Source: Ascidia mentula (Eukaryota > Chordata > Ascidiacea > Phlebobranchia > Ascidiidae). From it: a DNA stretch of 64,000 nucleotides. The notes under the pieces were generated by a model. The model did no database searches. It was not told the origin of the DNA and saw nothing but the letters and a program-made list of their open reading frames with translations. Shown here one piece after another: positions 1 to 64,000 of the stretch (the first letter of the stretch is position 1; each line of letters begins with the position of its first letter). The translations under genes and the position numbers were made by a program. The stretch covers positions 315,001 through 379,000 of the forward strand of contig OX387201.1 in the NCBI GenBank assembly GCA_947561715.1. The letters run 5' to 3'.

Positions 1-40
1 TCCCGGTCTTGTTAGAAGGTCATTTCAAGGTTAATCTAAC

Positions 41-3000
41 CTGAGTGCTACCCGAACGACCTTTGACGAACTGGAAATTGGTTCCGTCGGTCGAGTAGGA
101 AACCTGGTAACTTTTCACGAACTCGTTCACGTCTGAAGGGCGCCCCTGTGTGGCCACTCCTGACACGGTTCGTTCTGGAACCAATTTAACCTGGAGCCAC
201 TCTGTTCCCGCATCTGGGACTGTCCCTGTTGTAGAGGGCAAAACACCGGTGAGTTTAGCTTAGTCGATTTTAAGAATTCGTTTAAAGATAACAAGACGGC
301 ATTTGTTAAGTTTTATTGGTTACAAAACCCGGGTATACTGGACTTGCATTCGAGTCAATTGATTTCCAAACTTCTTTCAGAACAAAAACGTTTTCGTTAA
401 CCTCTTGCTTAGATGCTCAGTTTAATTTTTATTCTAAAGAGGTGAAAGCTAAGGCTGCCACAAGTCTGCTGGTTAAGATTTTAAAACACCCGGTTCAGTG
501 CTGGGTAATTTGATGTAAAACTGTTCAAGTCTGCGTAGTTGCATTGGGAAGCTCCATGGCTTTCCTCTTCAGAATTATCTACTCCAAGTTACCTAAGTAA
601 AGCGATCTTTCGTAGCTGGCGAAAGTTTTGAAAATTTTGAACGTAATATTGCGAGATTCCATCGGTAAAAATCCTGAACTCCACCCACCTTTATGAAAAC
701 ACCAAACAACGCCGGAGACGGAATCATCGAAACAACATCCTCGGTCCAGACAAGGTTGTTCCCCTCCGCCTCCACAGTCGAGTCGTTGATCGGTCGGAAT
801 CGCCGGACAATCTGAAAGGATTCCAAGAGTTGTCTTGCTGTAAAGGCCACTTGGTGTTGTAAGAATGCAGGAAACATAAAGACTTTGGTTGAGACCTTTT
901 AGGTCGAAACAGTGGCCATCTGTCTGCAGCTTATACACAAATAAAGACTTTGGTTTCTTACAAAATTAATATTGCGGTTTTATGGATTTAATTAAATATG
1001 CACCAAAATCGGTCAGAATCAAATTCTTCAACGAACTTAAAATCCTCACGGGAATTTGTGTTCGATTTAAAAATACTCGTCTAAATTCATCCAAGCGCTA
1101 AACACCAGAGTCGTTTCCATGACCACCCACCAGCGTAGTTAAGTTGTGGTGACCAAGCCCCAACCGCTGTGGCGTCGTCCACGTTGTTGAGCCGACCCTC
1201 AGTTGCTTCGTATCCTGGACCATAGGACGAGGAGGAAGAAATCTCCTGATCCAAAATCCTTCCATCTTCCATCCCAAGAGCTTGCCAGCAATCTGCCGAA
1301 CACGTCAGTGAAGCGGTTTAAATAATTCAAGTGAAAACATCCCATCAATATTGTGACGTCAAAGTCAAACAGGTGTTACGACATAAGACCTATGCAGTGG
1401 GGCATCCCTAGGTACGCGAAGTTGCATTATAAAAAAACCCTTTACTGGGAAACCTCTGGAATAATAAGAAGGGAAGCTCACCAATCTTCTGCTTCTTGCA
1501 AATGTATGAGTACTGATTTCCGCACGCGTTGTCGTCCCACTTGAAGTTGGCGTCTTTCCAATACCGGAGGCACGCCGCGTTCCCGTTCGGTTCGCCTTGG
1601 TACCAATCAGTGAAGGTCTGTGGAAATGTTTAGAAATGTGTGGAAATGTGTGGAAATGTGTGGAAATGTGTGAAAATGTGTGGAAATGTGTGGAAATGTG
1701 TGGAAATGTGTGGAAATGTAAGAGAAACTTAACAGGGGAAACCCTAATATTGTGATAAAAATTTCTGCAAATTTTAAATAAAACTGTTTGAAACAAGTTG
1801 GTGGGGCTGGGAGTTGACACAAATATTTTAATTGTTTCGTTTGTTCGCGCATAAAATATTTGATTTAGCATCAGAGATGAAACGTAACAAACAGAAACTC
1901 CTAAATTGATACGTTGTGTCTTTCCACTATAGGGACTTACCCAGGGTGTTTTGTCAGTCCACACCCATACATTGTTGCTCACGTGATCATTTCCACCAAT
2001 CCAAACCGTTGCAGATGCGTGACCTGAATAGTCAGTTTGTAAAGCAATCCACTATTACAGCAACTCAGACACTGACCATTGCATGCAATTCAGGGTTGGA
2101 GTTATGTGTTAACGGTGGACAACAGCTGTTATATTCAAGACAAACAGTAATGCCCATGTAAGTAAAATTTATTTTACAGACGTTTCGATTGTAACTACAG
2201 TCATTCTTGACAACCGAAACGTTTGTAAAATAAATTTCGTAGCAATTACACGAGGTACTATTTGTCTTGAAGAAACCGTGAGATTTATGTTCCTAAGCAT
2301 TTGTATTAATTTTAGACTGACTTTTTACTTTTCAGGTTTTAGGTCGAACTTCTGGTTTTAATTGCTAATATTACAGTTTGTGTTGAACAACCCTCCAGCA
2401 AACCTGTTATGTACGCGTTTTCCTCTGCAGACACAACGCTAGTCAGGTGACCTCCGTATGCGACGCAGTCATCCTCAGCTTGCTGCCAGACAACTTTCTT
2501 GCTTCTCTCGAAGTAATAACAGTCGCTGCCGTACCCTAACCACCCAGGGTCGCAACCCTTGTTCACGTCTGAAAGTTCAATGTGAAATTTTGCAGCAAAA
2601 TAACGTCTTGCTTTTCCTATACTATCGTTTCAATAGTTGGTCATGACGATTCGTTTCCATTTTAACCTGGTGCTTTTAATATTTCAAGCAACAAACTGAT
2701 GACATAAGTTCTTTCCGGAACGTCTTAAACATGACAATGTTAACAACAATATGGGCCAGTCGCTTTTTGCTAAAAGTTACGAGTAAATCCGTGATTTGTG
2801 TTTCTAAACTGAAGTTTTTTTTGAATTTGGTCGTTGCAATTTTCGCTCCGATGGAATCTTCAGAGCCGCCAACTTTGTGAAACTGCTGCATAGTTTTGAC
2901 AAATAATATTGTTTAGATGGGATGATATTGTCATTTATATTTAAGTATTGACAACAAGATCGATACGAAATTCCTTTAAACCATTGCGTCAACACAGCTT

Positions 3001-6000
3001 TGGATTATTAAATATAGGCTTCATATACAATGGATGGAGATATGTTCATATGCACAACCTTCAAACTTTGTGTCATTTTAAAATGTTTCTTTTTTAATTA
3101 AACTGAATATGTCGGAAGCTCTCCTCACCTGCCGGGGGGTTAATCGGGGTTGGATCAACTCCAGTTGGGAGCTGGCAAATGTAGGGTTGTCGTTTGAAGC
3201 AATCGTCGGTCTCCCAAACTCCAGATGATGAACCGGTGAACATCTGACCACAGTCGTAAGCTCCCTGCAAGAGAAAGTGCCATCAAGTCTTGTTACACAG
3301 CCAGCGTAAAACAACCAACGGATTTTCGTTGCAATTAACTTGTAGGAAAGCGTTTTAATGGCAGAGTCTTTTCTCCATGAAATTGAAAGTTTGAAAATAA
3401 TTCCTCATTTTCAACGGAACACGTAATAAAAGCGATCATGCATGATAAATTTTGCCGCCTTTTCGTCATGCATCTTGAAAACATCGTTCAGCGTGTTAAG
3501 ATTTTTGAGAAAAACCTCAATTTACTCCATTCTGAACCCACCGGCTGATCCCTTGGTTGATTCGGTCCGAACACTTTGTATCCCTCATCCACCACTGTGC
3601 CGTCTCTCCACATAAACTTCCCGTCTGTGTCCGCATCGGAGAATCCGAGCCACAAACCGAAAGCCCCCGCATCCAGGTAGTCGGGAAGCAACGCCATGAC
3701 GTAATGTTGTATGTCGTCACTGGGGTGAGATAGAGAGTAGTAATATTGTTACAAATCATATGTAATCACGGTTGATGACGTGTAGGGCCAGGAATGTGTC
3801 TCTATATTAAGTGCTGAACTCTGCGTTAAATCGCTGTTGTCCCCACAAAGTTAGTCACTGAACAACGACTTTCCATGCTTGGAATTAACGCCCTGAGAAT
3901 CAAACATGAGTGCGGGGAATCCGTTCTATTTTTTCCAATCCGTGCGTTTTTTATTGAAAGTGACAAAGTAGGAAACGGTTTGTCGTCACCTTCTTCGGTT
4001 TTAATCGTTCTTTTGCACTCTGGCTGAGCACTTGGCAAGTTGGCAAAAAATTGAATTAATTTCCGGTATATCAACTTCATTCCATAGAAACAAGGTTGAC
4101 AACCTTACCTGTCGATCTTGATCAACTTTGACCCCATCGCTTCACAAATCCCATCAGCGGAAACCCAGCTCTCCCACGTGCTTTGAGCGGTTGCGTGAAA
4201 GTAACAATTCCCGTTGAACAATCTCCAACCCTCCGCACACGTACCTGTGACCAAAAAGATGTTCTTTTACAGCAATGTTGAAAGTAAGCGAAAACAATCC
4301 GGAGCGCCCCCTTCCGGTTAGAATTCAACGCCCAGTGTGTCCCAAACAGTCATAAGAAACTTAAATTTGGCAAATTCATTCACGTGTCATTAGGTTTACA
4401 GGCCTAACAGCCCAGGCATTGCAGGCTAAAAGAGTGTCTGATCCAGCTGGGCTGCAATGCCTGTAAACCTAATGCTCTCGATACGATAACTGTGATCGCC
4501 AAATAAGGACCTGCGCAGTGGGGCGATCCTACCAAGCATGCGATGGCATTTAACATTACTGCATTCACGTACTAAGGAAAATATACGAAAACACAATGAT
4601 TTATATTTGATCGAAATTCAATCGTTTTCCGGTCAGAAACTGCTTTGCTTCCAACCCTGGTCTACATTTGGTTAAATCGCTTTACGTTAAATCCGTATCA
4701 ACGTGAAGATTGTTGTTAGGACGCGAAAACCTCAAGCGAACAACACAAATAAACCAACTCCGTTATTTCGACCCAAACAATTGGATTTCATTTACAACGC
4801 GACCGTTTGAAATAAGTCAACAGGAGACTGCGCACGACATTTTACTACACGGTTTAATCGCGTTGTAAACACAGAGGTCTGACCTCCGATTGTCCCGATG
4901 CCGAAGAGCTTGCAAGTCACTTATTTACTCTTGCGACCAATAGCAGAAGCGCACCCATAACAACCCCGTGATTTGACGTAGCCGATGGACGTGTTGTCAC
5001 GTGAAAAACAATTTAAATAAATGCGGAAAGTTCGGTGGCAAAGTGTCGATTTCACTAATGACGGACTTACCGGTGAATCCCCTTTCGCACATGTAACCAT
5101 GACCTTCACCACATCTGTCGACCGTCCAAGGTCCCACTGCGAACATCGTAAAGTGAAAATGATTAAATCAGCATGTTTTGTACCAGGTTTGTTCGACAAT
5201 AGGAAAAAGTTGTGTAAACTCTATTTTATGATGGCGGGGTTTGCGTTTGCAACAATGCCAGCTGTGTTTGCCATAGAAACAATAAAACCGGTTTAGGTAA
5301 AAACAAGCAAAACCGTCCAATGATAAACACCAAAACTTGTCAATACAAAATATTTCGATAAGAACCTATTCAACTTGGTATTTATTTAAAAGTGATTAAT
5401 GTTCAGCGAACGCGACAAATAATTCTTCACTGTGTTTGTTATTCGCCCATTCTCAATCGAAACCAATTTCGATGCGGATGAAAATATCGAAGCATTTACC
5501 GTAGGAAGCACTCGGATCAACTTTGATGCAAGTGTCGATATCCGGATGGAGAACTGGAGGTCCGGCCGCCCAGTTGTTGTACGAAGATTCGGTGAATTCG
5601 TTGCCGTTGCTCCAATACAACTTGTTGTCTGTGTGACCCTTTAAAAAACAAATGCCTCCATTAACATTTCCACCGAAGTGATTCCAGTGGATAGTTACCA
5701 GCTATCCAGTTAAGTTTAGCTAATTCGTATTTTCCAAGGGTTTATTTTGTAACTACATAGTAAATGCCATCAAGCCTTTTTTAACGAAAACACTCTAAAT
5801 AAATGAATAATTTTTCACCATTGGTTTAAAATCTTACAACAGTGGATAAACCAATCCAAGTGTGCTGATTGGCTGCGTTCGTTTCCTGGGCAACGAATTC
5901 CTGCTCTGTTCCCGATTCGATCGCCACCAGGTTAGCTTGGATGGCTTTGCAAGCTGTGTTGGCTTCAGTCCACGACATTTTGGCGTCGATTATGACGTAA

Positions 6001-7882
6001 CAACGGCCGTTGTATTCCATCCAGCCCTCCGAAGCCTGACAGTTGGTGCTTTGGTCTGAATTAAATACGTGCGAATACTTTGATTCAAGTCTTTTGTTCT
6101 TGCCACATTATTTTCCATCAAACTAAAATTTATTTCAATCTGACTAATCCCTACCTTCCTTGTCAAATGAATGGTAATAAACTGATGGGGAAATAAACAT
6201 GTTTTATAACATAAACCAACTTTAAATATTCCACTTCAACAATAATGTTCACACTGAATGAGGATGGTAGCGATTCTAAACCACGGGTTTAAGTGAATTT
6301 AATCTCCACGCAGACTTACGAGCGTCCTCCTCTCTTTCACAGAAGAAATTGTAGAGGTTGTAACAACTGATATCGTTCCACAACCCTCCAAGGTTCTGCA
6401 CCATGATTGCGCAATCCTCCTCTGCACCTGGGTTACTCGCCCAGTTATCCGGTTGACCGACGCCCCAAGCACTGCGGACACCAAACAAAATGCATTTTAA
6501 TGAGGGCTCACAAACAACATATGAATTTTGTTGGAAAGTTCTCGAATTCCAAGATACGAAAGCCAGCAGCGTGTCAGTAAGTTTAGGGTATGATAATTAA
6601 TCTTGCGGTGGTAACATAACAATACGGAGAGGTCTTAAACCGTAGAATCCATGAAATACTTGTATGTCATGAGGGACCCGTCCACCCACTGCCACGTGTC
6701 TTCATAGTTGAGGTCGTGGCATCCCAACCACGCATCCTGGTTCACATCCAGTTGAGCGTGAAGAAATGTCTGAAACACAAACCTTTTAACTCACTGCGTT
6801 TCGGGTTCCGGTGAGTTTTCGATGTTTAAAATGAAATGTTCTGGTTTGAAAGTAAGGAAACCTCTCAGATATTTCGCTGCTAGACTTTTAGTTTTTATTT
6901 AATTAAAATCGAGGCGACCAAACAGGAAGGCAAAGAAAACTCAAACAACTGCAAGAAAACGCTCTGATATCAGAAGTCTGCGTAAATGTGTGCACGGGAC
7001 GATAGATAAGAGTCCTTCAATCGGCTAATCCATTCACCGCCCACTGACACACGTCGCGTTTGAGTGAGCTGACCCAGGGCGAAACAATAAACACCATTTC
7101 AACCAAATATAATCTTTCATAAACCAGACTAAAATAACCCAATGAAACTAGGACAACAGAAAGTCATGTTTTGAATGTAAAGACAGCAACGAGCGATATC
7201 TGCTCACGTTTTTCGTTGTGTCGTTAACAATCACAAGATTCGATCCCATTTCTCTGCACTTATCCTGAGCTTCGTGGAAGGGGAGAACGATTCCGTCACC
7301 CCCTGAGAAATAGAAACATGTGGATCCGCTTTGGAACCAACCGCTCGGACAAGCCGACCAACTTCCTGAAAGTAGAAAAAATAAACTTTTGACACCAGCA
7401 TTGTTAACTTTCTGTTTTACCCAGGGGTGCACAAACTTGTTTGAAGCCAGTTGAATTTGTTAAGTACGATCACGGGTCGGACAGTTTTTGCGAAGTTTTT
7501 GTCAATAAACTTATCCTATGTACTTTATGTTATGCTTAAAGGGTGGCTGCGTGTGTGTTCAGCATTATCGTATTTGTGTGACGTCAGCACCAAGATCTTA
7601 ATAACTTTCTGTCGGAAAATAAACTCACGTAGAAAACTTTTGCGCGGAGGAGCAAATACAAAAAAGCTTTTATCCAAACTCTGAGAACACAATTTATTAC
7701 TTGCCTTTGTAATCAGGTTAAGATGTGTCCAAATACTGACAGAATATTCGTATTTCAAAAGGGAAATGGCGTATAACATACGATATTAAACCAAACTTTT
7801 TAACAATGTCGGTTATTTCCCTTTTATGATACTCACCTTCAATTAAGAAAATCATAAACACTGTTTTCATGAACCGAGTCAT
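41..7882 (-). CDS. Secreted mosaic lectin: four C-type lectin domains, discoidin (F5/8C) domain and trefoil exon; 3' end outside window
   Basis: Sixteen exons join in phase on the minus strand: 7837-7882 (signal peptide, [16 protein letters not shown]), 7208-7365, 6660-6769, 6320-6471 (CTLD1), 5838-6055, 5500-5638, 5071-5136 (CTLD2), 4109-4244, 3542-3719, 3129-3264 (CTLD3), 2404-2568, 1941-2023, 1482-1617 (CTLD4), 1131-1292 (discoidin, N-terminal part), 689-811 (trefoil) and 41-225 (discoidin, middle part). All domain borders are phase 1, as expected for exon-shuffled extracellular modules. CTLD1 has QPD and WND, the galactose-type calcium/sugar signature. CTLD4 has EPN and WDD, close to the mannose type. 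CTLD2 and CTLD3 lack these residues and probably do not bind sugar through calcium. The rest of the discoidin domain and the stop lie beyond the left edge. A role in surface recognition or immunity is inference. No transmembrane segment is visible in the part seen. Confidence 0.88.
689..811 (-). other. Trefoil (P-type) domain exon located between the two discoidin exons
   Basis: This 123-nt exon is flanked by a good acceptor (ctttcag) and a GTGGGT donor and is phase 1 at both ends. It encodes a complete trefoil module: [13 protein letters not shown], then a C-x3-GCCFDD motif and a final WCF, matching the six-cysteine pattern of trefoil factors. The discoidin exon before it (1131-1292) ends phase 1 and the discoidin exon after it (41-225) starts phase 1. 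The message therefore stays in frame whether this exon is included or skipped. If included, it places a 41-residue trefoil in a loop of the discoidin domain just before the WLQVKL strand. Confidence 0.85.
1621..1720 (+). repeat. 10-bp tandem repeat, ten units, in a lectin-gene intron
   Basis: Ten consecutive units of tggaaatgtg, with single changes in units 1, 2, 6 and 10, lie in the intron between the second and third CTLD4 exons. They start four bases beyond exon 1482-1617, so they directly abut its acceptor on the minus strand. Read on the minus strand the unit is pyrimidine-rich (CACATTTCCA) and may contribute to the polypyrimidine tract. Confidence 0.9.
2165..2237. repeat. Short palindromic element with 27-bp arms
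   Basis: The arms 2165-2191 and 2211-2237 are reverse complements with about three mismatches and are separated by 19 nt. The element sits in the CTLD4 intron between exons 2404-2568 and 1941-2023. It looks like a folded miniature element; I see no second full copy in the window. Confidence 0.6.
4388..4535. repeat. Dispersed repeat with internal inverted repeat; related copies elsewhere in the window
   Basis: A 16-bp perfect inverted pair (4388-4403 and 4459-4474, cattaggtttacaggc and its complement) is followed by a tail containing gatacgataa and gacctgcgcagtggggcg. The second arm plus tail match, in reverse orientation, 39714-39810 and its array copies at about 49205-49291 and 58578-58664. 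A short stretch at about 1376-1400 (gacctatgcagtggggc) looks like the end of a further copy. It is a short non-coding family, probably a MITE or SINE; I cannot name the family. Confidence 0.65.
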
Positions 7883-9245
7883 TCTTGAAGGCTTCACAAG
7901 CGCATTCTAATAAATTCCCCTTTATCTGCAAACTTTTTCAAACAGAAATGAATATTTCTTAAAACGGTCAATTGAAGTAAAGAAATTTTCTTTTCTAAAT
8001 ATTCTGTCAACGATTTACTATTTTAGTTATGTTGGAAAATATCAGCGATAATTTTCCAGCGTTAAAAACGTGTCCTCAGCCGACTAAAGAATTCTCTGAA
8101 AGATCAAAACTCAACTGAATCCTCGGCATTTGACGCCTGCTCTCGGTTCAAACAATATAAATTCACCAACCATTGTTGGCAATTCAAAAAATGTTTCGCA
8201 ACACAACGTCAGTCACACTGATTGGTGCTTTCAAAGTTCTGGATCCGATTCCGGTCTGTGTGAATGTAAAAATGTAAGTTATTGCAATAGTAAAAGTACA
8301 AGATATGCAAGTACCAGTTGTCACAGATGCAATAAAGAGGAAAGAATATTGACATAACAAAGGCCGTATCACTTTGTACGAACCCCACAACTTACTTTAA
8401 TTTTGTTCGGCAGCAAATATGGGACCATAAAAAAGTTGTTGATCCCATACGGGCGCTGTTAAGTCGAAACAGACGTTGGCAGTCACCTGTATCATACGCA
8501 ACAGCCATAAAACGATCGTAAAACCAAAGTTGGTCAACCGGGGTCTGTTACAGGATTGCTTTAACGATTCCGCGTGGCACGGATGCAATTGGCTTCCATC
8601 GGTTGAACCCGAATTTGTTGAAACGAAATAATCGAGGAATCAAATCAAGATTTCTTAAACTTTTTTGTTCCGCGATACAATTTTGAAAGGAAAACGCGTC
8701 ATCCCGATAATAAAAAACTAAAAACGTTAAACACGGAATTGTTCCTGCAAAATAACATTTGTATCGCGACACCAAAATCGTACTTGGTTTAGAAGTCCTG
8801 ACTTGCATTCCTGTGTTCTCGTTTGTAATTTTCCTCATTCCGGTCTAATAAGTTGGTATGGTCGCTCGTTTGGCGACTTGTCTTGTTAAAATAAAAATAA
8901 TTTTCATTGGCATAGGAACGTGATATTGAAAACTATATTCTAAAATACTACTTGTAACGTTTAGTTGAGATCAGGAAGATTCCAATTAAGTTCAATTAAG
9001 TGAAAATTAATATGTTTTAACTGCTGCGGATTAACGAAACATGTGCCGTGAAAGTCACGCTTGGGTTGTTTTTTGACTGACATATTTGATGTTGTAGTAA
9101 TTTTCCGACATTAAATAAAAAAAAATCCGATGTTATTTTTGGTCAAATTTTGCCGTTTATGAATGAAACAATGTTTTTTTATCACTTCTTATTTCACAAA
9201 CCAATAACTTTTTTTTTAAATGTAGAAAAATTTAAACGAGCAACA
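7883..9245. other. Intergenic region between divergent lectin gene and PRORSD1-like gene
   Basis: About 1.36 kb separates two divergently transcribed start codons, so it should hold both promoters. Short open frames here show no recognisable domain or codon bias. Just before the PRORSD1-like start a T-rich run ends in atgtag (about 9210-9225), which could serve as a 5' splice-leader or intron acceptor. Nothing else is supported. Confidence 0.5.
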
Positions 9246-9743
9246 ATGGAAAAGCATTCCCAAGAATTAAATGAAATACTCAACAATCTGGGAGTTGAAT
9301 TTCAGTGCGTGGAACACCCGGAGGTATTCACTGTTGAAGCGATGATGCCATATCTCAAAGACCTGAAAGGGCTCGTTTGTAAAAACCTTTTTGTCAAAGA
9401 CAAGAAAAAGAAGTTATGGCTACTGGTGGTGTGCCATGATAAGGATATTAAACTAGCAGAGGTTGGTAAGTTAGTTTCTGCAAAAGGTGGCCTGAGATTT
9501 GCCGATGAATCAGTGTTGTTTGAAAAGTTAAAAGTTCATCAAGGTTGTGTCACACCCATGGCGTTATACAATGATACCAGTTGTGATGTGGAGATTGTTC
9601 TTGATGCTGACTTGATTAAAGAACCAGATGAAATGGTTTATTGTCATCCTATGTCGAATACTGCATCCATTGGCTTGAAAGGTTCAGATTTACTGAAGTT
9701 CCTTAAACATTGCAAGCACGAACCAAAAATTATTGATTTGTGA
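9246..9743 (+). CDS. PRORSD1: Prolyl-tRNA synthetase-associated domain protein (YbaK/ProX editing domain)
   Basis: Single-exon gene of 165 residues. The start at 9246 (MEKHSQELNE) is preferred over an in-frame ATG at 9150 because vertebrate PRORSD1 begins at the same point and the extra residues are low-complexity and F-rich. Conserved blocks are VEHPEVFTVEAMMP, KNLFVKDKKKKLWLL, LRFADE, LKVHQGCVTPMAL and YCHPMSNTASIGL, in the order and spacing of mouse Prorsd1. Family knowledge: free-standing editing domains of this kind hydrolyse mischarged Ala-tRNA(Pro) in the cytosol. Length equals the usual family length, and the conserved editing-domain lysine (K in KNLF) is present. SNRNP35 follows 450 bp downstream on the same strand. 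Confidence 0.95.
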   Translation: MEKHSQELNEILNNLGVEFQCVEHPEVFTVEAMMPYLKDLKGLVCKNLFVKDKKKKLWLLVVCHDKDIKLAEVGKLVSAKGGLRFADESVLFEKLKVHQGCVTPMALYNDTSCDVEIVLDADLIKEPDEMVYCHPMSNTASIGLKGSDLLKFLKHCKHEPKIIDL

Positions 9744-10195
9744 TCCTTTTTTGAGTGATTTGTGAACATGATCAATATGAACACTAGTACTATGTTGAAA
9801 ACTATGTTTTAAGCTGCATATATTTTACTTACTGACATTGCTTTGTAACATGCACCAACATGTTTATGTATATTAATGTAATTTGTTTAAAAATCTTGTG
9901 TGTATTTTGCACATCTAAAATGTTTTGTCGTATGTTTATCTGCTGGGAAATTTCTTGGGAGAATTATTTATAAATATATATGATCTCCAACAGTAAATAC
10001 TCTACTTATTCTTGGGATTTTTGCGCTAAACTTTTTGTAAACAGTATGATGATGCCTTAAGGGTGAAATATATTCTTGCTATATGACATTTTAGGCTACT
10101 TTTCAAATACGAGGTTAGCCATCACACTTTATACACAAGAAGAACTAACATTTATTAATCAAGGTGTTTTTAAAGTTGCAGAAAATAGGAATTAC

Positions 10196-10783
10196 ATGGG
10201 TGACAAAAGACTGAGTTTACAGCATTGGCAACCTTATGCCATTGAATATGATCCCTTGAAATGTGGAAGTATTGATGGCACAGACATACAAGCTCATGAC
10301 AGAGCAATATCCAGGGCCATACAATCTGAATACAAACCCAACCAGACTGTAAAGGGCAACCCAGACTGCACAGTATTTGTGGCAAGACTAAACCACACAA
10401 CCACAGAACAAACTTTGAGACAAATTTTTGGGTCCTTTGGCTCGGTTGTCAAGGCAACAGTAGTTCGTGATTATGTGACAGGGTTTCACCGTGGTTACGG
10501 TTTTGTTGAGTTTTCCAATTCAGATGAAGCTCGCGAGGCATTCAGGGATGCACACCAACTTGTTATAGACGGAAACACTATTTTGGTGGATTATGAAAAT
10601 AGCCGAAGCATGAAAGGTTGGAAACCAAGACGTTTGGGTGGCGGTTTTGGTGGCAAAAAAGAATCCGGGCAGTTGCGATTTGGGTGCAGGGACAGACCTT
10701 TCAAACGCCCAATATCATTTGATAAACCACGATATGGTGATTCTTATGGTTACAGCAAAAGGCACCGATCTCACAACAGATAA
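10196..10783 (+). CDS. SNRNP35: U11/U12 small nuclear ribonucleoprotein 35 kDa protein
   Basis: The single-exon frame starts at MGDKRLSLQHW, which aligns with the short N-terminus of human SNRNP35; the frame is open further upstream, but that part has no homology and is probably 5' UTR. Recognisable blocks: EYDPLKCGSIDGTD, an RRM with RNP2 (TVFVARLN) and RNP1 (RGYGFVEF), then the family-specific GWKPRRLGGGFGGKKESGQL and GCRDRPFKRPI. The C-terminal arginine-rich tail is much shorter than in human. The protein belongs to the minor (U12-type) spliceosome and contacts the U11 5' splice-site complex in the nucleus, so U12-type introns should exist in this genome. The next gene starts 198 nt downstream on the same strand. 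Confidence 0.95.
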   Translation: MGDKRLSLQHWQPYAIEYDPLKCGSIDGTDIQAHDRAISRAIQSEYKPNQTVKGNPDCTVFVARLNHTTTEQTLRQIFGSFGSVVKATVVRDYVTGFHRGYGFVEFSNSDEAREAFRDAHQLVIDGNTILVDYENSRSMKGWKPRRLGGGFGGKKESGQLRFGCRDRPFKRPISFDKPRYGDSYGYSKRHRSHNR

Positions 10784-10980
10784 CACAGAAAAACAATCTT
10801 TTAAATCATCATAAAGTTTGTGTCACTTTTCATATCAAGTTTATGGTTTTTGCCACTGCAGATTTTGTATAATATTCATGTGGTGAACATTTTCTTGTCA
10901 TTTTCTTGCAATAATGTTAACGTGCGCTGCATTTTTTTCATACAGTAAGTCTCAGTGTTGACCATTAAGTGAGGTTTAAT
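10784..10980 (+). promoter_or_regulatory. Short intercistronic spacer with acceptor-like site before TMEM126-like gene
   Basis: Only 197 nt separate the SNRNP35 stop from the next start. A T-rich tract followed by catacag ends at 10945, an acceptor-like site 35 nt before the ATG, and no AATAAA is present. In ascidians such an arrangement is compatible with spliced-leader trans-splicing of the downstream message or an operon. This is inference only. Confidence 0.35.
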
Positions 10981-12506
10981 ATGTGGTCATATATTAAATC
11001 TAAGATGAGTGGGTGGGGTTCATCTGAGAAAATACAGCATGAAGCTGCCAGAAACAAACAAGTTTATCATCAATTAAAACCCCAGAATGTGAGACAGTTG
11101 ATGTTGGTCAAAGCCAGCACTGATCCAGACGGGTATGATATGTTGATTAAAGATAACATTCATATATACTTAGTGTTTTTAGTAATATTTTAAATTTTAG
11201 AGTTAAAACATCATTTTATAATGGTTAAGCAAGCCAAAAATAGCTTTTAATATATGAACAATGAAACATTTTTGTCTTTGGCACCATCTGCTTGCATGAT
11301 TTGAAGACTCAAGCACAAAAAGTTTCTTGCAGAAATTATTAAAGTTTTTAAATTGTCTTTGCCTTTATACAAAATCTTGTAGTTTTTCAATACTGGAGCA
11401 TTTTTTGCAGGTTGTGGATAAAATATTGCAAGACGGGCACAGGCATTGTTGGAACTGTATCGGGAATCCTCGTATATGCTTCATTCCGTAAAGCTCTTAT
11501 GTTATATGAGGGTCTCATGCTAGGGAATTTACTCAATGGACTTTTTGCTGGAGGTTTTTCTTACGGAATGAGGAAACACTTTTATCAGGAGAAAATATTA
11601 AGTGGTGATTTTAAAATTTAAACAAGATGTTGGTTGTGTCTTCCTGCAAACATTAACCGTGAAACTGATGACCTATTTCAGGTGAAATTTATTGCCTGCC
11701 CTGTGCCATGATAAAAGGAAGCATCCTCCAACTTTTCACAGCATCAGTTATCCCATTTTTCATCTCGTTTGGATTTTGTGGTGTAACTGCTACAAAGTAA
11801 GAACCTTAGCTGTTGATTTTCTTTTTCTGTCACTGGAATTATATTTTATAAAAATAAGGGTAATTACTTTTTCAGGGTAACGTCTGTTTGTTTGCAGCCA
11901 ATATTACTTCACATTGTTATAGCTTGTAAAATTGCCATTACCAATTCCTCAATTGATTTGGTAACAGAATGGCCCAAAGGTGGACCTTACTGATTGATAT
12001 TGTGAAATTGCTGTTTGGTCTGTAATTCAGCAACTATTTTGATTAATCTATGTATGCCCTGCATCTGACAGTAGGCTGTAGATGAGACATGATATATGCT
12101 CAGTACATGCTGAATACAAAATGAGGTAGAAATAGGGTAGTAACATAATCCAAAAATGTTGATTTTGAAAGCAACTATGCAATTATTGTGTGTCTTTTGC
12201 ATACATTCAGAATATTATGTAAATTGCAGGCAATTATTGTAAAGACTTATTTGTTTTTGCAGATTTGAATACATAAAAATGCCATCGTTGGGCTTCAGCT
12301 TGCCATCAAAAGAGTTCAAAGACTTTTGGAGACCAAAGTTTAGAGTTATTTCAAGAAGAATGGTCCCACTGGCCATCATACAAGTTGCCGCTGGATCCTT
12401 TTTTGCGTACAAGGAAATGCAGTGTGCCGAAAATTTGTTGAAAAAGGTAACTCCAGAGGAAGTAGACGATTTGGGTTCAAACATGCTGAGAAACATTGGA
12501 TTATGA
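10981..12506 (+). CDS. TMEM126-like mitochondrial inner-membrane protein
   Basis: Four exons join in phase: 10981-11132, 11411-11604, 11682-11796 and 12263-12506, giving 234 residues. Hydrophobic segments are GIVGTVSGILVYASF, NLLNGLFAGGFSYG, QLFTASVIPFFISFGFCG and VPLAIIQVAAGSFFAY. A C-x2-C pair (IYCLPCAMIKG) precedes the third segment, and a basic K-x2-WRPKFRVISRRM stretch precedes the fourth, as in vertebrate TMEM126A/B (CETC and SYWIRTSKPVFRKM at the same places). TMEM126 proteins act in assembly of respiratory complex I in the inner mitochondrial membrane. The order and spacing of these marks support the family; sequence identity is modest, so A versus B is not assigned. An ATTAAA follows the stop at about 12617. 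Confidence 0.75.
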
Positions 12507-13185
12507 CGAGAAGTCGGCAGAATTTTTTATACTTGTTTAATTTATATTTTTTGTGCTTCTGAGAAGTATGTGCTGTGTGTAACATGCAACTGTATGTGCA
12601 TAATGCATTGCCGAAAATTAAACAAAACTTTTTCAGTCTGCGATTTATGAGCTACAAGGGGGAAGGATAGCAGTTATTATACTTGTTGAAAAGGTCTTTT
12701 GCAACATGTGTTTTTACAATTTTGTGTCTAAAAATTAATAAGCATCCGTTTGTAAAATAAGGGCTACCTTACTTTTATCGGAAAATGATAAATAATCCTA
12801 AGTCGTCTGTCTGTTTCAAGTTTTTACGACATATATATTTCGCCTGTCTGTGCAGGCATCATCAGTAACTCTGTCAGCCATAAAGACTACACAGGCGATT
12901 TATAGAAATCAAACTCTCATTTACTTTTATCGGGTTTGATTTCTTGAAAGAAAAATTCTTTGTCCCGCTTGAAAAAATATCTTAAAAACCGTTCGGCGAA
13001 AGAAAGTCAGTGAAGCGTGAAAAACGTGGGAGACGAGTTCGCGCGGTTTTCGACAATGAACAACCAAAAAGGTTTGTTTTTCCGTTTCGAAGGCGCTTTG
13101 CCGCTTTCATTGGATAATAACTGCTTGTGGCGTTTTGTGCTTAAGTCTGGCTTGCTGTAGGTGCTTCAGCTCATTAGTTTGTAAC
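12507..13185 (+). promoter_or_regulatory. POLA1 upstream region with palindromic repeat and E2F-like sites
   Basis: The proximal part contains GGCGAAA (12995-13001) and TTCGCGCGG (13038-13046), both resembling E2F sites, 140-190 bp before the POLA1 start; E2F control is typical of replication genes. Further upstream, about 12838-12905 is a small palindrome (cgcctgt ... acaggcg) followed by a second one (agaaatcaaac ... gtttgatttct, to about 12945). These look like remains of a folded repeat. Factor binding is inferred from motif resemblance alone. Confidence 0.4.
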
Positions 13186-16100
13186 ATGGGAAAGTTTTGT
13201 AAGTTTCCACCGTAAAAAATTAAGTTTTAGAATTGCTTGGAAGGTAGTTTGTTGAATATGGATGTGTATTAATACATAAACGCTACGGTTTTTCAAACGT
13301 AATTTATTATTTTAACCAGGTTTTCGGTCGTTAAAATTGCAGCTGTGGAGGGTTGGTAACCAGAATGCAATCAGACCCTGATGCAGTTGAGACTGAAAAA
13401 CCACAAGGCAAAAACTAAAAAATTATAATGTTATAAATTTGTTCAGAGTTTACAAGGAATAATTGTAAACTTATGTGACTGATTTGTTTGCATGGCAATT
13501 ACTAGGATGTCAAATTTAAAGTTTTGTTGCATTTTAGGTCTGGCACTCTCTCGTTCCCGAAGGGAGAAGAGAGGCAAAGGTGGTCGACTTGCTGCACTGC
13601 AAAAGTTACGAGAGTCTAAATCAACAGGACAAAGGATTAAATATGAGGTAAGGTGAACTTATCAGCTTGGTATTGTTGCATAGTAAGTGTAGTTGTTAGC
13701 CGTGTAGTGCAGATACATTCATATTTATCAAACATATGTTATTGTGTGAATGTGTTTGTAAATTTAAATCCTTGTTGTCTCATTACCACAACTGGGAAAG
13801 TGTTGCTGTAGTAGATTTTACCCTGTAGTAACACCAATCCTTGTCTTTATTTGACCTCTAGGTGTCCAACATAGAAAACGTGTATGATGAAGTTGATGAA
13901 AGCGAATACTGCAACAAAGTACAGAAGCGACTTGATGATGATTGGATTGAAGATGATGGTATGAAAAGTGTTTGTGTAGTTGAATGCTTCCTCAAAAAAG
14001 TTTTTTAAAATGTGCACATGTCATTAAACTAGACTATTATTCTAGTTTAGAATCAATGCAGCCTGCAAACAATTTATTTTTATCAAGATCCTTTTTTGGA
14101 GTATATTTTTTGCTGTATTTACTCTTGTAATTAGTCTTGTGGTTCATTTACAAAACCTTACCTTTTGTTCCAAGTGCCCAAAGTAGGTCAAGTGTTTCGT
14201 GGTAACCTTTATTCCTGTGTGTAATACAGGGGCTGGGGATTATGTGGAAGATGGGAGGGAAATATTTGATGAGGAACCTGTTGAGGTCAAAGTAAGTGTT
14301 TGAGTTCAGATAAGTGTTTGAGTTCAGACTTATTTGTTCTAATTAAGTTGAACTCTGCAGAATAAATCCACAGAGAGAAAATCTTCGGCAAAACTTCCAG
14401 GAAAAAAGAAGATTAAAGTGGTGAAATCGAGTGACATCAAGAATATGTTGCTCCAAGCTGGATCCAAAAAGAAACACGAGGTTGTTTTTTTAATTTATTT
14501 CTTATATCCCTCCTCCACTGCAACTCCCATCAACTGAGATTTCGTTGTAAAAATCTGTCTCATTACTTAAACTAATTAAATAACTTCATCTAATATGCCA
14601 TTTTTGTGATTCTCTTTAAATATATACATGTAACTGAATGGGTTTTGATTTTCAGATGTTCTGCTTGAGTTGTTTCTTAGCTTATGTTAACAAATTAGTA
14701 ACTTTGCAACCGCTTTTATTCAGAAAAATGTGGACTTATCACAAGACGAATTGCTTGGTGATATTTTGCAAGAGATGAACACACAAACTGTTGATTCACC
14801 TTCTTTACCCAAAGCCCCAATCATGGTAAAAAAGAAGAAGAAGCTCCCTGTGACTCCTGGTAAGGCTGCTATGGTAAATTTGGCAAAGGATGCTAAGATG
14901 TTTGAAATCTATTTAGAAATCTGCTGTGTTTTGTGGTAACGGCAACAAAAAAATCAATTGTAAGCTTTTATACTGTGGTTCCAGCAAAACTTTTTCAAAT
15001 ACCATGTGTTAAAGATTTGGTTGGTTCACCTTCGTATGCATCTGCTGCATGTGATGTCACAACTCCTCCATCATCACTACCCAGAAGAAGAATGAAGCCA
15101 AGAAATATTGTGGTGAGTGGGAACTATGAATGTGTAATTTATTATGAATTATTTAACTCATTGTTTGTTGTTGTGAAAATGTTTATTTTATTTTTTGAAG
15201 CTTTCACATGTTCTGAGTATTATCGTTGAATGCCCAAAATCCTTTGGATCCAATAACCTTGAATATATTCTTGTTGGTTAAAATATAGAAGCTTAACTTT
15301 TTCATCAACACATTGTGTTCAACGATTTCTATTCATAGCAACCACCTCCGTTGATCATGAAATCTTGTGATGTTGCGTTGGACGAACCTGTCACCCCCCC
15401 AGCAAAGAGAAGCAAAGTTGATGTTGTATCGGTCAAAAGAGAAGAGAGCCTCGATAAAACTTTGAGGGTCGATCATTCGCCCACGGTCAAAACTGAGGTC
15501 ATAGAACAGGAACTGATGGGTAAATTTGTGCTTTCAAAACTTTTATTTCAGATTCATAACTTTTTCATGTGGATGAATTGTCTTTAAATAACTTTAGATT
15601 TGGATCCTGCTGATTTTGACGATGACATGGACACAAAACCATGTGAAGTTGAGGTTTGTCTGTTTCAAATTTCTTAAAATATACAATTGACTGCAGTAAA
15701 TGGCATTTTAGGTCAACAGTTAACCTTATGTATTTTTTCCTGACATCGTCTTTGGAAAACTTTTAAAAATTTTGTCATGTATTTACAGGAAGTTAAAAAG
15801 AAACCTGCAGCTTTTTCTGAAAAGTTGACTTCCCTTGGATGGGAAACAATTAAAAAAGATGCAAAGCCTGTTGCGGATGTTGACATTAAAATTGATTCTT
15901 CTTGTCTGCCCACAATAACAAATGAAAATGGAGACCAGGTAACGTATTAACCTCCCAAACATAATGTTGTCTTATGAAAATGTGATTGACTTGAAAAGTG
16001 TAACTTTCTAGATCCAAGTTTTTGAAAGAAAGATTTCCCTGCACAATAATATCTTCTTGGTTGTGTACATTTGCAATAATCTCAACAGAATCTTGTTTCG

Positions 16101-19100
16101 TGATTTCAGGTTTTTCATTTTTATTGGCTCGATGCATTCGAGGAACAATATAAAAAACCTGGGGTCGTTTATTTGTTTGGAAAAGTTTATGTGGAGTCGG
16201 CCAAAAGCCATGTCAGTTGTTGCGTTACCATAAAAAATATTGACCGAAAGATCTACCTTCTGCCTCGAGAACAGGTAACTTTTCGATAAGTGTAAAAAAA
16301 GTAGCTTTTCCTTAAGTATCTCAATATTATTGTGTGTGCAACTGGGGCGTATGCAAACATTTTGTTTTGTCAAAGAATCGGAAAACTAAAGAGGAAATCT
16401 CGCCACAAGATGTCTACCAAGAGTTTGATTCTGAAGTTGCCGACAAATATAAAATTATGAAGTTTAAAACCAAAGTAAGGAATTATCAGATAACATACAA
16501 CAACCTGCAGTCGTTTGTGCACAGCAGACAAGGCCACCGCTCCGATCCATCAGGTCTCATCAGTGCAGTGAAGAATTAACTTTGTGGTGATTATCCACCG
16601 TCATCCGTTGATGAGACCTTGGTTGAAACAGTGGCCATCTGTATGCAGCTCACATAATTCATATTGCTGTCTCCATGCTTATTTATATGAACTTGCTGCA
16701 TAATAGAACTTTTGACGCAAAGTTTTTGTAAAAATTACTTTCAGTCGTATAATTTGAATAAAGGATAGAAATTTACAAACAATAAACACTTTATTTCATG
16801 GTGACATTAAGTGAATAATCCTTTACAAATATACTGGACACATTTTTAAGGTCGTGGAGAAAAAATATGCCTTTGGAGCTGAGGGAGTTCCCCACCAAGC
16901 TCAGTACTTGGAAATATGTTACCCAGCTGAGTACGGTCAACTTCCTACTGACCTTGCTGGCGACACGTTCCAATGTGTCTTTGGTGCCAATCAATCGTCA
17001 CTGGAGGCGCTGTTGTTGGAGAGGAAGATTAAAGGGCCAAGCTGGATTGACATAAGTAGACCAGGTTGGTATGGCGACATTGCTTTACATTATTTCTCAT
17101 CACTTTGGAAAACTGGGGCTGTGTACAATAAGATCGAAAACGGATCTAAAAAAAATTGTAACTACTATGCTGCTGAAATATCCATTTACAAAAAAAACAA
17201 GTTTGAGCTAGGGCTGATATTGTGTTTTACATGGTTTGATTGTCAACTTTCTTTACAAAACCAATAAAATTATTGTGCAACCACCTTTCAGGCCTGAGCA
17301 CATCAGCAGTAAGTTGGTGCAAAGTTGAGGTTACGTCACTTGCGCCGTCCGATCTGGTCGTAGTGGAAAACATCCCTCCTCCACCACTGGTTGTGTTGTC
17401 TTTGAGTTTGAAGACCGTCCCTAACTTGAAAACACATCAGAATGAGGTTAAATCACAACATTTTTTAACTTTAAATTAAAAAAGAGTAAATCGTAAATGC
17501 AGTGAATATTGCACACACAAACATTCACAGATCAACAAAAATTAGTATGAGAACATTAAAAACATTCAAAACTAACCTTGGTTCTAGACTTACTTCTAGT
17601 TTAAAATTTTTGTTTTGTAAGCAAAACTTCATCCTGTTTAATTTGTGCAGATTATTGGGATCGCCGGTTTGGTTCATAAACAGTTTGCTGTCGACAAACC
17701 AGCTCCGAAGCCAGCATTTCAAAGCAGTTTCTTCGGTGAGGACCTCCTGTATATTGTGTGTTATAATACCACACAGTCGCATGTTACCTCCAACTGTTCA
17801 GTGCAATTCATGTGCAAAAGTTCATCACCAAACTATTGCACATAGGAATGGTACTTAACAGGGGTTGGCACTTTCCACCACTTTAAACTATGCTAACTTT
17901 ATGCTGTGTTGTACTTGGTCGGTAACAGTGCAAAGGCAATCATTTATTTGAGCTATTGCACTGTTACTTTACCCAATACATGTACAGATTATCTTCATAT
18001 CAACCTGTGATTGTTAGCCCAAATTTCAGAATTTGTTATGTATGTATTCGTAAAGCACTTGAAAAGTGTAGGATCATTATCGCAGTAATTTTGATGAAAT
18101 ATATATTTGTATCGGATGAAAAATGCCAGTATTGGACGTCCTTAAAAAAAATTTAAGTATTGGAAATCCTAGTAATCCTGTCTATTGTAGGATAAGTTGT
18201 GAGTTACGACGTCGGTTGGTGGAGAGGAACTTATAAGTGCAAGAGCTTTTTACCCCATGTGCTATTGCACTTAATGTTCCTTCTCCATCGTGCTTGCTCT
18301 CTGCATAGATATGTTGCCTGTGGTGGTTCCGGGCACATTGAGTGTGGAAGAACTGTTGTTGTTATTGCACACTAATGTACCCAGAAACTCTGCACCTATC
18401 ATCACAGATCTTGTGGTTTCAGTAAAACTAAACATCAATTTTACTATAAAAATACAAACTTTCTCTATAACTTTGTTTTGTAAGTTTGTAAATATAACAT
18501 ATGTTTCTGCAGTGTTGTTTGTACTGGTTTCGCATGTGACTGATTAAGAAACTTGAATATTGTTCAGTAAAATACTTTTTTTCGCACAACAGCGATCACC
18601 AAACCAAGCGATTGTATCTTTCCGTATGATTTACGAGAAGCGATTAAAAGGAAAGGATTTGATGTTGAGATTATCGGGACTGAACGATCCATGCTCAGTT
18701 ATTTTCTGGCAAAGTTTCTTAAGGTTTGCTGCAATAATTTTGTTCAAGACTTTATTGAAAGAATTTTCTTTTTAATTTCTGTTTTTAAAAGTAACTATAC
18801 TAGGGATCACTTTACTCTGTTGCCATTTCTAGAAAAACATACATCAGTCTGTTTAAAAACAACAATTTAAAGAATATTTTGAAGTGCATTGTGTCGGGGA
18901 AGTCAGCGATTTGCAAGGGGACCAGTTTGTTTAGGGCTAAATTTTGATGTTAACATTTGCAACATCAAAATCAAGAAACAGTTTTATTTTGGTTATAAAC
19001 AAACACCTTAGTACAGATAACACCTCGCTCTGCTGTTGCACGAAATGTATTGTTGTCTACTGGTTTCTATGCCGACATGTTCAAATCTCCTCTGTGACCT

Positions 19101-22100
19101 AATGTTGATGTTTTGGGTAAAGTTTATATTTTCTAGATTGATCCCGATATCATTATTGGCCATGACATGCTGGATTTTGTCCTCGATGTTTTCCTGCACC
19201 GACTTTCGTCGTGTAAAGTACAGAACTGGTCGCGTATCGGAAGACTGAAGAAACTAAACATGCCAAAAATGGTAATGCTAAGTGGTGTTAATTTGTTTGC
19301 AGCCTTTATATATACGGCATAAAACACATTATCTGTGGTGGCATCTTTTCCTAAACTTAAAACTTGTGCCATACAAACTGTGTTTACGGATTGAAGTTAA
19401 AGTATTCCAAAATTAAATTTTAAGTATTCCAAAATTAAAATTTAAGTATTCCGAAATTAAATTTAAGTATTCCGAAATTAAATTTAAGTATTCCGAAATT
19501 AAACCTTGTTCAGATGGATCTGTTCATAGCATGCACATTGTTAACAAGAAGAGTTTTTTTGTCAGATGGGAGGTCGTTTTGCCGATCGATCTCTTACCAC
19601 TGGCAGATTGGTATGTGACATAAAAATCTCGTCGAAGGAACTAATTCGTTGCAAGAGTTACGACCTGACCGCCCTCACAGAGCAAGTTCTGCATCGACAA
19701 CGCAAGGAGTTGCCTGTTGAACAAATCAAGAACATGTATTGGTGAGAATTCTTCACAAACTAAAACATAATGTGTACAAAATGAACAATTCTATTGACTG
19801 ACGATGTTTAATCATAGACGAAATATATCAGAACACAACATAACAACAAATGACCTTTTCGTTATTTATCTTGTTCAATAAATTGAGTCTTTGCTGCTCA
19901 TTAGACTATTTGGGAGATTCCAATACATATTCAAAGAGTTCTATCTGTATAAATGTAGTGTTGATTTTTGTTACATAGAATTAATGTTGTTGGGATAAAT
20001 TGAAATGTGTTGGATTATGTGGTTTAAGAAAAACATAACATGCTTGTATATTTCATTATCAAAGATATTTTTCTTGCGGATGAAACTTGCTGCTAACTTA
20101 TACAAACTTGCAGCACTTCAGACAACCTGATGTGGTTGATCGAACACACTTTATTGGATGCAAGTTTGACCCTTGACCTCACATGTGAACTTAATGCTCT
20201 CCCGCTTGCCCTTCAGATCACTAATATTGCAGGTGAGTTTCTACGGATTATTTTATCTCATAAATATTTTGGTTAAATTTAAATATACATTTAGGTTTGA
20301 GTATCTGGCAAGTTTGTTTTAAAGATTTTCATTATTTCTGTGCATACTTTTGTGTGGGAAGTTGTGCCGAGTATATTTTACTCTTACTGTTGGTGAACAT
20401 AAAAACAATATCTGTGCTAATCCAGGTGTATTTAAACAAGGTCATTGTATTTATTTGGTTTCTAGGCAACGTACTTTCCCGTACTTTGTTGGGGGGGAGG
20501 TCGGAGCGGAATGAGTTTCTCCTCCTCCACGCTTTCCATGAGCGAGGATTTATTCCCCCCGATAAACGTGAGTACACAAACTACGCAACATAACCTTGAC
20601 CGTTGTCCTTGTCATTAAAAAACATTCTATTTTTCTAGAATACAGAAAGAAAGAGGTTTCCAATAAAGCAGCCAACGAAAGTACTGCAGGTACAGAACTT
20701 TTTATGGTTTAGTGACTAGTTTTCCTTCTGTGCTATCATAATATACTCCACATGTGTGTTACCATGCAATGGAGATGTATCGATGTCTTTCCTATAGTAA
20801 TGCTTTAGTTGCTTTTGATTTTCCAAATTTGCTCACAAAAATATTTGCAAACGTTGCACTGACTCTGATCGTCTGCCACTCTTCGTAAGTTATTTTGGTT
20901 ATCTGACAAGTAAAGACACAGTATCGCTAAGTAGAACGGGCCGATTCCTGTGGTCATTATTATACACAATTTGTTGGCCTTTGTCAGATACCTTGATGTT
21001 TATTTATACAAAGGGACCAATATTGTTTGTTACATGATCTCACTTTACTAATTTTGTAACAATTAACAATGTTGAAATTCATCAGGTAACGAAGGTCGTC
21101 CGAGGAAGAAGGCGGCATATGAGGGGGGTCTCGTTCTTGACCCAAAACGTGGATTTTACGACAAGTTCATCCTCCTCCTTGATTTCAACTCTTTGTATCC
21201 CTCCATCATCCAGGAGTACAACATCTGCTTCACGACCCTCGATCAACATCCTGCCGATAAATCAGAGGTTTGCATTCACTGTTATATAGATTTTACATCA
21301 GTCAGCAGAGAACATGTAAATATGGTAATAATTGATTCCATGTGGCTGTTGGAATGCACATCTTAATTCAGTTGTTCTTAGCATTGAATAACCTCGCGTT
21401 AAAAGTGAGTTTGTTCAATTTTTCAGTCTGAACTCGATGGATTTATCCCTGAGATTCCGGAGGCAGGTTTGGATCCTGGTGTTCTTCCCACCGAGATTCG
21501 GAAGTTGGTGGAAAGGAGGAGACAAGTTAAAAACCTCATGAAAACATCTGGAATCTCAAAAGATCAATATATCCAGGTATGTTAGAAGCCTCTTTGACAC
21601 TTCGCAGAAAGTCTAATTTATATTTTGTATGAACAAATATAACTAAATTCCTCATGTATTTGTTTAAATAATAAACTGTTTGACCTGAGTAAGTTTCTGT
21701 TAATTATTCCACAAAAAGTTCTGTTTAAAAAGCAGGTTTCCTCTTTTGTTTCAGTATGACATCAGACAGAAGGCGTTGAAACTGACCGCCAACAGCATGT
21801 ACGGCTGCCTGGGATTCAGCAATTCGAGGTTTTACGCAAAACCGCTCGCAGCACTTGTGACGAGGCAGGGACGTGAGGTGGCCACATTTTCTAAATCTTA
21901 CAAAATTTTCAACACAATCTAAAGTTAAATAGATATATGAAAAGCACAGAGTTGTTGTGGAATAATTCTTGTATAACAACTAAATGTATGGAATTGTGCA
22001 AGGTTGTGTTTTTAGATTCTGATGCATACAAAGGAACTGGCCCAGAAAATGGGTTTAGAAGTAATTTACGGTGACACAGATTCCATCATGATAAACACAA

Positions 22101-25100
22101 ACAGCACAGACATGGAACTCGCATTCAAACTTGGAAACCAGGTATTAGTTATGCTAGTGGTATTCACATGCTAACATACTCTATTTATTAAGAAAATACA
22201 TGAGAAATTGTCAATCATTGCTTTTAAACCACAAGTGTCTCAGTAATGTTGATGTGACTTGTTAGTTTGTATTATTTTAAGTCATGTTTTGGTTTTTATT
22301 CCTTATCATGTCAAACAAACTCGTCTGTAGGTGAAAGCGGAAGTCAACAAACTTTATCGTCTGCTGGAAATCGACATCGACGGAGTTTACAAATCCCTTC
22401 TCTTACTCAAGAAAAAGAAATACGCAGCCCTCAGTGTACAGAGGTCACTGCATTCATTCAAATATTTTCTTGTAATTGTGGTTTATGGTAGCTTGTTGGA
22501 AAGTTTGTGATTGAATAATTACTTTGTGTCTTTTATTTGTTATATTTTAATTTTAGGGGACCGGATGGAAGCTACACAACCACACAAGAACTTAAAGGAC
22601 TTGATATTGTAAGGAGAGATTGGTGTGATCTCGCAAAGCTTGCTGGAAAGTAAGTTTGCCTTAAAACATTTAATATATTTGCTCCGAAATCAGCTTGTTT
22701 TCAACGTCACTTGTTGTGACACAGATGGAAATGTCATATTTGCAACATTACAATATAAAATAACCTTGTGTCAAACTCAGTTTAGTGTAAAGAAATCATG
22801 TTTTGCTAAAAGCATCATCAGTTCTAAAGTAAATTATTTCCATTATTTGTGTTGTAATTTTGTCTTAAAACGTGGTTTTAAAACTGAAACAAAAACTATG
22901 TTATTAGTGGGGAAAATATAAAGTAGAAAAATAACAGAATCAAAAAGTTGTTGCAAGTCCCAGATAACTAACTTTCCATCATGTGTTGTGACTCTTAGCT
23001 ATAAAAGTAAAATTATTTTATTCATCAGTTTTGCAGTTAACCAAATTCTTTCCGATCAACCTCGTGAAGAAATAGTTGGGAAAATTCACGAAAATCTTCA
23101 GGAAGTTGGGTTGAAAGTTAAGAATAAAGAATATGACATGAGCGTGTTTCAAATTAGAAAAGTGAGTATTTGTTGATGCAGAACAAATTGCAGATATTTT
23201 TTCCAATATTCTTGTCATTAATTGATATTTTCTGTGCCAGGAACTAACAAAGGATCCCCATCTATATCCTGGTAAAGACAATTTACCCCATGTTCGCGTC
23301 GCTATCAGAGTCAACACCGGCATGAGCAAAAAATACAAGTCAGGGGACATTGTGTCCTACATTATTTGTGATGTAAGTTTCTGGACGACGGGATTTGCTT
23401 TTATGATTTGTATTTTTAATAAAATAGGAGATTATAAACTTTATTATTTTAGCAATCAGGCAAACGATTCCAAGAAATTTCCTATACTTCTTTTATAACA
23501 TAAATACCCTTTAAATTTTGGCAGTGGTTGTAATTTTTCATCAGCATGGATCAAAATGTGCAGATCATATATTCATGTCACTGTATTAATTATTCTAGAA
23601 TGTGTGACAATTGTTTGTAATTACTGTTCATTAATTCATATAGGATGGAACAACCTCTCCAGCAACCCACCGAGCTTACACCATCGATGAAATAAAGAAT
23701 GACGACAAGTTATCGGTAAGCGCGACAATTTTCCTGGGAAGATAATGATAATGTGTTGGTTCCTTGCATTCATTACATGTGTTGTGTAACTGAAGATTTT
23801 TTAAAATTTTAACATGATATATTGTTGGGAAAGTGAAGCAATTAAATCTGTTACAAGCTATGTGCCATAGGTTGATGGTGATTATTATTTGTCACAACAA
23901 GTCCATCCAGTGGTGACAAGATTGTGCGACCCCATCGATGGCACGGACTCTGCTTTGATTGCTCAGTGTCTTGGTAAGTGAAGGATTCACACATTTTGAT
24001 AGTTGTACATATTTGTTCATGATAAACTTGAAACTGCAATCAAAGCATCGAGTATTTGAAACAATGGATAATGGAGAGAGACCCAAATTCTTTTTGTGAA
24101 CAAATATTCAAGTGTAGCACAACAGCATCGTCTAGTGGCAGCATGACATAAATCTATGTTACACACGGTGGCAGTATCGAGTGGTTTTTACATCCAAGGT
24201 TTGGATCCGAGTGGATTTAAGCGGGCACAGACGAACGAGGTTGATGAGGAGGAGAGATTGATGAGCGTTCAAGCCACTGAGGAAGAGAAGTATTCCGGAT
24301 GCAAGAAGTTCATCTTCACTGCTCCATCCAGTGGTCAAGAGGTGGAATTTGGATGTGGAGTTTTTGCTGAAACTGTGAGTTCTGTGTTTTTTGCCCTGAA
24401 AACAATTTCCCTGAAAAATAAATGTGAAGGTAACTTTGTCAATTGAATGGTGAACCATACATACGTAACCACTCATATAATACAAACACTGTTGCTTCTG
24501 CCCTGTCAAGTAATAACACTTTTACACTTCTGCATGTGTTCTTGTTGACAATCCTTTGAACCTTCAAGAATACACACAACATTCTGTAACTTCAACAGCT
24601 GCAGTGGCAGTTGAATGTCAGAACTAATGATTTTTTCAACCAAATTTCATATTTTGAAGGATCCAAGTTGGACGTGCACTCTTGTGCAGTCGTGTGGTGA
24701 AGAGACAAATAAGTTGATGGTTCATTATTTCCCACAACTTCGAAACCAACTTGTTCTTGCTATAAGGGAACGCATACAAAGTTACTATAAGGTATTAGAT
24801 TGGTGAAACCAATACTGATCACATATTATCTCTCTCTATAGGGTAGATAATAAATGCAAATTATCTTAAAATTATAAAAATTATTCCTCCCACCTTTGTT
24901 GTTCCATGTATTTCTACCCACCCCAGTTCGGCCCTAAACAATGGAAAAACACATTTTATGTCACAATCCCAGAAACGTTAATTTCAGGCTAAAATCGCCA
25001 GCCTTGGCATCCAAGACAAACATGTAGCTTTTGTGACAAGCATTCTCAGTGTATATAAAAAAAACAATACAAGAAATGGATCCATTTAAGGTGGAAATTG

Positions 25101-28085
25101 CCAGGGCCAGAATAGGGATTGATTCCCAATTTTTTTTACAATAATAAATGAACATGAACGCCTAAGTTTGTAATCCTCTGTGCTGGAAGTATTGATTTCA
25201 ACTCACAAACATGTTATGGATCCTGTTACTTTCACCAAACACTTCATTCAGTTGAAATATTACTTTTGTGTATAAGGGCTCTTCAATTCAGCTTCCACAC
25301 TCCCGTTGCGGATGTTTGTTGAGGGCTGTTCTTTCACGCACTTGTACTCCCGCACCGATAACATCGTTAAGTTGAAAATGAATTGAGTTTTGGTTCAAGT
25401 GCTTTTCTATGTTAGCGACAAATCGATATTTCCTCCCACTTTCGGTGGGGGGGGGTCGGTTTGTACGTGCAGGGGGTCGTTAAAAGTGCACAGTTTCGGG
25501 GGCCCTGGTAATTGTTGCGTTATATTAAAGTTAAAACTGCTTGGTTTGTACGACCTAAAATGTTCATGTCATAGAAGTTGTTATTTCTCTGGACGAGTGT
25601 CCACTACCACTCTGGTCGCTATGCAAGGGCTGGAAAATGTTCGTCAAGTACAAAATGATGTAAATATCTGTTGGCGAATAATTTATTGTAATTTTTTAGA
25701 ATTAGGAAAATTTTTCTGTTTTCGCCTGAACTGTGAGATGTGCGTGCATCCAAGCGTGACCGTCATCGGGATCGCTCAAACCTCGTCCTTCGTTCAATAA
25801 CTCCCCCCCCCTCCCCTGTAACAAGCAGCACTCCACGCAACAAGGGCGAGGCTTCGGTGAAAATGTCATTATTAATATTAGTGGAGTTATTCCAGTTCCG
25901 CGCGATTCGTTGATCTTTAACCAGCTGTTGTTGCACCCACTCTTCAACTGTGGGAACGAACACGCTGATGATTCGTTTTTCAAACGCAAACACATCAAGA
26001 GGGGGGGGGGGGAATTTGATCGATATTGGGCGGAATCTCTTGTCTGCTCACTCAGACCTTTACTATAGGTTAATTGCAAGTTGGATTTCCAGCATTTTTT
26101 CTGCCCAAATCCTATCCTGAGCCTTTAGTTAATTAAGGTTGGTCAGATATATTTCCGAAACACGTGGAGAAATAACTCGAATTTTAAATGTTATTTTTTT
26201 GGTCATTTTTTTACCCAAAACTTGAAAATAAAACAATCGTTGCTTGAATTAACGGTCGCCGGTGAAAGTTTTGTAAAACATCCAATTTGCTGACTTCCAA
26301 CATTTTTAACCTTGATTAATGCGATCTTCTGACATGCTTTGTGGGAGGTAAATAACAGAAGAACGCGCGGTGATAAAACAAACGATGTCGTGATTTTCAA
26401 CAAGCGGTTGATCCTTACAGAATAATCGCCTACTTTCACCAAATAATCATCGGTATTGCTTTGTGAAGTGGAGTCGTACCCACTTAGCGAACTATCTGCG
26501 TGTTAATACCTCCATATAACGCCTCTCCAACCCATCAAGTATTGCTATCTGTGTTGCCATCCAATCAGATTGGTTGGTTGTTATCGCAATAGTTTAGAAT
26601 TATTATTTGCATTGTTTTAATATTTCTACCCTAAAGTTGGGTAGAATGTGAGAATATTTCTTAGTGGTTTTGCCGCTGGAATTATTCAGTGATGAAACTA
26701 ATTTTAAACCCGGTTTACCTTATTTCGCACCCTGCGCACCGTGCAATAACTTCACGAGGCGTAACTTGGGAGGCTGCACAAACATACTCCAACCCTCCGC
26801 CCAACTTTACTCAAACACTCGTCATATTTCATCCGGACCCGACATCTCACTATGTGGGTTAAAATCGAAAGTACCGCCGTTATGACGTAATAAAGGCGTT
26901 CGCCTCATTCAAATTGGAGCTGTTTTCTCGAAATGTGGCGGGAATGTGTTGGCTTTATTGATGTGGAAAGTACAAGAAAAATAAAATTGCGTTGTTCAGG
27001 AATGTGTTAAGTTTTATGAAGCTTCGAACTAATTTGAAGCTGCAAGATTTGCGTTGGCTTTTTGGTCCTGAAAACACAGAAGGCGAAAAATACACAAACA
27101 AATTAGACACTGTAAGGATATGTTTTTCAATAATGTACTTCTGGCTCGTGTAACTGTCCTTGGCTCGTTGGATGGGGTAAGAGATGAAGCAATGTTAGTG
27201 TTACTCATCATAAACTGTTGCTTTGTCGGGGTTTGAACCCCCAACCTCGATACTTATTCGCACCCAATATTTTAACCCGACATTTCAATGCAGGGTTGGA
27301 TGGCTTGTGACGACCCAGCATGTGGAAATCGGACTCGATGTGTTCCAACTTTACGCGATAGATCCGGGCTTGTATGCAACGCCTGCTTCAAGGGAATTCT
27401 GCGGCCAGAAGTCAGTGAATTGTTTTAGTCGAATTGGAAGTGTTTGTTAATTGGTTTGATAAATAAAATTTAATTCAAGAACTCGGAAAGTATCTTTGTG
27501 ATGTTCAACTTTTATAAAAATCAGATCCAAAGTGTTTGATGAAAATATAGAACGAACCAATATGTTTCGAATTTCCAAATATCTGTTCAATGTAATGGTG
27601 TTTAGCTTTTACCGAAACTCATTTAATATCCGATGAATTAACCTTGTTGTATTTCCGCAGATGAGCAACAAAGACCTCTACCAGCAGTTGTGTTATTACA
27701 AACTTCAATTCGATGTCGATTACGCGTTGAGCAAGTACAAGCAGGACAGCAACAGTAAGTACAGGAGTTTTGAGGGTTGGTAAATTATAAGTTTCTTAGT
27801 CAGGATTTTGAAGTTTAAGGCAATTTTAGGAATACATTTTACTGTAATAATAATTTTGTGAAACTTCACACTTTATAACTCACCTTATAGACAGAAGTTT
27901 TGGTCCCTGTGTTAATTCTTCATCTTACGTACGCAGCGTCGAAGGCAAGCATCCGTTTGAACGAATACAGACAGAAGTACAGAAGTCTATGTGAAGTTGT
28001 GGATTTTTACTTGAGGAAAAGTGGCTACAACGAAGTTTCGATGTCCCAGCTTTTTGATTGGATGAAATCGGGTGACAGGAAGTGA
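13186..28085 (+). CDS. POLA1: DNA polymerase alpha catalytic subunit
   Basis: Thirty-six exons close in phase to 4380 nt (1459 residues; human 1462): 13186-13198, 13538-13647, 13862-13958, 14230-14291, 14361-14480, 14724-14859, 14985-15112, 15339-15519, 15598-15653, 15789-15938, 16110-16274, 16376-16474, 16851-17064, 17292-17446, 17651-17735, 18593-18723, 19137-19271, 19566-19741, 20114-20232, 20466-20567, 20639-20689, 21086-21267, 21427-21576, 21755-21877, 22016-22141, 22331-22443, 22557-22649, 23029-23161, 23241-23372, 23644-23715, 23871-23973, 24199-24374, 24660-24791, 27294-27410, 27661-27754, 27937-28085. Family-B marks: DFNSLYPSI (exon 22), [13 protein letters not shown] (exon 24), YGDTDS (exon 25, catalytic aspartates), KKKKYAAL (exon 26). 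The exonuclease-like fold lacks proofreading residues, as in the family. The C-terminal CysB module is intact (exon 34), but CysA lacks its first two cysteines. With primase it makes the RNA-DNA primers for replication in the nucleus. Confidence 0.97.
17790..17868 (+). ncRNA. Candidate microRNA hairpin 1, miR-92/25 seed family
   Basis: In POLA1 intron 15. The 5' arm 17790-17820 pairs with 17833-17868: atgtgcaa with the 3' arm's ttgcacat, an outer stem of ccaac and ctgtt, and a 12-nt loop. The predicted 3p product starts at 17834 with UAUUGCACAUAGGAAUGG, giving seed AUUGCAC. Stem length and loop size suit a precursor. The family call rests on seed, arm and clustering with three similar hairpins; no folding program was run. 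Confidence 0.75.
17911..17985 (+). ncRNA. Candidate microRNA hairpin 2, miR-92/25 seed family
   Basis: A 12-bp perfect stem, gtaacagtgcaa (17922-17933) with ttgcactgttac (17956-17967), is extended outward by ttggt and acccaa pairing. The predicted 3p product begins at 17954 with UAUUGCACUGUUACUUUA (seed AUUGCAC). The terminal loop of about 20 nt can close further. It lies 43 nt after hairpin 1 in the same intron. Confidence 0.8.
18212..18295 (+). ncRNA. Candidate microRNA hairpin 3, miR-92/25 seed family
   Basis: Two 26-nt arms, 18221-18246 and 18261-18286, are near-complements with a 14-nt loop: ggagaggaacttataagtgc on the 5' side and tattgcacttaatgttcctt on the 3' side. The predicted 3p product begins at 18263 with UAUUGCACUUAAUGUUCC. 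Its first ten bases equal those of vertebrate miR-92a (UAUUGCACUU), making this the best family match of the four. Confidence 0.8.
18324..18389 (+). ncRNA. Candidate microRNA hairpin 4, miR-92/25 seed family
   Basis: The 5' arm ggttccgggcacattgagtg pairs with the 3' arm, which contains cactaatgtacccagaaac, through a long stem using G-U pairs; the loop is about 10 nt. The predicted 3p product begins at 18363 with UAUUGCACACUAAUGUACC (seed AUUGCAC). The same bases form part of a plus-strand open frame (18290-18547), but that frame cannot join the POLA1 exons in phase and is explained by the hairpin. Confidence 0.78.
19399..19503 (+). repeat. Tandem repeat of about 21-23 bp, five units, POLA1 intron 17
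   Basis: Five consecutive units of aagtattccgaaattaaatt with small length changes (the first two have ccaaaatt in place of ccgaaatt). It is non-coding and lies between exons 17 and 18. Confidence 0.9.
24792..27293 (+). other. POLA1 intron 33, unusually long, with homopolymer runs
   Basis: At 2.5 kb this is by far the longest POLA1 intron; most others are 100-500 nt. It carries G or C runs at about 25446-25455, 25801-25809 and 26000-26011 and otherwise AT-rich sequence. Near its 3' end (about 27224-27246) is a cggggtttgaaccccc stretch, which resembles a tRNA T-arm read on the minus strand and is perhaps the relic of a tRNA-derived SINE. Open frames inside have no recognisable domain. Confidence 0.5.
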
Positions 28086-28379
28086 CGTAACAATTCCACC
28101 AGATTATTGCATTTTGAGTTTGTGCAAATATTATTGCGGTTTATATATTTTTGTGATAATTTTTTTACCAACATAGGTTGAGCTCGCCCACTTCTTAAAA
28201 AGTCAATACAATGAAATTTTAACCTTGGGCAAATTTCTCACTGCCTCGAAATAATCTACATGGAAACCAACTTGCAAGAGTCTCCCATGACCTCTCACTG
28301 CTCTATAAATTTTGTAAAGTTTTTTTCTATATTTTCTGTCCGTGATTTAAAAGTTTATATTTATTCTTGTCATATCGTA

Positions 28380-28385
28380 AATAAA
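28380..28385 (+). terminator. POLA1 polyadenylation signal AATAAA
   Basis: The only AATAAA after the POLA1 stop lies 295 nt downstream in AT-rich sequence and is a plausible 3' end signal. The stretch between stop and signal would be the 3' UTR. Confidence 0.6.
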
Positions 28386-28410
28386 ATTGGTAAGGAATAA
28401 CAAATGTTTG

Positions 28411-31400
28411 TTTATTATAATAAGTGGTAACACCCGAAAAAGTTTCGAACGAAGGGCAACCTATGGAATTGTTTGTTTTCTTGACAAAGTGTTTTCAATT
28501 TACACGTTTCTTGAAGAAACCAAGATTCTTCCAAACTATTAGGAAAAAGTTTCGTGCGAACTTATTTAACATTGTGTTTTGTGTTGTTGTCCCGAAAACA
28601 GCAAAATCACATCATCGCAAACGTGTTGTTTACTGGCGAGAAAGTTGATTTGTTTTGCCGATGCCACATGCGAGTCATCAAACCGATATTTAACGCAAAC
28701 AAATCTTAAGAAATTCACTGAACATATAAAGATCAAAGCATTTGACTGCGCAAACGCGTGCCACTTGTAAGAGTTTGTTATTGTAACAAAGTCTGCGTTT
28801 GCACATCAAAGCCTCTCCAACCATAGCAGCACACTTCCCGTGTCTAGCTTACAAGTATTTTGTCTCAATTGATTGAATCATGTCAGGGCGTTCGAGTTTC
28901 TCCGGTGCACGTGCTTCTGGTCAAGGTGACCTTGGATCCAAAAACCCACGTGGCCCCTCGAAATATGTCCGAACTGTGTGTTAACTATCGTTAAATCTAA
29001 ACTTGTTTTAAAACAGGGGTCGCATTGATAAGATAAGTGTGATAGTTTTACAAAAGTATGGCGGTTTATTGGACGTAGACTAGCTTTTCGTTTACTGACA
29101 AAGACGTTTTTAATTTTGTTGTAAAAGGTGAAATTTTTTTTGATTCGATGCAGAGTTGGTTGGATTCTCAAATATATTTTAATTAAAATACATTTAATTG
29201 CATTTAAAAAATATTTTTCTTAAAAACTGCATTACTACACAAAGCGCAGTATTCAAAATGGCGGCATGAGATCAAGTAGGCGACGTTTTATTAAAATTAG
29301 AGTATTTTGATCTTTTCCGCTAATGAAAACAAACAGATTAAACCACATGAAGTTTACACAACCCTTGAAACACAAAAGCAAAATTCGAATTCATCCGCGT
29401 CTCCTCCGCCCAATCCTTTAGTGCAGCTGCACTTACTCAATTACGAGCCTTGTGACGTAACAGTGCTTGTGTGAACGCACAGTGAGTGCATTATGCGTCA
29501 ATTTGACGTTGTTTGCTAAAACAGTTCAAGCTAAGTTCGACGTCTTGGCCGTCGTTATTTACAACAGAGCTTTGAGGTTATTAACAAACACGGCGAGGGC
29601 TTCTGAGTTAATATGAGCAAGTCGAGCTTGTGTGTATTTGGCGCTTCTTCAACGATACTCCGTCTAAGTTAGGACCAGGGAAAGTATTTTTTTGCATTTA
29701 TGTACTTAAAAAAATGGCGCCAACAAATTAAATTTTGAACATTACCTAACGCGGCAGATAGTTAAGTTAGTTTCAGAAGGTTTTTCCGTTTCTACATTTC
29801 AAAAAAATCTCGTAAATTAACGATTATTGTTGCAAGTTGAACTAACATGTGTGTTTTGGGTTGTACCGTAGAAAGGTGTGTGAAATATATTGAACGTGAG
29901 GAAGCGAGTTATTCATTATTTAATTTATTTGTTCCATTTCACATCAACGATAAGAGCTGAAAATCTCATAAATTTGTTCGTTCGGTCGAATGTAATTCTG
30001 ACAAAACCAGGCATAGTGAAAACGTCCGGCTTAGTACAAGCGACCTGCTGGGCACACCGGCCTTACATAAGCTAGGTATGTTATTTCTATGCGACCACGT
30101 GCTGTGCCCCATAATCCAAAGAAAAAGCTAAGAGCGATTTGGTTTGGCCGATTAAACTCTTCCAGCGTGGCTCGCTAATGCTGACAAATGATTATGAATC
30201 GACAATGGACGACTGTGATGTCACACCGTGTATGGTTCCGCTCTGTTAGTTGGCACCTGTCTTAAGCGGCCAAAAATCCGATTACGAATTTGCCAATTAG
30301 GAGAAATCGTTGCTCGTATTATGCCATGACGTAATAGACAGGTGATCTATGGAACGCCTGGAGGGGGGGGGGGCATAGGTGTTCTGCAAGGGGGTTGGGT
30401 TAGCACTGGTTCCGTTTACGTAACAATTCAATAAATATGGATTTGGTTAGTTGATTTGACAGCTGCATTTTTATGGATAGGTTGGGGCCACAGGTCTTTG
30501 AGCAGCGGTGCAGGGCCCGGGTACCAAAGACTGGCAACCTCTGACCTGAAACATCTTTACAGTGGGTGAGATAAAAACGAAATGGAGATCATTGTATAAA
30601 TATTAGACTTGTTCCGAGTTTAAATGTGTTCCTCCAATTCCCCCCCTTGCATCATCCGGAGTTTAGTGATAATAAACATTGCATAAACATCGATTTTGCA
30701 ATTATACGATTTCCCTGGAAATAACTTGAATTGACATTTACAAAATAATTTCAGGAATTATCGTCATTTTGCGGATCATAATTACACATATTTTCGTATG
30801 AGAACATTGAGGAAAATTGAACCAACGAATCGTGGCACTAAAAACCTTTTTCTTCTTAATATTTCATGTAATTGTGCAAAAGCAGATGTCCAAGACGTCG
30901 GGTGGACCTGTATGTTGGAGTATTTATTGATCAGAAATTTTGCGTCTGTAGAGAAAAAAGGCTTCCACATTCACTTGCGCTACTGTCGCCGCGCGTTATC
31001 CATTGTTTCGTCATCACACAGTGACAGTACATCGCGTTATAGGGAAGCAGAGAAAGTGCATTGTGATGTCACAAAATCGTTTGATGTCTTTTCGTTTTCC
31101 TGTTTCATTTATAATTTTCGTTAATTTAAAATTTTGACGAAATATTTTTACAAGATAGGAAGAATGCATTCAAAATTACTTAATACAGGACAAAGTACAG
31201 TGCGTTTTATCGAGAATTTCATCCTAATGTTCGTCAATGTTTTGTATGGGCCAGTTTCTTCAATTTCAAGTGGAATTGTGTTTTGGAAATGATTGGAAAA
31301 TAAAATATTTAAATTAATAAATTATAACCAATATATTGTTTGTGATTGTTGGATTTAAAAAGTTTGAGTACGGAAATCGTAATAGTCTTAAATTACTCGA

Positions 31401-31479
31401 GGGTTTGAACAATTGTAACCTGTTTGTTGATTTTTCTATAGTTTCAGCACCAACACAGATTGTTAGCGTAAGTTTTGCA
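28411..31479. other. Intergenic region between POLA1 and ARX-type gene
   Basis: About 3 kb without a gene I can support. It holds AT-rich blocks with homeodomain-type TAATTA cores (for example near 29180-29195) and a run of twelve G at about 30363-30374. It is the likely 5' regulatory region of the homeobox gene. The last 50 bases before the start contain tctatag and tttcag acceptor-like sites (about 31436-31447), so an upstream non-coding exon or trans-splicing is possible. Confidence 0.45.
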
Positions 31480-33146
<1,667 letters not shown>

Positions 33147-33240
33147 TTCGTCACAAGTGAAACTACATCCAAGCATGTTCGCAAATTTAACAATATTTGA
33201 TATTTTAACGTTTTTCCCAGAGCTGTATCTGACCCTGCAG

Positions 33241-33458
33241 TGACGTCAGTGGTGCGGAAAAAAAGTCAAACAAGTTTTGAAGGGGCGAAAACTTTGCCTT
33301 TTTCAACCACTTTTTAATTTTCCTGCTTCACCAAACGGCCCGAATGCGTTTTGCCTGAACTCTCACATTACTTTCACCAATCCTATTACTCGGATGCCCA
33401 TTTAGTTTAGACGCTTTAACGCTCATCGACGAACGCGAGTGACGTCATTGTGACGTCA
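33241..33458. promoter_or_regulatory. Cluster of three CRE palindromes (TGACGTCA)
   Basis: Perfect CREB/ATF-type palindromes at 33241-33248, 33440-33447 and 33451-33458, the last two only three bases apart. They lie 95-312 bp after the ARX stop and are absent from the duplicated units because that stretch is deleted there. Function is inferred from motif only. Confidence 0.4.
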
Positions 33459-34422
33459 CACACAACGACGTAGTTTCAATCCAACAAGTGCTAATACCTC
33501 AGCATGCCACATGTACATACACTGCCAGAATGTTCGATCCATTTTTAACTGTACTTTGAGACACGATTCCTGTACAGAGATGACAATTGCCGAGTTCCCC
33601 GCTGTCCATGTTGTATTTCTTCGCATTGTTTGCCAAGTAAAATCTACTACTTAAATTGGTCTATAATATCTTAGTCATGGAGAGACAAGAGGCTGATGGA
33701 GAGCCAAGCATTTCAAACAAGTAAATTTTAACTGTTAATGAAAATCACGTTTAATTTGGTCCCAAGACATTTAGATTTTTCTGTACAAATATGTTATCTT
33801 TATCAATTACATGTACTTCTGCTGACAATGTTAAAGATGATTGCATGAATTGTGGATTTTCAATTTTTGTGAACGACGATCAAATCAACAAACAACATTG
33901 CAATGAAAAGTCGCAGTGACGTTTGCAGCTTCGGGAATGGAAATAATGAGATTTGCCTGATTAGTTTCAAGATCTTACGCAACCGCCTTGCGTTCTTGCA
34001 TCTAATTGTGCATCAAATATTACATCATGTTGCTGGTTCTTAAATATTGCCATGAAGCCAAATCTTAGAATAAAGCCCGGTACGGCAACCTTGATTTTAT
34101 CTCTAGCTGTGGACGAAATTGTTTTTAGAATGCGGCAAACAGTTTTTAATCTTCTTGCTGCGCTCATAACCACGTGACACTCAGTTGTTACGCATGACGT
34201 CCTCCGACTGGTTTTGAGAAAAAACTAAAGCCAATTTGAATGGCAATGCTTATTTTGCACACACTAAACAATTGTTGATGTTACTGTGACGTAATAAAAC
34301 CCGACAAAGAAGCTTGTCAAGATACAATTACATTATTGACAGTAAATGGTATTCAGCTACTGCACTCATACAGTTGCTTAGCGTTGCAGTAACTTTATGG
34401 CAGGAAGTAAGCGAGGTATTTC

Positions 34423-34522
34423 ATGTGTGCTCAGTGCCTAAACAAGTTTGAAGCTTTGGGATGCCTTTGGAAAACAACCAGCGTGGCGCTGACGTTGATT
34501 GCAAGCTGTGAGAAGACTGCAG
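34423..34522 (+). other. Exon-like frame with ATG and GTAAGA donor, conserved in all four units
   Basis: An ATG-started frame of 33 codons plus one base (MCAQCLNKFEALGCLWKTTS and a hydrophobic stretch VALTLIASC) ends at gcag followed by gtaaga. Copies at 43992-44091, 53365-53464 and 62878-62977 keep the frame, and the unit 4 copy carries replacement changes only. It resembles a 5' exon with a weak signal peptide, but no downstream exon was found, so it may be chance. Confidence 0.25.
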
Positions 34523-35050
34523 GTAAGAAATGTTTTAGTTAAACACTTTTTTGGGCGATCAGCATAAGAAGACGAGAAGGTGATGACCCAGATTACCTGT
34601 GCCCACTTTTATTGCTGGCCTCGCATTCCATTCTTACTCATGCACACGTGATAAATGCTAAGTTTTTGATGCCATGCAGGATGGTTCTTTATGTACAGTT
34701 GAAAGTTTGGTGGGATATTATCACCGTCACAATCGACATTGTTTCAAAACATTAAAAAAGGTTTGACGTAGGTATTTGAATATACACAGAGGATAAACCG
34801 AATAACGATAATTGTTTGTTAAAGGACACTGGGCTTGTTATTGGAGTGCAACATTTCAAATAACATGCAATTATTAATTCTGCTCTAATTTTTCTACGCA
34901 ACAATGATAGCAGACGATGTGGTAATTTAACAGAAAACATTAAATGCAGAAAGCATAAAACAGAAACCTAATTTCATATCCTCGCCCACTTAAATATTCA
35001 CCAAAATTTATTCATGCGAATACTATTTGTTTAAAACTCCAATGCGGCTT

Positions 35051-38000
35051 TTATTCAACAATCTCAACCCCTCCATCACCATCCTGCTCAGCATGGGGGT
35101 TGTATCTGACACTTAAATCAGACGAACGACTCCTTGATGTACGTAATGATGATATTTTGGAAACGAGCCATTCTTTCATCTTCGACAATCGCTCTTCCAA
35201 TACTTTGGAGTAGAGCAAGGGGTTGAGGGCGCTGTTGATTGGAAGCAACAGACAAGCACTTAACACATAAGCGTCTCCTGGCATCTTCACTCCTCCTACA
35301 CTCAAAAATTCCATCACACAAATTGGAATCCAGCAACAAAAGTCGGTCAAAATCAACCTGGTGATTCTCTTCTGCATCTTGGAGCTGACATCAGTGCTTC
35401 TGGATCCTTTCATGCGGTTGCTTCGCTTGTAAATAAGAAAATAAGCAACCACCATGTAGATGAACATGAGGAAGTTGATTGTGATGAGGAATGTTGAATA
35501 TTCCCAAGCAAACTCATTGGTAGTTGCAAACAAACGTGGCATACAGACGCTCGTTTCACCATGATATCCAAACTCTCCCTTGATAGAGTTACGTGGAAAG
35601 GCGTTTTCAATTGTACGTTTAACATCGTACCAAGACTCTGGCTCTGTGGAAATTCTTTGTGCAAGTAACGACATATTTTCTCTTGAAACAAAATCGGTTT
35701 CATAAAAGTTATTTGGAAACCAAACATCAGTGGCAAAGTACTCAGAAGTTGCGCTGAACAAAGGAACGGTTGCCAACAAAATAGCCAATATCCAACAACA
35801 CAACTCAACAATCACAGTTTTAGTAACACTGACATTTCGCATGAGGAAAGGTTTAAAGGCCGATATCAGGCGAAATGTGGTCATAGCTGTCATAGTGAAG
35901 GCTGATGCTTCTGATGATACAACTGCAAGTGCTCCAAGTCCTGAACACAAGCTACTTGATCTCCATTCTTTATCAAACAAACAATAAGATCCAGAATATC
36001 TAGTCGCTTGTATTATGATTGCCAGCAGATAAACTCCCATGAGAAGGTCAGACACGCAGAGGTTGAGAATAAAAACGCTTGTATTAATAAACAAATTCTG
36101 ATCCTTATTAACTTTAATCAAGTCACGTGTGGTTGTAACAAATACAAACGAATTCCCTCCCAGTGCTAAGATGCCTGTCACCCAGAAGATACCTCGATAA
36201 ACTGTGTTTGCGATCATTTCGTTGACGTCTGCAAATGCGTTTCCAGCCAAATTAACACATTCGTCACTTCCGTCTGAGCAGTCATTAATTCCGTTCTGTA
36301 CAACTTTCATTTCAACAGACAAAGGTTGTTTATTTGTGCAATAAAACCTGGTATTTTCACAACGACACCTGCTTTCATCAGATACGTCATCGCAGTCCAT
36401 TATTCCGTCACAAACATGATTCCTGTCGATGGAAATCTTTCCTTTACTTCTGCAGTAGTAGCGGGTATTCTTACAAAGTTCTAGAAATTCGTCTGATTTG
36501 TCATTGCAATCAATTATTCCATCACAGACTCTTTGATTTTCCATGTTAATTTTTCCTTTGTTGAAACATTTAAACCTGTTCGGACACAGAATTTCTCCGT
36601 CAAGCCCGAAGAAATCGTTGACAGATCCATCACACCACATGGGAAATCGACTCCTTGCATAAGGTATTCCACCTATTTTTTGAGCGGTTCTAAACTGCAT
36701 TTTCATAGCTAAAACGCAAAGAGATTCGTTGCCCAAATTATTTACTGTGAAGATGTTGTCATCTGCTACACACTCACTTTGCACTGATGCTGTCCCAGTT
36801 GAACAGTATTTTGTGTTATTTTGGTTGACACATTGTACACTTGTGTTACATAACACCTTATCTTGGTCCACACATGTAGAACTGTCCTTACAATGCATTT
36901 GGTTCTGGGGACAATCTCCTCGTATATCGCGACATAATGTTTGATTTTCACACAAACATTCATCTGACATATCAAAGCAATCCACTACACCGTCGCAAAC
37001 TTGCTTGCTTGAAACTATCAGATTTCTGTCCAAACACTGGAAACATCTAAACTGTCCATTGAAGAAACAAATATCAGAACTGTCAGAACATTGAGCCACT
37101 GAGTCGTACACGTTGGTTTGAGGTAAAACACAAACACCTTTTCTTGATGATCCAGAACATTTAAATCCAAACCCATGTTGAACTTCGTCACTTTTGTCCT
37201 TGCAGCCATCAATAGCTTGTCCATCACAAAAATATTCTCTTGCAATAAGTTGTTGATTTTCACAGAAAAATAAATTTTCGCAGGATTTGCTAAATGTTGA
37301 AACTGTGCACATCACTACAACTTCGCAATTATTAACATCGGTAGCGCACGTTTCACCAACAACTTCATTGCACGTGTATGGATCAGTCGTATGTATGAGA
37401 TTTCTGGCTTCCTTTTCACTTGGACAAGTTACAGTAACCACATGACAAGATTGACATGTGATGTTAGAAAATGAACAAACTTCGTCAGTTCCATCAACAC
37501 AATCTACGAAGTTATCATTTATCCAGCTGAAAGGTATACATCTACCGTCTGGTGAGCACTGTGTGTTATTTGGATTACATGGACATCTTGCGTAAGTACC
37601 AGAACAGTTGCAAGTATAATGTGTCTCATCACTTCCATCAATACAGTCAGGTTTTCCGTCACACAACAAAGATCGATCAATGCAATTTAAATCCTTTAGA
37701 ATACACTGTTTCAATCCAACACAAGCACATTCAAACTTATCCGCTGGACATGTGCAGTTAAACTCATCACTCAAATCTCCACAGTGATTGAACCCATCGC
37801 ATTGCTTAGATTTACTGATGCAACCACCACTCCGCCAGGAACTGCAGTTTTTAAATTTGTAACAAGGACACTCAAACCTATCCGCTGGACATGTGCAGTT
37901 AACTTCATCACTCGAATCTCCACAGTTACTGCTTCCATCGCATTGCATTGATTTACTAATACAATAAGAGCCCAGTGACGTGCAATTATTAGTTTTGTGG

Positions 38001-38671
38001 CATGAACACTCAAACCTATCCGCTGGACATGTGCAGTTAACCTCATCACTCCAATCTCCACAGTTGTTATTTCCATCGCATTGCTGAGTTGTCCTAAAGC
38101 AACCACCCCACCCTAACGTACAGTTATTAGTTTTGTAACATGGACACTCAAACTTGTCCGCTGGACATATGCAGTTAAGCTCATCACTATCGTCAGGACA
38201 ACGCGAAATTCCATCGCATCGTAAAGATGCATGTACACATGTTCCAGGACATGTTGTGTTAAAGCAATTGCACTGGAAACTACCATCAGAACAAACCTCA
38301 CTTAACTCATCACTCCAATCTCCACAGTGTTTAATTGCGTCATTTACATACCACAGCCCAATACATCCTGGTTGATTCGATCCACATTTCCCGAACTTAT
38401 GGCAAGCACATTCGAACATGAACGAGGGACAAGTGCAGTTGGGATCAAGATATGGAGCTTCACAAACCGGTAGATTTTCATATCCTGTTACGAGACACAG
38501 GCTTAATTTTGGACAAATGATTTAAGGTGTGATCAAAAATTATATTCAGGAGGTTACACTGTTAGCTTCACACTTACTTGTGATGGGAAGAGGAGCCAGA
38601 CTTGTGTCCTCACCCGGACATTCACCTTCCGCCCATCCGATCAACACAAATATCAACAATAACTTTAACAT
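35051..38671 (-). CDS. LDLa-repeat rhodopsin-type GPCR, copy 1
   Basis: Two exons: 38578-38671 (signal peptide MLKLLLIFVLIGWAEG, phase 1 GTAAGT donor) and 35051-38484, together 1175 residues. About twelve LDLa modules with the CDG...C.D.SDE calcium-cage pattern fill residues 60-780; one near the middle is degenerate. A 7TM domain covers about residues 796-1125. Family marks: LCVSDLLMG in TM2, TDFCCWIPICVM in TM6 and NSALNPLLYS in TM7, closest to relaxin-receptor/LGR and mollusc GRL101-type receptors. No leucine-rich repeats are visible between the LDLa array and TM1, and the usual DRY is replaced by TFRLISAF. ECL2 is long (about 80 residues). The ligand is unknown; the protein is a plasma-membrane receptor. 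An AATAAA overlaps the stop and another follows about 40 nt downstream. Confidence 0.9.
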
Positions 38672-39713
38672 TGTTTAAGATTTCTGTCTGTTTAGACTAA
38701 AAATTATCACAAAAAATATTTTGGGCGCTATTTAGTTTTGAAAGAAAGCTAGGAAATAGAGTAAGTTAACCTCATGATTTACAGAAAAATATATTTCTCC
38801 ATAATGTCATCGTCAATTTCTGTGCTAATTAAGAACATCAGCAAATCTTAACGTTAGCTCCTAGGTAACAGTTGTAACTCGATGCCTGACAATGAAAACA
38901 AAAAAAATACCTCCAAGAGAAAGTTGGAAAATCCTGAATACCCAAAGTATTGGAAGAATGATAATTTTTTAAACTCAGAAACTGATGTTCACGCACAAGT
39001 AACCGCTATAAAATGATCGTACATGCTACAAATCACTGTAACCGTGAGTTAGGTAGGAAGTGACGGTGTTTCATTGCAAGCAGCTGATGGACAACCTGCG
39101 CGCTGTATAACTTCCTGTAATCATTTATTACTACCTCCACCCTTAGCGTAGCAACTCAACTAAGATTGTTAAAGTATTAGGGGCTCAGTAAGCGCATTAC
39201 TGTTTTTATGTTCTTCAATTTATAATAATAACAGACAAAATAAGTCATATATTTCCCAAGTAATCACTCTTATTGAGATTTCATCACATTGTCTATTTAG
39301 TGGAAAGGGGCCACCGTGCCAATTATTTTGCTTAATCACTTCAGTAAACCTCAACAAAGAGTTGAACGAAAACATGGACCACCATGCTTTCAAGGCGACC
39401 CATTTTTCTGATCTGAACAACTTTATGCAAAGTGCGCTACCCTATCCCGAACACTGGGGAATGTGAATCATAACAGGTTACTATTAAGGGCAAATATTGT
39501 CAAATGTTTGTGATTTCCTGATGTAAAACTGCATTAATATTGAGGATCGAATTCCTGTCAGCAGTGACGAGTCACCACATCCTCTGGTTAAGACAGGAAA
39601 CCAACACGAATGAATGACAACGGGTTTGGATTCGTCGCATCAGCGAATATATTTATTTCAACGTGGCTTATTACTACGTAGTAATGTTTCATGCAATGGC
39701 ATGATTGACAGGT

Positions 39714-39810
39714 TCGCCCTACTGTGCAGGTCCTGACTTGTAGAGCTATCGTATCAAGATCATTAGGTCTACAGGCTTCGCACCCCGGGCATTGCGACTG
39801 GATCAGCCGC
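39714..39810. repeat. Copy of the dispersed repeat also seen at 4388-4535 (unit 1)
   Basis: In reverse orientation it shares ctgatccag, tgtaAacctaatg-like, gatacgata and gacctgcgcagtggggcg-like blocks with 4388-4535, in the same order. Array copies lie at about 49205-49291 and 58578-58664. It is 30 kb from the first copy and outside any gene. Confidence 0.65.
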
Positions 39811-41620
39811 CTATTCCTGACAATGTTTGCAACTATGCGATATCCACACTCCAGTCAGATTCGTAGGTTTTCAGACGTGACCAACTGAATTTGCCTGAAG
39901 TTATAAATACATTTCAAACCCTTATTTAACAACGCCTTTTACCCTTTCAGGTCTGTCAGACTTCCTACTATCTTCGACACGACAGTTTGTGTCATGCAAA
40001 TTTTGTTTGTGTCATGCAAGTTGGTTTAGGTCATGTAAATTACTCGTCCCACTAAACGCACACTGTAGGTAACAGCATTCAATCATTGTTTTCCTTCTAT
40101 GCACGTGATTACAGCTCATGAAATGCCATTATGTTTTATGCCTAGTATTGGAAATGGATCAATTGAGAAGTAACCAGTACATCACATTCCGACAAATGTT
40201 TCATTTTAAATCCTGCGTTTTAGTTGCCATGGACGATATAAACGCAATCAGGAAGTTGACGCATCGTCACATTCACTTCCTCTTGCTTAATGAGTTCTCC
40301 CCTCTTTCGCGTCACTGTTTAGTGTTTATGACGTAACAAATGGTGACCGGTTCCACACACTTCTTGATAATCGCCGTAAATTCGCAGAATATGTGCAGAA
40401 CACATTATTTTGTATTAAACAATGTATCCAAAGCGATTTTGTTCGAGGCAAAAAAGTCTTGGCGTTTGTACACTTACAAGCTTTTCATTTCCAACAACAC
40501 AGGAGAAAACTCAGCTAAGTAAAATACGCCGCGTTCTGCAGATGCAAATTCTCATCATAAACCAGGGATGCAAATGTTTTTAATCGGGGCCAATTTTAAT
40601 CAGGTACAAACGTGCACGGGTCTGTGTTTTACTTCGTAATTTTACGACAAAGAATAAATATGCAAATACACGACAACATAACAATCGTTCTTTTTCCTTT
40701 ACTGCAAACAACGGCAGTGAAGCATTTTATTCAACCAACATTTTCTAAGAACTTTTTTACAGCAAAAATGCCTAATATGAACCTTGGCGGTACATGTGCA
40801 ACACAATTTAAAACACAGTCGCGGGACGCAGTAAATTCCGCGGCGAGACACATTTGGACCCCCCTGTCCTAAACCACCATCCTTTGGAATACAGTCCAGT
40901 ACGCTATCGGCGCGTTTAATTCTTTGATACCATAATATACAAGACAACACTTCATATACCCTTAAACCTGTAATTGACAGCAAAATATGTGTTTTTATAT
41001 AAGCCTATAACATCTAGCTACATCTTGCTTGCTCCTCTACGCTGAAGTAGACGCAATAGATCAACTTTTCGAAGGAAAGTCTACCTATATCCTGCATTTG
41101 TTGAGAGTAGTCTTAACTTGAATTTGGCATGGTCGAACTGCAAAGCTGAACCTTAACAAGGTTTTCACTTCGAATGCGTTTCATTCTATTCCTAATACTG
41201 ACGTCTCTTCCCCAACCTTGGTGTGAGCTGAAGTCACAAAAATTCCGCATCGTAATTAACTGTTCTCTGTCATTTGGAACAGTAAAGTTTTACTTTTAAC
41301 CACATAGAGTGTTGATAATCCTTTTTACGGTAGTTAAATATTTTTGATTCATATTATCTGTGGTAATGATTCCTGTTTTGAAGCGCTTAATTGTGGTTGT
41401 CAGGGCCTTAATTTCTGCAACATTTTTAGGACAACTAAACTTGAACTGTTCGAAAATTCACGTTTAATTTCAGCAAAACTTTATTTTATATTTCTTTTAA
41501 TTTTTTTCGTAAATTACATGTACTTTTACTGACAATGTTAAAGATGACTATTGGAATTGCGGGATTTTCTTCAAACAGTTTGTGAACGACAAATAATGTT
41601 TATCAACAATTAATATTGCA

Positions 41621-41760
41621 ATGGAAAGTCGCAGTGATGTTTGCAGCATGGGGAAAGAAATTAATGAGATTTTGCCTGATAGCACAGAGTATGGATCAGA
41701 CATCGATATGTTTGACGGCATTACGCAACCGCTTGGCGTCCTTCCACCTTATAATATTTC
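41621..41760 (+). other. Exon-like acidic frame, interrupted in unit 1 and open for 44 codons in units 2 and 3
   Basis: In units 2 and 3 the frame reads MESRSDVCSMGKEINEILPD and continues through SDIDMFDGITQPLGVLPPV. In unit 1 a 13-bp deletion removes its last bases. A more diverged relative lies near the left end of each unit (33903 onward). No domain is recognised. Confidence 0.25.
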
Positions 41761-42061
41761 CAATGATCCATAGACCCCTTTTTATTAATGCAACTTAGCG
41801 ACTTTTGTATCATATTGTTGAGACTTCATAATGTTGCTAAAGGATGTCTTCTCTGGCATCATATGCTGTACTGCTATATAGCTAGTTTTTCTACTGATAT
41901 TGCCTTTTCTTTTTTTAGCAAAATAAACATGATTTGATTTTGTTATGGTGTTGTAGGCTATATGTCTAACAAGTCAATCAGTATGTTTATTTTCCATAAA
42001 ACATATCATTAAAGTGGACACAATTTTGCATTCTTTAACATTCAGAGGGTGATGTTGGCTA

Positions 42062-42280
42062 CACTGCAAAAAATATTGGCTCAATCTTTAGCCAAAAACT
42101 GGTATATTAAAGTATGCGGCTCATTTTTCCTTGTTTGGCTAAGTGACTAGCCAAAATCCCTGGCTTAAGTTGGTCCAAAAAAAATGACTTCATTTAAGAC
42201 AAATTATTGGCTTAGCCTGTGACCAATTTGTGGCTAGTTATTTATTTTAGAATCTCAGGTGGCTCAATATTTTTGAACCC
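42062..42280. mobile_element. Possible small non-autonomous DNA element with imperfect terminal inverted repeats
   Basis: It starts cactgcaaaaaatattggct and ends ggctcaatatttttgaaccc, whose complement repeats aaaatattg(g)ctc-like sequence. Internally it has several ggcta/tagcc motifs. Copies at 51569-51787 and 60941-61160 come with the tandem duplication and are not separate insertions. No target duplication was established. Confidence 0.3.
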
Positions 42281-42503
42281 CTGTGGTATGTGCTTATGAA
42301 GTGGTTCCCTGGTTTTACTGATTTGTTGTGTATATTTGTCATGTTTTTTTTTTGTTTGGCAAAAAAACTACTGTTTATATACGTTTTGAGAATACATACA
42401 CTCAAGATTGCGGTTTCCATACAAAAGGTAAGCAACTAGTTACTGCTTCATTTCAGTAGAATTCGACTAAACAACAAATAATAAACAAACAACCAGTGGT
42501 TCT

Positions 42504-42833
42504 TTATTTTTTATCAATTGCTGCAAAGAAGGGTGAAAAGGCAGCATCACTTTTCACATTTATAGCTGTTCCTGTTAATATCCATTCTATTGCTTTATAA
42601 CATTGTTCTGCAGGGACAGGGTATGATAAGTTCAGAACAAAGTATGAAGCTAAAAGCAACAAATAAGGCATGTATGGTTTTTCATCTGTTATTTCAAGTT
42701 GAACAAATGGAATTTTATCAGATATTACTGTTAACTGTTTAGAACCATCATAACAGTTCATGCAACGAATGTAAGGCTGGTTGCATGCATGTGTAGTGAT
42801 TTGTCCATCACTATAAATTGTAATCACATACTT
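42504..42833 (-). pseudogene. 3' terminal exon of an unidentified minus-strand gene, truncated at the array junction (unit 1)
   Basis: The open frame ends in AAIDKK-stop, and the stop overlaps AATAAA, as expected for a real 3' exon. Upstream it is cut at 42833/42834 where ARX sequence begins, so the 5' part of the gene is missing here. The reading YMPYLLLLASYFVLNLSYP, followed by PAEQCYKAIEWILTG, is hydrophobic and conserved-looking. It faintly recalls C-terminal regions of uncharacterised SAMD3-like proteins of fish and cnidarians; I do not assign it. Identical or near-identical copies lie in units 2 and 3. Confidence 0.5.
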
Positions 42834-43112
42834 TGAAGAGTGCAAGTCTCCTGGTGGCCAGAGCTCGCCAGTGGCAATGGCCGCTGGGTGGCAGCAGCAG
42901 TTAGCACTTGCTGCCGCCCTGCAGCGCGTTCACAAAGCAACCCCAGCACATCCATTACATTTGGCGGGATTGTCATCATTCAGAAGCCCGTTGAATTACT
43001 TTTTCCCACCGGGTTTGCATCCAAGCCAGACTGTCCCGCGTTTTCTTGACGGGGTTTTCCCTGTTTCAAAAGTTCCCTTTGGTCATTCCATGGAACCGTC
43101 AATCTTCAGCCC
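42834..43112 (+). pseudogene. ARX exon 3 fragment, unit 2
   Basis: Matches 32813-33091 of the intact ARX gene with few changes. It lacks the homeodomain, a start and the native 3' end, and the sequence then jumps to the equivalent of 33571. The frame stays open ([20 protein letters not shown] onwards) but cannot give an ARX protein. It marks the left edge of the duplication unit. Confidence 0.95.
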
Positions 43113-44612
43113 TGTACAGAGATGACAATTGCCGAGTTCCTTGCTGTCCGTGTTGTATTTCTTCGCATTGTTTGCCAAGTAAAATCTACTACTTAAATTG
43201 GTCTATAATATCTTAGTCATGGAGAGACAAGAGGCTGATGGAGAGCCAAGCATTTCAAACAAGTAAATTTTAACTGTTAATGAAAATCACGTTTAATTTG
43301 GTCTCAAAACATTTAGATTTTTCTGTACAAATATGTTATCTTTATCAATTACATGTACTTCTGCTGACAATGTTAAAGATGATTGCATGAATTGTGGATT
43401 TTCAATTTTTGTGAACGACGATCAAATCAACAAACAACATTGCAATGAAAAGTCGCAGTGACGTTTGCAGCTTCGGGAATGGAAATAATGAGATTTGCCT
43501 ATGGAGCAGACATTGATTAGTTTCAAGATCTTACGCAACCGCCTTGCGTTCTTGCATTTAATTGTGCATCTAATATTACATCATGTTGCTGGTTCTTAAA
43601 TATTGCCATGAAGCCAAATCTTAGAATAAAGCACGGTACGGCAACCTTGATTTTATCTCTAGCTGTGGACGAAATTGTTTTCAGAATGCGGCAAAAGTTT
43701 TTAATCTTCTTGCTGCGCTCATAACCACGTGACACTCAGTTGTTACGCATGACGTCCTCCGGCTGGTTTTGAGAAAAAACTAAAGCCAATTTGAATGGCA
43801 ACGCTTATTTTGCACACACTAAACAATTGTTGATGTTACTGTGACGTAATAAAACCCGACAAAGAAGCTTGTCAAGATACAATTACATTATTGACAGTAA
43901 ATGGTGTGCAGCTACTGCACTCATACAGTTGCTTAGCTTTGCAGTAACTTTATGGCAGTTTAACAACCACTGGAAGTAAGCGAGGTATTTCATGTGTGCT
44001 CAGTGCCTAAACAAGTTTGAAGCTTTGGGATGCCTTTGGAAAACAACCAGCGTGGCGTTGACGTTGATTGCAAGCTGTGAGAAGACTGCAGGTAAGAAAT
44101 GTTTTAGTTAAACACTTTTTTGGGCGATCAGCATAAGAAGACGAGAAGGTGATGACCCAGATTTCCTGTGCCCACTTTTATTGCTGGCCTCGTATTCCAT
44201 TCTTATTCATGCACACGTGATAAATGCTAAATTTTTGATGCCATGCAGGATGGTTCTTTATGTACAGTTGAAAGTTTGGTGGGATATTATCACCGTCACA
44301 ATCGACATTGTCACAAAACGTTAAAAAAGGTTTGACGTAGGTATTTGAATATACACAGAGGATAAACCGAATAACGATAATTGTTTGTTAAAGCACACTG
44401 GGCTTGTTATAGGAGTGCAACATTTCAAATAACATGCAATTATTAATTCTGCTCTAATTTTTCTACGCAACAATGACGATGTGGTAATTTAACAGAAAAG
44501 ATTAAATGCAGAAAGCATAAAAAAGAAACCTAATTTCACATCATCGCCCACTTAAATATTCACCAAAATTTATTCATGCGAATACTATTTGTTTAAAACT
44601 CTAATGCAGCTT

Positions 44613-47600
44613 TTATCCAACAATCTCAATCACTTTACCACCATCCTGTTTAGCACGGGGGTTGTATCTAACACCGAAATCAGACGAACGACTCCTTGAT
44701 GTACGCAATGATGATATTTTGGAAACGAGCCATTCCGTCATCTTCGACAATCGCTTTTCAAATGCTTTGGAGTAGAGCAAGGGGTTGAGGGCGCTGTTGA
44801 CTGGAAGCAACAGACAAGCACTCAACACATAAGCGTCTCCTGACATCTTCACCCCTCCAACACTCAAAAATCCCATCACACAAATTGGAATCCAGCAACA
44901 AAAGTCGGTCAAAATCAACCTGGTGATTCTCTTCTGTATCTTGGAGCTGACATCAGTGCTTCTGGATCCTTTCATGCGGTTGCTTCGCTTGTAAATAAGA
45001 AAATAAGCAACCACCATGTAGACGAACATGAGGAAGTTGATTGTGATGAGGAATGTTGAATATTCCCAAGCAAACTCATTGGTAGTTGCAAACAAACGTG
45101 GCATACAGACGCTTGTTTCACCATAATATCCAAAATCTTCCTTGATAGAGTTACGTGGGAAGGCGTTTTCAATTGTATGTTTAACATCGTACCAAGACTC
45201 TGGCTCTGATGTTGAAATTCTTTGTGCAAGTAACGACATGTTTTCTCTTGACACGAAATCTGTTTCATAGAAGTTATTTGGGAACCAAACATCTGTGGCA
45301 AAGTACTCAGAAGTTGCGTTGAGCAAAGGAACGGTTGCCAACAAAATAGCCAACATCCAACAAGACAACTCAGCAATCACAGTTTTAGTAACACTGACAT
45401 TTCGCATGAGGAAAGGTTTAAAGGCCGATATCAGGCGATATGTGGTCATAGCTGTCATAGTGAAGGCTGATGCTTCTGATGATACAACTGCAAGTGCTCC
45501 AAGTGCTGAACACAAGCTACTTGATCTCCATTCTTTATCAAACAAACAATAAGATCCCGAATATCTAGTCGCTTGTATTATGATTGCCAGTAGATAAACT
45601 CCCATGAGAAGGTCAGACACGCAGAGGTTGAGAATAAAAACGCTTGTATTAATAAACAAATTCTGATCTTTATTAACTTTAATCAAGTCACGTGTGGTTG
45701 TAACAAATACAAACGAATTCCCTCCCAGTGCTAAGATGCCTGTCACCCAGAAGATACCTCGATAAACTGGGTTTGCGATCATTTCGTTGACGTCTGCAAA
45801 TGCGTTTCCAGCTAAATTAACACATTCGTCACTTCCGTCTGAGCAGTCATTAATTCCGTTCTGTACAACTTTCATTTCAACAGACAAAGGTTGTTCATTG
45901 GTGCAATAAAACCTGGTATTTTCACAACGACACCTGCTTTCATCAGATACGTCATCGCAGTCGATTATTCCGTCACAAACATGATTCCTATCTATGGAAA
46001 TCTTTCCTTTATTTCTGCAGTAGTATCGGGTGTTGTTACATAGTTCTAGAAATTCGTCTGATTCGTCATTGCAATCAATTATTCCATCACAGACTCTTTG
46101 ATTATCCATGTTAATTTTTCCTTTGTTGAAACATTTAAACCTGTCCGGACACAGAATTTCTCCGTCAAGCCCGAAAAAATCGTTGACAGATCCATCACAC
46201 CACATGGGAAATCGACTCCTTGCATAAGGTATTCCACCTATTTTTTGAGCGGTTCTAAACTGCATTTTCATAGCCAAAACGCAAAGAGATTCGTTGCCCA
46301 AATTATTTACTGTGAAGATGTTGTCATCTGCTACACACTCACTTTGCACTGATGCTGTCCCAGTTGAACAGTATTTGGTGTTAGTTTGGTTGACACATTG
46401 TACACTTGTGTTACACAACACCTTATCTTGGTCCACACATGTAGAACTGTCCTTGCAATGCATTTGGTTCTGGGGACAATCTCCTCGTATATCGCGACAC
46501 AATGTTTGATTTTCACACAAACATTCATCTGAAATATCAAAGCAATCCACTACACCGTCACAAACTTGCTTGCTTGAAACTATCAGCTTTCTGTCCAAAC
46601 ACTGGAAACATCTAAACTGTCCATTGAGGAAACAAATATCAGAACTGTCAGAACATTGAGCCACTGAATCGTAGACGTTTGTTTGAGGTAAAACACAAAC
46701 ACCTTTTCTTGATGATCCAGAACATTTAAACCCAAACCCATGTTGAACTTCGTCACTTTTGTCATTGCAGCCATCAATAGCTTGCCCGTCACAAAAATAT
46801 TCTCTCAGAATAAGTTGATGATTTTCACAGAAAAATAAGTTTTCGCAGGATTTGCTGCATGTTGAAACTGTGCACATCACTACAACTTCACAATTATTAG
46901 CATCGGTAGCGCACGTTTTACCAACAACTTCTTTGCACGTATATGGATCAGTTGTACGTATGAGATTTCTGGCTTCCTTTTCACTTGGACAAGTTACAGC
47001 AACCACGTGACAAGATTTACATGTGATGTCAGAAAATGAACAAACTTCGTCAATTCCATCAACGCAATCTATGAAGTTATCATTTATCCATGTAAAAGGT
47101 ATACATCTACCGTCTGGTGAGCATTGTGTGTTATTTGAATTACATGGACATCTGGCGTAAGTTCCAGAACAGTTGCAGGTATAATGTGTCTCATCACTTC
47201 CATCAATACAGTCAGGTTTTCCGTCACACAACAAAGATCGATCAATGCAATTTAAATCCTTTAGAATGCACTGTTTCAATCCAACACAAGCACATTCAAA
47301 CTTATCCGCTGGACATGTGCAGTTAAACTCATCACTCAAATCTCCACAGTGATTGAACCCATCGCATTGCTTAAATTTACTGATGCATCCACCACTCCGC
47401 CAGGAACTGCAGTTTTTAGATTTGTAACAAGGACACTCAAACCTATCCGCTGGACATGTGCAGTTAACTTCATCACTCCAATCTCCACAGTTACTGCTTC
47501 CATCGCATTGCATTGATTTACTAATACAATAAGAGCCCAGTGACGTGCAATTATTAGTTTTGTGGCATGAACACTCAAACCTATCCGCTGGACATGTGCA

Positions 47601-48235
47601 GTTAACCTCATCACTCCAATCTCCACAGTTGTTATTTCCATCGCATTGCTGAGTTGTCCTAAAGCAACCACCCCACCCTAACGTACAGTTATTAGTTTTG
47701 TAACATGGACACTCAAACTTGTCCGCTGGACATGTGCAGTTAAGCTCATCACTATCGTCAGGACAACGTGAAATTCCATCGCATCGTAAAGATGCATGTA
47801 CACATGTTCCAGGACATGTTGTGTTAAAGCAATTGCACTGGAAACTACCATCAGAACAAACCTCACTTAACTCATCACTCCAATCTCCACAGTGTTTAAT
47901 TGCGTCATTTACATACCACAGCCCAATACATCCTGGTTGATTCGATCCACATTTCCCGATCTTGTGGCAAGCACATTCGAACATGGACGTGGGACAAGTG
48001 CAGTTGGGATCAAGATATGGAGCTTCACAAACCGGTAGATTTTCTTCTCCTGTTACGAGACACAAGCTTAATTGCAGACAAATGATTTAAAATATAATTT
48101 AAATTATATTCAGGAGGTTACACTGTTAATTTCACACTTACTTGTGATGGGAAGAGGAGCCAGACTTGTGTCCTCACCCGGACATTCACCTTCCGCCCAT
48201 CCGATCAACACAAATATCAGCAATAACTTTAACAT
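44613..48235 (-). CDS. LDLa-repeat rhodopsin-type GPCR, copy 2
   Basis: Same two-exon structure as copy 1: 48142-48235 (94 nt, signal peptide) and 44613-48049, giving 1176 residues. The LDLa array, 7TM domain, CWIP and NPLLY marks are all kept. It differs from copy 1 at scattered sites, for example PVNSALNPLLYSKAFEKR in place of PINSALNPLLYSKVLEER and a one-residue insertion (STSEPES). The stop is followed by GATAAA instead of AATAAA, but a second AATAAA remains downstream. Full reading frame, so likely functional. Confidence 0.9.
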
Positions 48236-51113
48236 TGTTTAAGATTTCTGTCAGTTTAGACTAAAAATTATCACAAAAAATATTTTGGGCGCTATTTAGT
48301 TTTAAATGAAAGCTAGGAAATAGAGTAAGTTAACCTCATGATAATTTACAGAAAAATATATTTCTCCATAATGTCATCGTCAATTTCTGTGCTGATTAAG
48401 AACATAAGCAAATCTTAACGTTAGTTCCTAGGTAACAGTTGTAACTCGATGCCTGACAGTATTGGAAGAATGATAATTTTTATCTCAGAAACTGATGTTC
48501 ACGCACAAGTAACCGCTATAAAATGATCGTATATGTTACAAATCACTGTAACCGTGAGTTAGGTAGGAAGTGACGGTGTTTCATTGCAAGCAGCTGACGG
48601 ACAACCTGCGCGCTGTATAACTTCCTGTAATCATTTATTACACCCTCCACCCTTAGCGTAGCAACTCAACCAAGATTGTTAAAGTATGAGGGGCTCAGTA
48701 AGCGCATTACTGTTTTTATGTTCCTCAATTTATAATAATAACAGATAAAATAAGTCATATATTTCCCAAGCTATCACTCTTATTGAGATTTCATCACATT
48801 GTCTATTTAGTGGAAAGGGGCCAATGTGCAAATTATTTTGCTTAATTACTTCCGTAAACCTCAACAAAGAGATGAACGAAAACATGGACCACCATGCTTT
48901 CAAGGCGACCCATTTTTCTGATCTGAACAACTTTATGCAAAGTGCGCTACCCTACCCCGAACACTGGGGAATGTGAGTCATAACAGGTTACCATTAAGGG
49001 CAAATATTGTCAAATGTTTGTGATTTCCTGATGTAAAACTGCATTAATATTGAGGATCGAATTTCTGTCAGCAGTGACGAGTCACCACATCCTTTGGTTA
49101 AGACAGGAAACCAACACGAATGAATGACAACGGGTTTGGATTCGTCGCATCAGCGAATATGTTTATTTCAACGTGGCATATAACTACGTAGTAATTGACA
49201 GGTTCGCCCTACTGCGCAGGTCCTGACTTGTAGAGCTATCGTATCAAGATCATTAGGTCTACAGGCTTCGCACCCCGGGCATTGCGACTGGATCAGCCGC
49301 CTATTCCTGACAATGTTTGCAACTATGCGATATCCACACTCCAGTCAGATTCGTAGGTTTTCAGACGTGACCAACTGAATTTGCCTGAAGTTATAAATAC
49401 ATTTCAAACCCTTATTTAACAACGCCTTTTACCCTTTCAGGTTCGTCAGCCTTCCTACTATCTTCGACACGACAGTTTGTGTCATTCAAATTTTGTTTGT
49501 GTCATGCAAGTTGGTTTAGGTCATGTAAATTACTCGTCCCACTAAACGCACACTGTAGGTAACAGCATTCAATCATTGTTTTCCTTCTATGCACGTGATT
49601 ACAGCTCATGAAATGCCATTATGTTTTATGCCTAGTATTGGAAATGGATCAATTGAGAAGCAACCAGTACATCACATTCCGACAAATGTTTCATTTTAAA
49701 TCCTGCGTTTTAGTTGCCATGGACGATATAAACGCAATCAGGAAGTTGACGCATCGTCACGTTCACTTCCTCTTGCTTAATGAGTTCTCCCCTCTTTCGC
49801 GTCACTGTTTAGTGTTTATGACGTAACAAATAGTGATCGATTCCACACACTTCCTGATAATCGCCGTAAATTCGCAGAATATGTGCAGAACACATTATTT
49901 TGTATTAAACAATGTATCCAAAGCAATTTTGTTCGAGGCAAAATAGTCTTGGCGTTTGTACACTTACAAGCTTTTCATTCACAACAACACAGGAGAAAAC
50001 TCAGCAAAGTAAAATACGCCGCGTTCTTCCATGCAAATTCTCATCATAAACCAGGGGTGCAAATGTTTTTTAATCAGGTACAAACGTGCACGGGTCAGTG
50101 TTTTTCTTCGTAATTTTGCGACAAAGAATAAATATGCAAACACACAACTGCATAGAAGTCGTTCTTTTTCCCTAACTGCAAACAACGGCAGTGAAGCATT
50201 TTATTCAACCAACATTTTCTAAGAACTTTTTTACAGCAAAAATGCCTAATATGAACCTTGGCGGTACATGTGCAACACAATTTAAAACACGGTCGCGGGA
50301 CGCAGTAAATTCCGCGGCGAGACACATTTGGATCGCGACACACACTTTGGACCCCCCTGTCCTAAACCACCATCCTTTGGAACACAGTCCAGTACGCTAT
50401 CGGCGCGTTTAATTCTTTGATACCATAATATACAAGACAACACTTCATATACCCTTAAACCTGTCATTGACAGCAAAATATGTGTTTTTATATAAGCCTA
50501 TAACATGTAGCTACATCTTGCTTGCTCCTCTACGCTGAAGTAGACGCAATAGATCAACTTTTCGAAGGAAAGTCTACCTATATCCTGCATTTGTTGAGAG
50601 TAGTCTTAACTTGAATTTTGCATGGTCGAACTGCAACGCTGAACCTTAACAAGGTTTTCACTTCGAATGCGTTTCATTCTATTCCTAATACTGACGTCTC
50701 TTCCCCAACCTTGGTGTGAGCTGCAGTCACAAAAATTCCGCATCGTAATTAACTGTTCTCTGTCATTTGGAACAGTAAAGTTTTACTTTTAACCACGTAG
50801 AGTGTTGATAATCTTTTTACGGTAGTTAAATATTTTTGATTCATATTATCTGTGGTAATGATTCCTGTTTTGAAGCGCTTAATTGTGGTTGTCAGGGCCT
50901 TAATTTCTGCAACATTTTTAGGACAACTAAACTTGAACTGTTTCGAAAATTCACGTTTAATTTTAGCAAAACTTTATTTTATATTTCTTTTATTTTTTTT
51001 CGTTAATTACATGTACTTTTACTGACAATGTTAAAGATGGCTATTGGAATTGCGGGATTTTCTTCAAACAGTTTGTGAACGACAAATAATGTTTATCAAC
51101 AATTAATATTGCA

Positions 51114-51248
51114 ATGGAAAGTCGCAGTGATGTTTGCAGCATGGGGAAAGAAATTAATGAGATTTTGCCTGATAGCACAGAGTATGGATCAGACATCGAT
51201 ATGTTTGACGGCATTACGCAACCGCTTGGCGTCCTTCCACCGGTGTAA
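51114..51248 (+). other. Exon-like 44-codon acidic frame, unit 2
   Basis: Open from ATG to TAA. A GTGTAAG donor-like site overlaps the stop, so it could be an exon ending after LPP. The unit 3 copy at 60487-60621 is identical in reading. Function unknown; it may be chance. Confidence 0.25.
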
Positions 51249-52010
51249 GGTTTCTTATAATATTTCCAATGATCCATAGACCCCTTTTTATTAATGCAAC
51301 TTAGCGACTATTTGTATCATATTGTTGAGACTTCATAATGTTGCTAAAGGATGTCTTCTCTGGCATCATATGCTGTACTGCTATATAGCTAGTTTTTCTA
51401 CTGATATTGCCTTTTCTTTTTTTAGCAAAATAAACATGATTTGATTTTGTTATGGTGTTGTAGGCTATATGTCTAACAAGTCAATCAGTATGTTTATTTT
51501 CCATAAAACATATCATTAAAGTGGACACAATTTTGCATTCTTTAACATTCAGAGGGTGATGTTGGCTACACTGCAAAAAATATTGGCTCAATCTTTAGCC
51601 AAAAACTGGTATATTAAAGTATGCGGCTCATTTTTCCTTGTTTGGCTAAGTGACTAGCCAAAATCCCTGGCTTAAGTTGGTCCAAAAAAAATGACTTCAT
51701 TTAAGACAAATTATTGGCTTAGCCTGTGACCAATTTGTGGCTAGTTATTTATTTTAGAATCTCAGGTGGCTCAATATTTTTGAACCCCTGTGGTATGTGC
51801 TTATGAAGTGGTTCCCTGGTTTTACTGATTTGTTGTGTATATTTGTCATGTTTTTTTTTTGTTTGGCAAAAAAACTACTGTTTATATACGTTTTGAGAAT
51901 ACATACACTCAAGATTGCGGTTTCCATACAAAAGGTAAGCAACTAGTTACTGCTTCATTTCAGTAGAATTCGACTAAACAACAAATAATAAACAAACAAC
52001 CAGTGGTTCT

Positions 52011-52340
52011 TTATTTTTTATCAATTGCTGCAAAGAAGGGTGAAAAGGCAGCATCACTTTTCACATTTATAGCTGTTCCTGTTAATATCCATTCTATTGC
52101 TTTATAACATTGTTCTGCAGGGACAGGGTATGATAAGTTCAGAACAAAGTATGAAGCTAAAAGCAACAAATAAGGCATGTATGGTTTTTCATCTGTTATT
52201 TCAAGTTGAACAAATGGAATTTTATCAGATATTACTGTTAACTGTTTAGAACCATCATAACAGTTCATGCAACGAATGTAAGGCTGGTTGCATGCATGTG
52301 TAGTGATTTGTCCATCACTATAAATTGTAATCACATACTT
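52011..52340 (-). pseudogene. 3' terminal exon of the unidentified minus-strand gene, unit 2
   Basis: Same sequence as 42504-42833. It is joined upstream to the antisense of the unit 3 ARX fragment. Because of the 134-bp deletion there, the frame stays open to an ATG at 52475, creating a chimeric 154-codon frame. Confidence 0.5.
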
Positions 52341-52485
52341 TGAAGAGTGCAAGTCTCCTGGTGGCCAGAGCTCGCCAGTGGCAATGGCCGCTGGGTGGCA
52401 GCAGCAGTTAGCACTTGCTGCCGCCGGTTTTCCCTGTTTCAAAAGTTCCCTTTGGTCATTCCATGGAACCGTCAATCTTCAGCCC
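52341..52485 (+). pseudogene. ARX exon 3 fragment with 134-bp internal deletion, unit 3
   Basis: Begins like the unit 2 fragment, then jumps from gctgccgcc directly to ggttttccctg, losing 134 bp. It ends at the same junction as the other fragments. Confidence 0.95.
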
Positions 52486-53985
52486 TATACAGAGATGACA
52501 ATTGCCGAGTTCCTTGCTGTCCGTGTTGTATTTCTTCGCATTGTTTGCCAAGTAAAATCTACTACTTAAATTGGTCTATAATATCTTAGTCATGGAGAGA
52601 CAAGAGGCTGATGGAGAGCCAAGCATTTCAAACAAGTAAATTTTAACTGTTAATGAAAATCACGTTTAATTTGGTCTCAAAACATTTAGATTTTTCTGTA
52701 CAAATATGTTATCTTTATCAATTACATGTACTTCTGCTGACAATGTTAAAGATGATTGCATGAATTGTGGATTTTCAATTTTTGTGAACGACGATCAAAT
52801 CAACAAACAACATTGCAATGAAAAGTCGCAGTGACGTTTGCAGCTTCGGGAATGGAAATAATGAGATTTGCCTATGGAGCAGACATTGATTAGTTTCAAG
52901 ATCTTACGCAACCGCCTTGCGTTCTTGCATTTAATTGTGCATCTAATATTACATCATGTTGCTGGTTCTTAAATATTGCCATGAAGCCAAATCTTAGAAT
53001 AAAGCACGGTACGGCAACCTTGATTTTATCTCTAGCTGTGGACGAAATTGTTTTCAGAATGCGGCAAAAGTTTTTAATCTTCTTGCTGCGCTCATAACCA
53101 CGTGACACTCAGTTGTTACGCATGACGTCCTCCGGCTGGTTTTGAGAAAAAACTAAAGCCAATTTGAATGGCAACGCTTATTTCGCACACACTAAACAAT
53201 TGTTGATGTTACTGTGACGTAATAAAACCCGACAAAGAAGCTTGTCAAGATACAATTACATTATTGACAGTAAATGGTGTGCAGCTACTGCACTCATACA
53301 GTTGCTTAGCTTTGCAGTAACTTTATGGCAGTTTAACAACCACTGGAAGTAAGCGAGGTATTCCATGTGTGCTCAGTGCCTAAACAAGTTTGAAGCTTTG
53401 GGATGCCTTTGGAAAACAACCAGCGTGGCGTTGACGTTGATTGCAAGCTGTGAGAAGACTGCAGGTAAGAAATGTTTTAGTTAAACACTTTTTTGGGCGA
53501 TCAGCATAAGAAGACGAGAAGGTGATGACCCAGATTTCCTGTGCCCACTTTTATTGCGGGCCTCGTATTCCATTCTTATTCATGCACACGTGATAAATGC
53601 TAAATTTTTGATGCCATGCAGGATGGTTCTTTATGTACAGTTGAAAGTTTGGTGGGATATTATCACCGTCACAATCGACATTGTCACAAAACGTTAAAAA
53701 AGGTTTGACGTAGGTATTTGAATATACACAGAGGATAAACCGAATAACGATAATTGTTTGTTAAAGCACACTGGGCTTGTTATAGGAGTGCAACATTTCA
53801 AATAACATGCAATTATTAATTCTGCTCTAATTTTTCTACGCAACAATGACGATGTGGTAATTTAACAGAAAAGATTAAATGCAGAAAGCATAAAAAAGAA
53901 ACCTAATTTCACATCATCGCCCACTTAAATATTCACCAAAATTTATTCATGCGAATACTATTTGTTTAAAACTCTAATGCAGCTT

Positions 53986-56900
53986 TTATCCAACAATCTC
54001 AATCACTTTACCACCATCCTGTTTAGCACGGGGGTTGTATCTAACACCGAAATCAGACGAACGACTCCTTGATGTACGCAATGATGATATTTTGGAAACG
54101 AGCCATTCCGTCATCTTCGACAATCGCTTTTCAAATGCTTTGGAGTAGAGCAAGGGGTTGAGGGCGCTGTTGACTGGAAGCAACAGACAAGCACTCAACA
54201 CATAAGCGTCTCCTGACATCTTCACCCCTCCAACACTCAAAAATCCCATCACACAAATTGGAATCCAGCAACAAAAGTCGGTCAAAATCAACCTGGTGAT
54301 TCTCTTCTGCATCTTGGAGCTGACATCAGTGCTTCTGGATCCTTTCATGCGGTTGCTTCGCTTGTAAATAAGAAAATAAGCAACCACCATGTAGACGAAC
54401 ATGAGGAAGTTGATTGTGATGAGGAATGTTGAATATTCCCAAGCAAACTCATTGGTAGTTGCAAACAAACGTGGCATACAGACGCTTGTTTCACCATAAT
54501 ATCCAAAATCTTCCTTGATAGAGTTACGTGGGAAGGCGTTTTCAATTGTATGTTTAACATCGTACCAAGACTCTGGCTCTGATGTTGAAATTCTTTGTGC
54601 AAGTAACGACATGTTTTCTCTTGACACGAAATCTGTTTCATAGAAGTTATTTGGGAACCAAACATCTGTGGCAAAGTACTCAGAAGTTGCGTTGAGCAAA
54701 GGAACGGTTGCCAACAAAATAGCCAACATCCAACAAGACAACTCAGCAATCACAGTTTTAATAACACTGACATTTCGCATGAGGAAAGGTTTAAAGGCCG
54801 ATATCAGGCGATATGTGGTCATAGCTGTCATAGTGAAGGCTGATGCTTCTGATGATACAACTGCAAGTGCTCCAAGTGCTGAACACAAGCTACTTGATCT
54901 CCATTCTTTATCAAACAAACAATAAGATCCCGAATATCTAGTCGCTTGTATTATGATTGCCAGTAGATAAACTCCCATGAGAAGGTCAGACACGCAGAGG
55001 TTGAGAATAAAAACGCTTGTATTAATAAACAAATTCTGATCTTTATTAACTTTAATTAAGTCTCGTGTGGTTGTAACAAATACAAACGAATTCCCTCCCA
55101 GTGCTAAGATGCCTGTCACCCAGAAGATACCTCGATAAACTGGGTTTGCGATCATTTCGTTGACGTCTGCAAATGCGTTTCCAGCTAAATTAACACATTC
55201 GTCACTTCCGTCTGAGCAGTCATTAATTCCGTTCTGTACAACTTTCATTTCAACAGACAAAGGTTGTTCATTGGTGCAATAAAACCTGGTATTTTCACAA
55301 CGACACCTGCTTTCATCAGATACGTCATCGCAGTCGATTATTCCGTCACAAACATGATTCCTATCTATGGAAATCTTTCCTTTATTTCTGCAGTAGTATC
55401 GGGTGTTGTTACATAGTTCTAGAAATTCGTCTGATTCGTCATTGCAATCAATTATTCCATCACAGACTCTTTGATTATATATGTTAATTTTTCCTTTGTT
55501 GAAACATTTAAACCTGTCCGGACACAGAATTTCTCCGTCAAGCCCGAAAAAATCGTTGACAGATCCATCACACCACATGGGAAATCGACTCCTTGCATAA
55601 GGTATTCCACCTATTTTTTGAGCGGTTCTAAACTGCATTTTCATAGCCAAAACGCAAAGAGATTCGTTGCCCAAATTATTTACTGTGAAGATCTTGTCAT
55701 CTGCTACACACTCACTTTGCACTGATGCTGTCCCAGTTGAACAGTATTTGGTGTTAGTTTGGTTGACACATTGTACACTTGTGTTACACAACACCTTATC
55801 TTGGTCCACACATGTAGAACTGTCCTTGCAATGCATTTGGTTCTGGGGACAATCTCCTCGTATATCGCGACACAATGTTTGATTTTCACACAAACATTCA
55901 TCTGAAATATCAAAGCAATCCACTACACCGTCACAAACTTGCTTGCTTGAAACTATCAGCTTTCTGTCCAAACACTGGAAACATCTAAACTGTCCATTGA
56001 GGAAACAAATATCAGAACTGTCAGAACATTGAGCCACTGAATCGTAGACGTTTGTTTGAGGTAAAACACAAACACCTTTTCTTGATGATCCAGAACATTT
56101 AAACCCAAACCCATGTTGAACTTCGTCACTTTTGTCATTGCAGCCATCAATAGCTTGCCCGTCACAAAAATATTCTCTCAGAATAAGTTGATGATTTTCA
56201 CAGAAAAATAAGTTTTCGCAGGATTTGCTGCATGTTGAAACTGTGCACAGCACTACAACTTCACAATTATTAACATCGGTAGCGCACGTTTTACCAACAA
56301 CTTCGTTGCACGTATATGGATCAGTTGTACGTATGAGATTTCTGGCTTCCTTTTCACTTGGACAAGTTACAGCAACCACGTGACAAGATTTACATGTGAT
56401 GTCAGAAAATGAACAAACTTCGTCAATTCCATCAACGCAATCTATGAAGTTATCATTTATCCATGTAAAAGGTATACATCTACCGTCTGGTGAGCATTGT
56501 GTGTTATTTGAATTACATGGACATCTGGCGTAAGTTCCAGAACAGTTGCAGGTATAATGTGTCTCATCACTTCCATCAATACAGTCAGGTTTTCCGTCAC
56601 ACAACAAAGATCGATCAATGCAATTTAAATCCTTTAGAATGCACTGTTTCAATCCAACACAAGCACATTCAAACTTATCCGCTGGACATGTGCAGTTAAA
56701 CTCATCACTCAAATCTCCACAGTGATTGAACCCATCGCATTGCTTAAATTTACTGATGCATCCACCACTCCGCCAGGAACTGCAGTTTTTAGATTTGTAA
56801 CAAGGACACTCAAACCTATCCGCTGGACATGTGCAGTTAACTTCATCACTCCAATCTCCACAGTTACTGCTTCCATCGCATTGCATTGATTTACTAATAC

Positions 56901-57608
56901 AATAAGAGCCCAGTGACGTGCAATTATTAGTTTTGTGGCATGAACACTCAAACCTATCCGCTGGACATGTGCAGTTAACCTCATCACTCCAATCTCCACA
57001 GTTGTTATTTCCATCGCATTGCTGAGTTGTCCTAAAGCAACCACCCCACCCTAACGTACAGTTATTAGTTTTGTAACATGGACACTCAAACTTGTCCGCT
57101 GGACATGTGCAGTTAAGCTCATCACTATCGTCAGGACAACGTGAAATTCCATCGCATCGTAAAGATGCATGTACACATGTTCCAGGACATGTTGTGTTAA
57201 AGCAATTGCACTGGAAACTACCATCAGAACAAACCTCACTTAACTCATCACTCCAATCTCCACAGTGTTTAATTGCGTCATTTACATACCACAGCCCAAT
57301 ACATCCTGGTTGATTCGATCCACATTTCCCGATCTTGTGGCAAGCACATTCGAACATGGACGTGGGACAAGTGCAGTTGGGATCAAGATATGGAGCTTCA
57401 CAAACCGGTAGATTTTCTTCTCCTGTTACGAGACACAAGCTTAATTGCAGACAAATGATTTAAAATATAATTTAAATTATATTCAGGAGGTTACACTGTT
57501 AATTTCACACTTACTTGTGATGGGAAGAGGAGCCAGACTTGTGTCCTCACCCGGACATTCACCTTCCGCCCATCCGATCAACACAAATATCAGCAATAAC
57601 TTTAACAT
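53986..57608 (-). CDS. LDLa-repeat rhodopsin-type GPCR, copy 3
   Basis: Exons 57515-57608 and 53986-57422, 1176 residues, at a constant 9373-bp offset from copy 2. Only a handful of residues differ from copy 2, for example VIKTVIAEL for VTKTVIAEL, SSKMQK for SSKIQK and NIYNQRV for NMDNQRV. All domains and splice sites are intact. Confidence 0.9.
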
Positions 57609-60486
57609 TGTTTAAGATTTCTGTCAGTTTAGACTAAAAATTATCACAAAAAATATTTTGGGCGCTATTTAGTTTTAAATGAAAGCTAGGAAATAGAGTA
57701 AGTTAACCTCATGATAATTTACAGAAAAATATATTTCTCCATAATGTCATCGTCAATTTCTGTGCTGATTAAGAACATAAGCAAATCTTAACGTTAGCTC
57801 CTAGGTAACAGTTGTAACTCGATGCCTGACAGTATTGGAAGAATGATAATTTTTATCTCAGAAACTGATGTTCACGCACAAGTAACCGCTATAAAATGAT
57901 CGTATATGTTACAAATCACTGTAACCGTGAGTTAGGTAGGAAGTGACGGTGTTTCATTGCAAGCAGCTGACGGACAACCTGCGCGCTGTATATCTTCCTG
58001 TAATCATTTATTACACCCTCCACCCTTAGCGTAGCAACTCAACCAAGATTGTTAAAGTATGAGGGGCTCAGTAAGCGCATTACTGTTTTTATGTTCCTCA
58101 ATTTATAATAATAACAGATAAAATAAGTCATATATTTCCCAAGCTATCACTCTTATTGAGATTTCATCACATTGTCTATTTAGTGGAAAGGGGCCAATGT
58201 GCAAATTATTTTGCTTAATTACTTCCGTAAACCTCAACAAAGAGATGAACGAAAACATGGACCACCATGCTTTCAAGGCGACCCATTTTTCTGATCTGAA
58301 CAACTTTATGCAAAGTGCGCTACCCTACCCCGAACACTGGGGAATGTGAGTCATAACAGGTTACCATTAAGGGCAAATATTGTCAAATGTTTGTGATTTC
58401 CTGATGTAAAACTGCATTAATATTGAGGATCGAATTCCTGTCAGCAGTGACGAGTCACCACATCCTTTGGTTAAGACAGGAAACCAACACGAATGAATGA
58501 CAACGGGTTTGGATTCGTCGCATCAGCGAATATGTTTATTTCAACGTGGCATATAACTACGTAGTAATTGACAGGTTCGCCCTACTGCGCAGGTCCTGAC
58601 TTGTAGAGCTATCGTATCAAGATCATTAGGTCTACAGGCTTCGCACCCCGGGCATTGCGACTGGATCAGCCGCCTATTCCTGACAATGTTTGCAACTATG
58701 CGATATCCACACTCCAGTCAGATTCGTAGGTTTTCAGACGTGACCAACTGAATTTGCCTGAAGTTATAAATACATTTCAAACCCTTATTTAACAACGCCT
58801 TTTACCCTTTCAGGTTCGTCAGCCTTCCTACTATCTTCGACACGACAGTTTGTGTCATTCAAATTTTGTTTGTGTCATGCAAGTTGGTTTAGGTCATGTA
58901 AATTACTCGTCCCACTAAACGCACACTGTAGGTAACAGCATTCAATCATTGTTTTCCTTCTATGCACGTGATTACAGCTCATGAAATGCCATTATGTTTT
59001 ATGCCTAGTATTGGAAATGGATCAATTGAGAAGCAACCAGTACATCACATTCCGACAAATGTTTCATTTTAAATCCTGCGTTTTAGTTGCCATGGACGAT
59101 ATAAACGCAATCAGGAAGTTGACGCATCGTCACGTTCACTTCCTCTTGCTTAATGAGTTCTCCCCTCTTCCGCGTCACTGTTTAGTGTTTATGACGTAAC
59201 AAATAGTGATCGATTCCACACACTTCCTGATAATCGCCGTAAATTCGCAGAATATGTGCAGAACACATTATTTTGTATTAAACAATGTATCCAAAGCAAT
59301 TTTGTTCGAGGCAAAAAAGTCTTGGCGTTTGTACACTTACAAGCTTTTCATTCACAACAACACAGGAGAAAACTCAGCAAAGTAAAATACGCCGCGTTCT
59401 TCCATGCAAATTCTCATCACAAACCAGGGTTGCAAATGTTTTTAATCAGGTACAAACGTGCACGGGTCAGTGTTTTTCTTCGTAATTTTGCGACAAAGAA
59501 TAAATATGCAAACACACAACTGCATAGAAGTCGTTCTTTTTCCCTAACTGCAAACAACGGCAGTGAAGCATTTTATTCAACCAACATTTTCTAAGAACTT
59601 TTTTACAGCAAAAATGCCTAATATGAACCTTGGCGGTACATGTGCAACACAATTTAAAACACGGTCGCGGGACGCAGTAAATTCCGCGGCGAGACACATT
59701 TGGATCGCGACACACACTTTGGACCCCCCTGTCCTAAACCACCATCCTTTGGAACACAGTCCAGTACGCTATCGGCGCGTTTAATTCTTTGATACCATAA
59801 TATACAAGACAACACTTCATATACCCTTAAACCTGTCATTGACAGCAAAATATGTGTTTTTATACAAGCCTATAACATGTAGCTACATCTTGCTTGCTCC
59901 TCTACGCTGAAGTAGACGCAATAGATCAACTTTTCGAAGGAAAGTCTACCTATATCCTGCATTCGTTGAGAGTAGTCTTAACTTGAATTTTGCATGGTCG
60001 AACTGCAAAGCTGAACCTTAACAAGGTTTTCACTTCGAATGCGTTTCATTCTATTCCTAATACTGACGTCTCTTCCCCAACCTTGGTGTGAGCTGCAGTC
60101 ACAAAAATTCCGCATCGGAATTAACTGTTCTCTGTCATTTGGAACAGTAAAGTTTTACTTTTAACCACATAGAGTGTTGATAATCCTTTTTACGGTAGTT
60201 AAATATTTTTGATTCATATTTTCTGTGGTAATGATTCCTGTTTTGAAGCGCTTAATTGTGGTTGTCAGGGCCTTAATTTCTGCAACATTTTTAGGACAAC
60301 TAAACTTGAACTGTTTCGAAAATTCACGTTTAATTTTAGCAAAACTTTATTTTATATTTCTTTTATTTTTTTTCGTTAATTACATGTACTTTTACTGACA
60401 ATGTTAAAGATGGCTATTGGAATTGCGGGATTTTCTTCAAACAGTTTGTGAACGACAAATAATGTTTATCAACAATTAATATTGCA

Positions 60487-60621
60487 ATGGAAAGTCGCAG
60501 TGATGTTTGCAGCATGGGGAAAGAAATTAATGAGATTTTGCCTGATAGCACAGAGTATGGATCAGACATCGATATGTTTGACGGCATTACGCAACCGCTT
60601 GGCGTCCTTCCACCGGTGTAA
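60487..60621 (+). other. Exon-like 44-codon acidic frame, unit 3
   Basis: Copy of 51114-51248 with an unchanged open frame. See the unit 2 entry for its reading. Confidence 0.25.
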
Positions 60622-61389
60622 GGTTTCTTATAATATTTCCAATGATCCATAGACCCCTTTTTATTAATGCAACTTAGCGACTTTTGTATCATATTGTTGA
60701 GACGTCATAATGTTGCTAAAGGATGTCTTCTCTGGCATCATATGCTGTACTGCTATATAGCTAGTTTTTCTACAGATATTGCCTTTTCTTTTTTTAGCAA
60801 AATAAACATGATTTGATTTTGTTATGGTGTTGTAGGCTATATGTCTAACAAGTCAATCAGTATGTTTATTTTCCATAAAACATATCATTAAAATGGACAT
60901 AATTTTGCATTCTTTAACATTCAGAGGGTGATGTTGGCTACACTGCAAAAAATATTGGCTCAATCTTTAGCCAAAAACTGGTATATTAAAGTATGCGGCT
61001 CATTTTTCCTTGTTTGGCTAAGTGACTAGCCAAAATCCCTGGTTTAAGTTGGTCCAAAAAAAAATGACTTCATTTAAGACAAATTATTGGCTTAGCCTGT
61101 GACCAATTTGTGGCTAGTTATTTATTTTAGAATCTCAGGTGGCTCAATATTTTTGAACCCCTGTGGTATGTGCTTATGAAGTGGTTCCCTGGTTTTACAG
61201 ATTTGTTGTGTATATTTGTCATGTTTTTTTTTTTGTTTGGCAAAAAAACTACTGTTTATATACGTTTTGAGAATACATAGCCTACACTCAAGATTGCGGT
61301 TTCCATACAAAAGGTAAGCAACTAGTTACTGCTTCATTTCAGTAGAATTCGACTAAACAACAAATAATAAACAAACAACCAGTGGTTCT

Positions 61390-61719
61390 TTATTTTTTAT
61401 CAATTGCTGCAAAGAAGGGTGAAAAGGCAGCATCACTTTTCACATTTATAGCTGTTCCTGTTAATATCCATTCTATTGCTTTATAACATTGTTCTGCAGG
61501 GACAGGGTATGATAAGTTCAGAACAAAGTATGAAGCTAAAAGCAACAAATAAGGCATGTATGGTTTTTCATCAGTTATTTCAAGTTGAACAAATGGAATT
61601 TTATCAGATATTACTGTTAACTGTTTAGAACCATCATAACAGTTCATGCAACGAATGTAAGGCTGGTTGCATGCATGTGTAGTGATTTGTCCATCACTAT
61701 AAATTGTAATCACATACTT
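61390..61719 (-). pseudogene. 3' terminal exon of the unidentified minus-strand gene, unit 3
   Basis: Third copy of the fragment, again cut by ARX sequence at 61720. Its reading is unchanged although it has no visible 5' exons. Confidence 0.5.
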
Positions 61720-61998
61720 TGAAGAGTGCAAGTCTCCTGGTGGCCAGAGCTCGCCAGTGGCAATGGCCGCTGGGTGGCAGCAGCAGTTAGCACTTGCTGC
61801 CGCCCTGCAGCGCGTTCACAAAGCAACCCCAGCACATCCATTACATTTGGCGGGATTGTCATCATTCAGAAGCCCGTTGAATTACTTTTTCCCACCGGGT
61901 TTGCATCCAAGCCAGACTGTCCCGCGTTTTCTTGACGGGGTTTTCCCTGTTTCAAAAGTTCCCTTTGGTCATTCCATGGAACCGTCAATCTTCAGCCC
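61720..61998 (+). pseudogene. ARX exon 3 fragment, unit 4
   Basis: Full-length fragment like that of unit 2, without the unit 3 deletion. It shares with unit 2 the variants ccccagcacatcc and tcatcattcag, which differ from the intact ARX gene, so all fragments descend from one event. Confidence 0.95.
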
Positions 61999-63503
61999 TG
62001 TACAGAGATGACAATTGCCGAGTTCCTTGCTGTCCGTGTTGTATTTCTTCGCATTGTTTGCCAAGTAAAATCTACTACTTAAATTGGTCTATAATATCTT
62101 AGTCATGGAGAGACAAGAGGCTGATGGAGAGCCAAGCATTTCAAACAAGTAAATTTTAACTGTTAATGAAAATCACGTTTAATTTGGTCTCAAAACATTT
62201 AGATTTTTCTGTACAAATATGTTATCTTTATCAATTACATGTACTTCTGCTGACAATGTTAAAGATGATTGCATGAATTGTGGATTTTCAATTTTTGTGA
62301 ACGACGATCAAATCAACAAACAACATTGCAATGAAAAGTCGCAGTGACGTTTGCAGCTTCGGGAATGGAAATAATGAGATTTGCCTATGGAGCAGACATT
62401 GATTAGTTTCAAGATCTTACGCAACCGCCTTGCGTTCTTGCATTTAATTGTGCATCTAATATTACATCATGTTGCTGGTTCTTAAATATTGCCATGAAGC
62501 CAAATCTTAGAATAAAGCACGGTACGGCAACCTTGATTTTATCTCTAGCTGTGGACGAAATTGTTTTCAGAATGCGGCAAAAGTTTTTAATCTTCTTGCT
62601 GCGCTCATAACCACGTGACACTCAGTTGTTACGCATGACGTCCTCCGACTGGTTTTGAGAAAAAACTAAAGCCAATTTGAATGGCAATGCTTATTTTGCA
62701 CACACTAAACAATTGTTGATGTTACTGTGACGTAATAAAACCCGACAAAGAAGCTTGTCAAGATACAATTACATTATTGACAGTAAATGGTGTGCAGCTA
62801 CTGCACTCAAACAGTTGCTTAGCTTTGCAGTAACTTTATGGCAGTTTAACAACCACTGGAAGTAAGCGAGGTATTTCATGTGTGCTCAGTGCCTAAACAA
62901 GTTAGAAGGTTTGGAATGCCTTTGGAAAACAACCAGCGTGGCGCTGACGTTGATTGCAAGCTGTGAGAAGACTGCAGGTAAGAAATGTTTTAGTTAAACA
63001 CTTTTTTGGGCGATCAGCATAACGACGAGAAGGTGATGACCCAGATTACCTGTGCCCACTTTTATTGCGGGTCTCGTATTCGATTCTTACTCATGCACAC
63101 GTGATAACTCCTAAGTTTATGATGCCATGCAGGATGGTTCTTTATATACAGTTGCAAGTTTGGTGGGATATTATCACCGTCACAATCGACATTGTCACAA
63201 AACATTAAAAAAGGTTTGACGTAGGTATTTGAATATACACAGAGGATAAACCGAATAACGATAATTGTTTGTTAAAGGACACTGGGCTTGTTATAGGAGT
63301 GCAACATTTCAAATAACATGCAATTATTAATTCTGCTCTAATTTTTCTACGCAACAATGATAGCAGACGAAGTGGTAATTTAACAGAAAAGATTAAATGC
63401 AGAAAGCATAAAAAAGAAACCTAATTTCATATCCTCGCCCACTTAAATATTCACCAAAATTTATTTTAGCAAATAATATTTGTTCAAAACTCTAATGCGA
63501 CTT

Positions 63504-64000
63504 TTATTCAACAATCTCAATCACTTTACCACCATCCTGTTTAGCACGGGGGTTGTATCTAACACTTAAATCAGACGAACGACTCCTTGATGTACGTAAT
63601 GATGATATTTTGGAAACGAGCCATGCTTTCATCTTTGAGAAACGCTCTTCCAATACTTTGGAGTAGAGCAAGGGGTTGAGGGCGCTGTTGATTGGAAGCA
63701 ACAGACAAGCACTCAACACATAAGCGTCTCCTAGCATCTTAACTCCTCCAACACTCAAAAATCCCATCACACAAATTGGAATCCAGCAACAAAAGTCGGT
63801 CAAAATCAACCTGGTTATTCTCTTCTGCATCTTGGAGCTGACATCAGTGCTTCTGGATCCTTTCATGCGGTTGCTTCGCTTGTAAATAAGAAAGTAAGCA
63901 ACCACCATGTAAACGAACATGAGGAAGTTGATTGTGATGAGGAATGTTGAATATTCCCAAGCAAACTCATTGGTTGTTGCAAACAAACGTGGCATACAGA
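63504..64000 (-). CDS. LDLa-repeat rhodopsin-type GPCR, copy 4, cut by right edge
   Basis: C-terminal 163 residues and a few bases more, from CMPRLFATTNEFAW (end of ECL2) through TM5-TM7 to the stop. It combines copy 1 residues (PINSALNPLLYSKVLEER, SSDLSVRYNP) with copy 2/3 residues (RAKQDGGKVIEIV). The frame is open throughout the visible part. Confidence 0.88.
   Translation of the reverse strand, partial: CMPRLFATTNEFAWEYSTFLITINFLMFVYMVVAYFLIYKRSNRMKGSRSTDVSSKMQKRITRLILTDFCCWIPICVMGFLSVGGVKMLGDAYVLSACLLLPINSALNPLLYSKVLEERFSKMKAWLVSKISSLRTSRSRSSDLSVRYNPRAKQDGGKVIEIVE

Follow-up and report, generated by a model that had tools for sequence, protein, structure and literature searches.

In vertebrates, the miR-106b-25 cluster is located in the 13th intron of MCM7, and the available portion of PMC4834410 tells the origin of the miR-17-92 and miR-106b-25 clusters through vertebrate duplications. 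In Drosophila, miR-92a and miR-92b are placed inside jigr1 in the accessible text of PMC4441384. For Ciona, the part of PMC8001136 at hand describes a miR-92a/b/c cluster in C. savignyi, which it calls intergenic, and two clusters in C. robusta, one comprising miR-92a/c/d and the other miR-92b/e; the same part reports a notochord phenotype for an ascidian miR-92c knockout, and MCM7, POLA1, and the term intron are not mentioned in its main text. Among the open-licence papers listed, none was found to place miR-92 genes of a tunicate in either POLA1 or MCM7, cataloguing elsewhere being possible. A study of host genes in Ciona robusta (PMC13198604) contains neither MCM7 nor POLA1 nor miR-92, and the combination of MCM7, miR-92, and Ciona led to one sea-cucumber study, in which MCM7 appears in a reference title only and Ciona in a probe list only. 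As described below for Ascidia mentula, POLA1 is a second replication-gene host of miR-92/25-seed hairpins beside MCM7.

The window, i.e. the whole stretch of 64,000 nucleotides that was analyzed (contig OX387201.1, positions 315,001 to 379,000), contains a GT-AG intron of 857 nt at 17736..18592 (+), of phase 1 as judged by eye. It is flanked by coding exons at 17651..17735 (+; start placed at AG by eye) and 18593..18723 (+; end placed at GT by eye). The first-pass annotation had claimed an 857-nt intron of POLA1 at this position. Its borders proved correct, and the translation of the flanking exons, joined to that of neighboring exons, identified the host gene as POLA1, encoding the catalytic subunit of DNA polymerase alpha (phmmer, E 4.6e-59). 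A partial DNA polymerase alpha zinc finger was recognized at ~27.6 kb of the window (PF08996, E 2.2e-6). A search of the genome with the intron returned the intron itself as the sole match, ruling out a repeat element as the source of the hairpins described below. A scan for E2F sites yielded nine loose matches in the window and three in locus L012, which is too weak for use; one of the loose matches, at 13097, lies ~390 bp 5' of the first coding exon recognized by eye (13483).

Several other genes surround POLA1. Upstream, two uninterrupted frames encode an aminoacyl-tRNA editing domain protein (9090-9740 (+), PF04073) and an RRM protein that is U11/U12 35K-like by eye (10067-10780 (+), PF00076). 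Directly downstream, an ARX-like homeobox gene occupies 31725-33143 (+), with the homeodomain in two pieces (PF00046). POLA1 and ARX adjoin in human as well, and the arrangement here looks like conserved synteny. Three tandem units of ~9.4-9.6 kb follow at 35051-38521, 44613-48086, and 53986-57459 (-), all of which contain an unbroken frame (1156 or 1157 amino acids). The one copy tested, 44613-48086, combines LDL-receptor class A repeats with a rhodopsin-type receptor (Pfam).

Within the POLA1 intron, the octamer TATTGCAC is present at 17834, 17954, 18263, and 18363 (+), and each of these four octamers forms the start of the 3' arm of a stable predicted hairpin. The first hairpin, P1, spans 17795..17860 (+) and was examined by folding, sliding-window, seed-place, and tail-shuffle tests. 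Its predicted 3p product, UAUUGCACAUAGGAAUGGUACU, occupies 17834..17855 (+), with the 3' end assumed at 22 nt, and its predicted 5p product was placed at 17800..17821 (+) by applying the 2-nt overhang rule to the predicted fold. The other three hairpins were subjected to folding and control tests, and their 3p products were read from the predicted folds: P2 at 17918..17975 (+) with UAUUGCACUGUUACUUUACCCA (17954..17975, +), P3 at 18219..18287 (+) with UAUUGCACUUAAUGUUCCUUCU (18263..18284, +), and P4 at 18328..18390 (+) with UAUUGCACACUAAUGUACCCAG (18363..18384, +). Folding of each segment, as proposed along with the initial claim, gave four microRNA-like hairpins. The 86-nt segment around P1 reached -30.7 kcal/mol (z -4.8), the 81-nt segment around P2 -31.8 kcal/mol (z -5.6), and the 96-nt segment around P3 -38.5 kcal/mol (z -6.3), and for each of them 0 of 200 shuffles was as good. 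P4 was clearly the weakest of the four (76 nt, -22.6 kcal/mol, z -2.0, 7 of 200 shuffles as good). In all four predicted 3p products, nt 2-8 read AUUGCAC, the miR-92/25 seed; both the clustering of four hairpins in one intron and the position of the seed on the 3p arm, which had been claimed at the outset, were thus borne out. In a single-hairpin test, P1-P4 folded at -28 to -36 kcal/mol, with 18-19 of the 22 mature bases paired to the arm upstream. Because the predicted loops measure 9-16 nt and 18-19 mature bases are paired, P1-P4 fit a pre-miRNA; the community criteria for a microRNA gene ask for a loop of at least 8 nt and for 16 or more bases paired between the two arms, and all four hairpins exceed both values.

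Hairpins with the same seed were found at two further loci of the genome. Three of them, M1-M3, lie at C69:11001223-11001544 (L011:1501-1822) on the same contig as the POLA1 cluster, 10.7 Mb off. They reside on the host strand in the penultimate intron of MCM7. By phmmer the surrounding exons were assigned to MCM7 (E 2.9e-50), the best hit on any other protein being MCM3 (3.4e-7). The intron measures 491 nt, is of phase 0 with the junction LATAL|ARLRL, and is followed by one more intron before the stop codon (by eye). The product tails at this locus are UAUUGCACUUGUCCCGGCCU, then UAUUGCACUUCCCUAGACUGGU and CAUUGCACUGUUAUUGAUCUGG in the following hairpins, with spacings of 140 and 118 nt. M1 represents the canonical miR-92 product, its tail being identical to that of Halocynthia miR-92 (12/12 bases, P 6e-8), and it folds weakly (-16.7 kcal/mol), failing the combined hairpin test described below. 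Members of the miR-17 type (miR-106b, miR-93) were not recognized by eye in the MCM7 intron. The third locus, C70:18081815-18082108 (L010:1278-1571), contains two canonical miR-92 hairpins, C1 and C2, with seeds 222 nt apart and with the tails UAGUCCCGGUCU and UUGUCCCGAUCU past the octamer; the nearest recognized gene is a downstream gene for a CXXC zinc-binding protein (PF05907). A genome search with the ciona-mir-92 model RF01117 at E<=1 returned two places, C70:18082038 at 42.3 bits (E 1.6e-5) and C69:11001223 at 27.4 bits (E 0.18), both under the family cut-off of 56, in a search in which 3 of 14 control genomes matched too. The C69 match was counted despite its weak model score because its product tail is identical to Halocynthia miR-92. 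With RF00464, the third locus scored 30.0 bits, under the cut-off. The first-pass annotation had pointed to the vertebrate cluster in MCM7 as a parallel for POLA1, and this parallel is strengthened by the finding that MCM7 of the same genome carries three seed hairpins, one of them canonical.

The word TATTGCAC by itself is only mildly enriched in the window, where it was counted nine times on both strands versus 3.3 expected, a number reached by 1 of 100 shuffles. Genome-wide (195.8 Mb), CTATTGCAC occurs 598 times in forward and 564 times in reverse orientation, and the pattern read backwards 468 and 364 times. A fifth TATTGCAC, located in the preceding intron at 17507, does not form a hairpin (z -0.25). 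Stability alone is not distinctive either, as 79, 48, 35, and 122 of 12,783 sliding 85-nt windows match or exceed the fold stability of P1, P2, P3, and P4, respectively. One hairpin test was applied at all TATTGCAC places, the fold with the most paired bases being the one reported. Among 15 other TATTGCAC places (five in the window and 10 in L001-L008), one had no single-hairpin fold and the others reached -17.7 kcal/mol at best; seven of these also had 16-18 paired bases, their energies lying between -9 and -17.4 kcal/mol. When 100 distinct [TCA]ATTGCAC places were scored, nine passed a combined test that required -22 kcal/mol or better and a minimum of 16 paired bases; these thresholds had been set after the 15-place comparison and were applied with places near locus ends dropped. 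The passes comprised 4/4 places in POLA1, 2/3 in MCM7, 2/2 at the third locus, and 1/91 elsewhere. This control is made stricter by the fact that part of the 100-place set had been selected for complementary words. The only place beyond the three clusters to pass is a near-palindromic GTGCAATA...TATTGCAC hairpin in L043 (C72:2966393-2966424). On the evidence of the 15-place and 100-place sets, octamers lying at P1-P4 by chance were rejected.

Co-variation of the arms, through which pairing is kept in each hairpin despite differing sequences, had also been claimed. Every 5' arm was folded with every 3' arm of the nine hairpins of the three loci, giving 72 chimeras. These chimeras were used in place of a MAFFT alignment because the alignment misplaced the 5' arms (consensus of seven pairs, two of them compensatory, covariation -0.15 kcal/mol). 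The native arm pairs of P1-P4 reached -26.6, -29.8, -34.6, and -23.9 kcal/mol, and the 12 chimeras among them ranged from -10.2 to -27.6. The claim holds in that native pairs win for all but P4, whose 5' arm reaches -27.6 with the 3' arm of P3 and -23.9 in the native pair. Across loci, P2 is overtaken as well, its 5' arm reaching -32.5 with the 3' arm of M3 and -29.8 in the native pair, and the native arms of M1 are no better than its two chimeras with M3 and C2. When the tail past the octamer was shuffled 300 times, the native 3' arm was matched by 1% of the shuffles for P1, by none for P2 and P3, and by 1.7% for P4; the corresponding figures were 0 for M2, M3, C1, and C2 and 19% for M1. Three of the 72 chimeras stood at 3% of shuffles or less, which is about the chance rate. 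Two of them were far rarer, P2 with M3 (0/300 shuffles) and P4 with P3 (0.3%), and this cross-pairing is a hint of kinship, not a proof.

The CNNC motif is a mark of Drosha substrates. As counted from the assumed 22-nt 3p end, it was present 16-18 nt downstream in 7/9 hairpins of the three loci versus a background of 10.8% (P 5e-6), and in 4/44 other seed places. For the four POLA1 hairpins alone the result was marginal, with 2/4 at 16-18 nt (P 0.06); the counts of 3/4 at 15-18 nt and 4/4 at 15-20 nt refer to wider ranges picked afterwards. In the predicted folds, base 2 of the product is unpaired in P1-P4, M1, and M3 and paired in M2, C1, and C2.

Assignment of the cluster to the miR-92/25 family, as proposed in the first-pass annotation, stood in part: the exact seed and its 3p position are there, and a match to the Rfam mir-92 and ciona-mir-92 models is not. 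P1-P4 fell into no Rfam family at the gathering score, and neither RF00464 (mir-92) nor RF01117 (ciona-mir-92) gave a match in the POLA1 intron at E up to 10; Rfam family membership was rejected on these grounds. A homologue of mir-1497 in the genome scored 59.1 bits (E 4.7e-11), under the cut-off of 80, in a search in which 2/14 control genomes matched at E<=1, and it marks the genome as that of a tunicate; the accessible part of PMC5831862 dates the mir-1497 family to the origin of Tunicata. The scores for mir-1497 and ciona-mir-92, both under their cut-offs, lend no support to Ciona as the source. A relative was found outside Rfam for one of the hairpins. The Halocynthia roretzi miR-367 sequence is given as UAUUGCACAUUGUAAUGGUA in Table 1 of PMC5399378, and the available text of that paper reports a clear embryo RT-PCR band with confirmed sequence. 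The P1 product agrees with it in 18/20 bases and, ungapped, in 10/12 tail bases; the P value of 3.8e-5 holds for a single pair and equal base frequencies, and 12 POLA1-Halocynthia pairs were among the 66 compared. Several pairs of canonical miR-92 products are equally close among those 66. In a gapped tail comparison of 153 pairs it was weaker (nominal P 0.0045), and there P1-P2 and P2-P4 reached nominal P values of 0.006 and 0.008. Without gaps, the tails of P1-P4 had fewer than 7/12 bases in common with any canonical miR-92 or with each other. Thus, among the members compared here, P1 is the only one of the four with a clear outside relative, and the tails of P2-P4 are unlike those compared. 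The cluster is best designated as miR-92/25-seed microRNAs, a name that for P2-P4 refers to the seed.

We consider P1-P4 to be genuine microRNA precursors with a miR-92/25 seed that form an intronic cluster, and we give this reading a probability of roughly 85%. The opposite view, that the four structures are fold-backs without small-RNA output, such as splicing structures or decayed inverted repeats that share the octamer by chance, appears very improbable. It can draw on the abundance of CTATTGCAC in the genome, on the fact that inverted 8-mers arise, as shown by the 1/91 other places that passes the hairpin test, and on other folds of equal stability in the window. It has to account for a coincidence of 4/4 in a single intron, with the octamer opening the 3' arm each time, in an intron that matches itself alone in the genome and in arms whose pairing extends well beyond the octamer. 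The hairpins could also be real and be driven by an intronic promoter of their own, uncoupled from POLA1 transcription. The three-member miR-92 cluster of C. savignyi, reported as intergenic in the portion of PMC8001136 at hand, provides a precedent. Against this rather improbable alternative, all four hairpins lie on the strand of the host within one short intron of 857 nt, and a second cluster with the same seed lies in an MCM7 intron, on the host strand too.

A more serious question is whether the four, if genuine, belong to miR-92 by descent. Their seed might have arisen by convergence, or a hairpin unrelated to miR-92 might have been duplicated locally, as would fit the failure of RF00464 and RF01117 in this intron and the low ungapped likeness of the P1-P4 tails to canonical miR-92 and to one another. 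Such an origin is conceivable, and we regard it as unlikely on balance. P1 resembles Halocynthia miR-367, and two of the 153 gapped tail comparisons, P1-P2 and P2-P4, hint at relatedness within the cluster by their nominal P values. The arms of P4-P3 and P2-M3 cross-pair better than nearly all or all shuffled tails, and MCM7 of the same genome carries the same seed. Diverged tails are, moreover, no peculiarity of the ascidian hairpins: the vertebrate members miR-32, miR-363, and miR-367 share the miR-92/25 seed and have diverged tails too.

If P1-P4 are genuine microRNA precursors, they would be co-transcribed with POLA1 and cut out of its pre-mRNA as a polycistronic set by Drosha/DGCR8, with Dicer acting next. 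Each hairpin would yield a 3p guide beginning with UAUUGCAC. At the start of each predicted guide, the U is paired and the A at nt 2 is not, and such a weak end would favor loading of the 3p strand. Because all four share the miR-92/25 seed, they would have common targets, and the seed AUUGCAC would lead to repression of a common set of GUGCAAU-bearing mRNAs. The dose of the microRNAs would follow the transcription of a replication gene and, in this way, be linked to S phase. As judged from the sequence, processing, loading, targets, and coupling to the cell cycle are all predictions of this model.

The residence of miR-92/25 in MCM7 probably predates the split of tunicates and vertebrates because the vertebrate miR-106b-25 cluster also lies in an MCM7 intron. 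A canonical miR-92 in tunicate MCM7 would put the MCM7 host before the vertebrates and make the link between seed and replication ancestral. The tie of miR-92/25-type microRNAs to replication genes may thus be older than vertebrates. In a fuller scenario, which we regard as evenly poised between right and wrong, the MCM7 cluster was present in the tunicate-vertebrate ancestor and gained its miR-17-type members later, in vertebrates, the four-hairpin POLA1 cluster was added in the ascidian lineage, and both clusters emit the seed at S-phase entry. POLA1 would then be a further instance of the coupling between seed and replication, and the question is testable in ascidian embryos.

Among the described systems, Drosophila miR-92a/b are also located inside a host gene, but their host is jigr1. 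Halocynthia roretzi miR-367 is similar to P1, whereas P2-P4 are without counterpart among the three seed-sharing entries in the available Table 1 of PMC5399378. The Ciona miR-92 clusters are alike in having tandem hairpins, several per cluster, with UAUUGCAC at the start of the product. Their consensus retains the tail UUGUCCCGGCCU in the accessible part of PMC8001136, whereas the POLA1 products have other tails. The numbers of hairpins in the MCM7 cluster (three) and at the third locus (two) agree with the counts in the two clusters of C. robusta. The vertebrate miR-106b-25 cluster likewise includes a microRNA with a miR-25/92 seed and has a replication gene as its intronic host. The ascidian MCM7 cluster occupies the penultimate intron, and human MCM7 presumably has 15 exons, which would make intron 13 the penultimate one. 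The POLA1 cluster differs from miR-106b-25 in its host, and all four of its members share one seed.
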